Positions 1 through 64,000 of a DNA stretch of 64,000 nucleotides are shown one piece after another (position 1 is the first letter of the stretch; each line of letters begins with the position of its first letter). Below the pieces are notes generated by a model. That model made no database searches. It saw only the letters and a program-made list of their open reading frames with translations, and was not told where the DNA came from. This stretch comes from Mucilaginibacter gracilis (GTDB lineage: Bacteria; Bacteroidota; Bacteroidia; Sphingobacteriales; Sphingobacteriaceae). The stretch is from assembly GCF_003633615.1 (NCBI RefSeq), contig NZ_RBKU01000001.1, positions 1,488,001-1,552,000 of the forward strand, written 5' to 3'. A program made the translations under genes and the position numbers.

Positions 1-1
1 G

Positions 2-841
2 CCAATTTTATTAACGCCACAACCCATACCGGTTACAACAATTGATTTCCAGGTTAGTTATTGGCGTAAATCGTTAACGGCGGGTTTAAACCTTAACCAA
101 ACGGCCTTTAGTAATAACTGGAGCGGCGGTGGTGTAAGCTCGTTTGCGCTTGGTGCCAATTTTGATTTTAAAGCCGAGTACAATAAACAGCCCCTAAGCT
201 ATACAACCGAATTATTACTCATCTACGGTATATCAAAAAACAAAGGTCAGTTTTCGCGCAAAACCAACGATCGTATTTTTTATGATAACAAAGTAGCTTC
301 GCAACTGTCAAAAAAATGGTACTTCTTCGGTTCGGTAAGTTTCGAATCGCAATTTGATGTTGGCTATCAATATGCCGATGGTTATGCTCCGTTATTAATA
401 TCCAAGTTTATGTCGCCCGGTTACTTTACCGAGTCGATAGGTTTTGAGTATAAACCCGTAAAATATATTGATATACGCCTGGGTACAGGTACCGCGCGCC
501 AAACCTTTGTGTTAGATACCACCATATACCATAACATACCCGGCAATTACGGTGTAACCCCGCACAATATACTCCGTAACGAACTGGCCTTCCAGGTAGT
601 TAGTACCATTAATAAAGATGTTGCCACCAACATGAACCTCCAGGCCCGGTACGCCCTTTTTATACCCTACAATAATTTCAGCCAAATTACACACCGGTTA
701 GATGCTACCCTTACGGCAAAGGTTAACCGCTTAATTAACGTTACCCTTAACGGAACAGTGCTTTACGATATTACCACCAATAAAAGCGTGCAAGCATCAC
801 AGGGCCTGGCTTTGGGCCTCATCTACAAGTTCCCTAACTAA
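2..841 (+). CDS. DUF3078 family outer-membrane protein (5' end missing)
   Basis: The frame is open from base 2 to the stop at 839-841, so the N-terminus lies outside the window. The visible 279 residues are rich in alternating aromatic/polar beta strands, with the phrase NNWSGGGVSSFALGANF near the start, and end in a hydrophobic strand finishing in phenylalanine-proline-asparagine. This fits the DUF3078 family of Bacteroidota, which is thought to form small outer-membrane beta-barrels of unknown function. A Met at 410 is internal to the family domain and is not the real start. The gene converges on the DUF5916 gene, leaving only 27 bases between stops. Confidence 0.8.
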   Translation, partial: PILLTPQPIPVTTIDFQVSYWRKSLTAGLNLNQTAFSNNWSGGGVSSFALGANFDFKAEYNKQPLSYTTELLLIYGISKNKGQFSRKTNDRIFYDNKVASQLSKKWYFFGSVSFESQFDVGYQYADGYAPLLISKFMSPGYFTESIGFEYKPVKYIDIRLGTGTARQTFVLDTTIYHNIPGNYGVTPHNILRNELAFQVVSTINKDVATNMNLQARYALFIPYNNFSQITHRLDATLTAKVNRLINVTLNGTVLYDITTNKSVQASQGLALGLIYKFPN

Positions 842-868
842 TGAGGGGGGAAATTGTAAGATTTTTTT

Positions 869-3319
869 TTAACCTTTATGCTTTTTGCGTAAATCCTGAT
901 AATCTATATAGTACAATATTTTAAGGGATAAGTTATTGTTAAGCGGATTGGTAAATGTTTTGTGTACGTTATAAAAATAACCGTCGCGCGCTTCGTTGTT
1001 ATCGCTTAGGGCCGAATTTTTGTAAGCAATACTCAATTGGCTACCCGGCGAAAATTCCCAGGTATATATCATATCGGTATTCAGGGTGTTAAAGTTTTCA
1101 TCATTAGCCGCCGTATAGTCGGTTGTGGTTAACGCCTTTAACGATCCGTCGGTTTGCAACATCTGGAACGACTGATTATTCCGTTGGCTCCAATAATGCC
1201 TTAACCTCAAGGTTAGTCCCATTTTATTGTTAAAGGTATATTTCAGGTTAAATATATTTTCAACCGTGCTGCGGTTGTATAACGAAAATATGGAGTTGTT
1301 GCCTCCGTCGATAGTGTAAAAGCCGTAAGAGTGGTGCTCGGGGTTATAAGTAACATCTTCGCCAAACGAAAACTTATTGCTGATGCGTAAATTATAAAAA
1401 ATCTCGTCGGTATTGGTAAACGAGCTTTGTCCGTTGTTTACCGGGCGCACCTGCACAAAAAAGCCTCCGCTTAGGCGTTTGGCCTGGTTTGTATTTAACG
1501 ATACATTAAAACGGTAACTTGCCGGTGTGTTATAGTACATGCCAGCTATTTCGGGCGAATAATAATCGCGACCGCCAGGTTGCAGGTGCGTGTTAATATT
1601 AATGCTCCAAAAGTTTTTAAACCTTGCGTTACCGCCAATTGCTGCATCCATGGTTTGGAAAGCCGAAGGCTGGTATCGCCTCGAGTAGTAAACATACGAC
1701 CATATATTCCAAAAGGTTAAAAACTTTTTAGGCTTGTAATCGGCGTATTGCAAGTTAATGGTATGATCTAAATAATTAGGGTTGGTTAAATATCCCAAAT
1801 CGTTGGGGTTATAGTTGGGGCTGGCAAAATCCTCAATCACGCTCCAGGTAAAACTACCCAGGTTTTTATTAACACCAAACTCATAGGTATAGCCGGATAC
1901 ATCCGGTTTATCCGGATAAGATAAATTGCTCATAAAACCATATCCCGTTAGGGCATACGAATTTTTTTTGTTTTGTAAATTAAATGCAAAACCGCCAACA
2001 TCGGCATTATAATCATTGCCAAAACGGGTAACATTGGTATTTATCAACGTTACCGACGAGTTGTTGATCAGGTTTTGATCCAGCACCAAAATGTTGTAAT
2101 TGGTAGTAGGCGCAGTTTTAACCAACCGTTTATTACCCGTAAGTGTATCTTGTACAACCGCTTCGGCATTTTGTGTAACCGCGTTAAAAATACCTATACC
2201 CAAACCACCTGCCAACCGGCCAGATACTTTGGTAGCATTAAGCAAGCGCGTTTCCGAAGGGTTTTTAATAATCTCCTCGTGTGCGTTTAAGCTAACGTTG
2301 TAATAATCAATAGGGGTACTGCCAATATTGCGCGAGTAAAACAGGTTGCCTTTATTAAACAATTCCGTGCCTTCGGTAAAAAAAGGGCGGTTCTCGTTAT
2401 ACTTCACCCTAAAAGGTGTTAAATTTAAAACCTGATTGTCGGATTGCACCTGCCCAAAATCGGGTATCAGTGTCATATCCAGCGTAAAGCTTTGGTTTAT
2501 CCCATACTTAAAATCCATGCCACCATTAACCGAGCTTGTGGTGTTTTTAACCCCCGGTGTGTTGTATGGATAGTTGTTAACATAGGTAGAAAAATAAGGA
2601 TAAAAGGCAAGCCTAACCGGCGGTGTAACATTTTGTATACCTGCAAGTTGCCCTTCCTGGTTTACAAAACCGTTCTTTTTAGGGTCAAGCTCGTTCCAAA
2701 ACAGTTGCTTTTGCTCAAACTGGCGTTTGCGCACCATATTCATCCCCCAGGTTTGAATATCCTTTTTAGGGAAACGCAGGGCCGAATAAGGTATTTTAAA
2801 TTCGGCTGTCCAGCCGTCGTTGTTAATTACCACCTTGGTTTGCCAAACGGCGTTCCAGTTAGCGTCTTCATTGTTGCCGCCAGCACTTGGCGAGTATTTG
2901 GCATCAAATTGTACACCTGCTGCGGTAACGTAAAAGCCCGATGCATTTTGTCCGTCCAAATAAGTATCAAACACAACACCTATAAAGTCGGAGTTGCCTA
3001 TGTTATCGCGGGTTGTTAACTCGTGCGCTACTTTTGCGGCGCTGGTTTCATACATGCGCGCCCCTATGTAAATGGCTGTGTTATCATACAAAATGCGTAC
3101 TTCTGTACGCTCCTCGGTTTTCTCGTGCCTTCCGGCTACGGGGTTTAGCTCAACAAAATCGGTTGCAACGGGTGCATCCTTCCAAACGGCGTCATCTAAA
3201 ATACCATCAATTTTAGGTGCTGTTTCGGCTTTTTTAGCGGACATTTTTTTTATTACCGGCTGCGCTAATGCAGTGCAGTAAAAGGTTGAACATACAATAA
3301 AAAGGTAAAAATATTTCAT
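869..3319 (-). CDS. DUF5916 domain protein with CBM9-like N-terminal domain
   Basis: The 816-residue product begins with a signal peptide (about residues 1-19, ending TALA before QPV). Residues of about 35-240 resemble the carbohydrate-binding family 9-like domain (KIDGILDDAVWKDA, then ILYDNTAIYIGARMYE). The remainder is a long DUF5916 region of repeated amphipathic strands ending in a probable barrel, including FTLDMTLIPDFGQVQSDNQ and ENRPFFTEGTELF, phrases typical of this family. It is probably an outer-membrane protein; the ligand is unknown. It sits alone between DUF3078 and the divergent ffh gene. Confidence 0.85.
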   Translation of the reverse strand: MKYFYLFIVCSTFYCTALAQPVIKKMSAKKAETAPKIDGILDDAVWKDAPVATDFVELNPVAGRHEKTEERTEVRILYDNTAIYIGARMYETSAAKVAHELTTRDNIGNSDFIGVVFDTYLDGQNASGFYVTAAGVQFDAKYSPSAGGNNEDANWNAVWQTKVVINNDGWTAEFKIPYSALRFPKKDIQTWGMNMVRKRQFEQKQLFWNELDPKKNGFVNQEGQLAGIQNVTPPVRLAFYPYFSTYVNNYPYNTPGVKNTTSSVNGGMDFKYGINQSFTLDMTLIPDFGQVQSDNQVLNLTPFRVKYNENRPFFTEGTELFNKGNLFYSRNIGSTPIDYYNVSLNAHEEIIKNPSETRLLNATKVSGRLAGGLGIGIFNAVTQNAEAVVQDTLTGNKRLVKTAPTTNYNILVLDQNLINNSSVTLINTNVTRFGNDYNADVGGFAFNLQNKKNSYALTGYGFMSNLSYPDKPDVSGYTYEFGVNKNLGSFTWSVIEDFASPNYNPNDLGYLTNPNYLDHTINLQYADYKPKKFLTFWNIWSYVYYSRRYQPSAFQTMDAAIGGNARFKNFWSININTHLQPGGRDYYSPEIAGMYYNTPASYRFNVSLNTNQAKRLSGGFFVQVRPVNNGQSSFTNTDEIFYNLRISNKFSFGEDVTYNPEHHSYGFYTIDGGNNSIFSLYNRSTVENIFNLKYTFNNKMGLTLRLRHYWSQRNNQSFQMLQTDGSLKALTTTDYTAANDENFNTLNTDMIYTWEFSPGSQLSIAYKNSALSDNNEARDGYFYNVHKTFTNPLNNNLSLKILYYIDYQDLRKKHKG

Positions 3320-3475
3320 GCAGTTAGTAAACGTTTATGATTATAAGACTACCGAATTTAAAATAGGTTACAACCCAAATTGCCAAAACGCAAATACTTG
3401 ATAGCTATATTTAATGTTTTTTGGTTAAAAGCAAAAATGAGGCGCAATCCTGCATGTGGTTTTGTTTCAAAATCA

Positions 3476-3483
3476 TAACTTTG
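3476..3483 (+). promoter_or_regulatory. -7 promoter element of ffh (TAACTTTG)
   Basis: TAACTTTG matches the Bacteroidota -7 consensus TAnnTTTG and lies 37 bases before the ffh start codon. No convincing TTG is seen 19-21 bases upstream, so the call rests on the -7 box and its position. Confidence 0.5.
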
Positions 3484-3520
3484 TGGCCTTAATTTTACGA
3501 TTTTATAATAAGATAAAAAG

Positions 3521-4849
3521 ATGTTTGAAAATCTTTCGGATAAACTCGACAGGGCGTTTAAAGTACTAAAGGGCCAGGGAACAATTACAGAAATAAACGT
3601 GGCCGAAACCATGAAGGAAATTCGCAAAGCCCTTTTGGATGCCGACGTAAATTATAAAACAGCAAAAGCTTTTACCGATGATGTAAGGCAAAAAGCTATT
3701 GGGCAAAATGTGTTAACTACCATTTCGCCGGGGCAATTGCTTACTAAAATAATGAACGATGAGCTTACCGAGCTTATGGGTGGCGCTACCGCCGAACTGA
3801 GCTTTCCGGCTACGCCAACAATTATTTTAATTGCCGGCTTAAACGGTGCGGGTAAAACTACGTTTACCGGTAAACTCGCTAACTTTTTAAAAACCCAAAA
3901 AGGTAAAAAGCCTTTATTGGTTGCCGGCGACGTTTATCGCCCGGCGGCTATTGAGCAATTAAAGGTATTGGGCGAGCAAATTGGAGTTCCGGTTTATGCC
4001 AATATGGAATCTAAGGATCCGATAAGTATTGCCCGCGAAGGTGTGGCTCTTGCTAAACAAAACGGAAACAATGTGGTAATTGTGGATACCGCAGGCCGCT
4101 TATCTATTGATGAGGCCATGATGGTTGAAATTGAGCAGGTTAAAGCTGCGCTTAACCCGCACGAAATATTGTTTGTGGTTGACTCCATGACCGGCCAGGA
4201 TGCCGTGAATACCGCCAAGGTATTTAACGACAGGCTTGATTTTACCGGCGTTGTATTAACCAAACTTGATGGCGATACACGCGGCGGTGCGGCTTTATCA
4301 ATCAAATCGGTAGTTAACAAGCCCATTAAGTTTATTGGTACCGGCGAAAAAATGGATGCCCTTGATGTTTTCCACCCGGATAGGATGGCATCGCGGATAT
4401 TGGGTATGGGCGACGTTATATCGCTTGTTGAGCGTGCCCAACAACAATTTGACGAGAAACAGGCTGCCGAGCTCCAGAAAAAGATACGGAAAAACAAATT
4501 TGACTTTAACGACTTTTACGGGCAAATACAGCAGATCAAAAAAATGGGTAACATGAAAGATTTGATGGGCATGATACCGGGCGTAGGCAAGGCCATGAAA
4601 GATATTGAAGTAGACGATAATGCTTTCAAATCAATCGAAGCCATCATCTCGTCCATGACACCTTTTGAAAAAGAAAACCCCGATAGCATTAACCAAAGCC
4701 GCCGCAACCGCATTGCCAAAGGCTCGGGCACAGATTTGGCCGAAGTTAACCGCCTTATTAAGCAGTTTGACGATATGCGCAAGGTGATGAAACAAATGAG
4801 CAACCCGGCAGCTATGGCCAATATGATGAAGCGTATGCCAAAAATGTAG
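3521..4849 (+). CDS. ffh: Signal recognition particle protein Ffh
   Basis: The 442-residue product is the SRP GTPase that binds signal sequences and 4.5S RNA and delivers ribosomes to the membrane receptor FtsY. The N-domain helical bundle occupies residues 1-95. The G-domain P-loop GLNGAGKTT is at 106-114, DTAGR at 189-193 and TKLDGD at 247-252. The methionine-rich M domain (MGNMKDLMGMIPGVGKAM and a Met-dense C-terminus ending KRMPKM) fills about 300-442. Length is normal for the family. The ATG at 3521 gives the canonical start MFENLSDKLD. Confidence 0.97.
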   Translation: MFENLSDKLDRAFKVLKGQGTITEINVAETMKEIRKALLDADVNYKTAKAFTDDVRQKAIGQNVLTTISPGQLLTKIMNDELTELMGGATAELSFPATPTIILIAGLNGAGKTTFTGKLANFLKTQKGKKPLLVAGDVYRPAAIEQLKVLGEQIGVPVYANMESKDPISIAREGVALAKQNGNNVVIVDTAGRLSIDEAMMVEIEQVKAALNPHEILFVVDSMTGQDAVNTAKVFNDRLDFTGVVLTKLDGDTRGGAALSIKSVVNKPIKFIGTGEKMDALDVFHPDRMASRILGMGDVISLVERAQQQFDEKQAAELQKKIRKNKFDFNDFYGQIQQIKKMGNMKDLMGMIPGVGKAMKDIEVDDNAFKSIEAIISSMTPFEKENPDSINQSRRNRIAKGSGTDLAEVNRLIKQFDDMRKVMKQMSNPAAMANMMKRMPKM

Positions 4850-4965
4850 TTTTAAGATAGTGACACAAGCGGGTTTGTTTTTATTTACAGCCGTGCTATT
4901 GTAGCATTTTAAATTACTGCCTGTGTTGCCCGATGTGGAAAGCTCGTTCATGCTTTTGCCTTTAG

Positions 4966-5003
4966 TAATTTAATGCTTTGAGGCTTAAAAAAGCATTAAA
5001 TTA
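4966..5003. terminator. Strong stem-loop in the ffh-5088 gap
   Basis: A perfect 14-bp inverted repeat (4966-4979 and 4990-5003, arm TAATTTAATGCTTT) with a 10-base loop lies 117 bases after ffh. It lacks a clear T tract on the plus strand, so it may be a terminator, an mRNA-stabilising hairpin or a binding site. Confidence 0.5.
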
Positions 5004-5087
5004 TATCAAACTAAGTGCCGCATAACCCGCAGATTAATTTATTTGTTTGTACTTTTAAGCATTAATAAAAACTAACCCCTAATTATA

Positions 5088-5432
5088 ATGGCACAAATAG
5101 TAGATGCAAAACCCGCAGCCGAATGCGTTTTAAAATATCAGTATGAATATCAGGAAGTTGATAACCCCTCTTGTAAAGAAGCTTACACGTCGGCAGTTTC
5201 CTTCCCTATAGAATCAATTCTGGCTTTTATTAAAAGCCAACCCGATTGCGACACGCTTACAATAGTACCCGGTATTTATACGCAAGAGTTTGCCAAGCAG
5301 TACGACGGTGCTAAAGAGGGGCGGATGAGCCTTTTCCTTTACCTTGAATCATCCAAAGGCCACGGTGGTGGTTTAGGAAACCCTGTGCCTCCAACTGGCG
5401 ACCCTTTTAATCTGGGTAGTAGTCAACCGTGA
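5088..5432 (+). CDS. Hypothetical 114-aa protein upstream of a sensor pair
   Basis: I do not recognise this protein. It has no signal peptide or membrane segment. Cysteines occur at residues 13, 29 and 54. The first 90 residues look folded (mixed helix/strand, e.g. FPIESILAFIKSQPDC), whereas the last 25 residues are Gly/Pro-rich and probably disordered. The stop codon is followed after one base by the ATG of the next gene (tgaTatg), implying translational coupling with the membrane protein and kinase downstream. The function is unknown; the position suggests a partner or modulator of that sensor module. Confidence 0.75.
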   Translation: MAQIVDAKPAAECVLKYQYEYQEVDNPSCKEAYTSAVSFPIESILAFIKSQPDCDTLTIVPGIYTQEFAKQYDGAKEGRMSLFLYLESSKGHGGGLGNPVPPTGDPFNLGSSQP

Positions 5433-5433
5433 T

Positions 5434-6093
5434 ATGGAATTCGGTTTATATCAGGCTGTCCAGCTAATTAGTCTCATCACTGCTATTTTTTGTTATAAGG
5501 GGCTCAAAAAATTCAAGTTAACTGCTTTTGTCCCCCTTTTAATTCTTGTTTGTATTGTTGAGTTTATTGCGGGTAATTACAAAATGTGGGGCTGGCCTAG
5601 CAATTACATAGTCTACGACCTGTATTTTATTTTATCTACCCCAATATTATTGTACATCCTAAATAACATGTTGGCCTTTAAAAAAAAAGGGCAATTAATA
5701 TACTGGTTAATAAATAGCTGTCTGATGCTTTTTGTTACGTATAACACATTTTTTTTGCAGGGCCTTCACAAAATAGACACATATTCGTATTTAACGGTTG
5801 AATCCTTTATGGTTATTTGGTCGTTAATAGCCATATTCAGACAATTTTTAGAAGACGATGCCGCCACGATGTTGAATGAACATCCTTACTTTTGGATAAA
5901 CGGATCCACCGTAATTTTTGGCTTAGGAATACTGTTTATTATGGGTTTATCAGATTATATCATCGAAAAAAAGATTTTCCTTTATGGAAAGCACATTTAT
6001 CAATACGTAACAAAAGCTTTAAATTTTGTATTGTACATTAGCTATAGCTACGCATTTATACTATGCAGGAAACTAACAGTCAAGCAGTCTTAA
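5434..6093 (+). CDS. Polytopic membrane protein, putative sensor partner
   Basis: The 219-residue product has about six to seven hydrophobic segments (roughly residues 8-22, 31-48, 61-80, 90-108, 122-138, 153-175, 190-210), short loops and no recognised enzymatic motif. Its 3' end overlaps the histidine kinase gene by 31 bases, and it follows the 114-aa gene by one base, so the three genes form a tightly coupled unit. By analogy with membrane sensory modules encoded next to soluble-domain kinases, it may feed a signal to the kinase, but that is inference from context only. Confidence 0.75.
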   Translation: MEFGLYQAVQLISLITAIFCYKGLKKFKLTAFVPLLILVCIVEFIAGNYKMWGWPSNYIVYDLYFILSTPILLYILNNMLAFKKKGQLIYWLINSCLMLFVTYNTFFLQGLHKIDTYSYLTVESFMVIWSLIAIFRQFLEDDAATMLNEHPYFWINGSTVIFGLGILFIMGLSDYIIEKKIFLYGKHIYQYVTKALNFVLYISYSYAFILCRKLTVKQS

Positions 6094-6839
6094 CCATATT
6101 TGTTGTTGTTGCCTTGTTGGTGTTAATTGCCGTAATTATGCTTGCTATAGCCGTTTATTACACCAACAGCAAAAAACGCCTGATACGCGAAAAAGAACTT
6201 TTAAAAGTTACCTACCAACAAGCTATTTTACAGGCCCAGTTTGAAATACAGGACCAAACCCTACGCAACGTTAGCCAGGAAATACACGATAACATTGGCC
6301 AGGTGTTATCATACGTATCCCTTAGCCTTGATAGGGCGACAGATTTAAGCGATGCGCAAAAAAATAGTTTGATAACCGAAAGCCGAACGCTCGTAAATCA
6401 ATCAATGAATGATTTACGCGACTTATCCAAAAGTTTTAGTTTGGATAATATAATCAGCAACGGTTTAACAGCCACTGTTAAAGCCGAGGTTGCGCGCTTA
6501 AATAAAAGCCGCTTAATTGAAGCCCGTTTAGATATTGATGGCGAAGTTTATAGCATTGGCGAACATCAGGAACTGGTATTGTTCCGTATTATTCAGGAGT
6601 TTATTAACAATACCTTAAAGCACGCCAAAGCCAAAATTTTGGTTATCAACCTGCAATTTAGTGCTGATAAATTGGTACTTAAATTAACCGACGATGGTAT
6701 TGGGTTTGATGTTAAACAAAAACAAAACGGCTCGGGCCTAAAAAACATGCACACCAGGGCCGGTTTAATTGGCGCCGGGGCAATAACCACCAGCAGCGAA
6801 AACGAGGGTACATCGTTAACCATCAGCCTTAAACGCTAA
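6063..6839 (+). CDS. Sensor histidine kinase, NarL-type (HisKA_3/HATPase_c)
   Basis: The 258-residue protein has one transmembrane helix (about 10-33) followed by a short coiled region and the dimerisation/phosphoacceptor motif SQEIHDNIGQVLS with the likely phosphorylated His75. The ATPase domain shows the N-box EFINNTLKHAKA (179-190), G1 box DDGIGFD (210-216) and G2 box GSGLKNMHTRAG (223-234). There is no periplasmic sensor domain, so sensing may rely on the membrane protein encoded just upstream, whose gene it overlaps. No response regulator gene is adjacent, so it is an orphan kinase here. Confidence 0.9.
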   Translation: MQETNSQAVLTIFVVVALLVLIAVIMLAIAVYYTNSKKRLIREKELLKVTYQQAILQAQFEIQDQTLRNVSQEIHDNIGQVLSYVSLSLDRATDLSDAQKNSLITESRTLVNQSMNDLRDLSKSFSLDNIISNGLTATVKAEVARLNKSRLIEARLDIDGEVYSIGEHQELVLFRIIQEFINNTLKHAKAKILVINLQFSADKLVLKLTDDGIGFDVKQKQNGSGLKNMHTRAGLIGAGAITTSSENEGTSLTISLKR

Positions 6840-6862
6840 ATTAAATATCAACTAAAAACAAT

Positions 6863-6892
6863 TTGCTTTTACTAAATTTATTAGCAAATTTG
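6863..6892 (+). promoter_or_regulatory. Promoter of the radical SAM gene, start site close to the ATG
   Basis: TTG at 6863-6865, a 19-base spacer and CAAATTTG at 6885-6892 form a near-consensus Bacteroidota promoter (the -7 box has C for T at the first position). The box ends only 5 bases before the ATG at 6898, so transcription would begin at or next to the start codon. Confidence 0.45.
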
Positions 6893-6897
6893 TTTCT

Positions 6898-7968
6898 ATG
6901 TCACATGAGGATAATCCGGAGTATTTTAAGGGACGGGGGGCGCAGGTAAATACGCACAACAAGTTTTTAAAAAACAAATATGTACTGGAGCACATGGAGG
7001 GGCTTGACGAACCTATGCTCCAAAACGGCAATACCCAGATATTTGAAGAACATCCTAAAAAAATTGTAAGCGAATCAAACAGTCCGGATTTGCCTTTTTT
7101 GAGTTCTATCAACCCCTACCAGGGTTGCGAGCATGGCTGCATTTACTGCTACGCACGCAACACGCACGAATACTATGGCTTTAGCGCGGGCTTAGATTTT
7201 GAACGCAAAATTATTGTAAAGCGAAATGCCGCCGCTTTGCTTGAAGAACATTTCAATAAAAAAAATTACCAGCCCACGGTAATTATGCTATCCGGCAATA
7301 CCGATTGTTACCAACCCATTGAGCGGAAATTAAAAATAACCCGCTCATTGCTCGAAGTATTTTTGAAGTACAAAAACCCGGTAAGCATCATCACCAAAAA
7401 CAATTTAATACTGCGCGATATTGATATTTTAGATAGCCTTGCCAAACTTAACCTGGTACATGTAAACGTATCGCTTAACTCGTTAGATGAGCAATTGCGC
7501 CAAAAGCTCGAACCGCGCACCATTACAGCAAGCGGGCGTTTAGCCGTTATCGAGAAATTATCAGAACGTAATATCCCCGTAAGGGTAATGGTGGCTCCAA
7601 TTATTCCGGGTTTAACCAGCAACGAGGTACCCAATATTATTAAAGCTGCTGCTAACCGTGGTGCGCTGGCAGCAGGTTTTACTATTGTTAGGCTAAACGG
7701 TAGTATTGGCGAAATATTTACCGACTGGGTAGAAAAAGCTTTTCCGAACCGTGCCGAAAAAATTTTAAATATGGTGGCTTCCTGCCACGGTGGTAACTTA
7801 AATGATAGCCGTTGGGGAACCCGCATCAGCGGCGAAGGCAACATTGCCGAATCTATCCATCAGCTTTTTAAGCTTGCCTGCACCCGCTTTTTGGCGGATA
7901 GGCAAATGCCCGAGTATAATATGCAGCATTTTACCCCTTTAAAGGGAAAGCAAACATCGCTTTTTTAA
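6898..7968 (+). CDS. PA0069-family radical SAM protein (SplB-like)
   Basis: The 356-residue product carries the radical SAM cluster motif CEHGCIYC with Cys77, Cys81 and Cys84, which coordinate a [4Fe-4S] cluster used to cleave S-adenosylmethionine. The N-terminal phrase YFKGRGAQVNTHNKF and the sequence INPYQGCEHGCIYCYAR mark the PA0069 family, which is related to spore photoproduct lyase-like proteins. The substrate is not established; DNA repair is often suggested by homology. The gene stands alone after the kinase cassette and converges on the TPR gene with a 4-base gap. Confidence 0.9.
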   Translation: MSHEDNPEYFKGRGAQVNTHNKFLKNKYVLEHMEGLDEPMLQNGNTQIFEEHPKKIVSESNSPDLPFLSSINPYQGCEHGCIYCYARNTHEYYGFSAGLDFERKIIVKRNAAALLEEHFNKKNYQPTVIMLSGNTDCYQPIERKLKITRSLLEVFLKYKNPVSIITKNNLILRDIDILDSLAKLNLVHVNVSLNSLDEQLRQKLEPRTITASGRLAVIEKLSERNIPVRVMVAPIIPGLTSNEVPNIIKAAANRGALAAGFTIVRLNGSIGEIFTDWVEKAFPNRAEKILNMVASCHGGNLNDSRWGTRISGEGNIAESIHQLFKLACTRFLADRQMPEYNMQHFTPLKGKQTSLF

Positions 7969-7972
7969 AAGG

Positions 7973-9460
7973 TTAGTTAGCGGCCAGGCGTTTTAGGCCC
8001 TCTTTAGCTTTTTGTTCGAGGCTGTTTTTAAACTGCTGGTTTTTAAAATCAAAAACATGGTGGTAGGCTTCGCGTGCTTTTACGGGTTGGTTTTGTTCCT
8101 CGTATATAACCCCCATTTTTATTGCCGATGTTGCCGCGTAATGGTAGTTTGAGTTTTTACCTATATTAATGGCGTTTTGGTAAAACTTCAGGGCGGTGTC
8201 GTCCTCGTTCATGGCGTCGTAAATACGGCCCAATCTGTAGTAATATTCTATCCTATCGCGCTCAAGCGAAAAATCGGCAACGGTTTTGCCTTTTAAAGCA
8301 GCAAGGGCCCTGGCATAAAAACCTCCATCGCATAGTAAGCGGGCGCGCAGTAAAAACAAGTTTGGGGCCGTATCGTTAGCTTCGTCAAGTGCTTGCTTGT
8401 CTTTATCGTTAAATAAATAGCCTTTTGCTTTTACAAATTGTATAAAACCGTTGTATCGGTGTATATCGCCCTCAAGCAAACATTTCCAGGCCAGATGCAG
8501 GTAGGCATCCTTAATAAAGTTCACCCCGGTATTGCTTTGTAAAAATTTGTAGAAGTAATTATTGGCGCCAGTATCTTCACGGTTCATCTTGGCAATGCCT
8601 ATCAAATAATCAAGGTAAGGGTACGGCAGGTAATCACTACCCTGATGGCGGTTTTGGAGCCAGCCAATAGCTTCCGCGCTATGGCCGGTGCGTAATGCCA
8701 CATAACCCCTAATATAATCGGTTAGGAGGCTTGTACTATCGGCAACAGTAACCATTTGCAACATTTTGCTGTACGCAAACGGGTTGTTTACTACATCTGT
8801 TTGTATATAGGTGAGGTAATAGATCAGCTCGTTGTAATGATACGAATAGGGCGACTTTGGTAAATCAACCGATAATTGCTCAAGCATTTTAACGCCTGTT
8901 TGCGTATCGCCCTTTATCCCTAAAAAACTTAAAATTGATTTTAGTGCGCCGCCCGGTAATGAACCTAATAAAACATTTACCACACCCAACGGGATGCCAT
9001 TGGGCAAAAAAGCCGGGTACTTTTTATTGTTGCTTTGTAGCAAACGATAGGCCCGGTTAACTTCTAAACCGGCGGTAGTATATTCGCCAAAATGGCTATG
9101 CAGCAGGGCCCATTGTAAATTTACCTGTGCTATACAAAAGTTGTAGTAGGGCGAGTTAGGGTCTTCGTCTTCCAGGCGGTTTATGCGGATGCTTTTATTT
9201 TCTTTTAATTTTCCAAACTCGGCCTTGTTTTCGTTGGTGAGTATTAAAAAAAAATCGTAATAATTATCAAGCAGGGTTGTTATGGCGTTTTGCGGGTGCA
9301 GTGCCTTCTCTTTATCAATTAGCAGCCTTCCTTCGTTTAAACGGAGCGCGAGTATGCTTTTATAGGCATGGATACAGTTGCTGTTAAAATCAAAGTTTGC
9401 TAAAACTGTTGAACTAAAACAAACAAAAACGAGAGCGATAGATAATACTTTGCGAAACAT
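7973..9460 (-). CDS. Exported TPR-repeat protein
   Basis: The 495-residue protein begins with a signal peptide (residues 1-21, ending VLA). The body is almost entirely helical; the C-terminal third contains recognisable tetratricopeptide repeats, e.g. YYRLGRIYDAMNEDDTALKFYQNAI followed by a second helix pair with AREAYHHVF. These repeats usually mediate protein-protein contacts. The mature protein is predicted periplasmic or surface-associated. It is separated from the upstream zinc-ribbon gene by an intrinsic terminator and is therefore probably its own transcription unit. No specific function can be assigned. Confidence 0.85.
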   Translation of the reverse strand: MFRKVLSIALVFVCFSSTVLANFDFNSNCIHAYKSILALRLNEGRLLIDKEKALHPQNAITTLLDNYYDFFLILTNENKAEFGKLKENKSIRINRLEDEDPNSPYYNFCIAQVNLQWALLHSHFGEYTTAGLEVNRAYRLLQSNNKKYPAFLPNGIPLGVVNVLLGSLPGGALKSILSFLGIKGDTQTGVKMLEQLSVDLPKSPYSYHYNELIYYLTYIQTDVVNNPFAYSKMLQMVTVADSTSLLTDYIRGYVALRTGHSAEAIGWLQNRHQGSDYLPYPYLDYLIGIAKMNREDTGANNYFYKFLQSNTGVNFIKDAYLHLAWKCLLEGDIHRYNGFIQFVKAKGYLFNDKDKQALDEANDTAPNLFLLRARLLCDGGFYARALAALKGKTVADFSLERDRIEYYYRLGRIYDAMNEDDTALKFYQNAINIGKNSNYHYAATSAIKMGVIYEEQNQPVKAREAYHHVFDFKNQQFKNSLEQKAKEGLKRLAAN

Positions 9461-9465
9461 TTGAT

Positions 9466-9494
9466 AAAAAAAATGGCGCCTTTAAAGGGCGCCA
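9466..9494 (-). terminator. Rho-independent terminator of the Nif3/zinc-ribbon operon
   Basis: Read on the minus strand, a 7-bp GC stem (TGGCGCC at 9474-9480 pairing with GGCGCCA at 9488-9494) with a 7-base loop is followed directly by eight T residues (9466-9473). It lies 32 bases beyond the stop of the zinc-ribbon gene and immediately before the TPR gene. Confidence 0.85.
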
Positions 9495-9525
9495 AATCTA
9501 TTCATTTAATTACGATAATTTCGTA

Positions 9526-10269
9526 TTAAGCTGGTTCGGCATCCAAAGCCATTTGTTCGTCAACCAAAATACGTCCACAATGTTCGCACACAATGATTTT
9601 TTTTCTTTGACGAATGTCCGACTGTCTTTGCGGAGGGATCTGGTTAAAGCAACCCGAGCACGAATCGCGCTGAATGGTAACTACAGCCAGGCCATTTTTT
9701 GCATTTTGGCGCAAGCGGGTGTAAGCTATTAACAAGCGTTCTTCAATACCACCTTTTGCCTTATCGGCTAAAGCCACCAATTCTTGTTCTTCTTTTTGTG
9801 TTTCGGCAGTAATGGTATCCAATTCTGCTTTTTTCACATCGAGGTCTTTTTGGCGCTCTTCAAGGTCGGCAACTGCTTTTTCGTAGATTTGGGTTTTACT
9901 GGTTATTTCAAAACCATATTCCTTAATCTTTTTTTCGCTCACCTGGATATCAAGACCTTGAATTTCAATTTCTTTCGAAATTGCATCATATTCACGGTTG
10001 TTCTTAACATCATTTAGCTGAGTTTCATACTTTTTAGCATTTGCCTGCGCATCTCTGATTAGATTTTTCCTGGTAACTATCGAGTCTTCCAGGTCATCTA
10101 ATTCACTTTTTATTTTTTGAATACGAGTTTCCAACCCGGCAACATCATCTTCCAGATCCGAAACTTCCATTGGAAGTTCACCTCTTACCTGGCGTATTTT
10201 GTCAACCTTTGTGTGGATTGTTTGTAGGTCGTATAAAGCTTTAAGCTTCTGTTCTACGGTTTGTTCCAT
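9526..10269 (-). CDS. C4-type zinc-ribbon coiled-coil protein
   Basis: The 247-residue product is a long coiled coil (about residues 35-180, rich in Glu/Lys/Asp heptads) followed by a zinc ribbon with CSGC at 204-207 and CEHC at 228-231. This is the zf-RING_7/C4-type family, conserved in many bacteria and often beside nif3. The function is poorly defined; nucleic acid or protein binding is assumed. Its ATG overlaps the stop codon of the upstream nif3-like gene by one base (TAATG), so the two are translationally coupled. Confidence 0.92.
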   Translation of the reverse strand: MEQTVEQKLKALYDLQTIHTKVDKIRQVRGELPMEVSDLEDDVAGLETRIQKIKSELDDLEDSIVTRKNLIRDAQANAKKYETQLNDVKNNREYDAISKEIEIQGLDIQVSEKKIKEYGFEITSKTQIYEKAVADLEERQKDLDVKKAELDTITAETQKEEQELVALADKAKGGIEERLLIAYTRLRQNAKNGLAVVTIQRDSCSGCFNQIPPQRQSDIRQRKKIIVCEHCGRILVDEQMALDAEPA

Positions 10270-11366
10270 TAAATCAAATATTTGATGGGGTTTGTATTTA
10301 CTTCTGTTAAACGGACGGCGAAGTTAGCAAATTTTTTTCGAATAATTTCAGATATTAAATTCTGCGTAAATTGCTCACTTTCAAAATGTCCTATGTCTGC
10401 AATAACTATCTTTTGCTCGGCATCAAAAAACTCATGATATTTAAAATCGGCCGTTATAAAAACGTCCGCTCCGGCACCAATAGCGTGCTTCAATAAAAAG
10501 CTTCCCGAGCCTCCGCATACCGCTACGTTTTTAACGCTTTTACCGCGCAAATTAGTATGCCTTATCACACTTGCATTCATTTTATATTTTACAAACTGCA
10601 AAAAATCCAGTTCGGTCATGGGCGTTTCCAATTCGCCTACCATGCCCGAGCCTACGTTTTGGTATTGGTTGGTAATGGGGTACAAATCGTAAGCAACCTC
10701 CTCGTAAGGGTGTTCCATAAAAAGCGCCATCAGTATTTTGCTTTCCAGGTTTGCGGGGTAAACGGTTTCTATCCTCACTTCGGGCTCGTTATGGCTGCTG
10801 CCCGGCTGGCCAACAAATGGTTGGGTACCTTCGTTGCCTTTAAAGGTTCCGGTTCCATCGACATTAAAGCTGCATTCGCTGTAGTTGCCAATATGGCCGG
10901 CCCCGGCTGCAAACAAGGCATTGCGCACCTTAACCGCATAAGCCGCCGGAACAAAAGTAACCAGCTTTTTTAACAAGCCATGTTTGGGCAATAAAATACG
11001 GCAGGCCTGCAAACCAAGGGTTTGGCAAATGCGGGCGTTTACACCGGTATCAATACTATCTAAATTGGTGTGTATGGCGTATATGGCTATGTTGTGCTTA
11101 ATGGCTTTTTCAATAACGCGCTCAACATAGGTTTTGCCGTTAAATTTTTTCAGTCCCTTAAATACAATGGGGTGGTGCGATACTATAACCTGGCAGTTTT
11201 TGGCAATAGCCTCGTCAACCACAGCTTCGGTACAATCAAGCGATACAAGGGCCTGGCTTATTTCCATTTCAGGGCTACCCACAATGAGGCCGCAGTTATC
11301 GTAATCTTCCTGATAGCTGAGCGGGGCAATGCTTTCGAGATAGCTGGTAAGTTCGGCAAGTTTCAT
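10269..11366 (-). CDS. Nif3-like dinuclear metal-centre protein
   Basis: The protein is a Nif3/YqfO/YbgI family member, which forms toroidal hexamers with a two-metal centre. The signature VIVSHHPIVFKG supplies metal-binding histidines early in the protein; the C-terminal part contains GGSGSFLLKHAI and ADIGHFESEQFT with further ligands. The roughly 130-residue insert between the halves is typical of YqfO-type members. An in-frame TTG at 11375 is possible, but the ATG at 11366 gives the usual start MKLAELTSYLE and a 365-residue product. It heads a two-gene operon with the zinc-ribbon gene. The biochemical role is unsettled. Confidence 0.9.
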   Translation of the reverse strand: MKLAELTSYLESIAPLSYQEDYDNCGLIVGSPEMEISQALVSLDCTEAVVDEAIAKNCQVIVSHHPIVFKGLKKFNGKTYVERVIEKAIKHNIAIYAIHTNLDSIDTGVNARICQTLGLQACRILLPKHGLLKKLVTFVPAAYAVKVRNALFAAGAGHIGNYSECSFNVDGTGTFKGNEGTQPFVGQPGSSHNEPEVRIETVYPANLESKILMALFMEHPYEEVAYDLYPITNQYQNVGSGMVGELETPMTELDFLQFVKYKMNASVIRHTNLRGKSVKNVAVCGGSGSFLLKHAIGAGADVFITADFKYHEFFDAEQKIVIADIGHFESEQFTQNLISEIIRKKFANFAVRLTEVNTNPIKYLI

Positions 11367-11387
11367 ATCAACCAAAAGTCAGAATAA

Positions 11388-11708
11388 ATAGCAATAGTGG
11401 CAACCCCAATATTAACTAATCATAAAGTTTGTTTCTATAAATCCCCAGTTGTACCCAAATTTCCCCAAATTGATAATCAGGGCTTTATACTGCATTGCCT
11501 GATACTCATTTAACGCCATATTTGCTAATTGGCATTGGGTTTGAACTATATATTATACGTTCAATAAAAATCCTCTTTCCCCTAATTGATGATTGGTTGA
11601 TTTGTTTTTTCATAACAGGTAATGGTTGTAGTATCGGCAGATATTTCAACCATTTTTTTTGCCCCGATTTTTATACTTTAAAATGACGAAAACAATTATA
11701 AACGGGCG
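11388..11708. other. Intergenic region between nif3 and marR
   Basis: About 320 bases with no convincing gene. A 63-codon open frame at 11495-11686 has no recognisable domain and atypical composition. The region separates two divergent units and should hold the leader of the nif3 transcript; the marR promoter follows at its right end. Confidence 0.6.
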
Positions 11709-11744
11709 TATTTTTGCAAGGTAAACTTACAAGTTTAGCTTGCA
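11709..11744 (+). promoter_or_regulatory. marR promoter -7 box overlapped by a 30-bp operator palindrome
   Basis: TATTTTTG at 11709-11716 fits the -7 consensus. Overlapping its end is a near-perfect 30-bp palindrome (11715-11744): outer arms TGCAAG/CTTGCA, inner arms TAAACTT/AAGTTTA. Only one base pair in each arm and the central dinucleotide break the symmetry. It sits between the promoter and the ATG at 11751, exactly where a MarR dimer would repress its own operon. Confidence 0.75.
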
Positions 11745-11750
11745 AATAAA

Positions 11751-12185
11751 ATGAACGAACAAAACCTGGCTTTAGCTTCCGAATTACGAACGGTAATTGC
11801 ACGCCTTACCAAAACAATGCGCCGAAAATCGGTTTGGGCCGAAAAGCTTTCGTTAACCGAGCGATCAACCATTGCTTCCATCAACCAAAACGGAACGGTG
11901 CTGGCAAGCAAACTGGCCCTTATGGAAAAGATAACCACGCAATCTATGTCGCAAATTTTAAATCATTTGTTTGAGCTGGGGCTGATTACCAAAACACCTT
12001 CCCAAACCGATAAACGCAAAGTTTTGATCTCACTGTCTGATGCCGGGCAAAATTTGCTTTTCAAATCGCGCAGCGAAAAGGAAGAATGGCTAAACAAAGT
12101 TTTAACAGAACATTTTACCAGCGACGAGCGCGAACTGCTAAGCAAAGCGATAGCACCACTAACCCGTTTGGTTGATTTTGATTGA
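11751..12185 (+). CDS. MarR-family transcriptional regulator
   Basis: The 144-residue protein has the MarR winged helix-turn-helix layout: N-terminal dimerisation helix, then TERSTIASINQNGTVLASKLALMEKITTQSMSQILNHLFELGLITKTP (recognition region, about residues 43-90), the beta-wing SQTDKRKVLISLSDAG, and a long C-terminal dimerisation helix. It heads an operon with an MFS exporter and an isochorismatase-like enzyme, so it probably controls drug or metabolite efflux in response to a small ligand. The 30-bp palindrome directly upstream is its likely operator. Confidence 0.92.
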   Translation: MNEQNLALASELRTVIARLTKTMRRKSVWAEKLSLTERSTIASINQNGTVLASKLALMEKITTQSMSQILNHLFELGLITKTPSQTDKRKVLISLSDAGQNLLFKSRSEKEEWLNKVLTEHFTSDERELLSKAIAPLTRLVDFD

Positions 12186-12192
12186 CGATGAA

Positions 12193-12208
12193 TCCCGGTT
12201 AACCGGGA
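12193..12208. promoter_or_regulatory. Perfect 16-bp palindrome between marR and the MFS gene
   Basis: TCCCGGTTAACCGGGA is perfectly self-complementary and lies in the 40-base gap between marR and the transporter gene. It could be a protein-binding site or a small mRNA hairpin; there is no T tract to make it a terminator. Confidence 0.45.
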
Positions 12209-12225
12209 ACTAAACAAGTACTACC

Positions 12226-13485
12226 ATGACTATAAATACCTTCAATGCCTTCCGCAGCCGCAACTACAGGTTGTATTTTGCCGGGCAATCAATATCGCTC
12301 ATTGGCACCTGGATGCAAAAAACCGCCGTAAGCTGGGTTATATACGAGCTAACACATTCTAAATTTATGCTGGGGGTTACGCTTTTTGCAAGCATGTTCC
12401 CCTCGTTTTTATTCTCGTTCATTGGTGGCGTTGCTGCCGATAGGTACAACCGTTACCGCCTTTTACTGGCAACCCAGGTAGCATCAATGGCACAGGCCAT
12501 TTTAATAACAGCACTGGTATTTTTTAAACATTATTCCGTTTGGGAAATTATCACGCTGAGTGCTATACTGGGTTTAATAAACGCCTTTGATGTACCTGCC
12601 CGGCAATCGTTAGTGTACGAAATGGTTGATGATAAGGCAGATTTGCCGAATGCCCTCGCGCTCAATTCGTCTATGGTAAACCTATCGCGCCTTATTGGCC
12701 CCGGTATAGCGGGTATTATTATCGAAAAATTAGGCGATGATGTTTGCTTTGGTTTAAACGCTATAAGCTTTATTGCCGTAATAGGTTCTATTTTGATGAT
12801 GCGCCTGCCGGCCTATGTTAAAAAGCCGCACACCAAAAATGTTTTCGGCGAATTAAAAGAAGGCTTTGTGTATATCAAAAATACGCCGTCAATCAGCTTT
12901 ATATTAATTATGCTGGCAGCTATCAGTTTGTTTGTTTTGCCTTACAGCACGTTAATACCGGTTTATGCTAAAGATATTTTTCACGGCACGGCATCAACTT
13001 TCGGGGTTATTGATAGCGTTATAGGGTTGGGCGCATTTTCGGGGGCAATGTTTTTGGCTTCGCTGAAACCGGGCATGAACCTTAAAAAGATACTCGCCAT
13101 TAACACGTTGATATTTGGCGCGGGCCTGGCTTTGTTTTCGCACGAAACCTATTATTACCTCGCCCTTGTATTTGCAACCTTTAGCGGCTTCGGTATGATG
13201 TCGCAAATAACCATCAGTAACACGCTGATACAAACCACCGTTGCGCCCGAAATGCGAGGCCGCGTTATCAGCTTTTACGCAATGGCCTTTTTTGGTATGC
13301 AGCCTTTAGGTGGCCTTATTATTGGCGGGGTATCGCAATGGATAGGCGTGCAAAATACCATGCTTGCCGAAGGCGGCATTGCCTTGCTGATAGGCTTAGT
13401 ACACCTTCGCTTTTTAAAGAAAGCCAAACTCAACAAAAAACAAACGCCGCTAATGGAACAGCCTCCGGTAACGGCTCTGCAATAA
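12226..13485 (+). CDS. MFS transporter, EntS/DHA3-like
   Basis: The 419-residue product has 12 predicted transmembrane helices. The start FRSRNYRLYFAGQSISLIG, followed by TWMQKTAVSWVIYELTHS, is characteristic of the EntS-like/DHA3 branch of the major facilitator superfamily. A motif-A type loop GGVAADRYNRYRLL follows helix 2. Members export siderophores or drugs by proton antiport. The substrate cannot be read from the sequence, but linkage to marR and an isochorismatase-like enzyme suggests efflux of an aromatic or toxic compound. Confidence 0.9.
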   Translation: MTINTFNAFRSRNYRLYFAGQSISLIGTWMQKTAVSWVIYELTHSKFMLGVTLFASMFPSFLFSFIGGVAADRYNRYRLLLATQVASMAQAILITALVFFKHYSVWEIITLSAILGLINAFDVPARQSLVYEMVDDKADLPNALALNSSMVNLSRLIGPGIAGIIIEKLGDDVCFGLNAISFIAVIGSILMMRLPAYVKKPHTKNVFGELKEGFVYIKNTPSISFILIMLAAISLFVLPYSTLIPVYAKDIFHGTASTFGVIDSVIGLGAFSGAMFLASLKPGMNLKKILAINTLIFGAGLALFSHETYYYLALVFATFSGFGMMSQITISNTLIQTTVAPEMRGRVISFYAMAFFGMQPLGGLIIGGVSQWIGVQNTMLAEGGIALLIGLVHLRFLKKAKLNKKQTPLMEQPPVTALQ

Positions 13486-13514
13486 AAAATTCATCTCAAT
13501 AAAAACAAAAAAAC

Positions 13515-14075
13515 ATGGTAACTTCATTAGACAAAAACACAGCTTTAGTGCTAATCGACCTGCAAAAAGGTATAATAGCACTTCCGCTGGCACACCCCGT
13601 AGCCGGCGTTTTAGCTAACGCGGCTAAATTGGTTGAGGCCTTTCGTAAAGCCGGGCAGCCTATTGTTGTAGTAAACGTTAATACGGGCAATGCAAAATGG
13701 ACCAAATCCCGTAAGGATTCTAAACAGGGCGCATTTACGCCTCCGGAAAACTGGCTCGAAATTGCCGACGAGATTAAAACCGAAGCAACTGATATTTTTA
13801 TCACCAAACATACCTGGAATGCTTTTTACGAAACCGCTATTGACGAGGAATTAAAAAAACGGGATATTACAGGCATCGTTTTAGCCGGAATAGCAACCAG
13901 TATTGGTGTTGAAGGCACGGCCCGCGCAGCAAGTGAGCGTGGCTACAACATCACATTTGCAACAGATGCCATGACGGATATGGTTGCCGAGGCACACGAT
14001 AACAGCATCAAAATAATTTTCCCGAGGATAGGAGAGGCTGATACTACCGATAAAATAATTGAAATGTTGGGATAG
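13515..14075 (+). CDS. Isochorismatase-superfamily protein with Gly at the nucleophile position
   Basis: The 186-residue protein has the alpha/beta cysteine-hydrolase fold: Asp15 in VLIDLQKG and Lys98 in ITKHTWNAF match two members of the usual Asp-Lys-Cys triad. The position normally held by the nucleophilic Cys (in a phrase such as GVATNICVEST) reads GIATSIGVEGTAR, so Gly131 replaces Cys. True isochorismatases (EntB, PhzD) also have Gly here and act on a vinyl ether, whereas nicotinamidases and amidohydrolases need Cys. It is therefore either isochorismatase-like or lacks amidase activity. It is 29 bases after the MFS gene, in the same probable operon. Confidence 0.85.
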   Translation: MVTSLDKNTALVLIDLQKGIIALPLAHPVAGVLANAAKLVEAFRKAGQPIVVVNVNTGNAKWTKSRKDSKQGAFTPPENWLEIADEIKTEATDIFITKHTWNAFYETAIDEELKKRDITGIVLAGIATSIGVEGTARAASERGYNITFATDAMTDMVAEAHDNSIKIIFPRIGEADTTDKIIEMLG

Positions 14076-14083
14076 GCCAATTA

Positions 14084-14108
14084 TGCCCGGATTTAAACAC
14101 TCCGGGCA
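14084..14108. terminator. Bidirectional hairpin between convergent genes
   Basis: TGCCCGGA (14084-14091) and TCCGGGCA (14101-14108) form an 8-bp GC-rich stem with a 9-base loop, between two convergent stop codons. No long T tract follows on either strand. Confidence 0.55.
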
Positions 14109-14116
14109 CTCATATC

Positions 14117-14521
14117 TTAAATGGCTTTGTTTTTGTTCATCAGCAATAAAGATACGCCAAGCGAGAACAGCAAACCCAATAATAAAGCCCCGAACATTTG
14201 GCCGGAAAAATCGGCAAGAGTACCTGCATTTACATAATTGATATACAAAATGGCGGCAGTAACAGCTATTACGCCACCTGCAAGTAATATTTTAAAACTT
14301 TCAATAAGTCCTTCAAAAAAGCTCATTTCGCCGCCAAGGTAGTTTTCGCGGTAATTGCGTACACCAAAGAAAAGCCCCAATAGCGGAATTAAGCCCGATG
14401 TATATTCAATAGGCTTTAAATCGTGCTGCGGCCCGGTTGTTACTCCACTCCAGTGCATTATAAATATCCAAAGCCCACTAAGCACACCTATAATGGCACC
14501 GCTGATAATTGCATTTTTCAT
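14117..14521 (-). CDS. DUF4199 family membrane protein
   Basis: The 134-residue protein has four predicted transmembrane helices (about 6-24, 43-58, 77-97, 108-127). The phrase GVRNYRENYLGGEMSFFEGLIESFKILLAGG between helices 2 and 3 is the hallmark of DUF4199, a Bacteroidota inner-membrane family of unknown function. The gene is monocistronic and divergent from mfd, with about 130 bases between start codons. Confidence 0.88.
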   Translation of the reverse strand: MKNAIISGAIIGVLSGLWIFIMHWSGVTTGPQHDLKPIEYTSGLIPLLGLFFGVRNYRENYLGGEMSFFEGLIESFKILLAGGVIAVTAAILYINYVNAGTLADFSGQMFGALLLGLLFSLGVSLLLMNKNKAI

Positions 14522-14635
14522 AAATAAATATTATATGGTTCAACTATTGGTATATAATACCAATTGCGGCGTTTTGTTTGCAAATGCCAACATAAACCCA
14601 AAAATTATCTTCGTACCCCAAACAGCTTTTTTAAT

Positions 14636-14643
14636 TATATTTG
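14636..14643 (+). promoter_or_regulatory. mfd -7 promoter element (TATATTTG followed by CAGC)
   Basis: TATATTTG is a perfect TAnnTTTG match and is followed by CAGC. The start point is expected about 5-8 bases downstream, at or beside the TTG codon at 14651. No TTG -33 element is visible at the right distance. Confidence 0.6.
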
Positions 14644-14650
14644 CAGCGTT

Positions 14651-17600
14651 TTGAATATCCGTGAAATTTTAGAGCGATATAAGGCTGACGAACGGATACA
14701 GACGTTGGCTACAGCACTCAATGGTGCAAAAAACCCAAGGATACAACTCCGCGGGTTAGTCGGATCGAGCGATGCGGCAATGGCGATAGCTTTGTATTTT
14801 TTAAAGCATAGCCATATGCTTTTTATCCTTCCCGATAGGGAAGAGGCGGGCTACTTCCAGTCGGATCTGGAAAGCTTACTTGATAAAGAGATTTTGCTCT
14901 TTCCATCATCATACCGCAAACCGTTTGAGTTTACCCAGCCCGATAGCAGCAATGTTTTGGCCCGCGCCGAAGTATTGAACGAACTGAACCATACATCGGA
15001 ATATGGCCAACTGATTGTTACCTACCCTGAGGCCCTCGCCGAAAAGGTAATAGATCGCGCCTCTCTCGAAAAAAACACACTCGAAATTGCTGTAGGCAAT
15101 AAACTGGGCCTCGATTTTATTAACGAATTTTTAATTGAGTACGACTTTGAGCGGGTAGATTTTGTTTATTCGCCGGGCCAGTTCTCCATTCGCGGCGGCA
15201 TTGTTGATATCTTTTCCTTCTCGCATGATTTGCCTTACCGGGTTGAGTTTTTTGGCGATTTTATCGAGTCGATACGCACCTTTGAAATAGAAAGCCAGCT
15301 ATCTGTTGAGCAGGTAAAAACCATCACCATAGTACCCAACGTACAATCAAAATTTTTAACCGAGAGTAATATATCGCTCTTAGAATATATAGACCCATCA
15401 ACCCAGATTTGGATACGCGATGTGCAGTTTACGCTGGATATTGTTCAAACCGGCTTTAAAAAAGCAACGGCTTTATGGAAGGCCCTTTCGGCTGAAGAAA
15501 AAAATGCCAACCCCGATTGGATAGACCCTAAATTTGCTTTCACCGACGAAAAAATGATAGCCGACCAGCTACATGATTTTTCCCTGATTGAGTTTGGGAA
15601 GCAGTTTTTTTATACCCCAACCAGCAGCATCCAATTTGATATACGCCCGCAGCCATCCTTTAATAAAGATTTTAGTCTGCTTATCCACAACTTTAAAAAC
15701 AACGAGGCCGAAAAAGTAGAAAACTGCATTTTTACCGATTCGAGCCGGCAGCTGGAGCGGCTATATGCCATTTTTGAAGATCTGGATAAAACCATCAAAT
15801 TTACCCCGGTAAACATTTCCATCCGCGAAGGATTTATAGATCATGCCCAAAAAATTGCATGCTATACCGATCATCAGATATTTGATCGCTATTATAAATA
15901 CAAACTTAAAAAAGGTTACCAGCGCTCGCAGGCCATTACGCTTAAAGAGCTGCGCGAACTAAAACCCGGCGATTACATTACCCATATCGACCACGGTATA
16001 GGCAAATACGCCGGTTTAGAAAAAGTTGAAGTTGGCGGCAAAATGCAGGAAATGATACGCTTGCTTTATGCCGATAACGATTTGCTGTATGTTAACATTA
16101 ACTCGCTTAACCGCATATCCAAATACAGCGGCAAGGAAGGTACTGTACCCAAAATGAACAAATTGGGCACCGATACCTGGGAAAAGCTCAAGAAAACAAC
16201 AAAAAAAAAAGTTAAAGACATAGCGCGCGATCTGATTAAGCTTTACGCCGTGCGCAAGGCACAAAGCGGCAACGCCTTTTCGCCCGATAGCTATTTGCAA
16301 ACAGAACTGGAAGCATCGTTTATATACGAAGACACGCCCGACCAGGAAAAAGCCACCATCGACTTTAAGAAGGACATGGAATCGCCCCACCCTATGGATA
16401 GGTTGATTTGCGGCGATGTTGGCTTTGGTAAAACCGAAGTTGCCATACGCGCCGCCTTTAAAGCCGTTGCCGATAGCAAACAGGTAGCCGTACTGGTACC
16501 AACAACCATTTTAGCCGCCCAGCACTACAAAACCTTTACCGAACGCCTAAAGGGCTTCCCCTGCAATATTGATTACGTAAACCGCTTTAAAACCAGCAAG
16601 CAAATTAAAGATACCCTGCAAAACCTGGCCGATGGCAAACTGGATATTATAATTGGCACGCACCGCCTGGTAAGTAAAGACGTAAAGTTTAAGGACCTCG
16701 GCTTGATGATTATTGACGAGGAACAAAAATTTGGCGTATCAACCAAAGAGAAGCTAAAGGCCATGCGCATTAACGTAGATACCCTAACCTTAACCGCAAC
16801 GCCAATTCCGCGTACTTTGCATTTTTCGTTAATGGGCGCGCGCGATCTATCCATCATATCAACACCGCCGCCCAACCGCCAACCCGTTGTTACCGAACTA
16901 CACGTTTTTAACGATAAGCTGATTAAGGAGGCTGTTGAATTTGAGATAGACCGCAACGGGCAGCTGTTTTTTATCCATAACCGCGTTGCCGATTTGCCGC
17001 AACTGGGCGGCATGATAAAAAAGCTTGTACCCAAGGCCCGCATTGGCATTGCCCACGGCCAGCTTGAGGGTGATGACCTGGAAGACGTTATGCTCAAGTT
17101 TGTGAACAACGATTACGACGTGCTGGTTGCAACCACCATTATTGAGGCCGGTTTAGATATACCCAACGCCAACACCATCATCATTAACTATGCCCACATG
17201 TTTGGTTTGAGCGATCTGCATCAAATGCGTGGCCGCGTGGGTCGTAGTAATAAAAAAGCATACTGTTATTTATTGAGTCCGCCATTGTCAACCCTAACAT
17301 CCGAGGCGCGTAAACGATTGAGTGCCATTGAAGAGTTTAGCGATTTGGGCAGCGGCTTTAACGTTGCCATGCGCGACCTTGACATTCGCGGAAGCGGAAA
17401 CCTGTTAGGTGCCGAGCAAAGCGGCTTTATTGCCGAAATTGGCTTTGAAATGTACCACAAGATATTAGACGAAGCCATACAGGAACTTAAAGACGACGAA
17501 TTTAAAGGCTTGTTTGATGATAAACCAAGGCCCTTTGTATCGTTTACCCAAATAGATACCGACCTGGAAATATTAATACCCGACGAGTATGTAACCAGCA

Positions 17601-18001
17601 TACCCGAACGCTACAACCTATATACCGAACTAAGCAAACTGGAAAACGAAACCGAACTGGCAGCCTTTGCCCAGCAACTGCACGACAGGTTTGGCCCCGT
17701 ACCACCACAGGTACACGACTTACTGAACACCATGCGCCTGCAATGGTTAGGCAAAGCCATTGGTTTCGAAAAACTGTCCATTAAAAAAAATGTGCTGCGC
17801 GGCTACTTTATAACCAACCAGCAATCTCCTTATTTTGAAACCGCTCAATTTAGGCAGGTGCTCAACTTTATGCAGGCCAACCCGCGCCGCTGCAACATGA
17901 AGGAAGTAAAAAGCACCCTCCGCATCAGTATTGAAAATGTACGCGGAATTGACGAAGCCGTTGCCATATTAGAAGAAATGGCCGAACCGGTAGGGGTTTA
18001 A
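14651..18001 (+). CDS. mfd: Transcription-repair coupling factor Mfd
   Basis: Mfd is the ATP-driven translocase that removes RNA polymerase stalled at DNA lesions and recruits UvrA. The product shows the UvrB-like N-terminal region with the UvrA-binding part, the RNA polymerase interaction domain (GDYITHIDHGIGKYAGL, around residue 440), RecG-like helicase motifs (GDVGFGKTE near residue 588, DEEQ, TATPIPRTL, GRVGRSNKKAYCYLL) and the C-terminal TRCF domain. A longer frame opens at TTG 14564, but that start lies upstream of the -7 box. No ATG occurs before the family domain, so the TTG at 14651 (NIREILERYKADERI next) is preferred and gives 1116 residues, the usual length. Confidence 0.93.
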   Translation: MNIREILERYKADERIQTLATALNGAKNPRIQLRGLVGSSDAAMAIALYFLKHSHMLFILPDREEAGYFQSDLESLLDKEILLFPSSYRKPFEFTQPDSSNVLARAEVLNELNHTSEYGQLIVTYPEALAEKVIDRASLEKNTLEIAVGNKLGLDFINEFLIEYDFERVDFVYSPGQFSIRGGIVDIFSFSHDLPYRVEFFGDFIESIRTFEIESQLSVEQVKTITIVPNVQSKFLTESNISLLEYIDPSTQIWIRDVQFTLDIVQTGFKKATALWKALSAEEKNANPDWIDPKFAFTDEKMIADQLHDFSLIEFGKQFFYTPTSSIQFDIRPQPSFNKDFSLLIHNFKNNEAEKVENCIFTDSSRQLERLYAIFEDLDKTIKFTPVNISIREGFIDHAQKIACYTDHQIFDRYYKYKLKKGYQRSQAITLKELRELKPGDYITHIDHGIGKYAGLEKVEVGGKMQEMIRLLYADNDLLYVNINSLNRISKYSGKEGTVPKMNKLGTDTWEKLKKTTKKKVKDIARDLIKLYAVRKAQSGNAFSPDSYLQTELEASFIYEDTPDQEKATIDFKKDMESPHPMDRLICGDVGFGKTEVAIRAAFKAVADSKQVAVLVPTTILAAQHYKTFTERLKGFPCNIDYVNRFKTSKQIKDTLQNLADGKLDIIIGTHRLVSKDVKFKDLGLMIIDEEQKFGVSTKEKLKAMRINVDTLTLTATPIPRTLHFSLMGARDLSIISTPPPNRQPVVTELHVFNDKLIKEAVEFEIDRNGQLFFIHNRVADLPQLGGMIKKLVPKARIGIAHGQLEGDDLEDVMLKFVNNDYDVLVATTIIEAGLDIPNANTIIINYAHMFGLSDLHQMRGRVGRSNKKAYCYLLSPPLSTLTSEARKRLSAIEEFSDLGSGFNVAMRDLDIRGSGNLLGAEQSGFIAEIGFEMYHKILDEAIQELKDDEFKGLFDDKPRPFVSFTQIDTDLEILIPDEYVTSIPERYNLYTELSKLENETELAAFAQQLHDRFGPVPPQVHDLLNTMRLQWLGKAIGFEKLSIKKNVLRGYFITNQQSPYFETAQFRQVLNFMQANPRRCNMKEVKSTLRISIENVRGIDEAVAILEEMAEPVGV

Positions 18002-18176
18002 ACAAACATTTAATATCAATAAATATTTTGTAAATTGAGCTGATAAAAATCTTTGTTTCCTCTGGGTAAAACCTCAGTGTACTTTGTGATTAAATTAACC
18101 ACCGGGAAGCCCAGAGACAGGAACACGAAGGTCACAGAGTAAACGCATGTTTTGATATACCCTCTTTTTAAACTGC

Positions 18177-18365
18177 ATGGATTTAAAACACCATATCGCG
18201 AATGAAAACCATATTCTTTCTGAGACGCAACTCGAAGGAATTAATGCCGGGTTAGCAGATATTGAGGCAGGCCGGACGCACTCGAACGAGTACGTGAACA
18301 CCCAAATTGAGCAAATGATCTATAATTTCCGAAATGGTTCAGATAACAGTCAAGTGTTAGTCTAA
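18177..18365 (+). CDS. Small 62-aa protein, possible antitoxin-like
   Basis: The short product reads ETQLEGINAGLADIEAGRTHSNEYVNTQIEQMI in its central part. The pattern of a helix, then DIEAGR-xHS, then a second helix resembles small antitoxin-like or addiction-module component proteins, but no toxin gene is adjacent: the next gene, on the opposite strand, is an unrelated membrane-anchored protein whose stop overlaps this one by 4 bases. It may be an orphan antitoxin or an unrelated small protein. The assignment is weak. Confidence 0.5.
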   Translation: MDLKHHIANENHILSETQLEGINAGLADIEAGRTHSNEYVNTQIEQMIYNFRNGSDNSQVLV

Positions 18366-18880
18366 AATACAACTATCGGCCAATACACCCTTTTAAATTG
18401 CTTAACACTGGCAACCATTTCGTTTTTATCAACGGGCATCATTTCGCCATAAACACTGTTTTGCAAAGCTGTAATTGTGCTGTCTAATACAATACCGGTT
18501 TGGTAAACCAGTTTGTGGTTTCTTAACAAATAAAATGTACTGGTTACGGTAGCAACATCGGCTTCGCCGTTGGCGGTAAATAGCCACGTTCTTTGCATCT
18601 GTTGCAACACATGCCGGTTTGTGGTTTTCAATGCCCATATTTTGGGCAATTGCGGGTTTAGGGTTGCAAAATCGTCGGGGGCAATAGCAACGTATGCAGC
18701 CCAGTTATCTTTTGTAAAATCAAAACCTTTAAATGCGGCTATAGTACGAGCATCCTCTGTTTTAGAAACAGGTTTGGGATTTACTTTAGATATTGGGACA
18801 ATTAGACAAAAACCCGTAGCTAATGCTATTAGTTCGGCAATGGCCAAAACTATCACTAACATAATAATAGCCCTTTTCAT
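18362..18880 (-). CDS. Hypothetical membrane-anchored protein
   Basis: I do not recognise this 172-residue protein. It has one N-terminal transmembrane or signal-anchor helix (about residues 4-29) and a soluble extracytoplasmic part with alternating strands and no cysteines after residue 24. It lies upstream of no obvious partner and downstream of hpt on the same strand (67-base gap), so it may share the hpt transcript. Confidence 0.7.
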   Translation of the reverse strand: MKRAIIMLVIVLAIAELIALATGFCLIVPISKVNPKPVSKTEDARTIAAFKGFDFTKDNWAAYVAIAPDDFATLNPQLPKIWALKTTNRHVLQQMQRTWLFTANGEADVATVTSTFYLLRNHKLVYQTGIVLDSTITALQNSVYGEMMPVDKNEMVASVKQFKRVYWPIVVF

Positions 18881-18947
18881 TTTGTTATAACGGCTTTTGG
18901 CATTTGGCTTACTTTCTATTCCCGTAAAAACCCCGCCTGTAAGCGCA

Positions 18948-19487
18948 TCACAACACCAACTGATAAATATCCTTCAAATTGCGTCCCAGTTCTTTATAAT
19001 CAAGCCCAAAACCTACCACAAACTTATTTTCTATTTCAAAGCCAACATGCTTCAACTCGGGTATTTCAAGTTCAACGGCATCGGGTTTGTAAAGCAGCGT
19101 GCAGGTACTAACAGATTTTGGCTTGCGGGTTTGTATTTTATCAATTAAATACCGCAGCGTATTGCCGGTGTCTACAATATCTTCAACCAATATAACGTCG
19201 CGGTCTTCAATGTTTACGCTCAGGTCAAACTCATCGGTTATTACGCGTTTGCTCTCCAGCCCTCCCGCGTACGATGATAGCTTCATAAAGGCAACCTGCG
19301 CAGGTATGTCAACATATTTCATCAGTTCGGCTATAAACATAAAGCTGCCGTTCAATACACCAATAAATATGGGGTTACAGGCTTCATATTCCAGGGTAAG
19401 TTCGGCACCAATTTGCTGGCAACGAGTGTTGATAGCATCGTAATCTATCATTTTTTTAAAGCTGAGGTCGGCTACGTGAATTATCAT
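18948..19487 (-). CDS. hpt: Hypoxanthine phosphoribosyltransferase
   Basis: The 179-residue enzyme salvages hypoxanthine and guanine by transfer of phosphoribose from PRPP. The PRPP-binding loop DVILVEDIVDTGNT is at 97-110. The flexible loop region SSYAGGLESKRVI is at about 71-83, and GVLNGSFMF near residue 43 fits the pyrophosphate-binding loop. Length agrees with bacterial type I HPRTs. It is divergent from the M16 peptidase gene with 73 bases between starts. Confidence 0.93.
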   Translation of the reverse strand: MIIHVADLSFKKMIDYDAINTRCQQIGAELTLEYEACNPIFIGVLNGSFMFIAELMKYVDIPAQVAFMKLSSYAGGLESKRVITDEFDLSVNIEDRDVILVEDIVDTGNTLRYLIDKIQTRKPKSVSTCTLLYKPDAVELEIPELKHVGFEIENKFVVGFGLDYKELGRNLKDIYQLVL

Positions 19488-19560
19488 GTAGCTAAATTAA
19501 CAAATAGCTTTGTGTATAGCTAAAAACTAACGCCCAAATAATCATTATCTTTACCGGCTA

Positions 19561-20790
19561 ATGGATCATCAGGTTTATACGCTGCCAAACGGCATCAGGC
19601 TTTTATACAAACACACGGTATCGTCAATTGCACATTGCTGTTTTTTGGTTAACGCAGGCGCCCGAGACGAGGCTCCCGGTAAAGATGGCTTGGCACATTT
19701 TATTGAGCATTTGCTGTTTAAAGCCACCAAACGCCGCAGCACAAACCAAATATTAAACCACCTTGAACTGGTAGGGGCCGACCTAAATGCTTACACCACA
19801 AAAGAGTACACCTGCATACACGCCTCGTTTTTAAAACAGCACCTGGAACGCGCCATTGATTTAACCGAAGACATTGTTTTCCACTCCACCTTTCCCGAAG
19901 AGGAACTGGTGAAGGAAAAAGGCGTAATACTGGACGAAATATCATCGTACCTTGACCAGCCCGACGAAGCCATACAGGACGATTTTGAGGACCTACTTTT
20001 TGCCAATCATACCCTTGGCCGCAATATTTTAGGCACCGCAGCTTCGGTTAGTTTATTGGACAAGCAGGATATTGCCCATTTTATAGCCCAAAACTACAAC
20101 ACCCACCAAATGGTTTTCGCCGTATTGGGCGAGTACGATTTTAAAAAGCTAATTAAGCTTGCCGATAAGTACTTCGGGCATATTAAAGCCAACACAGCCA
20201 CCAAAAACCGGGCGAAGCCACAAACCACAGGGGGGGAAATTGTAAGATTTTTTAAACCAATTTCGCAAACACATGGGGTTATTGGCAGCCAGGCTTATGC
20301 GGCATCCAGTCCGCAAAAAAATGGTTTGTTGTTGCTTAACAATATTTTGGGGGGCATTGGCATGAGTTCGCGCCTTAACCTCCAAATTCGCGAAAAATAT
20401 GGTATTGCTTACAGTATCGAATCCAATTACATCCCGTTTTCGGATACCGGCCTGTTCACCATTTACTTTGGTACCGACACCGAAAAGGCCGACCGCGCCA
20501 TCCGTTTAATTCACAAAGAACTTAAAAAACTCCGCGATCAAAAACTCGGTACCCTGCAATTGCATCAGGCTAAAACCAAGTTTATTGGGCAAATTGCCCT
20601 GGGCGAAGAAAACCGCATAGGCCTCATTATTGCGATGGCCAAAAGCCTGTTGGATTTTAACCGTATTGATACTCTCGACCAGATATTCGCTAAAATTAAT
20701 GCCGTTACTGCCGAAGAAATGCAAACCATTGCCAACGAAATATTTGATAGCAATAGCATGACAACATTGCTATTTGAGCCTAATGATTAA
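19561..20790 (+). CDS. M16-family zinc peptidase (processing peptidase-like)
   Basis: The 409-residue product has the inverted zinc motif HFIEH (His46, catalytic Glu49, His50) and the third ligand Glu126 in EKGVILDEI, 76 residues after His50 as in active M16 peptidases. The C-terminal half carries the non-catalytic M16 domain. It resembles the single-chain PqqL/YmxG-type group. A run of seven G residues (20230-20236) occurs in the domain linker, within a 23-base stretch also found near base 845. Its 3' end contains the def promoter. Confidence 0.92.
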   Translation: MDHQVYTLPNGIRLLYKHTVSSIAHCCFLVNAGARDEAPGKDGLAHFIEHLLFKATKRRSTNQILNHLELVGADLNAYTTKEYTCIHASFLKQHLERAIDLTEDIVFHSTFPEEELVKEKGVILDEISSYLDQPDEAIQDDFEDLLFANHTLGRNILGTAASVSLLDKQDIAHFIAQNYNTHQMVFAVLGEYDFKKLIKLADKYFGHIKANTATKNRAKPQTTGGEIVRFFKPISQTHGVIGSQAYAASSPQKNGLLLLNNILGGIGMSSRLNLQIREKYGIAYSIESNYIPFSDTGLFTIYFGTDTEKADRAIRLIHKELKKLRDQKLGTLQLHQAKTKFIGQIALGEENRIGLIIAMAKSLLDFNRIDTLDQIFAKINAVTAEEMQTIANEIFDSNSMTTLLFEPND

Positions 20791-20803
20791 ACTATTACTT
20801 TTG
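20774..20803 (+). promoter_or_regulatory. def promoter inside the M16 gene end, predicted leaderless
   Basis: TTG at 20774-20776, a 19-base spacer and TACTTTTG at 20796-20803 form a full Bacteroidota promoter. It is followed by CAGCA and then the def ATG at 20809, so the transcript should start at or within a base or two of the ATG. Confidence 0.65.
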
Positions 20804-20808
20804 CAGCA

Positions 20809-21381
20809 ATGAAATATCCTATCATAGCATACGGCGATCCGGTTTTAAGAAGAGTAGCCACGAATATTGATCCAGTCGAATATCCGCATATCAAGGAACT
20901 GGTTGAAAACATGTTCGAAACTATGTACGCTGCCCGTGGCGTAGGTTTAGCAGCTCCGCAGGTGGGCCTGTCTATGCGGCTTTTTGTTATCGACGCATCG
21001 CCGTTTGATGACGACGAACCCCAACTTAAAGATTTTAAGAAAGCGTTTATTAACGCCCAAATACTGGAAGAAACCGGCGAAGAATGGCCCTTTAACGAAG
21101 GCTGCCTCAGCATACCCGAAATTAGGGAAGATGTTTACCGCAAACCCGAAGTGCGCTTATCATACTACGACGAAAACTTTAAGCACCACGAAGAAACCTT
21201 TACAGGCCTGGCCGCCCGCGTTATACAGCACGAGTACGACCATATTGAAGGCAAACTGTTTACCGATAAGCTGAGCCCGTTGCGCAAACGCTTAATTCAA
21301 AAAAGGCTTACAGATATTTCTAAAGGAGAGATAAAGGTTGATTACCGCATGAAATTTCCCGCCGTTAAAAAAGGCCGTTAA
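20809..21381 (+). CDS. def: Peptide deformylase
   Basis: The 190-residue metalloenzyme removes the formyl group from nascent N-terminal methionine. All three active-site motifs are present: GVGLAAPQVG (44-53), EGCLS (97-101, Cys ligand) and HEYDH (141-145, two His ligands and catalytic Glu). The internal region DASPFDDDEPQLKDF is a longer loop often seen in Bacteroidota enzymes. The start is fixed by the promoter position and the canonical MKYPIIAYGDPVLR. Confidence 0.97.
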   Translation: MKYPIIAYGDPVLRRVATNIDPVEYPHIKELVENMFETMYAARGVGLAAPQVGLSMRLFVIDASPFDDDEPQLKDFKKAFINAQILEETGEEWPFNEGCLSIPEIREDVYRKPEVRLSYYDENFKHHEETFTGLAARVIQHEYDHIEGKLFTDKLSPLRKRLIQKRLTDISKGEIKVDYRMKFPAVKKGR

Positions 21382-22019
21382 TTACTATCGCTTACGCCGC
21401 GGCTTTTGTTACCCTCGGTAATTTCTTTTATTAAAGCTCCCCAGGCAAACGGGTTATACAACGGGTTAACATACGAGTGTTGGTTAACTATATCGTTATG
21501 CTCGTTTTGTGCCCAGGCTGTTTGTATCTCCTTGCTGTCGCGCGGTAACGAGTGGGTTAATGATGCTATTGATTTGCCGCTTAAATTTTTACGTGCAATT
21601 TCAAGGTCGTCATCAGCAATTTTCATGGTCACAAAATCTTTCCTAAACTCATCGGTAGTGGCCCATGGGAACACGTGTACAACAGGCAGGTTTATAGATT
21701 TTCCGTTAAGTTTTACCTGTAACGTATAACTTTTATCTTTCACATTGGCGGGTATCACAACCAATGTTGATGCATAACCTATTGATGTAAAACGCAGGGT
21801 ATCCAACTCGTGCGCCACAAACGAAAAGTAGCCTTTGTAGTTGGCCAGGTTAACCACATTTTTGGCCGATACATTGGTAACCGTTGCATACGGTATAACC
21901 GTGCTACTATCGGCACTTAGCACCACACCGGTAAATTGCACCAATGGGCGCTCGCCCTTTTGCTGGGCAAAGGCCGATGCTGTAAATACAGTTAATAATA
22001 TGAAGATCAAACGCTTCAT
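21378..22019 (-). CDS. Exported protein with CarboxypepD_reg-like domain
   Basis: Starting from the ATG at 22019 (MKRLIFILLTVFTASAFA), the 213-residue product has a cleavable signal peptide and then a carboxypeptidase-regulatory-like beta-sandwich (FTGVVLSADSSTVIPYATVTNV followed by GYFSFVAHELDTLRFTSIGY). The C-terminal 90 residues are not recognised. Such proteins are common periplasmic or surface proteins in Bacteroidota. The longer upstream ATG would place ten non-hydrophobic residues before the signal and is less likely. Its stop overlaps the end of def. Confidence 0.8.
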   Translation of the reverse strand: MKRLIFILLTVFTASAFAQQKGERPLVQFTGVVLSADSSTVIPYATVTNVSAKNVVNLANYKGYFSFVAHELDTLRFTSIGYASTLVVIPANVKDKSYTLQVKLNGKSINLPVVHVFPWATTDEFRKDFVTMKIADDDLEIARKNLSGKSIASLTHSLPRDSKEIQTAWAQNEHNDIVNQHSYVNPLYNPFAWGALIKEITEGNKSRGVSDSN

Positions 22020-22142
22020 TTCAAACCCCTTTTGTTTTATATGTACCAATTTGGTAAAATGTTTAAACTAATTAATATACTAATTACGCAAATTTTGGGC
22101 CAATAGTATATTTAAATTTGTAACATTTAACACACTTTAACT

Positions 22143-22421
22143 TTATCGCAAATTTTCGGGCAACACAGCATGTGGGTCGTCAATGTCTGTAAGGTTAATA
22201 GCTTCTACGGCAGTAATTTCGGGCACGGCTTTTTTAATGGCTTGCTCAATACCCGCTTTCAGCGTCATGATGCTCATCGGGCACGATTCGCACGAGCCCA
22301 GTAACTTCAATTTTACTACACCCTCTTCCGTAATCTCTTCAATAGAAACGTTCCCCCCGTCTGTCTCCAAATACGGACGAATAGTATCTAAAGCCGCTTC
22401 CACCTTTTCTAACAATGTCAT
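22143..22421 (-). CDS. NifU C-terminal-domain Fe-S protein
   Basis: Starting at ATG 22421 (MTLLEKVEAALDTIRPYLETDGG), the 92-residue protein is a stand-alone NifU C-terminal domain. The motif GSCESCP holds Cys44 and Cys47, which in dimers hold a transferable [4Fe-4S] cluster. It lies immediately downstream of the Mrp-like Fe-S carrier on the same strand, consistent with a joint role in Fe-S cluster delivery. An upstream in-frame start at 22487 would overlap the mrp coding end and is less likely. Confidence 0.9.
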   Translation of the reverse strand: MTLLEKVEAALDTIRPYLETDGGNVSIEEITEEGVVKLKLLGSCESCPMSIMTLKAGIEQAIKKAVPEITAVEAINLTDIDDPHAVLPENLR

Positions 22422-22452
22422 TTGTGTAATATTTACTGTAAAGATAAATAAT

Positions 22453-23535
22453 TTATTGTATATGTGCGCTTTGCGGTGCCCTGGCATTTACAATAGAAAC
22501 CTGCTGCGCAACACGCTCGGCCAGGTCAATAAACGCTGCCGACATGGGGTTTGCCTCATCCAGTATCAGCGGCCTTCCTCCATCGCCCGATTCGGTAATG
22601 CCCTTCACCAACGGTATTTGCCCTAAAAACGGGGCGCCAATTTGCGAAGCCAGTTTTTGTCCGCCGCCCTGGCCAAAAATATAATATTTATTATCCGGCA
22701 ATTCGGCAGGTACAAAGTAGCTCATGTTTTCAATTACGCCCAGTATCGGCACGTTAATGGCCGGCATCATAAACATACCAACGCCTTTGCGGGCATCGGC
22801 AAGTGCTACGTTTTGCGGGGTGGTAACTATTAACGCTCCCGCTATCGGGAAACCCTGGGTAATGGTAATGTGTATATCACCGGTACCCGGTGGCAGGTCA
22901 ACAACCAAATAATCCAGTTCGCCCCAATCGGCATCATTAAACAATTGCTTTACCGCGGTTGATACCATTGGCCCGCGCCACGGCACGGGTTGATCCGGGT
23001 CGGTAAAAAACCCTATCGATAATAGTTTAATACCATACTTTTCAATAGGCTCAATCCGTGTTTTACCATTTTCCTGCGTTGCCCTCGGCTTTGCACCTTC
23101 CAGGCCAAACATAATAGGTACCGATGGGCCGTAAATATCGGCATCAATTAAGCCAACCTTTGCACCCGTTTTAGCCAAACCCAATGCCAGGTTAGCCGCC
23201 ACGGTTGATTTACCCACGCCGCCCTTGCCCGATGCTACAGCAATAATATTTTTAATACCCGGCAAACTATTGTTGCTTTGGGTTGTCACTCGCGATGTCA
23301 TGTTAATGCTCACCTCGGCCTCTTTGCTTATAAAATGCAATATGGCGTTGCGGCAGGCGTTTTCAATCATGGCTTTTAAGGGGCAGGCCGGCGTAGTTAA
23401 TATTACCGAAAAGCTTACCTTATGGCCATCAATACGTATGTCCTCAATCATGTTAAGGGTTACCAGGTCTTTTTTTAAATCTGGCTCTTCAACGTGGCCA
23501 AGGGCGGTAAGTACTTGTTCTGTGGTTATTATCAT
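22453..23535 (-). CDS. Mrp/ApbC-type Fe-S carrier ATPase
   Basis: The 360-residue protein has an N-terminal MIP18-like (DUF59) domain (about 1-85) and a ParA/MinD-type ATPase with deviant Walker A SGKGGVGKST (102-111). It should load or transfer Fe-S clusters. The usual CxxC motif near the C-terminus, after the phrase ENMS, is missing: the sequence reads ENMSYFVPAELPDNKYYIFG. The cluster must therefore be held differently or by the partner NifU-like protein. It heads the mrp-nifU pair. Confidence 0.9.
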   Translation of the reverse strand: MIITTEQVLTALGHVEEPDLKKDLVTLNMIEDIRIDGHKVSFSVILTTPACPLKAMIENACRNAILHFISKEAEVSINMTSRVTTQSNNSLPGIKNIIAVASGKGGVGKSTVAANLALGLAKTGAKVGLIDADIYGPSVPIMFGLEGAKPRATQENGKTRIEPIEKYGIKLLSIGFFTDPDQPVPWRGPMVSTAVKQLFNDADWGELDYLVVDLPPGTGDIHITITQGFPIAGALIVTTPQNVALADARKGVGMFMMPAINVPILGVIENMSYFVPAELPDNKYYIFGQGGGQKLASQIGAPFLGQIPLVKGITESGDGGRPLILDEANPMSAAFIDLAERVAQQVSIVNARAPQSAHIQ

Positions 23536-23625
23536 TTTTTTAAATACAATAAATATAAAACAGCTTGTGCCGTAGTTTGTTACAATAAATTAAACGGCAG
23601 GAAACCGTTGTAAAGATAAGATTAT

Positions 23626-23633
23626 TAGTTTTG
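23626..23633 (+). promoter_or_regulatory. Candidate -7 box (TAGTTTTG) before the GT51 gene
   Basis: TAGTTTTG fits TAnnTTTG and ends 14 bases before the ATG at 23648. No matching TTG is visible 19-21 bases upstream. Confidence 0.4.
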
Positions 23634-23647
23634 GTTAAAATTTATAG

Positions 23648-25807
23648 ATGCGCCGCCTAAACCCCAAATTTATCCGCATTGCCGGTATTGTACTATTTTG
23701 TTTGTTTATTCTCGTGTTAATTGCGGGCATTATAGCCTTTAATAAGCGCGAAAAACTGCTCCAATCGGTAATTAGCAAAGCTACTGCAAAAGCAAAAAGC
23801 GAATATAATTTAGATGTAAAAATAGGTTCGGCCCGTTTTGTGGGCCTGGCTACCGTTGCCCTTTCGCAAATAACGGTAGTGCCGCAAAACCGCGATAGCT
23901 TATTAAAAATAACCGATTTTGAAGTTGGCGTAAAAATTTGGCCCTTGCTGGTTGGCAACATTAAACTGGCTTCGGTAAAGTTAGATAACGGCATCCTTAA
24001 CCTGAGCAATGTAAATGGCGTTAAAAATTTCGACTTTTTATTTAAAAAGAAAAAAGATACCACTGCCACCAGCTCCGGCGATATATCTATCGTAGCCAAC
24101 AACCTCATCAACCAGGTATTGTATAAAATTCCGGATGAGCTCGATCTTAAAAACTTCAATGTGCGGTTTCACTCCGATAGTATAAACGTTAACGTACAGG
24201 CCAAAAGCGCGCTTATTAAAAATGGTAACTTAACATCAACCATTATAATTAACAACGGCGAATCAACCCTACACTTCACAGGCAAAATGCGCCCTTCCGA
24301 TAAATACATTGATGTTAAGCTTTACGCAGATAACAAAAAAGTTGAAGTGCCCTTTGTTGCCAAAAGATATGGTTTGAAATTGAGTTTCGATACCATAAGC
24401 ACCCAACTAAAACGCGTTGAGCGCAGCGATGGTGAAACCCGCATTTATGGCTCCTGGGCTGTAAATAATTTAGTAATTAACCATCCCAAAATAGCATCTA
24501 ACAATATTATTGTGCCCAATGGCTCAATAGATGCCAATATATTCATTGGTCAAAATTATGTTTCCATTGATAGTTCGTCGGCAATTCATATTAAAGATGT
24601 TACGGCCAACCCATACATCAAATACACCTTAAAACCGGTTAAGGTTTATGAGCTTAAACTGCGTACCGATTACCTTGATGCACAAAAACTGTTTAACTCT
24701 TTCCCGCAAGGTACTTTTGATGCCCTCGATGGGATACAGGTTGCCGGTAAATTATCGTACAATCTTAATTTCTACCTCGATACTTCAAAGCCCGACGATG
24801 TGCAGTTTGATTCGAGCCTGAAGCAAGATCATTTTAGCGTAGTTAAATACGGCCGCACCGATTTGGGGAAACTAAACGGACCCTTTGTTTACACGCCTTA
24901 CGAAAAAGGCCAAGCCATGCCTCCGCGCGATATTAGCCCTAACAACCCCAATTACACGCCGCTTTCGCAAATTTCGCCCTATCTGCAACATGCCGTGATG
25001 ACCGCCGAAGACCCTACCTTTTTTAAACACAATGGCTTTGTTGAAGAAGCCTTGCGCAAATCTATCGCGGTTGATTTTAAAATGAAGAAATTTAAGCGCG
25101 GCGGCAGCACCATATCAATGCAGTTGGTAAAAAATGCTTTTTTAAGCCGCCAAAAAACAATGGTTCGCAAAATTGAAGAAACGCTTATTGTTTGGATGAT
25201 AGAAAACACGCACATCATATCCAAACAGCGCATGCTCGAAGTTTATTTTAATATTATCGAATGGGCGCGCAACGTGTATGGCATTGGCGAAGCCTCGCGT
25301 TACTATTTTGGTAAAACACCTGCCGAGCTAAACCTGGGCGAAAGCATATACCTGGCAAGCATTGTGCCCAAACCCAAATCGGGCCTGTATTATTTTGAGC
25401 CCGATGGCGAGTTGCGCAGCAGTTTGCAGGGTTACTTTAATTCGTTAGGCAACATGATGTCTATCGCCGGTTATACCCAGCGCGATAGCAGCGGCTATGG
25501 CTTTTTTGATGTGAGGCTAAAAGCTGCCCTGCGCCAAAGGGTAACAACAGATACCGCCGCTATAGCTAAAATGCTAAACCAGGACGAAGATGACAATGAT
25601 GCTGTGCCAATCCCCACTGTGGTACAACCCGAAAAAAAGCCCAACTTTTTTCAGCGCCTCTTCGGGAAAAAAGATACTACGCACAAAAAAGAAAGCCCGG
25701 CAGATACCGTAACCAAAACTAAAAAAGAACTTCGCCAGGAACGGCGCGAGCAAAAACGAAAAGAGAAAGAAGCCCGTAAAAAGCTGGAAGAAAAGGGTTT
25801 GTTTTAG
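23648..25807 (+). CDS. Monofunctional GT51 transglycosylase with AsmA-like N-terminal region
   Basis: The 719-residue protein has one transmembrane helix (about 9-33), a roughly 370-residue extracytoplasmic AsmA/AIDA-like beta-rich region, and a glycosyltransferase family 51 domain. The GT51 catalytic phrase AVMTAEDPTFFKHNGF occurs around residue 450, followed by RGGSTISMQLVKN and EVYFNIIEWARNVYGIGEASRYYFGK. This domain polymerises peptidoglycan glycan strands from lipid II. No transpeptidase domain follows; the C-terminus is a highly charged Lys/Glu/Arg tail of about 60 residues. The fusion of AsmA-like and GT51 parts is seen in Bacteroidota. Confidence 0.88.
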   Translation: MRRLNPKFIRIAGIVLFCLFILVLIAGIIAFNKREKLLQSVISKATAKAKSEYNLDVKIGSARFVGLATVALSQITVVPQNRDSLLKITDFEVGVKIWPLLVGNIKLASVKLDNGILNLSNVNGVKNFDFLFKKKKDTTATSSGDISIVANNLINQVLYKIPDELDLKNFNVRFHSDSINVNVQAKSALIKNGNLTSTIIINNGESTLHFTGKMRPSDKYIDVKLYADNKKVEVPFVAKRYGLKLSFDTISTQLKRVERSDGETRIYGSWAVNNLVINHPKIASNNIIVPNGSIDANIFIGQNYVSIDSSSAIHIKDVTANPYIKYTLKPVKVYELKLRTDYLDAQKLFNSFPQGTFDALDGIQVAGKLSYNLNFYLDTSKPDDVQFDSSLKQDHFSVVKYGRTDLGKLNGPFVYTPYEKGQAMPPRDISPNNPNYTPLSQISPYLQHAVMTAEDPTFFKHNGFVEEALRKSIAVDFKMKKFKRGGSTISMQLVKNAFLSRQKTMVRKIEETLIVWMIENTHIISKQRMLEVYFNIIEWARNVYGIGEASRYYFGKTPAELNLGESIYLASIVPKPKSGLYYFEPDGELRSSLQGYFNSLGNMMSIAGYTQRDSSGYGFFDVRLKAALRQRVTTDTAAIAKMLNQDEDDNDAVPIPTVVQPEKKPNFFQRLFGKKDTTHKKESPADTVTKTKKELRQERREQKRKEKEARKKLEEKGLF

Positions 25808-25876
25808 TATTACAAAAAGGTGACAACGTTTAATGTTTCAACACATATTTTTGGTGCTAATTAAAAAACAACCAAA

Positions 25877-26506
25877 ATGTCACTTTTAAAAAACCTGAAC
25901 TGGCGATATGCCACCAAAAAATTTGATCACACTAAAAAATTAAGTGCCGAACAATTAGATGATCTATTAACGGCCATACAGTTAGCACCATCAAGCCTTG
26001 GGTTACAGCAATACCGCGTTTTGGTTATTGAAGATGCCGACACCCGCGAAAAATTACGCGAAGCCGCTTTCGGTCAGCAACAAATAACCGAGGCGTCGCA
26101 ACTGATTGTTTTTGCAGCCGAAACTAACATGGACGAAGAATTTGGCGAAAAATATATTGATTTAATTGCCAAAACACGTGAAATTGGCCGCGAACACTTG
26201 GGTGGTTTTGAGCAAATGGTTTTAAACGCAGTTAATAGCCGCAGCGAAGACGAAAAAATTGTTTGGGCTCATAAACAAGCCTACATTGGCTTAGGTTTTT
26301 TATTAAGCGCCGCCGCAGCTATAGGTATTGATGCCTGCCCAATGGAAGGCTTTTTAGCCGGCAAATTTGATGAGATACTGGGCCTTAAAGAAAAAGGACT
26401 AACGTCATCGGTAATAGCCACCATAGGCTTCCGCGCCCACGACGATCATTATGCACAACTTCAAAAGGTACGCCGTCCAAAATCAGATATGTTTATTCAT
26501 ATCTAA
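25877..26506 (+). CDS. NAD(P)H-dependent nitroreductase-family oxidoreductase
   Basis: The 209-residue FMN enzyme matches the NfsB-like nitroreductase family: N-terminal NLNWRYATKKFD, the FMN-contact phrase IQLAPSSLGLQQYRVLVIED, and GLGFLLSAAAAIGIDACPMEGF near the C-terminus. Likely substrates are quinones or nitroaromatics. It is monocistronic and ends at a strong bidirectional terminator. Confidence 0.92.
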   Translation: MSLLKNLNWRYATKKFDHTKKLSAEQLDDLLTAIQLAPSSLGLQQYRVLVIEDADTREKLREAAFGQQQITEASQLIVFAAETNMDEEFGEKYIDLIAKTREIGREHLGGFEQMVLNAVNSRSEDEKIVWAHKQAYIGLGFLLSAAAAIGIDACPMEGFLAGKFDEILGLKEKGLTSSVIATIGFRAHDDHYAQLQKVRRPKSDMFIHI

Positions 26507-26533
26507 TTTATACAGCGTCTTTTAAATCAGCAT

Positions 26534-26577
26534 AAAAAACAAAGCTGCCTTTTTAAAACAGGGCAGCTTTGTTTTTT
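26534..26577. terminator. Bidirectional intrinsic terminator
   Basis: A 16-bp perfect stem (26534-26549 and 26562-26577; core CAAAGCTGCC/GGCAGCTTTG) with A-rich and T-rich flanks on opposite arms lies between the convergent nitroreductase and ABC-operon genes. It can terminate in both directions. Confidence 0.92.
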
Positions 26578-26578
26578 A

Positions 26579-27043
26579 TCACTCCAGCGTGTCGGGATAA
26601 TTTATTTGCAAATCAGCCATTACTTTTCTCTTAACTGGCCGCAAAACAATCAAAAATAAAATAATAGCTCCGCCCACTGCGGCCAGTATCAGGTTTTTTG
26701 TTGCAAACCAGGTGGCCAGGTTAAATAAAGCAACACCCTGTAAAGTAGCATACCTAACAATACAAGCCGATGTATATCTGGTTATTCGTTCGCTTAATGG
26801 TGCGGCTTTATCAATTTTAGCAACCTTGTTAAAAAAAATCATGTAACTCAAAAACGGCATTGTTAATGCCAGTGCTATAGCTATATAAAGCACATATTGG
26901 TCGGTATGCGTAATTTCGGTATGGCCTTTTTTGCCGTTTAGCACCATTGTAAATGCCAAAAATAAAATAGCACCGGCACATAGCGCACCATGTACAAACT
27001 GTAGCGCCCTAAATGGCTGCGATGTTGGTTTTACGTTTTCCAT
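26579..27043 (-). CDS. Hypothetical membrane protein of an ABC operon
   Basis: The 154-residue protein has four predicted transmembrane helices (about 17-37, 48-68, 95-112, 118-136). It is not recognised beyond that. It is the last gene of a three-gene minus-strand operon, starting 3 bases after the ABC permease stop codon, and so may be an accessory subunit of that transporter. Confidence 0.75.
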   Translation of the reverse strand: MENVKPTSQPFRALQFVHGALCAGAILFLAFTMVLNGKKGHTEITHTDQYVLYIAIALALTMPFLSYMIFFNKVAKIDKAAPLSERITRYTSACIVRYATLQGVALFNLATWFATKNLILAAVGGAIILFLIVLRPVKRKVMADLQINYPDTLE

Positions 27044-27046
27044 AAT

Positions 27047-28747
27047 TTATTCCATTTCTCCAATTTCAATATCTTCCCAGGTTTGTTTGCGGTAGTAGTT
27101 AAACATTAGCCAGTTTGCCAATGCCGCTATGGGCACGGCTATCCAAATCACTATTTCCCACCGGGCCAGTAAATAATGGCCAAAGCCAAGCACAGCCGCA
27201 AACAGCAATATAAACAACGAAATAAACCCCTTACCCCCGGCGCGTTTGGCCAAAACCGGCCTCGAAAAAGGAAGGCCTTTAACTAAAAACAGTGCCAGTA
27301 TAATACCATAAGCCTGGTTTAAAAAAAATGCCAGCAAAATATCGTTCAAAATAGCGGGACCCCAAACGGCCACGGCTATAGCACTTAAAATAATATAGTA
27401 AGGCAAAAAATACAACGATATTATGGCCTTGTACATGCCCGCCAAAATTTTGCCCGGTTTTTCAATAGGCAATGCATAATAAACCCAGGCTGGTTTATAT
27501 TTATCGGCCTGTGCAATGTTTTGCAATATGAGCGATAGTACAAACGTACACATGTACAGCAAAAATATATAGCTGCTGCTATTTTTAAGTTGCTGGTACC
27601 CATCGGCAAAACTATCTCCCTTAAAATTGAGCACAATGTAAACAAAGTAAACCGGTACATAGGCAAATGATGGGTAAACCTTCATTTTAAATTCGCGGGT
27701 ACGGGCAGCCAGTTTCCACGTTATCCGGAAACCCGCATTCTCTATCGGATCGGGCGCAAGCCTGTTAGCTATCTTATCAATAAACCCAACTTTCTTTACG
27801 CCCTTTGGTTGAACAGAAACACCGTTCCCGTCCGAAGAGGCCATGATAGCCAAAGTGCGGTTAAAGCCCGGAGCCAGCACCCTGGCCACAATCCAGATAC
27901 TTAAAAACGGCACAATAACACCAATTGTCGCCATAGCAAAAACTGTATAATTTGCCCGCGCAAAATGGATTAAAGCTTCGTTTAAAGCGGCTATCCAAAC
28001 CGGTGGTAAAAACCATGCCCAGGCGTGGTTAAGCAAAGTCATGTCGGCAATGCTTTTCATATCAAAAAGCCGTGGCATCCTAAAAATTGCGAAGATGATG
28101 ATAGAAAACCCTATCTGAAAGTAGCTCACAATATCCTTAACACGCTGCGGACTAACCGAACGCATGAGCAGCATATATACCATATTCACCATAAATATGG
28201 TAAACATGGTTGCCTCAATTATCTGTAAAAAAAACAAGGGTACGGCAGCCACACCGTCAATAAAGCCAACCATTATCATCCCCGGTATGCCTTGCAGCAA
28301 AGCAAGCCGCATTACATAAATAGTAATGTGCAGTATGCGCGCCATAGAAACCGTGCGGTCGTTAACCGGCCTCGGCATAATAATATACTGGTCGCGCACA
28401 TCAATTAACACGTTGGTAAAATCGGTTATCAGCGTAAGCGACATCAGCACCATAAAAAACAAAAAGTAAGCAGCTTCGCCCAGCATTGGCGCCTTAAAAA
28501 CAAACAGCAGCACACCGTAAAATGCGCCCATCAGCATGGTAACCAGTATGGTTCCCCATGATGTTGCTGTGGTAACTTTTGCGGCCTGCTCGGTTTTGCG
28601 CTTGCCAACAAACATGCCCTTGGGGCGGCGTTCGTCTATCAGTAATTTGGTTTTCAGTATCAGGTTAAGCTGCACGGTATTAATTCCCGATCGTTCAAAA
28701 ACCCCGTTAAATAGCCCTATTACCCATAAAAATATCTTATCTATCAT
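27047..28747 (-). CDS. ABC transporter permease
   Basis: The 566-residue protein has about 11-12 hydrophobic segments and no ATPase motif. It follows the ABC ATPase gene by 6 bases and is therefore the probable membrane subunit of an exporter. Size and topology resemble the large ABC-2-like permeases of Bacteroidota. The substrate is unknown. Confidence 0.82.
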   Translation of the reverse strand: MIDKIFLWVIGLFNGVFERSGINTVQLNLILKTKLLIDERRPKGMFVGKRKTEQAAKVTTATSWGTILVTMLMGAFYGVLLFVFKAPMLGEAAYFLFFMVLMSLTLITDFTNVLIDVRDQYIIMPRPVNDRTVSMARILHITIYVMRLALLQGIPGMIMVGFIDGVAAVPLFFLQIIEATMFTIFMVNMVYMLLMRSVSPQRVKDIVSYFQIGFSIIIFAIFRMPRLFDMKSIADMTLLNHAWAWFLPPVWIAALNEALIHFARANYTVFAMATIGVIVPFLSIWIVARVLAPGFNRTLAIMASSDGNGVSVQPKGVKKVGFIDKIANRLAPDPIENAGFRITWKLAARTREFKMKVYPSFAYVPVYFVYIVLNFKGDSFADGYQQLKNSSSYIFLLYMCTFVLSLILQNIAQADKYKPAWVYYALPIEKPGKILAGMYKAIISLYFLPYYIILSAIAVAVWGPAILNDILLAFFLNQAYGIILALFLVKGLPFSRPVLAKRAGGKGFISLFILLFAAVLGFGHYLLARWEIVIWIAVPIAALANWLMFNYYRKQTWEDIEIGEME

Positions 28748-28753
28748 GGCCGG

Positions 28754-29527
28754 TTAATCAAAAGCGTTCATAATAGCATCCGTTTCATGGCTCGATGTAT
28801 CGCGACCGGTTAACTTGGCAAAAATCTGCTCCAGCGTATCGCTATGGTTTTGCTTGAGCGATTCAAATGTGCCATCGGCAATAATTTCGCCTTTATTAAT
28901 CAGCAATATCCTGTCCGACACCTTTTCAACCACGTCCATCATGTGCGAACAGTAAAATATAGTCTTGCCTTCCTGCGATAAGCGCACAATCAGTTCCTTC
29001 ACCGTAATAACCGCGTTAGCATCCAATCCCGATAGCGGCTCATCCAGCACTATAATTTGCGGGTTATGTATAATGCCCGAAATTAACAGCACCTTTTGTT
29101 TCATCCCCTTGCTAAAGGTATCCATCCGGTCGTTAAGGTTAGAGCCTAAACCAAAGGCGCCAAGCAGTTTTTGTGCACGCTCGGTAACTACGGCCTCTTC
29201 CATGTTGTATAGCTTGCCAATAAAATCAAGGTATTCCATTGGCGTAAGCACCTCGTATATTTCGGCATTTTCGGGTACATAACCAATCAGGCGTTTTATC
29301 TCCTGCGGGTTTTGCGCCATGTTAAGGCCATTTATAGTTACCTGGCCCTCAAAATCGGGAATTAGGCCGGTTAAAATTTTTACCGTTGTTGATTTACCCG
29401 CGCCATTTGGGCCTATATAACCAATTACCTGGCCGGGGAAAATATCGAGGGTGAGGTGTTTTAATACTGTTTTAGAGCCGTATGATTTGGATAGGTTACG
29501 GATCTGTATAATAGGTTCGGTACTCAT
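28754..29527 (-). CDS. ABC transporter ATP-binding protein (ABC-2/CcmA type)
   Basis: From ATG 29527 (MSTEPIIQIRNLSKSYG) the product is 257 residues. It has Walker A GPNGAGKST, Q-loop region IGYVPENAEIYE, a degenerate signature FSKGMKQKV in place of LSGGQ, Walker B IIVLDEPLSGLD and the H-loop IFYCSHMMDVVEK. The degenerate signature is usual for the ABC-2 exporter group. An upstream ATG at 29551 adds eight residues and is less likely. It is the first gene of the exporter operon. Confidence 0.92.
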   Translation of the reverse strand: MSTEPIIQIRNLSKSYGSKTVLKHLTLDIFPGQVIGYIGPNGAGKSTTVKILTGLIPDFEGQVTINGLNMAQNPQEIKRLIGYVPENAEIYEVLTPMEYLDFIGKLYNMEEAVVTERAQKLLGAFGLGSNLNDRMDTFSKGMKQKVLLISGIIHNPQIIVLDEPLSGLDANAVITVKELIVRLSQEGKTIFYCSHMMDVVEKVSDRILLINKGEIIADGTFESLKQNHSDTLEQIFAKLTGRDTSSHETDAIMNAFD

Positions 29528-29626
29528 TTTTTTGCAATTAAAATATGCCAAAAGATAGATAAAATTTCCCGAACATTATTAATACCGTTTCCCGTTCTAA
29601 AATAGGGCTTCGAAGAAAATGAAGAC

Positions 29627-30014
29627 ATATAAAAGTGCCTGTTCAATTTACTTTTTGGTAAACCCTAATTGTGCCCCAATAGCTGCACCGTTAGGTGCAA
29701 TAGCCCGGTAGATTAACAATAAACAATTCTTTTTTTGCGCCGTAAGCGAAATGGAGAAATATAAAAGTGCTGGTTTAATTTGCTTTTTGGGCAAACCCTA
29801 ATTGTGTCTCAATAGCTGCACCGTTAGGTGCAATAGCCTGGTAAAACAACAATACACCATTCTCTTTTGCGCCGTAGGTGCAATGGAAAAGATAAAAGCG
29901 CCGGTTTAATTTGCTTTCCTGGCAAACTTTGATCGTGCCTCAACAGCTGCACCGTTAGGTGTAATAGCTCGGTAGATTAACAATGCACCATTCTTTTTGC
30001 GCCGTAGGTGCAAT
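29627..30014. repeat. Three tandem ~131-bp repeats with GCACC/GGTGC hairpins
   Basis: Three diverged copies start at about 29629, 29761 and 29892. Each begins ATAAAAG, contains TGCACCGTTAGGTGCA (a 6-bp stem with GTTA loop) or a one-base variant in its middle, and ends with GCGCCGTAGGTGC (or the degenerate GCGCCGTAAGCG in copy 1). A more decayed copy end may precede the block at about 29608. The repeats fill the gap between the ABC ATPase gene start and the DUF2809 gene stop. No open reading frame crosses them. Confidence 0.85.
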
Positions 30015-30046
30015 ACTTAACAACTTATAAGCAGCAATGCACTGGC

Positions 30047-30415
30047 TTATACTTTGCGAACGCTCAAAACGCCAATAGCAACGCCCACTGTGTACGATAG
30101 CGTATCTCCCCACAAAAATGTTGAACCCAAAACCAGTTTGCCAAACAGCGTTTGCCGGATGTGGTTTATCCACCCGGCCTGGTAAAGCTGACTAAACTCA
30201 ATTGCATAGCAAAACAGCAAACTGGCAATAATTACTTTGTTTAGCGGCCAATTGATAAAAATAAACCTCACCATATAAAACACCATTGTTGCCCACAAAA
30301 CATCGCCAACCCAAAGCGGAACAATAGTTACCTTGCGGGATAACAGCCCGAGCACAATGGTGCCGATAATGCAGATGGCATACGCTAACCGGGGATATTT
30401 ATTAAAACTGTTCAC
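30047..30415 (-). CDS. DUF2809 family membrane protein
   Basis: The 122-residue protein has four predicted transmembrane helices and the family phrase LGSTFLWGDTLSYTVGVAIG near the C-terminus, matching DUF2809 (a small membrane family of unknown function, sometimes linked to VanZ-like proteins). It lies 6 bases downstream of a 40-codon open frame on the same strand. Confidence 0.82.
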   Translation of the reverse strand: MNSFNKYPRLAYAICIIGTIVLGLLSRKVTIVPLWVGDVLWATMVFYMVRFIFINWPLNKVIIASLLFCYAIEFSQLYQAGWINHIRQTLFGKLVLGSTFLWGDTLSYTVGVAIGVLSVRKV

Positions 30416-30421
30416 GTTTGC

Positions 30422-30544
30422 TTAAAGTTCAATCTCAATTTCAAAACTGCCTTGTGTGAGATAATCCTTCAGCTCCTTAATATCCGGCCCGTCTTCCGGA
30501 TTGATCTTGATGATATTTGCCAAACGCTTGCTTTGATAATCCAT
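30422..30544 (-). CDS. 40-aa small protein
   Basis: An ATG at 30544 opens a 40-codon frame that ends 6 bases before the DUF2809 start. The product (MDYQSKRLANIIKINPEDG, then PDIKELKDYLTQGSFEIEIEL split here) is hydrophilic, with codon use like neighbouring genes. It looks like a helix followed by an acidic C-terminal strand. I do not recognise it. Spacing suggests co-translation with the DUF2809 gene. Confidence 0.5.
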   Translation of the reverse strand: MDYQSKRLANIIKINPEDGPDIKELKDYLTQGSFEIEIEL

Positions 30545-30607
30545 CGCTATAATAATGCTAATAGAAAACTGTGATGTTTCCTGTTAAATACATCACTGCC
30601 TAAAACA

Positions 30608-30622
30608 TGAGTTAATAACTCA
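30608..30622. promoter_or_regulatory. Perfect palindrome TGAGTTA-A-TAACTCA
   Basis: A 15-bp palindrome with one central base sits 64 bases upstream of the 40-codon gene start. It has the form of a dimeric repressor site, but the regulator is unknown. Confidence 0.35.
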
Positions 30623-30744
30623 ATTTAAAACTGATTTCGGTTAAGTTAATTTTGTAATATAAAACTGTTTGTGGTTTTCGGTTTATTTTAATAACGTGTG
30701 TTAAAAATAGCACATTAAATGCAAGTAACAGTGCAAAGTAATAA

Positions 30745-31764
30745 TTAGCTATTGTTTCCCATTCCATCCACGTAACCCATTGTTTCAAGCCTTAATTTTA
30801 TTTCTTTGTCAATTTTTTTCCCTGTATAGAAAGCCAATATTTCTAATGATTTAGGAAATTCCTGCTTTACAAAACTTTCAAAATCGATAGCTGTTCCATA
30901 AATCCTCATGTGACTTAAAGCTGGCAACTTTTCCAGCCCGGTAACAGCTGAAAAAGTTTTACAATTAAGTATCTTAATGTCTGTCAACTCGTTAATCACG
31001 TTATCAAAATCAAGGCGGCTCAACCGAATTTGATCCTCAATATGCAATGATTTAAGTTTCGAAAAACGGTCTAAATTATTCAGCTCATTTAAACCGCGTA
31101 TCCATATTAACTCTAATTGCTCAATTGCATTATTATGTATCTCGTTTATATTATCCCGGCCACCAAGAAGTATTCTTAACCTTTTAAGTTGTTTAAGATT
31201 GTTAACAAAATTTAACGGAACTTTTGAAATAGAGTTCAAATTCAAATTCGTCAGTCCTTTTAATTCTCCAACCGCATCTATGTTCTTTGTATGTTTGGCA
31301 ATTAATAAGGAGGTTAGATTTTTAAAGTCTGAGAGATATTTAAGATTTAGAGCCTTCGTCTTAGTGTCTGCTATTCCTAAGCTTGTAAGTTTTTTAAAAT
31401 TATCTGCCTGTAATATTTCAGTGTCTTTCAATTCATAAACTCCAAGCCAAAATTGCTTTAAATGAAGCGGTTTGGTTAGGGCTTCTATATGTTGTGCATT
31501 AGTTATACAATCAACATTAAGTGACTTCACAAATGGTATTTTGTCAACTATACTGCAATCAAAAGAATTTGAATGATGCCCATAAAAGCGAATATTGAAA
31601 TTTTCATCATATTTCAAACAAAGCTCATTTAGTTCTTCGAGAATTTTATCCGTATATAATCTGTCCGAGAATTGAACTATCACCTTATACCCGGTTTTCA
31701 AAAGCCTATCTATAAAATCACGGTCAATCTTTGCGGGATTTTGTATTCTCTCACTTCGTATCAT
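30745..31764 (-). CDS. Leucine-rich-repeat protein
   Basis: The 339-residue protein has at least nine 20-24-residue LRR units (e.g. LKGLTNLNLNSISKVPLNFVNN and FKNLTSLLIAKHTKNIDAVGE), with no signal peptide, so it is probably cytoplasmic. The N-terminal 60 residues are mixed. LRR domains bind proteins; no catalytic domain is attached. Base composition is more AT-rich than in neighbours, and it has no operon partner, which suggests acquired or lineage-specific DNA. Confidence 0.7.
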   Translation of the reverse strand: MIRSERIQNPAKIDRDFIDRLLKTGYKVIVQFSDRLYTDKILEELNELCLKYDENFNIRFYGHHSNSFDCSIVDKIPFVKSLNVDCITNAQHIEALTKPLHLKQFWLGVYELKDTEILQADNFKKLTSLGIADTKTKALNLKYLSDFKNLTSLLIAKHTKNIDAVGELKGLTNLNLNSISKVPLNFVNNLKQLKRLRILLGGRDNINEIHNNAIEQLELIWIRGLNELNNLDRFSKLKSLHIEDQIRLSRLDFDNVINELTDIKILNCKTFSAVTGLEKLPALSHMRIYGTAIDFESFVKQEFPKSLEILAFYTGKKIDKEIKLRLETMGYVDGMGNNS

Positions 31765-31804
31765 CTACTAATTACTTTTCTATGCTGTTATGTGTTTTTA
31801 ACCT

Positions 31805-33343
31805 TCATCCCGCCCAATTTTCCCTGTCCAAACTTCGGTAGTGTATTGCCTCGGCTAAATGCTCCATTCCAATATTTTCGCTCCCGGCTAAATCGGCAAT
31901 AGTACGCGACACCTTTAAAATACGGTCGTAGGCCCGGGCACTTAGGCCAAGTTTTTCCATTGCTTTTTTCAGCAATAGTTGTCCGGCGTTATCAATTTTG
32001 CATAGTTCGCGCACCATTTGGGTGCTCATTTGCGCATTGCTGTGCATGCCGGGTTGTTTACCAAAACGGGCTATTTGTATTTCGCGGGCCTGTATTACGC
32101 GTTCGCGAATGTCGCCGCTTTTTTCGGCGGCCCTGTCTGACGATAGTTCGGTAAAATTAACCGGCGTAACTTCCACATGCAGGTCTATCCTGTCTAACAA
32201 CGGACCCGAAATTTTGCTCAAATACTTTTGCACTACACCCGGCGGACAAATACACTCCTTTTCGGGATGATTGTAATAGCCGCAAGGGCAGGGGTTCATG
32301 CTGGCTATCAGCATAAAACTCGATGGATAATCAACCGATAACCTGGCGCGCGAAATGGTAACCCTGCGTTCTTCCAAAGGTTGGCGCATTACTTCCAGCA
32401 CGGTACGTTTAAACTCGGGCAATTCATCCAAAAACAAAACACCGTTATGCGCCAGCGAAATTTCGCCGGGCTGCGGGTTGGTGCCGCCGCCAACCAAAGC
32501 CACATCGCTAATAGTATGGTGCGGAGAGCGGAAGGGCCTCACGGTAACCAAGGCATCGGTAGCAGCAAGTTTCCCCGCAACCGAGTGTATTTTAGTCGTC
32601 TCTAACGATTCCTGCAAACTCAACGGCGGTAATATTGATGGCAGCCTGCGTGCCAGCATGGTTTTACCTGCCCCGGGTGGCCCTATCAATATCACATTAT
32701 GGCCGCCTGCGGCCGCAATTTCTAACGCACGTTTAATATTTTCCTGGCCGCGTACTTCGCTAAAATCACTATCGTAATTGTTAATGCTATTGTAAAACTC
32801 TTCGCGGGTGTTTACTATCTCGCGTTTTAAATCAATTGTGCCATTAAAAAAGCCAACAACATCGGTAATACTTTGTGCGCCGTAAACTTCAAGATCGGTA
32901 ACAATGGCGGCTTCGCGGGCATTTTGCTTGGGGAGTATAAAACCTTTAAAGCCCTCTTTGCGGGCCTGTATGGCAATAGGCAAGGCACCCTTAATAGGTT
33001 GCAAACCGCCATCAAGCGAAAGTTCGCCCATAATAATATACTTGTCGAGTTCCTGCGGTTCAATTTGGTTTGATGCCGCCATAATACCTGTGGCAATGGT
33101 GAGGTCGTAAGCCGAACCTTCCTTGCGTATATCCGCCGGAGCCATATTCACCACAATTTGCTGGCGAGGCATACGGTAATTACAGTTTTTAAGTACCGAT
33201 TCTATCCGGAAATAGCTTTCCTTTATTGCATTGTCTGGCAGGCCAACTATAAAATATTTGGTGCCGGCAGCAATATTAACTTCAACGGTAATGGTGGTAG
33301 CCTCTATGCCGTAAACGGCGCTGCCAAATGTTTTAACTAACAC
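31805..33343 (-). CDS. YifB/ComM-family AAA+ ATPase (Mg-chelatase-like)
   Basis: The protein has an N-terminal ChlI-like domain (LVKTFGSAVYGIEATTITVEVN), a central Mg-chelatase-type AAA+ module with Walker A GPPGAGKTM (residues 221-229 of the shorter form) and a C-terminal Mg_chelatase_C domain. ComM promotes branch migration during natural transformation in other bacteria. Reading frames with ATG starts further upstream (33406, 33394) exist, but the family normally begins ML-VKTFGSAVYG. The GTG at 33343 gives exactly that start and 512 residues, and is preferred. Confidence 0.9.
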   Translation of the reverse strand: MLVKTFGSAVYGIEATTITVEVNIAAGTKYFIVGLPDNAIKESYFRIESVLKNCNYRMPRQQIVVNMAPADIRKEGSAYDLTIATGIMAASNQIEPQELDKYIIMGELSLDGGLQPIKGALPIAIQARKEGFKGFILPKQNAREAAIVTDLEVYGAQSITDVVGFFNGTIDLKREIVNTREEFYNSINNYDSDFSEVRGQENIKRALEIAAAGGHNVILIGPPGAGKTMLARRLPSILPPLSLQESLETTKIHSVAGKLAATDALVTVRPFRSPHHTISDVALVGGGTNPQPGEISLAHNGVLFLDELPEFKRTVLEVMRQPLEERRVTISRARLSVDYPSSFMLIASMNPCPCGYYNHPEKECICPPGVVQKYLSKISGPLLDRIDLHVEVTPVNFTELSSDRAAEKSGDIRERVIQAREIQIARFGKQPGMHSNAQMSTQMVRELCKIDNAGQLLLKKAMEKLGLSARAYDRILKVSRTIADLAGSENIGMEHLAEAIHYRSLDRENWAG

Positions 33344-33656
33344 AAATTTTTTAAATTGACTGTTAGCCGGAAAGATACTGGATTTATATAACATGGCAAA
33401 AGCCAATTAGCAATACGCCTAAAGCCTCAAATTTCACAGCAAATCAACTTATCCATCGGCGCGGGAAGGTGAAATTTTTAGCTAACTTTTTGTGGGTTAA
33501 ATACAATTAACACCTCTTTTATCAACGTTACCGTTTGCATTGGCTAAGCCTGTTTGGATAACTTGTTTAGTTTATCACCAACATATTACGCTCAATTATT
33601 AGGTGTTTTGCCGTAAATGCTGTTACTTTATGTTAAACACATATCAGTAGCACCTC

Positions 33657-34022
33657 ATGAAAAAATTAGCATTTATATTATTAATAGGTTTTGCCTCGGT
33701 AAAAACTTATGCCCAAACCACTATTGACGCTAAAGACGCTGCTAAACACATCGGCGAAAGCGTTACCATTAACGATAAAATATACGGCGGTAAATTTTTA
33801 GCCGGCCCGGGCTTAACCCTGTTGGACATTGGCGGCGCGCACCCTAACGAAACACTTGTGCTTTTAATTAAAGGCGACGACCGCAAAAAATTTACCGGCA
33901 ATCCCGAAGATACCTTTAAAGGCAAAGCAGTAACCGTTACCGGAACCATAATTGATTACAAAGGCAAACCCGAAATTGTTATTACCGAAACAACCCAAAT
34001 AAAGCTAAACGAAGCAAAATAA
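33657..34022 (+). CDS. Exported small OB-fold-like protein
   Basis: The 121-residue protein has a signal peptide (about 1-19, ending TYA before QTT). The mature part, with phrases IGESVTINDKIYGGKFL, LVLLIKGDDRKKF and AVTVTGTIIDYKGKPEIVITE, resembles the single OB-fold domains found in exported nucleic-acid or ligand-binding proteins of Bacteroidota. It is monocistronic and ends at a strong terminator. The function is unknown. Confidence 0.78.
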   Translation: MKKLAFILLIGFASVKTYAQTTIDAKDAAKHIGESVTINDKIYGGKFLAGPGLTLLDIGGAHPNETLVLLIKGDDRKKFTGNPEDTFKGKAVTVTGTIIDYKGKPEIVITETTQIKLNEAK

Positions 34023-34040
34023 TTTAAAGGAAGTATGTTA

Positions 34041-34078
34041 AAACAAGAAACCCGGCTCGATGGCCGGGTTTCTTGTTT
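34041..34078 (+). terminator. Intrinsic terminator, 16-bp stem
   Basis: AAACAAGAAACCCGGC (34041-34056) pairs perfectly with 34063-34078, with a 6-base loop and a T-rich 3' arm followed by TTTTA. It terminates the OB-fold gene. Confidence 0.93.
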
Positions 34079-34103
34079 TATTTTAAATACATTGATTCAA
34101 AAA

Positions 34104-34168
34104 ATCCGAAATCGAAATTCCAAGATCCGAAATCAATAAAGTTCCCCCTTCAGGGGGTTAGGGGGCTA
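34104..34168. repeat. Short intergenic repeats: ATCCGAAATC pair and CCCCCT/AGGGGG element
   Basis: ATCCGAAATC occurs twice (34104-34113, 34125-34134). It is followed by TTCCCCCTTCAGGGGG and TTAGGGGG (34142-34165), which forms a small hairpin and runs into the stop codon of the TonB receptor gene. From memory, C-run/G-run elements of this kind recur in Bacteroidota intergenic regions; that needs a genome search. Confidence 0.45.
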
Positions 34169-36646
34169 CAAATCAAACGGTACTACAACTTTAAAGCTAA
34201 TGTTGCGGCCCATGTTAAAAATACCCGGAGCTACACCTGGTCCGGCGCCGTTGGGGTTGTCAAAATATTTTAACCTACTCATGTTCGATTGATAATTAAC
34301 ATTGGCCAGGTTGGTACCTTCTAAAAACAGTTCCACTACTTTTTTTCCCGCGGCATTTACAATATTGCTGCCAATACCTGCGCTTAACAGGTTATATCCG
34401 GCTGTATACGTTTCGGTACCATATGCCGCGAAAAAGTGGTTTTGGGCACTAAAATGGTCAAAACCTACAAAAGCATATACCTTTTTAAACACGCCAAAAC
34501 CCTTATCAAAATTTCCGCGCAACTCGCTATGGGTGTGCAATGGCGGTATAAACGGTAAATATTTTAAGCTATCGGGCACAGTACCACCCGTGCCTTTGTT
34601 TTGGCCGTAAGTTAAACTCATGGCGTTTTGAAAGTGCAGCCATTTTACCGGGTGAATATCTAAATTTAATTCGCCGCCGTAAATTTGGGCTTTGCTTTGT
34701 ACATAGCTAAAGGTATTATAGCCATTGGTAATTACCGGCGAACCGTCGGGGTTTAACAATTGCTCCTGAAATATATAGTTTGATATATCATTGTTAAAAA
34801 GCTCGGCACTGGCGGTAACTTCGGGCAGGGTTAAAAAAGCACCAATATCTTCCTGTAAGCTAAACTCGGGCACAAAGTTTTTGTTACCGGTATGGTAAAT
34901 CTGCGAGCCGGGGTCGGCACCATTAGCCGAAAGTTCGGCAATACTTGGTGCTCTAAAGCCACGTGCTATATTACCCTTTATTAAAAACTGGTTTGATACG
35001 TTGTAGGTTGCTCCAAAACTTCCCGAAAAACCTGTAAAGGTTTTGCTTAAAGCATCAAACTGCTTATCAACGTTAGGTGCTGTGGTTGGGTTGCTGCCCG
35101 TGTAAAGCGACGGAAAGGTTGGATTGGTGTTATCAACATAAGCTGCCTCGCCGGTAAACGACCGGCTATCAAACCTGCCGCCAGTTGATACATCCAGTTT
35201 TCCAAAACTCTTTTTAATAAAAAAGAACGGCCCGATGTCAAATTGGTGGTAATTAGGTATCGGGAAATCGGTACCTGCGCCCAGCGTATTTTTTTGATAC
35301 ATACCATTTAAACCGAACGACGATTCATAGTCATGCGCGAACGTAAAATTATACTTCACATCGTAAGTATAAGTATCAAGGTTTAAATTTAAGCCCGGTA
35401 CATCGGTAGCTGTAGGGTGCGTAAACTCGCGGCGGTGACTTTTTTGATAACCAAGGTTTACATTTAAACTGTTATTATCGCCAAAAATAAAGCTGCTGTT
35501 ATTGTAAATACGATACAATTGCACCCGCTGATACAATGGCGAAATGCTATAAGAATTCAATTCGGACGAAGATACGATGGGCCTGTAAGAATCGTCTTCG
35601 GTTACTTGTTTAGTAAACTGGCGTGAAATAGAATCGCGGCTGCCATCCGGAATTTCCTGCTTATCATCAAAAACAGAAGCATTAAAGTACGAGTATCCCC
35701 ACGATTTATTTAGGCCTAACATTACCCTTGCATCTTTTTCCTGGTAAGCGGTATTATAAACCCTGCCATCATGCTGATTTTGATAATCTTTGGCGCCCTT
35801 TGCCGATACCACCGTGCCCCAAACCAAACCATTTTGGTTTCCTTGCAGCCTGAACGATCCGTTATACAAACCATTGTTTGTACCATACAACCCTTGTACC
35901 GATCCTAAAATTTTTCCTTCGGCAACCGGAGCAGGCGAAATCATGTTCACAACCCCGCCAATAGCGTCCGAACCGTAGGTTAAACTGGCGGGGCCTTTTA
36001 TTACTTCTATCCGGTCAACCGCGTTTTGGTCAACTTCTACACCATGTTCATCTCCCCATTGCTGGCCTTCCTGCCTAATGCCGTCTACCGATGTAATAAC
36101 CCGGTTATATCCCAAACCATGAATAAACGGTTTAGAAACATTTGGCCCGGTGGTTACGGCACTCACACCTGGTAAATTGGCAATCTGATCTATCACGTTA
36201 CCTGCGCCGGCATGTTCGTCAAGCGCTTGCTTACTTACAGCCACTATGGGTATAGGGCTCTTTTTTAATTCCGTAGCCCTTGCCACGCCGGTAATTACTA
36301 CTTCCCCCGTTTCGATTGACGACATTTGCATCTGGAAATTAAGCGTGGTAGTTTTAGTAAAATCAACCTTTTGGTTAATGGTTGCATAACCTATATAACG
36401 TACCTGTACCAAAAATATACCCTTGGGTACGTGGTTTAAAATATATTTTCCATCATTATTGGTAGTAGTACCGTTTTTTAAATCGGGAATGGTTACCGTT
36501 ACGCCAATTAATGGCGAACCATCTGTTTTATCGGTTACTATGCCGGTTAAAGTACCACTTTCCGGAGGATCTGTTAATATTTTGGCTGATACCGTTGTAT
36601 ATACAAACGCGCAAATTAGCGAACTAATAAATATTTTAAATTTCAT
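34166..36646 (-). CDS. TonB-dependent outer-membrane receptor
   Basis: From ATG 36646 (MKFKIFISSLICAFVYTTVSA) the product has 826 residues: signal peptide, CarboxypepD_reg-like domain (GTLTGIVTDKTDGSPLIGVTV), plug domain (NVIDQIANLPGVSAVTTGPNV, then VEVDQNAVDRIEVIKGPASL) and a 22-stranded barrel ending in FKVVVPFDL. It imports a TonB-energised ligand across the outer membrane. The gene just upstream encodes a Cys/His-rich exported protein, and cobalamin or siderophore genes are absent, so a metal such as copper or zinc is a reasonable but unproven ligand. Farther-upstream ATGs precede no signal peptide. Confidence 0.93.
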   Translation of the reverse strand: MKFKIFISSLICAFVYTTVSAKILTDPPESGTLTGIVTDKTDGSPLIGVTVTIPDLKNGTTTNNDGKYILNHVPKGIFLVQVRYIGYATINQKVDFTKTTTLNFQMQMSSIETGEVVITGVARATELKKSPIPIVAVSKQALDEHAGAGNVIDQIANLPGVSAVTTGPNVSKPFIHGLGYNRVITSVDGIRQEGQQWGDEHGVEVDQNAVDRIEVIKGPASLTYGSDAIGGVVNMISPAPVAEGKILGSVQGLYGTNNGLYNGSFRLQGNQNGLVWGTVVSAKGAKDYQNQHDGRVYNTAYQEKDARVMLGLNKSWGYSYFNASVFDDKQEIPDGSRDSISRQFTKQVTEDDSYRPIVSSSELNSYSISPLYQRVQLYRIYNNSSFIFGDNNSLNVNLGYQKSHRREFTHPTATDVPGLNLNLDTYTYDVKYNFTFAHDYESSFGLNGMYQKNTLGAGTDFPIPNYHQFDIGPFFFIKKSFGKLDVSTGGRFDSRSFTGEAAYVDNTNPTFPSLYTGSNPTTAPNVDKQFDALSKTFTGFSGSFGATYNVSNQFLIKGNIARGFRAPSIAELSANGADPGSQIYHTGNKNFVPEFSLQEDIGAFLTLPEVTASAELFNNDISNYIFQEQLLNPDGSPVITNGYNTFSYVQSKAQIYGGELNLDIHPVKWLHFQNAMSLTYGQNKGTGGTVPDSLKYLPFIPPLHTHSELRGNFDKGFGVFKKVYAFVGFDHFSAQNHFFAAYGTETYTAGYNLLSAGIGSNIVNAAGKKVVELFLEGTNLANVNYQSNMSRLKYFDNPNGAGPGVAPGIFNMGRNISFKVVVPFDL

Positions 36647-36730
36647 GATAACATGTTGAATTGAATAAAAAGCCTCATTCGTCGCGAATAAAAAGCCGAC
36701 GAAAATTAAATACAATAAAATTTTACAGTA

Positions 36731-37054
36731 TTAGGCAGTGGGAGGGGAGCGGCCCGCCGAAAGAATTAACGCGATGCCTTTGTAATTGTGCTGCTTGGTA
36801 TAAATAGTTTCGCAAATGGTAACAACCGGGTTTAATACCGATGTACCCAAAATAGCCATTTGCGTATGGTGCATCATATCGCATATACTACAGCTATCGG
36901 TAACGGTTTGCGCGGGTTGAGGAACTTTTACCGAATTTACAGATGACGACCTGTAACGGTTAAAATGCTGGTGCGAATAAACCATAGTTTGCCCCGCTAT
37001 AAAGCAGACTAACACCAGCCAGGCAAAACGGATATGATTTTTATTTCTATTCAT
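36731..37054 (-). CDS. Exported Cys/His-rich small protein (DUF2946-like)
   Basis: The 107-residue protein has an N-terminal membrane or signal helix (about 11-26), a short linker, and the motif DSCSICDMMHHTQM, where two cysteines and two histidines could bind a metal. The C-terminus is hydrophobic, then ends PPTA. It resembles DUF2946-type proteins found next to TonB receptors and copper genes. It lies 84 bases upstream of the receptor on the same strand, suggesting an operon and a metal-related role (inference). Confidence 0.65.
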   Translation of the reverse strand: MNRNKNHIRFAWLVLVCFIAGQTMVYSHQHFNRYRSSSVNSVKVPQPAQTVTDSCSICDMMHHTQMAILGTSVLNPVVTICETIYTKQHNYKGIALILSAGRSPPTA

Positions 37055-37228
37055 TTATAACGCTGCTAACGTTTAAAACCGCATAATATGCTACAATTAC
37101 TTAACTTGGGTTGTTATTTTTAACTAAAAACCACATTTACTGCAACATTAGCAACAAACATAACATTTATTTTTAAATTTCATTTTTAGTGTTTGCTCAC
37201 CGAAGTAACATTATTGTGATTTTAAAAA

Positions 37229-37624
37229 ATGATGGCATTAGTTTTACAAACAGATGCACCTACATTAAAGTATATTTGCCAAATGAAGCCTGCCGAAGTA
37301 AATATAAAATGGACCGAACTCCAAAACCGCATTGCCCAAGATTTTGATACCGATATACCGGATATTAAGGTTATGCTATTTTTAATCGGCGTGCAAGAAT
37401 TGGGCCAGGGGCCCAAAAAATTTTCGAAACGGCAGAAGGAAGAGTTGATGCACATAGCCAACTGCAAATTATTTAGCAAGTTAGGCTTTTACGAGTTGGA
37501 AGGCTTAGACCAGGACGGATGGCCGCATTGGAAAGTTGTAACCGCTATACCAAATTACACCCTGCTTGAGCAAGAAATGATAATCAAATCGCTCATAATT
37601 GATTATTTCGACGAAGTTTTATAA
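37229..37624 (+). CDS. Conserved hypothetical protein, 131 aa
   Basis: The product has no signal peptide. It is helical and contains IKVMLFLIGVQELGQGPKKFSKRQKEELMHIANCKLFSKLGFYELEGLDQDGWPHW in pieces that look like a conserved Bacteroidota cytoplasmic protein of unknown function. Two adjacent ATGs (37229, 37232) could start it, and a later Met (MKPAEVN) is also possible. Its stop is 10 bases before the cyclophilin start, so the two are probably co-transcribed. Confidence 0.75.
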   Translation: MMALVLQTDAPTLKYICQMKPAEVNIKWTELQNRIAQDFDTDIPDIKVMLFLIGVQELGQGPKKFSKRQKEELMHIANCKLFSKLGFYELEGLDQDGWPHWKVVTAIPNYTLLEQEMIIKSLIIDYFDEVL

Positions 37625-37634
37625 CTTCATTTTC

Positions 37635-38342
37635 ATGAAGAAGTTTTTTACCCTCGTCCTTGCCTTATTTACATTTTCGTGCATATTTGCCAAAGCGCCA
37701 AAAAACCAATATGTACGTATAAAAACCAGCTACGGGCAGTGCATTATCCGCTTATACAACGAAACACCAAAACACCGCGATAATTTTATTAAACTTATAA
37801 AAAGTAAAGTTTTAGATAGTACGCTGTTTCACCGTATTATCCAAAATTTCATGATACAGGGCGGCGATATCGATTCAAAAAATGCCAAACCTGGTATAGA
37901 GTTAGGCAATGGCGGCTTAAAATATACCGTTGATGCCGAATTTAATGATAGCCTTTATCATAAACGCGGAGTATTGGCGGCAGCCCGCGAAAGCGATGAT
38001 GTTAACCCCAAAAAGGCTTCCGCCAGCACACAATTTTATATTGTAGAAGGCAAACGTTACACCGATGCCGAAATGGACAAGTTGGAAGCCGGGCGCTTAA
38101 AAGGTCATAAAATACCCGCTTCACACCGCTCTGTTTACCGTACCGTTGGCGGAACGCCACAATTAGATAACGCTTACACCGTTTTTGGAGAAGTAGTATT
38201 GGGCATTGATATGGTTGATTTAATAGCCGCACTCCCTAAAGACAGCCACGACAGACCCTTAATAAACGTACCCATCACCATACAACTACTAAAAAAACGC
38301 GAGTGTAAACAGTTAGATAAATTGCTGGGTATTAACCCTTAA
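37635..38342 (+). CDS. Exported cyclophilin-type peptidyl-prolyl isomerase
   Basis: Starting at ATG 37635 (MKKFFTLVLALFTFSCIFA) the 235-residue protein has a signal peptide, possibly a lipobox around FSC, and a cyclophilin domain: FHRIIQNFMIQGGD holds the catalytic-site Arg, and ASTQFYIVEG and NAYTVFGEVVLGIDMVD match later conserved blocks. An insertion of about 45 residues between the two (KRYTDAEMDKLEAGRLKGHK onward) is typical of Bacteroidota members. It should catalyse proline isomerisation in the periplasm. The end overlaps the convergent thiL end by 11 bases. Confidence 0.92.
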   Translation: MKKFFTLVLALFTFSCIFAKAPKNQYVRIKTSYGQCIIRLYNETPKHRDNFIKLIKSKVLDSTLFHRIIQNFMIQGGDIDSKNAKPGIELGNGGLKYTVDAEFNDSLYHKRGVLAAARESDDVNPKKASASTQFYIVEGKRYTDAEMDKLEAGRLKGHKIPASHRSVYRTVGGTPQLDNAYTVFGEVVLGIDMVDLIAALPKDSHDRPLINVPITIQLLKKRECKQLDKLLGINP

Positions 38343-39372
38343 AAGCATTCCAACCCTGCGCCTTTAACTCATGCGAATTACCGCTCTTAGTAATCAGGTT
38401 GCAACCTGCCGAAACTTCGGTAATGTGGCCAATTACACTAATATCACTGTTAAATTTAATTTTATCGTAATCGGCCTGTTTAATAGTGAAAAGCAATTCA
38501 TAATCTTCACCACCACTTAATGCGCAAACTGTGGGGTCAAGGTTAAACTCACGGGCTGTATCAAAGGTCATCGGGTCAATAGGTATTTTTTCTTCATAAA
38601 GGTTACAACCTTTGTTGCTTTGTTTACAAATATGCAATACCTCGGATGCCAAACCATCGGATACATCTATCATGGAAGTAGGCACCACATTAACATCGCG
38701 CAATAATTCAACAATATCCCAGCGTGCTTCGGGCTTTAACTGGCGCTCAATAATATAATCCTTACCTTCCAAATCCGGCTGAATATTCGGATTTTCCAGA
38801 TAAATTAATTTTTCGCGTTCTAACAATTGCAGGCCGGTATAAGCACCACCCAAATCGCCCGATACGCAAAGCAAATCACCTTCCTGGGCCGTGTTACGGT
38901 AAACAATGTCCTTTTCATCGGCATAGCCAATACTAGTTACACTAATTACCAAACCCTGTTTTGATGATGTGGTATCACCGCCAATTAAATCAATTTTATA
39001 CTTTTCGCAGGCAAGCAGCATCCCGTCATACAATTCTTCCACAGCCTCTAACGGAAACTTGCTCGAAAATCCTAAAGAAACCGTTACCTGTGTTGCCGTA
39101 CCGTTCATGGCGTAAATATCGCTCAGGTTTACCTGTATAGCTTTATAACCCAAATGCTTTAGCGGGCAGTACGATAAATCAAAATGGATGCCTTCCAGCA
39201 ACATATCTGTAGATATCAGTACTTTTTTATCCTTAAAATCTAAAACAGCCGCATCATCACCTGCTCCCTTTAGGGTAGTTGGCTGCGTTAGTTTAATATT
39301 TTTGGTTAAATGGTCTATCAAACCAAATTCGCCTAAATGTGCTATCTCTGTTTTTTCCTTATTATCAAACAT
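38332..39372 (-). CDS. thiL: Thiamine-monophosphate kinase
   Basis: The 346-residue enzyme phosphorylates thiamine phosphate to the diphosphate. It has the PurM-like fold with GAGDDAAVLD near residue 36, STDMLLEGIHFDL, IGGDTTSS and SGGEDYELLF near the C-terminus. The N-terminal EFGLIDHL is typical. The start codon at 39370-39372 lies inside the first of three 134-bp repeats, so the promoter and leader of thiL consist of repeat DNA. Confidence 0.95.
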   Translation of the reverse strand: MFDNKEKTEIAHLGEFGLIDHLTKNIKLTQPTTLKGAGDDAAVLDFKDKKVLISTDMLLEGIHFDLSYCPLKHLGYKAIQVNLSDIYAMNGTATQVTVSLGFSSKFPLEAVEELYDGMLLACEKYKIDLIGGDTTSSKQGLVISVTSIGYADEKDIVYRNTAQEGDLLCVSGDLGGAYTGLQLLEREKLIYLENPNIQPDLEGKDYIIERQLKPEARWDIVELLRDVNVVPTSMIDVSDGLASEVLHICKQSNKGCNLYEEKIPIDPMTFDTAREFNLDPTVCALSGGEDYELLFTIKQADYDKIKFNSDISVIGHITEVSAGCNLITKSGNSHELKAQGWNAFKG

Positions 39373-39770
39373 ATACCGTTGATTTTAAAATGTGATTAGT
39401 ATGATTTCGTTGATTAAATCAAACTGATCTTGTGTATTAAATTATATATTTCGCAAATCAAAAAATCAGCGAAATCAAAAAAAATATTCGAAATCAGCGG
39501 TTACATATACCGTTGATTTTAAAATGTGATTAGTATGATTTCGTTGATTAAATCAAACTGATCTTGTGTATTAAATTATATATTTCGCAAATCAAAAAAT
39601 CAGCGAAATCAAAAAAAATATTCGAAATCAGCGGTTACATATACCGTTGATTTTAAAATGTGATTAGTATGATTTCGTTGATTAAATCAAACTGATATTG
39701 TGTATTAAATTATATATTTCGCAAATCAAAAAATCAGCGAAATCAAAAAAATCATTCGAAATCAACGGTT
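39369..39770. repeat. Three tandem 134-bp repeats filling the thiL-nadA gap
   Basis: Copies begin at 39369, 39503 and 39637 (ACATATACCGTTGATTTT), each 134 bases, nearly identical (copy 3 has a few changes). Each unit carries near-inverted ends (ACCGTTGATTTT against GAAATCAGCGGT) and several internal ATTTCG/CGAAAT and GATTAAATC steps, so each can fold back. The first copy includes the thiL start codon and the last ends at the nadA stop codon. Confidence 0.95.
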
Positions 39771-40761
39771 ACAGTCCCAATTGTGCTGATATTTCAAGCA
39801 TCCGTTCAATTGGTTTCACCGCCCTTTCAATAATATCCATCGGAACAAAAATCTCCGGCGATTCATTTTTCATGCACAGGTAAAGCTTTTCCAATGTATT
39901 ACGTTTCATGTGCGGGCAATCGTTACAAGCGCAATTGTTATTTGGTGGTGCAGGTATAAAAGTTTTTAACGGATTATCTTTTTGCATCTGATGCATAATG
40001 CCCGATTCCGTAGCAACTATAAATTCTTTAGCCGTGCTGTTGGTGCTGTACTTTAACAAACCGGTTGTAGAGCCTATGTAATCAGCCATTTCCAAAATCA
40101 CATCCTCACATTCCGGGTGAGCCAAAAGCTTAGCATCCGGGTATCTCGATTTTAGCTTGGTTATCTTTTCTCTCGAAAATATTTCGTGTACCATGCAGGC
40201 GCCGTTCCATAAAACCAAGTCGCGCCCCGTTTTTTTAGCCACATAGGCACCCAGGTTTTTATCAGGGCCAAATATTATCTTTTGCTCCTTAGGCAAGCTT
40301 TCCACAATTTGTACCGCGTTGCTCGATGTGCAAACTATATCGCTTAAAGCCTTTAATTCGGCTGTGCAGTTTACATAGGTGATAACCAAATGGTTTGGGT
40401 ATTGTTCCTTAAACTTTTTAAACAGGTGCGGCGGGCAACTATCAGCTAACGAGCATCCTGCCTTTAAATCGGGCAGTAAAACCTTTTTGTTTGGCGAAAG
40501 TATTTTTGCTGTTTCGGCCATAAAATGCACGCCGGCAAAAACAATAATGTCGGCGTCGGTTTTTGCCGCCTGTTGCGATAGGCCAAGGCTATCTCCAATA
40601 TAATCGGCAATATCCTGTATATCAGGTTCCTGGTAATAGTGAGCTAAAACAACAGCATTTTTTTCTTTTTTTAACTTCTCTATTTCCTCAAACAGGTTAA
40701 GCGTCACATCTATTTCTTCGTCTATAAAACCCACTGTTTTCATTTCTTCAAATGTACCCAT
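39769..40761 (-). CDS. nadA: Quinolinate synthase
   Basis: NadA condenses iminoaspartate with dihydroxyacetone phosphate to quinolinate, using a [4Fe-4S] cluster. Starting from ATG 40761 ([14 protein letters not shown]), the product is about 330 residues. It has the first dihydroxyacetone phosphate-binding half ([23 protein letters not shown]), conserved Cys in [21 protein letters not shown] and the C-terminal CACNDCPHM, which supply cluster ligands. An upstream TTG is possible but less likely. It is divergent from nadB across 400 bases, and its stop coincides with the end of the 134-bp repeat array. Confidence 0.95.
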
Positions 40762-41167
40762 TATCAACGTTACAATAAATTACAATTAGTTTTTAAATAA
40801 ATATACTATAGTTTATTAGTGTGTTAGTTTTGTTGGAAAGTTGTTTCTAAAATTTGCTAAAAAGTTGTTTGTAATTATTTATTAACATTTTATTAATATA
40901 AAATGTATTTTATCTGTTTGATTATCTGAACATTTTATTTGGCAAATAAATAATCAAAAACTTTTATGTTAATTATTTCTTGTGTTTAAAAATGTTAATT
41001 ACCCTGTTTAAAAAGCTCATAATTCAACCACAAGTTTTCTACCAGTTATTGATTTTGGCCACTTATTAACTATTTTACTATTTATTGATTTTTTACCGAC
41101 ACAAAATTAACATCTTTATAAGGGTTATTAACACATTACTTATTTTTATACATTTTATTGATTTTAT
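40762..41167. promoter_or_regulatory. AT-rich divergent nadA-nadB control region
   Basis: About 400 bases between the divergent start codons, very AT-rich, with no open frame of note. The 11-mer TTATTGATTTT recurs at 41046, 41082 and 41155 (36- and 73-base steps), and TTATTAAC occurs twice (41063, 41126 region). I cannot identify a clear consensus promoter. The long region is suited to shared regulation of NAD synthesis, but no known NAD regulator motif is recognised. Confidence 0.5.
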
Positions 41168-42763
41168 ATGACCAGGAGTGTTGATTTCTTAGTTATTGGT
41201 TCGGGAATTGCCGGTTTAAGTTTCGCACTTAAAGCTGCAAAACATGGTAAGGTACTGATAGTTACAAAGAGTAACGAAGATGAATCTAACACCAAATACG
41301 CCCAGGGTGGTGTTGCAGTAGTTGTGGATAAAAAAGAGGATTCGTTTGAAAAACACATTGAAGACACTTTAATAGCCGGCGATGGTTTGTGCGACAGGGA
41401 TGTTGTTGAAATAGTAGTTAAGGAAGGCCCGGAACGTATTCAGGAAATTATTGATTACGGAACCAATTTTGACAAAACAAATAAAGGTTATTATGACCTG
41501 GCTAAAGAAGGCGGCCACTCGGAGTTTAGGGTGCTACACTATAAAGATATAACTGGCTTCGAAATTGAACGTGCCCTGCTCGAACAAATACACCAAAACC
41601 CTAATATAGAAATACTTACGCATTATTTTGCTGTTGATTTAATAACCCAGCATCACCTGGGGCAATTTGTGGACAAATCATCTGCCGATATTACAGCGTA
41701 TGGTATCTACGCATTTAACACCAATACCAATGCTGTCGAAAAAATATTATCAAAGGTAACCGTAATGGCTTCTGGTGGCGCAGGGCATATCTACAGTATT
41801 ACAACAAACCCAACTATAGCAACCGGCGATGGTGTTGCTATGGTATACCGGGCTAAAGGAAAGGTTCGGAACATGGAGTTTATTCAGTTTCACCCCACGG
41901 CTTTACATAATCCTGGCGAATATCCTTCGTTCCTGATATCCGAGGCAGTTCGTGGTTTTGGAGGTGTGTTAAAACGCCGCAATGGCGAGGAGTTTATGCA
42001 GGAATATGATGCACGAAAATCACTTGCTCCGCGCGATATCGTGGCCCGAGCTATCGACTCCGAATTGAAAAAATCTGGCGAAGATTTTGTTTATCTCGAT
42101 ATTCGCCATCGTAGCAAGGCTGATATATTGGCACACTTCCCCAACATATATGCCAAGTGCCTTGATATTGGCATCGACATGACTAAAGACATGATACCTG
42201 TTTCGCCCGCTTGCCATTACATGTGTGGCGGGGTGATGGTTGATGAGGTTGGCAAATCGTCTATTTTGCGCTTATACGCTTGCGGCGAATGTTCATCTAC
42301 GGGTTTGCACGGTGCTAACCGTTTGGCTTCCAATTCTTTATTAGAAGCTTTGGTGTTTGCGCATCGCATTTACGAGAATGCCATCAAACAGTTTGAAAGT
42401 AACCTGATTCCCGAAAACATCCCGGATTGGGACGAAAAAGGTGTACAACTTTTAAACGAGGATATATTAGTTACCCATAACATCCGCGAAATGCAAAAGG
42501 TTATGAACGATTATGTTGGCATCGTGCGGTCCGATTTTCGTTTGGAACGGGCCATGCGTCGTTTAGGTTTATTATACGAAGAAACCGAAGATTTCTACAA
42601 AAAAACAAAGCTATCGGTTAAGCTTTGCGAACTGCGTAATTTAATACAGGTATCCTATATTGTAATAAAATCGGCCATGATGCGTAAAGAGAGCAGAGGA
42701 TTACATTATACTACCGATTATCCAGAACATTTACCGGTAGTTGAAGATACGGTGCTGAGATAA
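41168..42763 (+). CDS. nadB: L-aspartate oxidase
   Basis: The 531-residue flavoenzyme oxidises aspartate to iminoaspartate, the substrate of NadA. FAD-binding GSGIAGLSFALKAA is at about 12-25; TKYAQGGVAVV, the catalytic-region EFIQFHPTAL and SEAVRGFGGVL follow; and the C-terminal flavin motif ACGECSSTGLHGANRLASNSLLEA is intact. The fumarate reductase C-terminal domain completes the protein. Length is normal. It is divergent from nadA. Confidence 0.96.
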   Translation: MTRSVDFLVIGSGIAGLSFALKAAKHGKVLIVTKSNEDESNTKYAQGGVAVVVDKKEDSFEKHIEDTLIAGDGLCDRDVVEIVVKEGPERIQEIIDYGTNFDKTNKGYYDLAKEGGHSEFRVLHYKDITGFEIERALLEQIHQNPNIEILTHYFAVDLITQHHLGQFVDKSSADITAYGIYAFNTNTNAVEKILSKVTVMASGGAGHIYSITTNPTIATGDGVAMVYRAKGKVRNMEFIQFHPTALHNPGEYPSFLISEAVRGFGGVLKRRNGEEFMQEYDARKSLAPRDIVARAIDSELKKSGEDFVYLDIRHRSKADILAHFPNIYAKCLDIGIDMTKDMIPVSPACHYMCGGVMVDEVGKSSILRLYACGECSSTGLHGANRLASNSLLEALVFAHRIYENAIKQFESNLIPENIPDWDEKGVQLLNEDILVTHNIREMQKVMNDYVGIVRSDFRLERAMRRLGLLYEETEDFYKKTKLSVKLCELRNLIQVSYIVIKSAMMRKESRGLHYTTDYPEHLPVVEDTVLR

Positions 42764-42769
42764 TTTTTC

Positions 42770-42800
42770 TTGACAACTTGTCAAATAAAATTTATATTTG
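42770..42800 (+). promoter_or_regulatory. Toxin-antitoxin promoter with operator palindrome
   Basis: TTG at 42770-42772, a 20-base spacer and TATATTTG at 42793-42800 form a consensus Bacteroidota promoter. The -33 region overlaps the perfect palindrome TTGACAA-C-TTGTCAA (42770-42784), a likely binding site for the Phd-type antitoxin, so the operon is probably autoregulated. Confidence 0.75.
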
Positions 42801-42818
42801 ATTAAAGGATAAAGTATT

Positions 42819-43055
42819 ATGAAAAGTATGACAGTTGGCGAGTTCAAAGCACATTTTTCTGATGTTATTGAACAAGTTAAAGCAGGTGAGCAGATAGAAG
42901 TAACCTATGGTAAACGAAAAGAGGTTATTGGATACTTTCAGCCAAATTTAACCGATTCTAAACCAAAGCGTAAGTTGGGTATATTAGAAGGCAAAGCTAC
43001 CGCAATATTTATGGACGATTGGGAAATGACCGAAGAGGAGTTCTTAGGACTATGA
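42819..43055 (+). CDS. Phd/YefM-family antitoxin
   Basis: The 78-residue protein begins MKSMTVGEFKAHFSDVIEQVKAGEQIEVTYGKRKEVIGYF, a Phd/YefM-type DNA-binding fold that also neutralises its partner. The C-terminal 35 residues (MDDWEMTEEEFLGL) should wrap the toxin. The stop overlaps the toxin ATG (ATGA). It is the first gene of a two-gene operon behind an operator-bearing promoter. Confidence 0.9.
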   Translation: MKSMTVGEFKAHFSDVIEQVKAGEQIEVTYGKRKEVIGYFQPNLTDSKPKRKLGILEGKATAIFMDDWEMTEEEFLGL

Positions 43056-43450
43056 ATTATCTAATTGATACTCATGTATTAATTTGGGTAATTACAGATA
43101 TAAGTAAATTACCCAAAAACGTGATAGCAAAGCTTGAGGATAACAATAATTCAGTTATTGTGAGTTCTATTAGTTTTTGGGAAATATCAATGAAACATTC
43201 TTTTGGCAAGTTAAAATTAAACGGTGTATTGCCGCAGCAGTTGCCAGATTTGGTTAAGGAAATGGGCTTTCTCACCGTTTCATTGGATGCTGAAGTCGCC
43301 GCATCTTATAATAATCTTATTCCAGGTTATCATAAAGATCCATTCGATAGAATGTTGATTTGGCAGGCAATTATAAATAATTATACTTTTATTTCTAACG
43401 ATGCTATAATTAAACAATATACATCTGCCGGTTTAAAAGTATTGTGGTAA
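43052..43450 (+). CDS. PIN-domain toxin (VapC-like ribonuclease)
   Basis: From ATG 43052, overlapping the antitoxin stop by 4 bases, the product is 132 residues. Acidic residues of a PIN nuclease are in place: Asp6 (LIDTH), Glu44 (FWEIS), Asp96/Asp99 (HKDPFDR) and Asp117 (ISNDA). The HKDPFDR phrase marks the type II VapC-like group paired with Phd antitoxins. It should cleave RNA in a metal-dependent way. A longer frame from 43019 would run into the antitoxin gene and is unlikely. Confidence 0.92.
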   Translation: MNYLIDTHVLIWVITDISKLPKNVIAKLEDNNNSVIVSSISFWEISMKHSFGKLKLNGVLPQQLPDLVKEMGFLTVSLDAEVAASYNNLIPGYHKDPFDRMLIWQAIINNYTFISNDAIIKQYTSAGLKVLW

Positions 43451-43454
43451 AGAG

Positions 43455-43527
43455 AGCGGGAAACGGGATTCGAACCCGCGGCCTTCAGTTTGGGAAACTG
43501 ATGCTCTACCAACTGAGCTATTCCCGC
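43455..43527 (-). tRNA. tRNA-Gly (anticodon CCC)
   Basis: The reverse complement folds as a 73-base cloverleaf: acceptor arms GCGGGAA/TTCCCGC, D arm AGCTCAGTTGGTAGAGC, anticodon stem TCAGT/ACTGA with loop TTCCCAA (anticodon CCC, reading GGG glycine codons), and T arm GGGTTCGAATCCC. The CCA end is not encoded. It lies between the toxin gene and the gamma-carbonic anhydrase gene. Confidence 0.97.
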
Positions 43528-43563
43528 GTTTGGTGATACTAAAGTATAAAATTTAAAAGAACA

Positions 43564-44079
43564 ATGCCAGTAATACTTCCTGTAAAAGATAAAAGCCCAA
43601 TTTTTGGCAACGATTGCTTTATTGCTCCAAATGCTACCATAGTTGGCGATGTTATTATGGGCCATAACTGCTCTGTTTGGTTTAACGCCGTTATACGTGG
43701 CGATGTTAATACCATCACCATAGGCAATAACACCAACATTCAGGATGGCGCTGTTATACACGCCACTTACCTGCGCGCTGCTACAACCATTGGCGATAAT
43801 GTATCTATCGGCCATAACGCATTAGTACATGGCTGTAAGCTGCACAATAACGTACTGGTTGGCATGGGTGCCATAGTGATGGATCATGCCGATGTTCAGG
43901 AATTCGTTATCATTGGCGCTGGTTCTGTTGTGTTAGAAAACACCATATGCGAGTCAGGTTATATATATGCAGGTACGCCCGCAAAAAAAATAAAACCAAT
44001 AACCAGTGAGCAGCGCGAAATGTTAATGCGATTGCCTAATAACTACATTATGTATTCCAGTTGGTTTAAGGAGATTTAG
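43564..44079 (+). CDS. Gamma-class carbonic anhydrase family protein
   Basis: The 171-residue protein is a left-handed beta-helix of hexapeptide repeats, expected to trimerise with a metal at each interface. Ligand histidines are His66 (VIHATY), His84 (SIGHN) and His89 (LVHGC), with the five-residue step typical of CamH/YrdA-type members. It may interconvert CO2 and bicarbonate, though many YrdA-like proteins show little activity. The end overlaps the next, convergent gene by 14 bases. Confidence 0.93.
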   Translation: MPVILPVKDKSPIFGNDCFIAPNATIVGDVIMGHNCSVWFNAVIRGDVNTITIGNNTNIQDGAVIHATYLRAATTIGDNVSIGHNALVHGCKLHNNVLVGMGAIVMDHADVQEFVIIGAGSVVLENTICESGYIYAGTPAKKIKPITSEQREMLMRLPNNYIMYSSWFKEI

Positions 44080-45709
44080 TTTCTTTAGGTATCACAACAT
44101 CTTCGGTAATATCCCAATTGGCCCTTAAACTAACTTCCTTTTTAGATAGCCATATGTTTTCGGGCTGAGTTTTTAGTTTAACGCTTCCAGTGTCCCACTT
44201 ACCATTGTGGTTGGTATCGTATATAACTTTAATGTGATATTTAGTTGTGTAATAATTATTGTAAACTAACTTTTCGCTTTTGGTGATTACATCGCTGCGT
44301 ATCTCAACGTCCGAAGTATTTAGTAACTGCACAACATAATGTCCGGTATCAGGCACCGTAACATTTAAAATTAGCTTGCTATAATTTTCGGGTTTATCCA
44401 ATTCAAATTTTTTAGGCAAGCGCGAGTTTTTATCACCATAAATATCAGCGAAGGTTCCCTCGTTAAATGCAAGGCTGTAAGTTTTATTTGGCCGCCATTT
44501 GTACTTGATTATAAATTTCTTCGAATCGGTTTCGTTCGGTATTAAATTAAAATCGGTTTCGTTAACTTCTACCGAATCTTCTGTTAAAGTTATACGCCCT
44601 TTATCAATTGATGCAATAGGGTAGTTAGCTTTAACCATTAAATCGGCACCGGGTTTTAATTTATCGTTTGGTGTATTATACTCAAGCGATATTTTTCGTT
44701 TGTAGGTATCTCTTTGGCTTCGGCGCAGCGTTATTGTATCCAGTGGTTTGCCATTGTTTAAAAATGAAACCTTGATCGAATCAAACTTCATCGTTTTTAA
44801 ATAAATCGTCGCCGTATCGGCATTACGTCCAAATTCAACAATCTTTTGCGCGTCCAGGTCTGGGTCCTGTATTTTTACGCCCGGGTTTGGTATGCCTTTA
44901 TTAAAAGTAAAAAACAATTTACCATCAGCATCTATCCGTCGTTCTAGCGGCCTAAGTTTATCGGGCATTTGTTTAAAAATTTGAAGGCGGATATTTGCCG
45001 TATCTCTATTTAAATGAATGATGTTTTTAGTAAAGCCTATCAGCTCATCATCGGCATCATAAATTTTATTATTGTTGGTTTCCTTTAATGCATAAATTTT
45101 ATAGTCGCCGGTATGCAGGTTACTCATTTTAAAATTGCCGGCTGTATCGGTAGTTGCATAAATTGCCGGTTTCTTTTTACGGTAATAAACCGAATCGAGT
45201 TTGAGCGGGATAAGCATCACGGTAACATCTTTTTCTTTAGTTTGAGAAAGCGGGTTAACCACAACTCCCGAAACCGTTAACGAATCGATATGCGAACCGG
45301 TTGAAAAAACATAAGTGAAATTTTTTAAAACGTTTCCTTCGTTTACATCGGCAATAGCTTTACCAAAGTTTATTACATAGGTGGTATTTTTTTCAAGTGT
45401 GTCTTTAAGTTTTATGATTAAACTTTTTTGCCGCACACTATATTCAGGTGCTTTGGCCACATCCGGACTAATGGTGATTTCTTGGTAAATGCTGTTCAAC
45501 TTAAAATATTCATCAAAATCTAGTTGAATAATTTTAGCATTGAAGTTACGGGTTGAGTTTGCCGGTGTAGCCTTCAATAATTTGGGCGGAGTCTTGTCTC
45601 GGGGTCCGCCAAGTGGTCGTTGAATGTTAGCACAGCCAAAAGCCACAAAAATGGCTATAATGAGTAGTAAATTTTGTAAAATTAAATTGCGTTTTGCGTT
45701 AAAGGTCAT
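44066..45709 (-). CDS. Ig-like-domain lipoprotein (GGPRDKTPP family)
   Basis: The 547-residue product begins with a lipoprotein signal; Cys26 in FVAFGCAN is the likely lipid attachment site, followed by QRPLGGPRDKTPPKLL, the hallmark of a Bacteroidota family of Ig-like domain proteins. The rest is beta-sandwich repeats, including an Ig-like domain from about 35 to 135 and a CarboxypepD-type segment near 190-220 (YATTDTAGNFKMSNLHTGDYKIYAL). Probable location is the outer membrane or periplasm. The function is unknown. It is downstream of mnmG on the same strand. Confidence 0.88.
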   Translation of the reverse strand: MTFNAKRNLILQNLLLIIAIFVAFGCANIQRPLGGPRDKTPPKLLKATPANSTRNFNAKIIQLDFDEYFKLNSIYQEITISPDVAKAPEYSVRQKSLIIKLKDTLEKNTTYVINFGKAIADVNEGNVLKNFTYVFSTGSHIDSLTVSGVVVNPLSQTKEKDVTVMLIPLKLDSVYYRKKKPAIYATTDTAGNFKMSNLHTGDYKIYALKETNNNKIYDADDELIGFTKNIIHLNRDTANIRLQIFKQMPDKLRPLERRIDADGKLFFTFNKGIPNPGVKIQDPDLDAQKIVEFGRNADTATIYLKTMKFDSIKVSFLNNGKPLDTITLRRSQRDTYKRKISLEYNTPNDKLKPGADLMVKANYPIASIDKGRITLTEDSVEVNETDFNLIPNETDSKKFIIKYKWRPNKTYSLAFNEGTFADIYGDKNSRLPKKFELDKPENYSKLILNVTVPDTGHYVVQLLNTSDVEIRSDVITKSEKLVYNNYYTTKYHIKVIYDTNHNGKWDTGSVKLKTQPENIWLSKKEVSLRANWDITEDVVIPKETKSP

Positions 45710-45822
45710 TTTTAGGCTTTATAAGACACTTTTATGTTTTGATAAATAACGGTATTAAAATTTTAAAATATTGGCTCTAATACAATATTTTATAAAACAT
45801 TGAAAATCAAATATTTAAACAG

Positions 45823-47685
45823 CTATCTGCTCACGTGAACCATCAAAACCGAAATATCCGACGGCGACACACCCGAAATGCGTGAAGCTTGCCCTAAAGT
45901 GCGAGGTTTGATGCGCATTAATTTTTCGCGTGCCTCTTTTGACAGCGACACCAATTGATGATAATTGAATTCGGGATTGATTTCTTTGTCTTCCATTTTT
46001 TTCATGCGGTTAACAATGTCCATTTCTTTTTCAAAATAGCTCTCATATTTTATTTTAATCTCGGCCTGTTCAACGGTTTCATTATCGTAATTAGCGAGTA
46101 TATCGTTTAACGATTGGTCAACTTTTCTTAGGTCGTTAAAGCCAACTTGTGGTCTGCCTATTAAGCTTACCATCTTTACATTTTGGTTTAGCGGGCTTGT
46201 ACCTAACTCTTCCAAAAGCGAATTTACATCTACTGCGTCGATAGATTTATTCCTTACAAAATTTACTATCGTGTCCGAGTCGGCAATTTTCCTGTTTACC
46301 TTGTCCAGTCTTTCCTGGCTTATCAAACCCAATTCAAACCCAATTGGGCTCAGCCGGATGTCGGCATTGTCTTGTCTTAACAATAAGCGGTGTTCAGCTC
46401 TCGATGTAAACATGCGGTAAGGCTCTTCAGTTCCCTTCGTAACCAGGTCATCAATCAAAACACCGATGTACGATTCTGATCTTTTCATAATCAGTTCATG
46501 CTTATCGTGCACTTTTTGGTGTGCGTTTATACCTGCAATTAAGCCTTGCGATGCTGCTTCTTCGTACCCGGTTGTGCCGTTTATTTGCCCCGCAAAAAAC
46601 AGGTTTGATATTAATTTAGTTTCTAAAGTTAAACCTAATTGAATAGGGGGGAAGTAGTCGTATTCTATAGCGTAACCGGGTCTAAACATTTTTACGTTTT
46701 CAAAGCCCGGTATTTGTGTAAGGGCTTTGTACTGTATATCCTCAGGTAACGATGTAGAAAAACCGTTAACATAAATTTCTACAGTATGCGCTCCTTCGGG
46801 TTCTACAAATATTTGATGCCTGTCGCGTTCGGCAAAACGGTTAATTTTGTCTTCAATAGATGGGCAATATCTCGGGCCTAATCCTTTAATACGGCCGGTA
46901 AACATAGGCGATTTTTCAAAGCCTTCCTTCAGTGTTTCGTGTACTTTGCCGTTAGTATAGGTAATCCAGCAGCAGCGTTGTTTGTCCATTAGCTTAACAT
47001 CCGTGTACGAAAAACGTCCGCGCTTTTCATCGCCCCACTGTTCTTCCATCAACGAATAGTTTAACGATCGGCCATCCACCCTTGGCGGCGTACCCGTTTT
47101 CATTCGGCCAGCATCAAACCCCAGGGTAACCAATTGCTCTGTTAAACCTGTTGCTGCCCGTTCGGCAGTACGGCCTCCACCAAACTTTTTCTCGCCAATA
47201 TGTATTACTCCATTTAAAAAAGTACCGTTGGTAAGTACTACTGCATCGCTTTCTATCTCTATCCCTAAGGCAGTTTTAACACCGCAAACGGTATTGCCTT
47301 TAATTAAAAGCGAACTCACCATATCCTGAAATAGGTCAACATTTGGTGTTCTTTCTAATGCTAAACGCCATTCTTCGGCAAATCGCATCCTGTCGTTTTG
47401 GGTGCGTGGGCTCCACATGGCGGGGCCTTTACTTAAGTTAAGCATCCTGAATTGGATACTTGTTTTATCGGATATTATGCCCGAATATCCACCTAAGGCG
47501 TCAATCTCCCGCACAATTTGCCCTTTTGCAACGCCGCCCATAGCGGGGTTACAGCTCATTTGTGCAATGGTGCCCATGTTCATGGTAACAAGCAATACGC
47601 TCGATCCCAGGTTTGCCGCTGCCGCCGCTGCTTCGCAACCGGCATGGCCCGCACCAACTACAATAACATTATATTTTTTAAACAT
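45823..47685 (-). CDS. mnmG: tRNA uridine-5-carboxymethylaminomethyl modification enzyme MnmG
   Basis: The 620-residue FAD protein, with MnmE, installs cmnm5 at U34 of certain tRNAs. It has the Rossmann motif [12 protein letters not shown] (10-21), TCNPA-like phrase [25 protein letters not shown], and [18 protein letters not shown]; the C-terminal GidA-associated helical domain is complete ([16 protein letters not shown]). The gene starts just downstream of three parS sites, the first only 12 bases from the start codon, consistent with gidA's frequent position near the replication origin. Confidence 0.97.
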
Positions 47686-47696
47686 CTTTTATTGCA

Positions 47697-47801
47697 TGTT
47701 CCACGTGGAACATTTTAATAAGTTAAATAATTATTCAATCAATGTTCCACGTGGAACATTGATTGGTTGTGTCTTATTCGTTTAATGTTCCACGTGGAAC
47801 A
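47697..47801. promoter_or_regulatory. Cluster of three parS chromosome-segregation sites
   Basis: Three identical 16-bp palindromes, TGTTCCACGTGGAACA, lie at 47697-47712, 47743-47758 and 47786-47801 (46- and 43-base steps). This is a known variant of the parS site bound by ParB. No parA or parB gene is in the window. The cluster sits upstream of mnmG; the third site lies inside the end of the next gene, where it encodes NVPRGT. Confidence 0.93.
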
Positions 47802-48025
47802 TTCTTAAATAACGACGCTGCTGCCACTGCTGTCCAGATAGCTTCAAGTATCAAAAACGGATAAAAACTAATAAGGTAGGATGCATAGCAATTCATTCCT
47901 GCACCAATTATATTGCACCAGATATAAAACTTACTATCGGATGCTATCCTTTTATTGAGGTTTAAAAAGAAACCCACTAATAAAATGATAACGCCAACGG
48001 TTGCTATTATATCAGATGTTTTCAT
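47774..48025 (-). CDS. CBU_0592-like small membrane protein
   Basis: The 83-residue protein has three hydrophobic helices (about 6-24, 33-52, 56-73) with the phrase IASDSKFYIWCNIIGAGMNCYASYLISFYPFLILEAIW, typical of CBU_0592-type membrane proteins of unknown function. Its C-terminal residues NVPRGTLNE are encoded by parS site 3, so the end of the protein has been shaped by the segregation site. The gene starts 4 bases inside the ABC-F gene's stop region. Confidence 0.8.
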   Translation of the reverse strand: MKTSDIIATVGVIILLVGFFLNLNKRIASDSKFYIWCNIIGAGMNCYASYLISFYPFLILEAIWTAVAAASLFKNVPRGTLNE

Positions 48026-49899
48026 GCCGTTTCGTTTAATTCATTTAGCTCTAACCAGCGGAAGGTTTTCTCGTCCAGGGTATCATTCATGTCTTGAATT
48101 TTATCGGCCAGGTAAGCAAGCTCCTCGTGGTTTGTAATACCCGAGTTTAATTGAACGGTAAAGTTCCTTATTTCTTGTTCAAGGTGCGCTATATCTTTTT
48201 CTAATGATAGTAGTTCTTGTTGCTCCTTAAAAGCCAGTTTGCTTTTTTTTACAGCAGGTTCTTCAGTTTTTTTTGAAGCGGGATTTTTAGCAGCACGTTT
48301 TGCTTCTGCTTTCATTTCTTCTACGTCACTTCTGTATGAAGAGTAATTGCCGTTATAAATTAACACCTTGCCATTGCCTTCTAAAATAAATAACTGGTCG
48401 GTTAATTTATCCAGCAAATACCTATCGTGAGTTACCAATATCAATACACCCGGATAAGATATTAAAAACTCCTCAAGTACGTTAAGGGTATCAATGTCCA
48501 AATCGTTGGTGGGCTCATCCAGAATCAAAAAGTTTGGGTTCTTCATCAGGATGTGCATCAACTGCAAGCGCTTTTTCTCGCCACCACTCAGTTTTGATAT
48601 TAAACCGTATTGCTTGGCAGGAGGGAACAGAAACTGCGTAAGCAGGTTTGATGCTGTAATGGTTTTACCATCGGCCATCGTTATGTACTCGGCAACATCG
48701 GTAACAACGTCAATAACGCGCTCGGTGCCTTTAAAAGTAATACCGCTTTGGTGGAAATAACCCATCACCGTAGTATCGCCTTTATCAATGGTGCCTTTAT
48801 CGGGTTGTAAGGCACCGGTTATTAAGTTAAGATAGGTTGATTTGCCCGTACCGTTCTTTCCGGCTAAACCAATGCGGTCGCCTTTTTTAAAGGTATAGCT
48901 AAAGTTGCTAATTAACTCATTACCGTTAAAGCCAATACTAATGTTGTCTATCTCTAATATTTTATTTCCCTGGCGGGCGGTTTTGGTACTTAACTGTACT
49001 TTTTCTTTAGGTCCGCCATCTTTAGTTTTTTCTTCCAGGTCGTAAAAGGCGTCAATCCGCGCTTTTGATTTTGTACCACGCGCCTGTGGCTGTCTGCGCA
49101 TCCAATCCAGCTCTTTACGTAACAAGTTTTTGTTTTTAGAAAACTGTGCAGCATCTGCAGCTTCCTGCTCGGCTTTCTTTTCTAAATAATACAAATAGCT
49201 ACCCGAGTAGTTATTAATCTTACCACGGTCAATCTCAATAATCTCGTTGCAAACGTTATCCAAAAAGTATCTATCGTGCGTAACCAACAATATGGTTTTG
49301 TTGCCTTCGGTTAATAAGCTTTCAAGCCATTCAATAGTATCAATATCCAAATGGTTGGTAGGCTCATCCAAAACATAAATTTCCGGGTCGGCAATAAGTA
49401 GTTGCGCTAAAGCCAAACGCTTTTTTTGCCCTCCCGATAGCGTTTCTATCTTTTGTTCCAGGTGGTGAATATCTAAGCGTCCCAAAATTGTTTTAATGTT
49501 ATGCTCATATTCCCAGGCCTCCAGGTTGCTTATCTCTTCGGTAACTTTTTCAATAGCTTCGTAATTATCGGGTTCATCTTCTAACAACTCTTCATACCGA
49601 CGTATTAACTGTTGTTGAACGTTATCTGCCTGGAAAATAAAGTCGCTTATGGTAGCGCCCTTTACAAATTGAGGGTCTTGCTCAAGGTAGCCAAGCTTTA
49701 GCTCTTTACTGCGCACAACTTTGCCCTCTACAGGCAAAAATTTACCGGCCAATAATTTTAAAAGTGTTGATTTGCCTGCGCCGTTTGCGCCCACAAGGGC
49801 TACCCTGCGGCCACGGTTAATGCCAAATGTTAACTGACGGAATAACCAGGTATCGTTAAACGAATGGCCAAGGTTCTCTGCTGAAATGTAAGTACTCAC
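48022..49899 (-). CDS. ABC-F family ATPase (Uup-like)
   Basis: The 625-residue protein has two ATP-binding cassettes without membrane domains: Walker A GANGAGKST (about 37-45) and GKNGTGKST, signatures LSGGQKKRLALAQ and LSGGEKKRLQLM, and a linker between cassettes. The C-terminal coiled domain (LSLEKDIAHLEQEIRNF onward) resembles the Uup/EttA branch, which acts on ribosomes or on DNA structures. It overlaps both neighbours by 4 bases, so the three genes 47774-50549 form one coupled unit. Confidence 0.93.
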   Translation of the reverse strand: MSTYISAENLGHSFNDTWLFRQLTFGINRGRRVALVGANGAGKSTLLKLLAGKFLPVEGKVVRSKELKLGYLEQDPQFVKGATISDFIFQADNVQQQLIRRYEELLEDEPDNYEAIEKVTEEISNLEAWEYEHNIKTILGRLDIHHLEQKIETLSGGQKKRLALAQLLIADPEIYVLDEPTNHLDIDTIEWLESLLTEGNKTILLVTHDRYFLDNVCNEIIEIDRGKINNYSGSYLYYLEKKAEQEAADAAQFSKNKNLLRKELDWMRRQPQARGTKSKARIDAFYDLEEKTKDGGPKEKVQLSTKTARQGNKILEIDNISIGFNGNELISNFSYTFKKGDRIGLAGKNGTGKSTYLNLITGALQPDKGTIDKGDTTVMGYFHQSGITFKGTERVIDVVTDVAEYITMADGKTITASNLLTQFLFPPAKQYGLISKLSGGEKKRLQLMHILMKNPNFLILDEPTNDLDIDTLNVLEEFLISYPGVLILVTHDRYLLDKLTDQLFILEGNGKVLIYNGNYSSYRSDVEEMKAEAKRAAKNPASKKTEEPAVKKSKLAFKEQQELLSLEKDIAHLEQEIRNFTVQLNSGITNHEELAYLADKIQDMNDTLDEKTFRWLELNELNETA

Positions 49900-50549
49900 G
49901 CTAATTGTTTTATTTTATCTGAAGGATGGATAAATATACCAGCCTCGGTTTTTAATGATTGATTGAGCATAGCCCGTGCCACAGTTGCGGCTGCTATACT
50001 TTTATATTTTTGTAAACCACCTGTTAATAAAGGGTTTATAAATTTCATTGCTGCTATTGCAATACGTTCTAAAAGCCTATCCTCTCTTCTGTTGCCTGTT
50101 AATAACGATGGCCTGTAAATATGTATAGCCTTTAACGGCACCTTTTCTATATCACGTTCGGTTTCGCCTTTAAGCCTGGTATAAAAGCTTTTTGATTTGA
50201 CGTTTGCACCAAGTGCCGAAACCAAATGATATTGCTTTACCTTGTTGCCAAAAGCTATTTGAGCCAATTGCAAAGGGTAATCATGGTCAATTTTTCGGTA
50301 TTGTGTTAAATCGGGTGTTTTTTTCAACGTAGTACCCAGGCAGCAAAATAGGGCGTGCCCGGTAATTGCCGTTTCCCAGTTATCTAAGTTGTCAAAATCA
50401 ACAATAAGTTGTAAAAGCTTTGGGTGAGATAAAGGCATTTCCTTCCTTACCAAAATCATAATTTCTTGATAATCAGATGATTGTAATAAAAGATGTAGCA
50501 ATTCATTACCAACCAGTCCGCTCGCTCCAACTATGATAGCTTTTTTCAA
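49896..50549 (-). CDS. NAD(P)H-binding Rossmann oxidoreductase (HTATIP2-like)
   Basis: The 217-residue protein has the nucleotide-binding motif GASGLVGNELLHLL (8-21), no clear YxxxK catalytic pair in the short-chain dehydrogenase spacing, and matches the HTATIP2/NmrA-like NAD(P)-binding group. The substrate is unknown. Its stop overlaps the ABC-F start (ATGA), so the two are translationally coupled. Confidence 0.82.
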   Translation of the reverse strand: MKKAIIVGASGLVGNELLHLLLQSSDYQEIMILVRKEMPLSHPKLLQLIVDFDNLDNWETAITGHALFCCLGTTLKKTPDLTQYRKIDHDYPLQLAQIAFGNKVKQYHLVSALGANVKSKSFYTRLKGETERDIEKVPLKAIHIYRPSLLTGNRREDRLLERIAIAAMKFINPLLTGGLQKYKSIAAATVARAMLNQSLKTEAGIFIHPSDKIKQLA

Positions 50550-50728
50550 AATCGATGTTAAAAAATTTCCTGCAAAAGTACGGAATTTTAAATAGAGCTG
50601 AACTTCCTAAAGTGCTGGCATGTAACTACAATGCCATAGTTTGTTAAAAACCATATACCATTGGTAAACAAAACCCGCAAAAATATGTTTAAGGTCTCAG
50701 TCTTATCATTTACCGTATAAACTTTTAA

Positions 50729-50751
50729 AACTATCAATGAATTAGATAGTT
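50729..50751. other. Hairpin in the leader of the mla operon
   Basis: AACTATC (50729-50735) and GATAGTT (50745-50751) form a 7-bp stem about 70 bases before the mlaE start, followed by a T-rich stretch. No consensus promoter is identified near it. Function is unknown. Confidence 0.35.
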
Positions 50752-50821
50752 GTTAACTATTTTTTAATATACACAAAACAATGCAAAACTTATTTGTTGT
50801 AACAATAATAATTAATAAAAC

Positions 50822-51595
50822 ATGGCAGAGCAGGAATTAACAGGTTGGAAAAAATGGCTGGAGGAGGTGGGCGAACAGGCTACTTTTTTCAAAGGTTTTT
50901 TTCGTAATCTTTTTACAGGAGGTTTTGAATGGTCTGAGTTTGTTCGCCAGTGTTACGAGATAGGATACCGTTCAATCACCCTTGTAGGCATTACATCCTT
51001 TATTATGGGGGTAGTACTCACCCTGCAATCGCGCCCTACGTTGGTGAAGTTTGGGGCAGCCAGTATGCTGCCTTATATGGTTTGCGTATCTATAGTGCGC
51101 GAGATAGGGCCGGTAATTACAGCCATTATTTGTGCAGGTAAAATATCATCGGGCATAGGCGCCGAGCTGGGCAGTATGAAGGTTACCGAGCAAATTGATG
51201 CCATGGAAGTATCGGGTGCAAACCCTATGCAATACCTTGTGGTTACGCGTATACTGGCCACCACCATTATGATACCCATATTAACCCTTATGGGAGATGT
51301 TTTAGGCCTTTTTGGAGGCTTTTTAGCCGTGCATTTTGCCGACCACGCCAGTTGGCAGCTTTATTTTAACAAATGCGTTAGCTCGGTTAATTTTAGCGAT
51401 TTGTTGCCTGCTGTGGTTAAAACTGTATTTTTTGGTTTTGCTGTAGGTTTTATAGGTTGCTATAAAGGTTTTAACTCAAACCGTGGTACCGAGAGTGTGG
51501 GTATAGCGGCAAATTCGGCTGTGGTAAGTGCTTCGTTATGGATATTCTTTTTAGATGTTGTAGCTGTGCAGATTACCCAATTATTTTTTTATTAA
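50822..51595 (+). CDS. MlaE-family ABC transporter permease
   Basis: The 257-residue protein has five to six transmembrane helices and the family phrases FIMGVVLTLQSRPTLVKFGAASMLPYMV, REIGPVITAIICAGKISSGIGAELGSMKVTEQIDAMEVSGANPM. It should form the membrane channel of a phospholipid transport system that maintains outer-membrane asymmetry. It is the first gene of an mlaE-mlaF-mlaD operon; no mlaB or mlaC is adjacent, which is common outside Proteobacteria. Confidence 0.93.
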   Translation: MAEQELTGWKKWLEEVGEQATFFKGFFRNLFTGGFEWSEFVRQCYEIGYRSITLVGITSFIMGVVLTLQSRPTLVKFGAASMLPYMVCVSIVREIGPVITAIICAGKISSGIGAELGSMKVTEQIDAMEVSGANPMQYLVVTRILATTIMIPILTLMGDVLGLFGGFLAVHFADHASWQLYFNKCVSSVNFSDLLPAVVKTVFFGFAVGFIGCYKGFNSNRGTESVGIAANSAVVSASLWIFFLDVVAVQITQLFFY

Positions 51596-51598
51596 GCA

Positions 51599-52399
51599 AT
51601 GGAAAAGGAAGCAAAAATAGATATACAGCCCGAAGAAACATCGGAGAAGGAAGCCCCGAAAGCCAATGCTAACGAAATTGTGGTTGAAATTAAAAACCTT
51701 AAAAAGAGTTTTGGTTCTAAAGATGTGTTAACCAACATTAATCTCAGCTTAAAACGGGGCGAAAACCTTGTTGTTTTGGGCCGGTCGGGTTCAGGCAAAT
51801 CGGTAACCATAAAATGTATTGTGGGTTTATTAACCCAGGACGAAGGTGAATGCAAGGTTTTTGGCCAGGAAGTGTCGGATATGGACGACAAGGAACTAAA
51901 GGAATTGCGTGTTAAAGTAGGTTTCTTGTTTCAAAGTGGCGCGCTATACGATTCGATGAGTGTGCGCGACAACCTGGAATTTCCACTGATTAGGGTATTA
52001 AAGCAGCACGACCAGGCTGAACTGGATAAGGGTGTTAACGATGTACTGCAATCGGTAGGTTTGGCCGATGCGATAGATAAAATGCCATCCGACCTTTCGG
52101 GAGGTATGCGTAAACGTATTGGTTTGGCCCGTACCTTAATTGTAAAGCCCGAAATTATGCTTTATGACGAGCCTACCACAGGCCTTGACCCTATTACATC
52201 CAGAGAAATAAGTGAACTGATACTGGAAATGCAGAAAAAATATAAAACATCGTCCATCATTATTACCCATGATATGGAGTGTGCACAGATAACCGCCGAT
52301 AGGATTCTGGTGTTACAGGATGGAGCATATGTTGCCGAGGGCACGTATGAAGAGTTGGCAAAATCGGAATCAGAATTTGTAAGATCATTTTTTAAATAA
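51599..52399 (+). CDS. MlaF-type ABC ATPase
   Basis: The 266-residue ATPase has Walker A GRSGSGKS (about 62-69), signature LSGGMRKRIGLA, Walker B IMLYDEPTTGLD and H-loop IITHDM. Its N-terminal 22 residues are acidic and poorly conserved. It starts 4 bases after the permease stop and ends 5 bases before the MCE-domain gene, so the three are co-translated and form the phospholipid transporter. Confidence 0.94.
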   Translation: MEKEAKIDIQPEETSEKEAPKANANEIVVEIKNLKKSFGSKDVLTNINLSLKRGENLVVLGRSGSGKSVTIKCIVGLLTQDEGECKVFGQEVSDMDDKELKELRVKVGFLFQSGALYDSMSVRDNLEFPLIRVLKQHDQAELDKGVNDVLQSVGLADAIDKMPSDLSGGMRKRIGLARTLIVKPEIMLYDEPTTGLDPITSREISELILEMQKKYKTSSIIITHDMECAQITADRILVLQDGAYVAEGTYEELAKSESEFVRSFFK

Positions 52400-52404
52400 A
52401 CAAC

Positions 52405-53199
52405 ATGAAAACCACCACCGGACAAAAGCTCAAAATAGGCATATTTACAGCTATTGGTATATTGATATTATTTGCCGCCGTATTTTTAATAGGCAGCCAA
52501 AAAAACTTGTTTAGCTCCACTTATCGCGTACACGGTATATTTAAAAACGTAGGCGGCCTGCAGGTTGGCAATAATGTGCGCCTGGCAGGTATTAACGTAG
52601 GCGTTGTTGAAAGTATTGAAATACTTACCGATACATCTGTAAGGGTTGATTTAACGATAAACACCAATTTTCAAAAATTTGTTAAAAAAGACGCGCGTTT
52701 ATCAATAGGTACCGATGGTTTTATTGGCGATAAGCTGGTAACCATTGCACCTGGCGGCGCAACTACTACCGAAGCGGCCAATGCCGAACAAGAATTGCGC
52801 ACCATACCGCCCTTTGATACCGATAAGTTGGTTGCCAAAGCAACTAAAATTGTTGATAACCTGGGCATTCTGTCCGGCGATATGTCTGAAATTGTTGGCA
52901 AAATTAATAGTGGTAAGGGCAGCATAGGCCGTTTGTTAAACAACGATAAAATGGCTAAAGATATGGAACATACTGTAAATGAGGCTAAAAACACCATGAC
53001 ATCTGTTAAACGTACCACAGGCACTTTAAATGAGGATTTAAAAGCCGCTCAAAGCAATTTCTTACTCAAAGGCTTCTTTAAAAAGAAACAAAAAGCCGAA
53101 CAAGCTAAAAAAGATTCTATCAATAAAGCGCGTGGTATAGTTGATACCACAGCCAAGAAAAAGAGAAAAGGTTTTTTAGGATTAGGCGGAAAAGGATAA
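52405..53199 (+). CDS. MlaD-family (MCE domain) lipid-binding protein
   Basis: The 264-residue protein has an N-terminal transmembrane anchor (about 10-28) and one MCE domain (about 39-117: STYRVHGIFKNVGGLQVGNNVRLAGINVGVVESIEI), followed by helices and a Lys-rich C-terminus. It is expected to form a periplasmic hexameric lipid funnel on MlaE. The operon ends at a hairpin terminator just beyond the stop. Confidence 0.93.
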   Translation: MKTTTGQKLKIGIFTAIGILILFAAVFLIGSQKNLFSSTYRVHGIFKNVGGLQVGNNVRLAGINVGVVESIEILTDTSVRVDLTINTNFQKFVKKDARLSIGTDGFIGDKLVTIAPGGATTTEAANAEQELRTIPPFDTDKLVAKATKIVDNLGILSGDMSEIVGKINSGKGSIGRLLNNDKMAKDMEHTVNEAKNTMTSVKRTTGTLNEDLKAAQSNFLLKGFFKKKQKAEQAKKDSINKARGIVDTTAKKKRKGFLGLGGKG

Positions 53200-53216
53200 A
53201 AAAAATGATTATAGTT

Positions 53217-53251
53217 AAAGCGTCGTAATGTTTTATTGCGGCGCTTTTTTT
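53217..53251 (+). terminator. Terminator of the mla operon
   Basis: Arms AAAGCGTCGTAAT (53217-53229) and ATTGCGGCGCTTT (53235-53247) form a 13-bp stem with two G-U pairs and a 5-base loop, followed by a T run. The tail overlaps the stop codon of the opposite-strand gene remnant. Confidence 0.85.
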
Positions 53252-53395
53252 ATGGCCTTAAGTATGGTTTTAAGCTTGCCATGCTTAAGGACGTGCCGCC
53301 CATATCTTGCGGTAAACAAGCACTGCCAAGACCGTAATATATATTGAAAACCAGAGAATCATCTTTTAATTCGATGTTAATATCTTCCCATTTAA
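53250..53395 (-). pseudogene. 3' remnant of the DUF1311 gene cut off by the IS
   Basis: This minus-strand segment encodes 46 residues (WEDINIELKDDSLVFNIYYG and onward to KPYLRP, stop at 53250). Removing the insertion sequence and one copy of the TTTAA duplication joins it in frame to the DUF1311 gene at 54978, right after Lys248. It therefore was the C-terminus of that protein. It no longer has its own start. Confidence 0.88.
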
Positions 53396-54983
53396 CCCCT
53401 AACTCCGCATAATTACCCCGTCTATTTTGAAAAATATAGTGGAACAACGCTTGATTGTTCCTTTTTTTGTTTATTTTGGGCTACCTAATTAGGTTGTCTA
53501 TGTCGTTACCTTCCTGGATTCAAAAATTTAAAGAGCCAAAAACAGAGATCAGGCTTATCAAGGGTACATTTTACAAGTACGCTGTTGAGTATCGTTATAA
53601 TTCTGAAAAAAAGCGGACGGATAAAATAACCCTGGAACTTCTTGGTAAAATCACCGAGAAGGAGGGCTTTGTCCCGTCGGATAAAAAACTAATAAAAGAT
53701 AAAGGCAACAGCCTGCCGGTAGTAGATATCAAAACATACGGATTGTATAATCTCTTTACGTCTTTGCTTGCTGAGGATCTTCCCAGTTTACTTACACTCT
53801 TCCCAGAGCCTGTTAGTCAAACATTATTGACAGTAGCAATGATGCGTTTTGCTTATCAGCACCCAATAAAGCGTATGCCGTTTCAACATGCACATGACTA
53901 CTGTTCTCTGAACTGGGTCACAAAAGGTCTTGATGACAAAGCAATTACAGCTGCATTGAAATATGTAGGAGAAAACAGAGAACTATTGCTGGGCTGGATG
54001 AAAGGCAGATTAGGGGTAAGGGAAGCTATGCAGGATAAATTTGTAATGATTGATTCTACGCACATACCATCCCTTTCAGAACATCTTTCAGTCAACGCAA
54101 TGGGTTATAATCCACAGCATAGCTATGATCCACAAATACGCCTGATGTACATTTTTTCTGCACAAATGCAACAACCGGTGTATTATAGACTTATCAATGG
54201 GAATATTACTGACGTTACATCGATGAAGATATGTGTAGACGAACTAAATATCAAAGATGTGGTTTTCATTGCCGACAAGGGATTTTACAGCAAGAAAAAC
54301 GTCGCTGACCTCAAAACTGCCTCCATTCATTTCATTATCCCACTATACAGAAATAATAATCTCATAGATTATGAACCGCTACAGCAAGCCAATTTTAAAA
54401 AAGGTATAAAGAATTATTTCACCTATCAGAAGAGGGTGGTCTGGTATTATGAATATGAAAAAGAAGGACTGATGCTAACTACTTACCTTGACGAGCGCCT
54501 TAGAGTAGAAGAAGAAGCTGATTTCCTTACCCGTACTCAAACACATCCTGATAAGTATAAAGAAGTTGATTTCTTTGAACGGGTTGACCGTTTTGGAACA
54601 CTTACACTCACGAATCACCTGCCTGAAGCGGTGTCCGCACAAATGTTATATGAAACCTACAAACAGCGCAATGAAATAGAAGTCATGTTTGACGCCTACA
54701 AGCACTTCCTGCTTGCAGACAAAACCTACATGCAGAACCGATATGTGCTGGAAGGATGGTTAATGGCAAATTTTATAGCCATGATCGCATACTACAGGTT
54801 GTATACACGACTAAAAACAGCAAACAAACTTTCAAAATATGCACCAAAGGACATAGTAGAAATATCAAAAAGCATCTACCAAACTAAAATCCGAAACACC
54901 TGGGTAAGATCCGAAATAACAAAAAAGACAAAAGACCTCTTTAAATCTATTGACATAGACTACCTAAATTAGCGGAGTTAGGG
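53396..54983 (+). mobile_element. IS1634/IS4-like insertion sequence
   Basis: A 1588-bp element with terminal inverted repeats (left CCCCTAACTCCGC at 53396, right GCGGAGTTAGGG ending 54983; 12 matched bases then TAATT on both sides). It is flanked by 5-bp direct repeats TTTAA (53391-53395 and 54984-54988), the target duplication. It carries one transposase gene and interrupts the DUF1311 gene. Confidence 0.92.
53500..54972 (+). CDS. DDE transposase, IS1634/IS4-like
   Basis: The 490-residue transposase from ATG 53500 has the phrases FVMIDSTHIPS (Asp185), VVFIADKGFYS (Asp259) and the Y-x2-R-x2-IE-x2-F pattern ending near Glu394, giving the DDE triad of the IS4-like superfamily. The 5-bp target duplication and size fit the IS1634 group. 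TTG codons upstream at 53455 open a longer frame but lie next to the terminal repeat. The stop codon TAG overlaps the right inverted repeat. The copy appears intact. Confidence 0.88.
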   Translation: MSLPSWIQKFKEPKTEIRLIKGTFYKYAVEYRYNSEKKRTDKITLELLGKITEKEGFVPSDKKLIKDKGNSLPVVDIKTYGLYNLFTSLLAEDLPSLLTLFPEPVSQTLLTVAMMRFAYQHPIKRMPFQHAHDYCSLNWVTKGLDDKAITAALKYVGENRELLLGWMKGRLGVREAMQDKFVMIDSTHIPSLSEHLSVNAMGYNPQHSYDPQIRLMYIFSAQMQQPVYYRLINGNITDVTSMKICVDELNIKDVVFIADKGFYSKKNVADLKTASIHFIIPLYRNNNLIDYEPLQQANFKKGIKNYFTYQKRVVWYYEYEKEGLMLTTYLDERLRVEEEADFLTRTQTHPDKYKEVDFFERVDRFGTLTLTNHLPEAVSAQMLYETYKQRNEIEVMFDAYKHFLLADKTYMQNRYVLEGWLMANFIAMIAYYRLYTRLKTANKLSKYAPKDIVEISKSIYQTKIRNTWVRSEITKKTKDLFKSIDIDYLN

Positions 54984-55727
54984 TTTAAACCAATCAAGCT
55001 TGGTTTTATCGCCATAACAGGCTTTCGAATCCGGGTCGGTTTCTTCGGCCCGGGCTTTCATAAAATCTTCATTGAAGGTCTTATTCAACATAGCCAGCAA
55101 CTTATCACCATTCTGATTAAAAAAGGCAGCGTTGGTTACCTTTACAAAAACACCGTTTTGTTTAAGATATACTTTAGACGACCAAAAAGTGCGGCCCTTA
55201 TAATCAGGCTCGCCTATAGAAACCGACCTGTAATTTTGATAAGTGCAGGTGCGGGTAATGGTAACATCACCGTTTTCATTAGGTTTACTTTCTTTCTCAA
55301 CACATTGTGCCCTATTTGGTAATGCCTTTGCCACATTTATGCTGATCCTTTTTATCAATAACCTAACCCGGGCCTTTACAATACTATTCATTTCGGCATA
55401 GGCAATCATCCTGTCATCTTGCGCCGAACTTGCAAAAGCCCCTTTTCTATCGGCAAAAGCCTTATCTCTTAATGCGAGCCATTTTAACTGGTCTGCTTTT
55501 AAAGCCAGTTTTTCGGTAGGGTTTAGGCCAGCGCGCAAATTTTTATAGGCTACGTTTAAAACACTATCTAACTGGCCGTAAAATTTTTGTTCGCAACCCA
55601 GCATAGCTTGACCCTTATCCAGGCATTTTTTATTTTCTACTTCCAGATCTGTAATGGTTTGTTCTGTTTGTGCCTTTACAACCGAATTTATAAATAATAA
55701 ACCCAATATCATCATTAAGTATTTCAT
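54978..55727 (-). CDS. DUF1311 (LprI-like) exported protein, C-terminus replaced by IS
   Basis: The protein has a signal peptide (about 1-19, ending VKA) and a DUF1311/LprI domain (CLDKGQAMLGCEQKFYGQLDSVLNVAYKNL, then LKWLALRDKAFAD), which in LprI inhibits lysozyme. The insertion sequence entered after Lys248, so the present 249-residue product ends in Pro encoded by the inverted repeat, and 46 native residues are lost. Reconstructed length would be 294. The DUF1311 domain itself is intact, so it may still function. Confidence 0.88.
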   Translation of the reverse strand: MKYLMMILGLLFINSVVKAQTEQTITDLEVENKKCLDKGQAMLGCEQKFYGQLDSVLNVAYKNLRAGLNPTEKLALKADQLKWLALRDKAFADRKGAFASSAQDDRMIAYAEMNSIVKARVRLLIKRISINVAKALPNRAQCVEKESKPNENGDVTITRTCTYQNYRSVSIGEPDYKGRTFWSSKVYLKQNGVFVKVTNAAFFNQNGDKLLAMLNKTFNEDFMKARAEETDPDSKACYGDKTKLDWFKP

Positions 55728-55738
55728 GTTTTTGGTTA

Positions 55739-56878
55739 TTATGCCAAAGGCGTTTGGTTTTGATGGATAACCGTTTGGGTAGGGAAGGCAAAATCGCCCG
55801 CGCTTTGTTGCACTATCTCTATTATTTTAAAATTGATCTCCTCTTTTATTTTAAGGTACCAGTTGTAATCCATCATTTCAATATAATACAAAACCTGCAA
55901 ATCCAATGATGATGAGCCAAAATTTTCGAAGGTTACAATACCGTCATCGCTGGTTTTTGAATGAGCATTAATATAGCTTGTAATTTTATCGGCAATGTTC
56001 TTAATATCGGCAATAGGGGTATTGTAGGTTAAGCCCACATCAAACTTAACGCGGCGGTAATTGCGCACGCTCATGTTTTCGAGCGCGGTATCAATCATTT
56101 TTTTATTAGGCATGGTTACCACGCTTTTTTCGGCTGTACGTATGCGGGTGCTTCTAAAGCCTACCTTTTCAATAGTGCCTTCAACGCCGTTAACTTTAAC
56201 AAAATCGCCCAGTACAAAGGGTTTATCAACAAATATTGTAAACGAGCCTAATAAGTTTTCTAAACTTTCTTTAGCTGCCAGCGCAATGGCAATACCACCT
56301 ATACCAAGCCCGGTTATCAGCGTTAATACATTGATCTCGAAAACATAACCCAGTACAACAAAAAAAGCAATGGTACCTGTAGTTATTTTAACCAGTTCTT
56401 TCACAAAAGGCACAATCTGGTCGCTTTCCTTATGCTCTGTTAACGATGCCCGGTGGGCAAACACATAAGCTATAAAATCAATAATACGCAAGGCTATCCA
56501 AAACAGCGATATAATTATCAGCAGTAAAAAAAGTTTATCAACAACCTGTATCAAGGTAATGTTGCTGTGTACCTCAACATTATCAATTAATGCTTTGCGT
56601 TTGTAGATGACCTCGTTTAACGGAAAATCGAGCTGATTTACTGCCAGGTAAACAAGCCAGAGGCTCACAAAAAACTCAATAGGCTTAACCAGCAGGTCTA
56701 TAAAAATGGTGGCATTAAGTTCTTTACCAAACCGGCCAAACAGCAGCAGCAAAACACGGCTTAACAGCCGCGAAAACAACTTTTTAAACAAAACGCACAA
56801 CAAAAGTATACCCGCAAAAAGCAGGTAGCCTTTAATGGTATTGCTCCAAATTATTTTATCCAGGAAGTTAAAATTCAT
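55739..56878 (-). CDS. MscS-family mechanosensitive channel
   Basis: The 379-residue protein has about five transmembrane segments, the pore-lining helix GLGIGGIAIALAAKESLENLLGSFTIFVDKPF (around 200-232) and the beta domain DFVKVNGVEGTIEKVGFRSTRIRTAEKSVVTMPN, all typical of MscS. The cytoplasmic C-terminal domain follows. It should open under membrane tension to release solutes. It is upstream of the DUF1311 gene, 11 bases apart, on the same strand. Confidence 0.93.
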   Translation of the reverse strand: MNFNFLDKIIWSNTIKGYLLFAGILLLCVLFKKLFSRLLSRVLLLLFGRFGKELNATIFIDLLVKPIEFFVSLWLVYLAVNQLDFPLNEVIYKRKALIDNVEVHSNITLIQVVDKLFLLLIIISLFWIALRIIDFIAYVFAHRASLTEHKESDQIVPFVKELVKITTGTIAFFVVLGYVFEINVLTLITGLGIGGIAIALAAKESLENLLGSFTIFVDKPFVLGDFVKVNGVEGTIEKVGFRSTRIRTAEKSVVTMPNKKMIDTALENMSVRNYRRVKFDVGLTYNTPIADIKNIADKITSYINAHSKTSDDGIVTFENFGSSSLDLQVLYYIEMMDYNWYLKIKEEINFKIIEIVQQSAGDFAFPTQTVIHQNQTPLA

Positions 56879-56928
56879 AAGTTATTGTAAAACCACACCG
56901 GCATTTTTTATCCGCAATAGGTACAAAC

Positions 56929-56955
56929 AAAAAAACCTCCCTGTAAACAGGAAGG
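56929..56955 (-). terminator. Terminator of rplS
   Basis: On the minus strand, CCTTCCTG (56955-56948) pairs with CAGGGAGG (56943-56936) through a 4-base loop, then a run of T residues (56935-56929). It lies 21 bases past the rplS stop. Confidence 0.88.
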
Positions 56956-56975
56956 CCTTTATTATTGTAGAATAA

Positions 56976-57323
56976 TTAAACTCTTTTTGATTTGATACGT
57001 GCAGCCTTACCTGTAAGTTCGCGCAGGTAATATAATTTGGCACGACGTACTTTACCTTGGCTGTTCAATTCAATTTTATCAATGTTTGGCGAGTTGATAG
57101 GGAAAATACGCTCAACACCAATACCGTTTGATACTTTACGTACGGTAAATGTTTCGGTACTGCCATTGCTGTTACGTTGTATAACAACACCTTGGTAAAC
57201 CTGGATACGTTCCTTGTTACCTTCTCTGATTTTATAGTGTACACTAATGGTATCGCCTGATTTGAATGTAGGATATACCTTTTTTTCTATTGATTGTTCT
57301 TCAACAAATTTTACTAAATCCAT
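56976..57323 (-). CDS. rplS: 50S ribosomal protein L19
   Basis: The 115-residue protein has the L19 sequence [31 protein letters not shown] and [22 protein letters not shown], with a basic C-terminus. L19 sits at the 30S-50S interface. It closes the rpsP-rimM-trmD-rplS group typical of bacteria, though here a decayed nucleotidyltransferase gene lies between trmD and rplS, and it has its own leader hairpin. Confidence 0.97.
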
Positions 57324-57342
57324 GATTTTTAGCCTTTAAAGT

Positions 57343-57365
57343 CGATTTTTAACCCGTAAAAATCG
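57343..57365 (-). promoter_or_regulatory. rplS leader hairpin, with nearby -7-like box
   Basis: CGATTTTTA and TAAAAATCG (57343-57351, 57357-57365) form a 9-bp stem with a 5-base loop about 20 bases upstream of the rplS ATG. On the minus strand TATACTTG lies just upstream, one mismatch from TAnnTTTG. It could be an autoregulatory r-protein leader, but that is inference. Confidence 0.45.
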
Positions 57366-57454
57366 GATTGCAAGTATAGGGATAATTTTTTGTTTAAAAA
57401 AGAGTATTTTAAAATTTTCCACATTTGCAATTTAACTAACAAATTTATGGAACC

Positions 57455-57916
57455 CTATTGTTGCTCAAGCAAGGTTAACGCAGCATTATCTTTCGCCCTG
57501 CCAAATAAGTTGTAAATTTTTACCTGGTTGGCTTTTGATGGAATGTTAAATACCAGGCCCTCCAGCGTAATAGGCACAACCTCCGTAATTAACGGTAATA
57601 CATTAACCTAGCCCCCGGCGGTTGCTACCTGTAAATTGCCCATCAGCTCTACACTTACGCCACTCATCAAATAACGGCTAAAAGCGGAGCGGAATTTGCC
57701 TTCGTCTTTTAACTCAACCGGCACTTTAAATGAGTTAAGTATGGCATCTATGGCTTCGGCGGTTTGTTTATCGGTTAGTATATCAATATCGTTGGGCTCA
57801 ACAGGGTAACCGGTAAGCATTAAACTTGTTGTGCCAATAACAAACCAGGGGCGGTTTATTGGGTAGAGTAAATGATGTAACCCTGTTAAGGTTTTTATAA
57901 CCTGCAACTTATCCAT
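57455..57916 (-). pseudogene. Nucleotidyltransferase-like gene with in-frame amber stop
   Basis: The frame encodes a nucleotidyltransferase-like fold in its N-terminal part (FVIGTTSLMLTGYPVEPNDIDILT, with the DID metal motif). After 102 codons a TAG at 57608-57610 breaks it, but the same frame continues for 50 more codons, with sequence such as PITLEGLVFNIPSKANQVKIYN, to a TAG at 57455. A single C-to-T change (CAG to TAG) would account for it. The ATG overlaps the trmD stop (TGATG), so it was co-translated with trmD. Confidence 0.72.
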
Positions 57917-58590
57917 CACTTCAGTAAATCGGGCCGGCGTTGTTTGGTGCGTTCTAAGGCTTGCTCAAAGCGCCATTGCTCAACGGCGGGTGTGTTGCCG
58001 CTTAATAAAATATCGGGCACCTTGTGGCCGTTCCAGTCGGCAGGGCGCGTGTATACCGGTGCATCCAGCATGTCATCCTGGAAAGAATCGCTCAGGGCCG
58101 ATGTTTCATCGCTCAGTACTCCGGGTATTAACCTTACAACGGCATCAACAACAATAGCCGCAGGCAACTCGCCTCCCGAAAGAACATAATCGCCAACAGA
58201 TATTTCGCGGGTAACAAAAATATCGCGGATGCGCTGGTCAATACCTTTATAGTGTCCGCAAAGTATAATAATGTTTTGTTTGATTGATAACTGGTTAGCA
58301 ATTTTTTGGTTAAGCGTTTCCCCGTCCGGGCTCATAAATATCACCTCGTCGTAATCGCGTTCTGCTTTCAGGGCGTCAATACATTTGGCAAAGGGTTCAA
58401 TGGTCATTACCATGCCGCTGCCGCCGCCGTAGGGGTAATCGTCAACACTTTTTTGTTTTTGGGAGCTGTAATCGCGCAGGTTATGCACATGTATTTGGGC
58501 AATGCCCTTTTTTTGGGCACGCTGCAAAATAGAATGTGCAAAGGGGCTCTCCAACAAACCCGGCAAAACGGTAATGATATCAAAACGCAT
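57916..58590 (-). CDS. trmD: tRNA (guanine-N1)-methyltransferase TrmD
   Basis: From ATG 58590 ([17 protein letters not shown]) the 224-residue SPOUT enzyme methylates G37 of tRNAs. It carries the knot region [12 protein letters not shown] and [10 protein letters not shown], plus [13 protein letters not shown]. Earlier in-frame codons lie upstream of the promoter. In many bacteria trmD follows rimM directly; here 2 kb of other DNA separates them, and trmD has its own consensus promoter. Confidence 0.96.
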
Positions 58591-58594
58591 GCTG

Positions 58595-58624
58595 CAAAGA
58601 TAGGGCTTTAGAATCAAGAGCCAA
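58595..58624 (-). promoter_or_regulatory. trmD promoter, predicted leaderless
   Basis: On the minus strand, TTG (58624-58622), a 19-base spacer and TATCTTTG (58602-58595) form a perfect promoter, followed by CAGC and directly by the trmD ATG at 58590. Transcription should start at or within 2-3 bases of the ATG. Confidence 0.75.
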
Positions 58625-58693
58625 GACTCAAGAACCAAAGATGCTGACAGCTTTTGGGATTATAACTTTCGTTCAAACATGGCCAAAGGGGGG

Positions 58694-58719
58694 CTATCAG
58701 GTTGCCCTCGCGGCAGCCA
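58694..58719. repeat. 26-bp direct repeat, second copy at 59244-59269
   Basis: A 26-base stretch (core GCCCTCGCGGCAGCCA) is repeated with two mismatches at 59244-59269, on either side of the lipoprotein gene. It appears to be debris of the same event that produced the gene fragments at 59091-59387. Confidence 0.7.
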
Positions 58720-58784
58720 AAAAGCAAAAATATAAGGCATCGTAAACAAGCTATAAATTGCAAGTGAAACCTTTATATTTAATA

Positions 58785-59102
58785 ATGCTTAAAACTATAC
58801 TTTATGTTTTATTTATTTCAATTGCGTTCTCCTCATGTGGTGATTGCATTCAGCAAAAAAAAGGAGTTGTTATTAACAAGAAGACTGGAAAACCAATAGA
58901 TAGTGTGAATGTCCATAAAGTTGGAGACCAACAGGGGGAGTACACTGATTCAAATGGTAGCTTTGAGATACATGCTGCTTCTGGCGGGCTTTTCGGATGT
59001 CCAGTGCTTAAGCTTGCTTTTTATAAATATGGATATATTTTAGCTTCGCGAGATATGTCTTCAGATACTATTTATATGGTACCAAACCATTACTCCAAAT
59101 AA
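58785..59102 (+). CDS. Small lipoprotein with CarboxypepD_reg-like domain
   Basis: From ATG 58785 the 105-residue protein has a lipoprotein signal (lipobox FSSC; Cys near residue 18) and a beta-sandwich-like part (GVVINKKTGKPIDSVNVHKV, then GEYTDSNGSFEIHA). The last residues HYSK and the stop are encoded by DNA that is a copy of the rimM 3' end in antisense, so the original C-terminus may have been replaced. TTG at 58758 would add nine residues. Base composition is more AT-rich than around it. It is oriented against its neighbours. Confidence 0.65.
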   Translation: MLKTILYVLFISIAFSSCGDCIQQKKGVVINKKTGKPIDSVNVHKVGDQQGEYTDSNGSFEIHAASGGLFGCPVLKLAFYKYGYILASRDMSSDTIYMVPNHYSK

Positions 59103-59255
59103 ATATCGAGCAACCCTTCGGGCAAATCAACATACACAATACCCTTAACCTCGTCAATCCCGGTAATAATGCCTTCGCTTAGCGGGAACAAAATTTCACG
59201 GTTTTTATAAACTACGGGGCGGCCTCATCTATGGCGGTAACGTCTATTAGGTCGC
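59091..59255 (-). pseudogene. Duplicated 3' fragment of rimM
   Basis: Bases 59091-59218 match the last ~128 bases of rimM (60672 onward) with about eight differences. After an internal deletion of roughly 60-80 bases, 59223-59255 match rimM 60860-60892. The fragment lacks any start and is non-functional. The same orientation as rimM makes the two copies direct repeats around the XRE cassette. Confidence 0.85.
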
Positions 59256-59387
59256 CCTCGCGGCAGCCATATTCAAAACCAGTAACCAGCGTTTTAATTT
59301 GGGACCCGCAGCAACGGCGCGGTTAAAAACGGCATGCACATCCTCTACACTAATACAGTTGGTAATCCAGTTAGGGATGATGAGCAT
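59256..59387 (-). pseudogene. Decayed gene fragment, possibly VOC/glyoxalase-like
   Basis: A minus-strand frame starts ATG 59387 and reads ITNCISVEDVHAVFNRAVAAG. A one-base shift then allows KTLVTGFEYGCREGDLIDV. The first part resembles the dimer-related helix of glyoxalase/VOC proteins. It joins directly onto the rimM fragment. It is broken and too short to be active; the family label is tentative. Confidence 0.35.
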
Positions 59388-59431
59388 TGCTGAAAACCTG
59401 ATTTTATTGACAAAGGAATTGTTAAAACCGT

Positions 59432-59632
59432 TTAATCATTATCATCCAGCATAAATATTTCTTCTACCGGTTTTTTAAATACGCGGGCAATTTTTAGGGC
59501 TAATACCGTTGACGGCACATATTTATTGCTTTCTATAGTGTTAATGGTTTGGCGCGAAACACCAATTAACTCGGCAAGTTCAGCTTGGGTTATGTTTATT
59601 ATGGCACGGTCAACGCGGAGTGAATTTTTCAT
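59432..59632 (-). CDS. XRE-family HTH regulator, 66 aa
   Basis: The protein is little more than a helix-turn-helix: TQAELAELIGVSRQTINTIESNKYVPSTVLALKIARVFKKPVEEIF (about 14-59), like the short YozG-type regulators. Its ATG overlaps the stop of a 25-codon frame (ATGA), which itself starts 3 bases after the membrane protein gene. It probably binds the paired GTCAA-N6-TTGAC sites upstream of that gene and autoregulates the cassette. Confidence 0.88.
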   Translation of the reverse strand: MKNSLRVDRAIINITQAELAELIGVSRQTINTIESNKYVPSTVLALKIARVFKKPVEEIFMLDDND

Positions 59633-59706
59633 AACTTAACATACTCCTTCAATGCTCGTTTGTTATAAAAGATAAACCAATAGGGGAATAAAAACGGTTG
59701 TTTCAT
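59629..59706 (-). CDS. 25-codon open frame between membrane protein and XRE genes
   Basis: ATG 59706 opens a frame for MKQPFLFPYWFIFYNKRAL and six further residues, stopping in the XRE ATG (ATGA). Its start resembles that of the neighbouring membrane protein (MK-x2-FLFP), so it may be a truncated paralogue or a translated leader peptide coupling the two genes. It contains an AAGGAG sequence that would serve as the XRE ribosome binding site. Confidence 0.4.
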   Translation of the reverse strand: MKQPFLFPYWFIFYNKRALKEYVKL

Positions 59707-59709
59707 AAC

Positions 59710-60600
59710 TTATAAGGCTAAGGTAGTTGTTTTTTTTAAATGGGATTCGTTATTTGTACTATGCAATTTGTATTGAAACCATACAATAAAAATGAGCGGA
59801 ATAGTTATCAGGTTTAGCAGTTGTATCTCTAAGAAATCGGAACTATAAAAAAGTATGTTTGATACCAGCAGTATAACATAGTTTACATAAACTGCAACTT
59901 GCATGGCCTCGAGCCTTGTGGCGTTAATGTATTCGTCTTCGGTTTTTTCTTTTGAGTATGCCCAAATCAACAAGCTTATCGGAAGTACGATAAAAGTAGA
60001 TTCCAGAAAATTAACTTTTAATGGAAATACACGGTTAACGATTAGGAAACATATAATAATTATAGATAACCACTTGCCAATAAAGCGATATGGTTTATTG
60101 GTAAGGTAGCGGACGGCTTTAATGTTATACTCGTTTTTGTTTTGATAGAGCAAATAATAGAACCGTAATATAAAAATTAACAACGGCACAAATAGGTTGT
60201 ATATGGTAAAATCCAAATAGTTATCAAAAAATCCAAAACCTGAATGTTGATTAGAACTCGGAACAAACATCAATATGGTGAACAATAAATAGAAACCATA
60301 ATTGACCAGTATAGCCCAGTACAATGCATTGAGTCTTATTTTTCCGGTTAGCTCATCCTCTTGTTTTACCTTCGAAAAAGCAACGAGGAGTAAACCAACA
60401 ATTACAAGAGTTAAAGCGAGTTCATTGGTGAAGTTTTCTAGGGCCTTTAGAAACAAAGTATCTGTTGCGCGCAACCGAAGCACAAAGCCGGGGATTTCGT
60501 AGTTTTGATATAAAACAAAATAGCCTAAAACAAAACCAGGTATACCCAATAAGTAACCGATATACCTGCAATAACCTGGAAATAAAAAGCGAGATTTCAT
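59710..60600 (-). CDS. Polytopic membrane protein with internal duplication
   Basis: From ATG 60600 (MKSRFLFPGYCRYIGYLLG) the 296-residue protein has about eight transmembrane helices in two similar halves. AFSKVKQEDELTGKIRLNAL (74-93) and AYSKEKTEDEYINATRLEAM (214-233) align with the pattern ASK-K-EDE-RL-A and both continue into A-x2-VNY and a membrane helix. No enzyme motif is seen. It is the first gene of the XRE cassette, with a consensus promoter flanked by two operators. AT-rich composition suggests acquired DNA. A longer frame from 60759 would run into rimM and is wrong. Confidence 0.8.
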   Translation of the reverse strand: MKSRFLFPGYCRYIGYLLGIPGFVLGYFVLYQNYEIPGFVLRLRATDTLFLKALENFTNELALTLVIVGLLLVAFSKVKQEDELTGKIRLNALYWAILVNYGFYLLFTILMFVPSSNQHSGFGFFDNYLDFTIYNLFVPLLIFILRFYYLLYQNKNEYNIKAVRYLTNKPYRFIGKWLSIIIICFLIVNRVFPLKVNFLESTFIVLPISLLIWAYSKEKTEDEYINATRLEAMQVAVYVNYVILLVSNILFYSSDFLEIQLLNLITIPLIFIVWFQYKLHSTNNESHLKKTTTLAL

Positions 60601-60604
60601 GATT

Positions 60605-60661
60605 GTCAAAATTAGTTGACCAAATGTAAAACAAATTTTACTTTTGTCAAGTATATTTGAC
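60605..60661 (-). promoter_or_regulatory. XRE-cassette promoter between two GTCAA-N6-TTGAC operators
   Basis: On the minus strand, TTG (60650-60648), a 19-base spacer and TACATTTG (60628-60621) form a consensus promoter. Operator 1 (60646-60661) covers the -33 element and operator 2 (60605-60620) covers the expected start site; both are GTCAA-N6-TTGAC, with centres 41 bases apart (about four helical turns). The arrangement suits cooperative repression by the XRE dimer encoded in the cassette. Confidence 0.78.
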
Positions 60662-60670
60662 AAATTATTT

Positions 60671-61195
60671 CTACTCCAAATAAATATCCAGTAAACCTTC
60701 GGGCAAATCAACATACACAATACCCTTAACCTCGTCAATACCGGTAATAATGCCTTCACTTAGCGGGAACAAAATTTCACGGTTTTTATAAACCACGGTG
60801 GCTATCAATTGCTGTGGAAGTTCCTGAATCTCAATAATGGTTCCCAATGTGCCTTCATCCTCATCTATGGCGGTAAAGCCCATCAGGTCGCGCAGGGTAA
60901 AATCGTTTTCGTCTTTAACGGGTTTTAGTTTGTTTGGCAGGTAAATGTCTTTTTTGGCAAGCGGGGTAGCTTTGTCAATATGGTCAACATCTTCCAGGTA
61001 AATAAAGGCTATATTTTTTTGCGGCATCTTAAACGACTCCACAAAGTAGGGTATCAGTTTCCCACCCGATTGGATAAACAACGCATCAAACGTTAATTTT
61101 TCGGGTTCTCCAAAATCAATAAAAGCCTGCAACTCGCCCTTTAAACCGCGGGTTTTGGTAACGGTGCCAATGCGGAAGCAATCTTCTATCTTCAT
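60671..61195 (-). CDS. rimM: Ribosome maturation factor RimM
   Basis: The 174-residue protein assists 30S assembly by binding S19 and 16S rRNA. The RimM N domain (RIGTVTKTRGLKGELQAFIDF) and PRC-barrel C domain (LRDLMGFTAIDEDEGTLGTIIEI, then REILFPLSEGIITGIDEVKGIVYVDLPEGLLDIY) are complete. It follows rpsP. Its 3' end is duplicated 1.6 kb away, so it may have been the target site for insertion of the accessory cassette next to it. Confidence 0.96.
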   Translation of the reverse strand: MKIEDCFRIGTVTKTRGLKGELQAFIDFGEPEKLTFDALFIQSGGKLIPYFVESFKMPQKNIAFIYLEDVDHIDKATPLAKKDIYLPNKLKPVKDENDFTLRDLMGFTAIDEDEGTLGTIIEIQELPQQLIATVVYKNREILFPLSEGIITGIDEVKGIVYVDLPEGLLDIYLE

Positions 61196-61275
61196 ATTTC
61201 GGTATGCCTTTAAAAAAGTATAGCGAAGAGTTGTTAACCAACGCCTTCGCTATACCTGTGTAATTTAAAAATAAT

Positions 61276-61800
61276 TTATTCTGCGCCTTCTTCTGTTGCT
61301 TCGTCGGCAGCAGGGGCTTCTTCTGCAACTTCTTCAACGGGAGGTGCATTTTTAGCGGCAATAGCAGCAGCTTTGTCTTCTTTCTTTTTAGCTTCAGCAA
61401 TTAAAGCAGCTTTTTTAGCTTCTTCTTTAGCTGTAGATAAGGTGTCTTTTTTACCGGTAATTTTTCCGTCTTTTTGATCTACCCAGGCAGCAAATTTTTC
61501 GTTTGCTTGTTCTTCGGTTAATGCGCCTTTAGCTACACCACCTTGTAAATGTTTTTTGTATAAAACGCCTTTGTACGACAATATTGCACGGCAGGTATCA
61601 GTTGGTTGTGCACCTGTGTTAACCCAATCAAGAGTTTTGTCGAAATTAATGTCAATAGTTGCCGGGTTTGTGTTAGGATTATAAGATCCTAAACGCTCGA
61701 TGAAACGACCGTCTCTTGGAGCACGGGAATCCGCCACCACGATGTAATAAAAAGGTTTTCCTTTTTTACCGTGTCTTTGCAGTCTGATTTTAGTTGCCAT
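61276..61800 (-). CDS. rpsP: 30S ribosomal protein S16 with long C-terminal tail
   Basis: Residues 1-85 form the S16 domain ([39 protein letters not shown]). The remaining ~90 residues are a low-complexity Ala/Glu/Lys tail ([20 protein letters not shown], then [19 protein letters not shown]). Most bacterial S16 proteins are 80-90 residues; an extended tail is common in Bacteroidota. The gene opens the rpsP-rimM unit and has a hairpin at its predicted 5' mRNA end. Confidence 0.96.
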
Positions 61801-61827
61801 TTTTAATTTTTTATGTATTCAACATAT

Positions 61828-61861
61828 GCCCCGGAGTACTATCTGCGGGGCTGCAAAGTTA
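61828..61861 (-). promoter_or_regulatory. rpsP -7 box (TAACTTTG) and 5' leader hairpin
   Basis: On the minus strand, TAACTTTG (61861-61854) is followed by CAGC and the stem GCCCCG (61851-61846)/CGGGGC (61833-61828) with a 12-base loop, then 27 bases to the ATG at 61800. The hairpin would be at the extreme 5' end of the transcript. Confidence 0.6.
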
Positions 61862-61959
61862 ACAAAAAAGTTATAATAAAAAACTTTTATTTAAAACCTT
61901 GTTTTATAGACTAATATTTTTGTAAATGCGTAAATTAGCATTTTCAGAAAAGCGTCCTA

Positions 61960-62739
61960 ATGCTTAATAAACTACTGTATGCACTAAACGATTTTGCGTG
62001 GGCCTATAACCCGGCCTTGCAGCAGTATGTTTTTATTGGGCCCAATGCACAGCAGGTTTTGGGCCTAAGCACCGATGAGGTATCTGCCGATGTTAATTTT
62101 TTGCAAAAAAGGATACTAGCCGAAGATAAAGAACATGTTTTAAAGGTTATTGAAAGCTTAACACCCAATAATTGGGTTGAACTTTATTACCGCATTAATA
62201 TTGACGGCGAAACTAAGTGGCTTTTTGAAAAACGCACCTGTTTTATTGAAGAGGGCAGCAACCATGAGGTTGTACTTTCGGTAATTAAAGATGTAAGCGA
62301 CCAAAAGGCAGTAAAATATCATTTAGAGAAAGCCCTGGGCGATTTTAGCGTTTTGTTTGAAAAAAACAAAAGCCCGATGTGGATATACGAAATACCATCA
62401 TTACGTATTATTAAAGTTAACCAGGCCGCTATAGGCCATTACGGTTATAGCCATGCCGAGTTTTTGAACATGACCATAAGGGATGTGCGCCCTAAATTAG
62501 ATTTGGCCGCATTTAACGAATACATTTTTAGAAAAGGCATTACCAAAAATAAACTAAGGGGTAATAATGCGGCAGGAATATGGCGGCACCAAAATAAAAG
62601 CGGCGACATTATTTATGCCGAAATTACCGGCCACGAGATTAAATATAACCACACATCGTGCCGTATAATTATTGCTACCGATGTAACCGAACGTGTGCTT
62701 TTTGAAGAAGAAAGAGATAAAGAAGCCGCCGCCCGTTAA
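61960..62739 (+). CDS. Tandem PAS-domain protein without output domain
   Basis: The 259-residue protein contains two PAS domains (about 4-120, ending VLSVIKDVSDQK, and 128-250, ending IIATDVTERVLFEE). There is no kinase, GGDEF or DNA-binding domain after them, and the frame stops cleanly with an Ala/Arg C-terminus, so it may act by protein contact or be a 5' part of a once longer kinase. No partner is adjacent. It converges on pfkA with a 3-base gap. Confidence 0.82.
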   Translation: MLNKLLYALNDFAWAYNPALQQYVFIGPNAQQVLGLSTDEVSADVNFLQKRILAEDKEHVLKVIESLTPNNWVELYYRINIDGETKWLFEKRTCFIEEGSNHEVVLSVIKDVSDQKAVKYHLEKALGDFSVLFEKNKSPMWIYEIPSLRIIKVNQAAIGHYGYSHAEFLNMTIRDVRPKLDLAAFNEYIFRKGITKNKLRGNNAAGIWRHQNKSGDIIYAEITGHEIKYNHTSCRIIIATDVTERVLFEEERDKEAAAR

Positions 62740-62742
62740 TAC

Positions 62743-63720
62743 TTACAGCGATAAAATTTCTACAATTTTTAACAAATTGGGGTTTATCTCCACATAGTGT
62801 TTAATAGCATGTTCAAACGGGGTATAGGCTATTTCGTTATTTACTACGCCTATTAGTTCGCCACGTTGGCCGTTTAGTAAAGCTTCAACAGCGGCAACAC
62901 CTACACGGCTTGCAAGTACCCTATCCATACAACTTGGCCTGCCGCCACGTTGTATATGGCCAAGTATTGATACCCGGGTATCATAATTAGGATATTTTTC
63001 TTTAACCTGCCGGGCTATCTCAAAAGCTCCACCGGCTTCTTCGGCTTCGGCCACAATCACAATTTTCGACGATTTATCTTTCCTACCGCGTTCTAACCTT
63101 TCAAACAAAGCACTTTCGTTTGTTTTTGTTTCGGGTATCAGTATAGCTTCTGCGCCCGAAGCTATACCGGTACGCAGGGCAATTAAACCCGAATCGCGGC
63201 CCATAACTTCAACAATAAATAACCTGTCGTGCGATTCTGCCGTATCTCTTATTTTATCAACGGCATCAATAACAGTATTGATGGCCGTATCGTAACCAAT
63301 AGTAAAATCGGTTCCCTGTAAATCGTTATCAATGGTGCCGGGCAAACCAACAATGGGTATATCAAACTCCTGGCTAAAAATACGCGCGCCGGTAAAAGTA
63401 CCGTCGCCGCCAATACCCACAAGGGCATCAACACCGTTTGCTTTTAATTGGTTATATGCTTTTTGACGGCCTTCGGGCGTGCGAAACTCATCACTACGGG
63501 CAGTTTTTAGGATGGTACCACCACGCTGAATGATATTTGATACCGACTTTCTATCCATCGGTATCATTTCGCCTTTAATCATTCCCTCGTAGCCCCGGCG
63601 AATGCCCGTTACCTGCAAATCATAGTACAAAGCAGTACGTACAACTGCCCTTATGGCAGCATTCATGCCGGGAGCATCGCCACCCGATGTAAAAACACCT
63701 ATATTTTTAATTTGAGCCAT
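62743..63720 (-). CDS. pfkA: ATP-dependent 6-phosphofructokinase
   Basis: The 325-residue enzyme phosphorylates fructose 6-phosphate. It has the ATP site [14 protein letters not shown] (about 13-26) and [11 protein letters not shown], the catalytic TIDND (Asp131) and IGYDTA, with the substrate-binding [12 protein letters not shown] near residue 250. The size is that of the bacterial homotetrameric type. Its start overlaps the end of the upstream dsbD-like gene by 14 bases. Confidence 0.96.
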
Positions 63721-64000
63721 TGTTTTTTTTGTATTCGGTTATTCCGCTATCTAAAAATTTAGCGTACTCAGCCGGATCATAATTTGCACCCTGTGGCTTA
63801 ACTATTGTATTGCCATCTTTGTCTGCAAACAGGTTTCCGTTGCTATCTAATATCACATAGTCAGGTTGTGAGTTAGAATTAAACCTCGAGGCTTGCAGGT
63901 CACTCCATTTTGCGCCCAAAGTTGTAATTTTTTTACCACTATATGAAGAAATAAATTGCTCATTTTTATCAAGCTCTGTTTTATCGTCAACATAAAGTTC
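63707..64000 (-). CDS. Thiol:disulfide interchange protein DsbD-like, C-terminus only
   Basis: The frame is open to the window edge. The visible 97 residues ([20 protein letters not shown], then [32 protein letters not shown], and [16 protein letters not shown]) match the end of the C-terminal thioredoxin-like domain of DsbD-type proteins of Bacteroidota. The CxxC active site and membrane domain lie beyond the edge. DsbD carries reductant to the periplasm. Confidence 0.85.

Follow-up and report, generated by a model that had tools for sequence, protein, structure and literature searches.

A CylR2-like regulator and a duplicating membrane protein behind a three-operator promoter in Mucilaginibacter: a putative autorepressed membrane-sensor operon

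We have found that genomes of Mucilaginibacter encode a membrane protein (here MEM) together with a CylR2-like XRE regulator (here XRE), and that the promoter of this operon carries three tandem palindromic operators. Judging from the sequence, we lean towards the view that the pair forms a self-contained, autorepressed membrane-sensor operon resembling CylR1/CylR2 with a different membrane part. The earlier note on this DNA had suggested an XRE-controlled membrane sensing module, a suggestion now supported by the gene pairing, the promoter operators, the CylR2 homologue and a conserved EDE loop in MEM. The pair belongs to a known kind of system and appears to be new in its particulars: it is of CylR2 type and occurs in Bacteroidota, its membrane partner duplicates and has no family name, and its promoter carries three operators. 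Our literature search found no description of it, although absence from that search is not absence from print.

The stretch analysed (the window, 64,000 nucleotides) comprises positions 1488001-1552000 of the 6.66-Mb Mucilaginibacter gracilis genome. The feature lies on the minus strand at window positions 59432-60661, where the order is promoter, MEM, 25-codon frame and XRE. In window coordinates, the elements and their neighbours are as follows.

60646..60661, minus strand: putative operator O1, GTCAAATATACTTGAC; its right arm is the -33 TTG, and it is conserved in 17 aligned loci
60626..60641, minus strand: putative operator O2, GTAAAATTTGTTTTAC; its right arm overlaps the -7 element TACATTTG
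60605..60620, minus strand: putative operator O3, GTCAACTAATTTTGAC; it covers the expected start site, and its arms covary across the genus
60621..60650, minus strand: predicted promoter, TTG-N19-TACATTTG, read from the sequence
59710..60600, minus strand: MEM, double-unit membrane protein of 296 aa; two predicted 4-helix units, each with an SK-x-K-x-EDE-x5-RL loop
59629..59706, minus strand: 25-codon frame, probably what remains of an additional single-unit MEM copy
59432..59632, minus strand: XRE, CylR2-like regulator of 66 aa, assigned by homology searches
60671..61195, minus strand: rimM, which usually lies upstream in the genus
57916..58590, minus strand: trmD, which usually lies downstream in the genus
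59091..59255, minus strand: degenerate duplicate of the 3' end of rimM (127 nt at 95%, 33 nt at 88%)

The 25-codon frame starts 3 bases past the MEM stop, and the XRE start overlaps the 25-codon frame by ATGA; the coordinates given previously for the three coupled frames all held on recheck.

MEM was detected in 102/149 genomes of the genus by one query and in 105/149 by profile; locus counts use the 102 genomes, which yield 104 stretches. One to three MEM genes are followed by XRE in 100 of these 104 stretches, and in the four exceptions either the contig is cut off (L018, L153) or a double-unit protein without XRE lies beside trmD (L078, L079). Among the 100 paired loci, rimM is the upstream neighbour and trmD the downstream one in 67, rimM is present in 76 and trmD in 80; neither lies within the stretch in 11, and the other order occurs in none. 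At rimM in 12 of the 44 genus genomes that lack MEM, trmD follows about 40-220 bp behind in seven and falls outside the stretch in the remaining five. MEM and XRE are paired in all 12 loci not named Mucilaginibacter in a scan of genome contigs. In the phylum sample, MEM occurs in 44/395 genomes and 28/170 genera, and pairing is seen in 26/30 loci (22/26 without the four own-genus ones); counting by distance gives 21/30 because five XRE frames start too early. Co-occurrence across Sphingobacteriaceae, which the earlier note had raised, is patchy: one MAG of the family (L039) carries the pair between rimM- and trmD-like frames recognized by eye, and the pair was found in none of 5 same-family genomes of other genera among those listed for the phylum sample.

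The M. gracilis genome carries a second, diverged MEM-XRE pair (L002, G000:C1:492780-493160) with EDER in the loop; no perfect GTMAA-N6-TTKAC site was found in its stretch. Carriage of the family on a phage or plasmid was considered and rejected, as one query each returned no relative from viral contigs (profile), plasmids (Nonlabens MEM) or phages (window MEM).

By homology searches, XRE is a homologue of CylR2, with a phmmer E of 3.7e-13 over residues 3-61 of 66 and a profile E of 2.4e-21. Its top solved match is the PbsX-family protein 9k3w (E 2.9e-14), which ranks slightly above CylR2. The domain is HTH_3 (E 2.2e-13), and the LytTR family is absent from the 19 domain matches listed for XRE.

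The promoter, TTG-N19-TACATTTG, is one that we take to follow the Bacteroidota consensus, and TTGAC and TTTACATTTG are invariant across the 17 aligned loci. Two palindromes of the form GTCAA-N6-TTGAC had been described at 60605-60620 and 60646-60661 with centres 41 bp apart; both were confirmed, but the count of two operators has to be revised to three, as O2 (GTAAA-N6-TTTAC at 60626-60641) had been overlooked. Spacers between O1, O2 and O3 are 4 and 5 bp, so that the operator centres stand 20 and 21 bp apart, or about two helical turns. The two-site pattern alone is weakly above chance: the window holds 5 matches at one mismatch or fewer against 1.59 expected, and in a shuffle control for GTCAA-N6-TTGAC, 5 matches were reached in 3/100 window shuffles. 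The three-site array is far above chance, with at least 8/10 letters at all three sites in 68/100 genus loci versus 0/100 shuffled ones (one letter-shuffled copy per stretch). Of the 100 loci of the genus that carry both MEM and XRE, 80 have two or more perfect sites, 37 have three, and nine have a summed operator score below 25. Where the summed score is at least 26, the spacing is 4/5 in 64 loci and 5/5 in 25. The arms of O3 change together (85 loci, Fisher p 5.6e-4, a value that ignores relatedness), which is the behaviour that a dimer site should show; covariation is weak in O1 (p 0.04) and was not seen in O2, where three changes are one-sided. Because the operators lie on the promoter, their occupation would be expected to repress it. 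An extra exact GTCAA-N6-TTGAC occurs at 53816, inside a 505-aa frame (53455-54972, plus strand) that is transposase-like by eye, and is taken as chance.

The array is restricted to this operon. A model of the 57-bp array (57 positions, built from 17 arrays including that of the window) found one strong place in the M. gracilis genome (E 3.6e-14), with the next independent match at E 0.007; a match at E 0.017 is the array read on its other strand. A scan of the 149 genus genomes with this model gave matches at E ≤ 1e-5 in 93/105 genomes with MEM versus 0/44 without it, a limit that was picked after the listing had been inspected and a count of 93 that was made and matched to the MEM list by eye. 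Without the 17 model-building genomes, the array is matched in 76/88 genomes with MEM, and at E ≤ 1e-4 the figures become 94/105 versus 2/44. The two MEM-less genomes near the limit are G028 (1.8e-5) and G132 (5.0e-5), and the array-like match in G028 lies on a contig other than that of its rimM. Twelve genomes have MEM and no array match (G001, G007, G036, G042, G047, G060, G087, G093, G131, G133, G141, G144); among these, G042 and G047 have no XRE in the stretch examined, the contigs of G087 and G093 end within MEM, and in G036 (1.2e-5) the array is shortened beside a transposon end.

A wide XRE regulon was considered and rejected: the later places in the M. gracilis genome reach only E 0.007 (L156), by eye lacking an intact palindrome, and E 0.039 (L158), inside a 537-aa frame. 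Weaker single XRE sites elsewhere in the genome are possible. With no second strong operator array found in the M. gracilis genome, the stress part of the earlier proposal, taken as a stress regulon, finds no support.

The operators seem to be a favoured target of transposon insertion. IS1595-family elements with the end GTCCCAACTGATATATAGTTACC lie in the operators at L192 (G025), L193 (G145), L194 (G049) and L195 (G083), and the same element is also present at L011 (G008), L017 (G062) and L098 (G036). DDE_Tnp_IS1595 was matched in L192, L194 and L195 (E 6e-43 to 1e-41). Both transposon ends are flanked by AATATATTTGAC, the centre of O1, at L192, and by the two halves of O2 at L194; the target copies are 8 bp, with 7/8 letters in L193. 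A transposon end adjoins the array in 7 genus genomes, and this end occurs somewhere in the genome in 19/149.

The repeated unit previously noticed in MEM is real (A74-F-S-K...EDE and A214-Y-S-K...EDE, the EDE residues being 81-83 and 221-223), and a profile of single-unit relatives matches both halves (E 3.7e-32 and 1.3e-22). MEM had also been described as lacking a known domain, in agreement with our searches, where it reached no Pfam or NCBIfam cut-off; 20 MEM relatives compared with Pfam, NCBIfam and PHROGs gave scattered weak matches, the best at E 3.4e-4, 1.3e-3 and 4.9e-3. One likeness is to DUF3796 (PF12676), which the diverged L002 protein matched weakly (E 5.7e-4, 20.7 bits); this is below the cut-off of 24.8 bits, was seen in 1/20 relatives, and a search of the M. 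gracilis genome for the family gave no match at E ≤ 0.01. The single-unit model has four helices with a conserved loop between the second and third (pLDDT 78, moderate), and the double-unit model has the 4-helix unit twice (pLDDT 74, moderate). Foldseek matched the single and double models to no solved fold at E ≤ 0.001, and the best VIA-align result, for the single model only, was Z 6.8 with rmsd 4.6 over 69 residues. Mean conservation in XRE-linked units is 0.74 in the EDE loop, 0.61 in the fourth helix, 0.60 at the N-terminus and 0.27, the lowest, in the first loop. This pattern is consistent with conservation on the cytoplasmic side and variation on the outer side, under a topology predicted from charges.

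The EDE loop follows the presence of XRE. EDE is found in 182/185 XRE-linked units versus 2/28 units without XRE, with L018 set aside because its contig ends before the expected XRE position; if L018 is included, XRE-less units have EDE in 5/31, three of the five coming from L018. Unit rows were the unique proteins of L001, L003-L032 and L045-L154, with 4/220 dropped for a loop gap. Across the 27 columns that are at least 80% conserved in linked units, the largest falls in the units without XRE are those of D (from 1.00 to 0.21) and E (from 0.99 to 0.24), and their neighbours stay, at 0.99 to 0.90 for the E before DE and 0.99 to 1.00 for the R after it. Other columns also fall in XRE-less units, F7 by 0.62, A73 by 0.59 and I84 by 0.57, against 0.79 for D and 0.75 for E. 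A tree of 99 of the 214 usable rows, comprising every XRE-less row (29), 25 linked rows of the phylum sample and 45 of the 160 other linked rows, needs 4 switches from one state to the other, of which at least three are forced by supported branches (sign test p 0.25); two of these three come from the two halves of one type of double protein. EDE was lost in about two lineages, the trmD-adjacent doubles in the genus and the distant singles L070-L072 and L074. Because XRE-less units fall in few lineages, the EDE result is suggestive and not independent proof. Since DE is lost in most units without XRE, we read it as the contact site, and the EDE loop is likely where MEM meets XRE. At the four distant loci (L070, L071, L072 and L074, from distant phylum members), where a single MEM lacks both XRE and EDE, MEM adjoins a gene of about 220-245 aa that is lipoprotein-like by eye.

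In the mechanism that we favour, XRE would act as a CylR2-type dimer that binds the three phased palindromes over the -33 and -7 boxes and the start site, and XRE bound to the operators would shut off its own operon. MEM would be an inner-membrane protein whose termini and EDE loop face the cytoplasm, and the loop would be where it retains XRE or lets it go. Some change at the membrane, perhaps a peptide, a lipid or the envelope state, would alter MEM such that XRE leaves the operators, and its release would lead to more MEM and XRE being made. More tentatively, and with some doubt, we suggest a stricter version, a class of one-operon membrane sensors across Bacteroidota in which a new 4-helix protein family prone to duplication docks a CylR2-type repressor directly by its EDE loop, the promoter elements lie within the three operators, and the sensor is the only output.

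That the strong array is seen at the MEM operon only makes MEM the only strong output in view, which would also suit an effector. MEM might act in the envelope, in transport or in immunity to a peptide, and XRE might be a simple autorepressor that makes no contact with MEM. The amplification and fusion of MEM (1-3 genes per operon) beside a single XRE is as expected for a dosage-sensitive effector, and XRE-less MEM paralogues persist. We nevertheless regard this explanation as unlikely, as the loss of the loop D and E from most units without XRE is unpredicted by a one-way repressor, although that loss traces to about two lineages.

A second alternative makes MEM a membrane co-repressor or tether, with XRE binding DNA only when held by MEM. 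A 4-helix membrane unit next to an XRE domain resembles a split BcrR, which we take to be an XRE-type, fused membrane regulator. In the cited part of one study, the DNA-binding domain of BcrR has no DNA affinity without the membrane domain (PMC13384398). CylR2, a close solved relative of XRE, speaks for the opposite, since its structure is solved and its binding to the promoter was determined in vitro, according to the cited section of a 2013 review (PMC3709268), and we find a tether quite improbable here.

A toxin-antitoxin pair with a membrane toxin is very improbable: two small coupled genes and a likely autorepressing XRE would suit one, and the authors of a 2009 survey told a referee that Xre-membrane pairs could be new toxin-antitoxin systems, but the usual place in the genus is the rimM-trmD locus and not a mobile element, the viral, plasmid and phage queries (one each) returned no relative, PADLOC gave no match to MEM and only HTH-type matches to XRE, and the same survey, in the portion cited, excluded such pairs because type II systems with a membrane component were not known then (PMC2701414).

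The preferred sensor-operon reading is best compared with CylR1/CylR2 of Enterococcus faecalis. XRE is a homologue of CylR2 and has the same length; in both systems a small membrane protein and a repressor are encoded together, as in 100/104 genus stretches here; and the repressor CylR2 binds a promoter of its own locus, as stated in the cited parts of two accounts (PMC3709268, PMC12304293). In the 2013 review, as far as cited, CylR1 has three predicted helices, induction requires it and the model has it act on CylR2, and the route of the signal from CylR1 to CylR2 is said not to be understood (PMC3709268). MEM differs, on a comparison by helix count, in having four predicted helices per unit, often in two units. 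The MEM operon has three tandem operators on its own promoter, in place of a promoter region that the Cyl regulators have in common with a divergent toxin operon; toxin genes were not seen beside MEM-XRE, and its hosts are Bacteroidota.

The LytTR systems HdrRM and BrsRM are likewise two-gene operons of a soluble regulator and a 3-4-helix membrane protein, autoregulated via repeats at their own promoter, in the cited portions of two sources (PMC6193735, PMC13384398), and they establish operons of this make-up as a class. There, the repeats lie upstream of -35 and activate, whereas the MEM-XRE palindromes lie over -33, -7 and the start; moreover, the regulator here is XRE and not LytTR, and the membrane gene comes first and not second. 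The Xre-membrane pairs of the 2009 survey (YoaS-like, PA2784-like and PA4076-like), which we liken by description, also combine a conserved Xre repressor with a membrane protein; they were excluded there, and the cited part of the survey gives their function only as 'likely permease' or 'likely exporter' (PMC2701414). The MEM-XRE family offers more than 100 natural variants of a CylR1/CylR2-like pair in environmental bacteria, and a membrane-protein family without a Pfam entry gains a first functional frame. A two-residue contact candidate (DE) and a single compact operator array make the question of how such a membrane protein signals to its repressor directly testable.

The 25-codon frame is, as its simplest reading, probably a deleted MEM copy. 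The observation that it begins like MEM stands (MKQPFLFPYWF, with 0/2000 shuffles matching as well on average); its treatment as a functional third component in the earlier note is not supported, and the frame fits a deleted copy. It ends in the same ATGA joint as MEM does, and a single-unit MEM occupies its position in 5/23 loci with a double-unit MEM and XRE among L001-L025 (L010, L011 and L021-L023). The 77-bp joint is an outlier, in that only four of 133 MEM-XRE joints, some places being counted twice, exceed 27 bp: the M. gracilis one (present twice, as L001 and L068), L110 and L151. By eye, the L110 gap holds, with frame breaks, a MEM start and then a MEM tail with no middle, and the L151 gap a MEM tail behind a frame break. 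The similarity of the 25-codon tail to the MEM C-terminus was not significant (reached in 140/500 shuffles, and in 184, 201 and 395/2000 by three measures). A regulatory small protein was considered for this frame and rejected on the MEM-like start, the MEM position and the outlier joint.

The duplicated rimM 3' end downstream of XRE is separated from the original by 1581 bp, and a DNA search found no further copy in the M. gracilis genome. Between XRE and trmD, on the opposite strand, lies a 114-aa frame (window 58758-59102, plus strand) that is lipoprotein-like by eye and has a CarboxypepD_reg-like match (E 1e-7) just above its cut-off.
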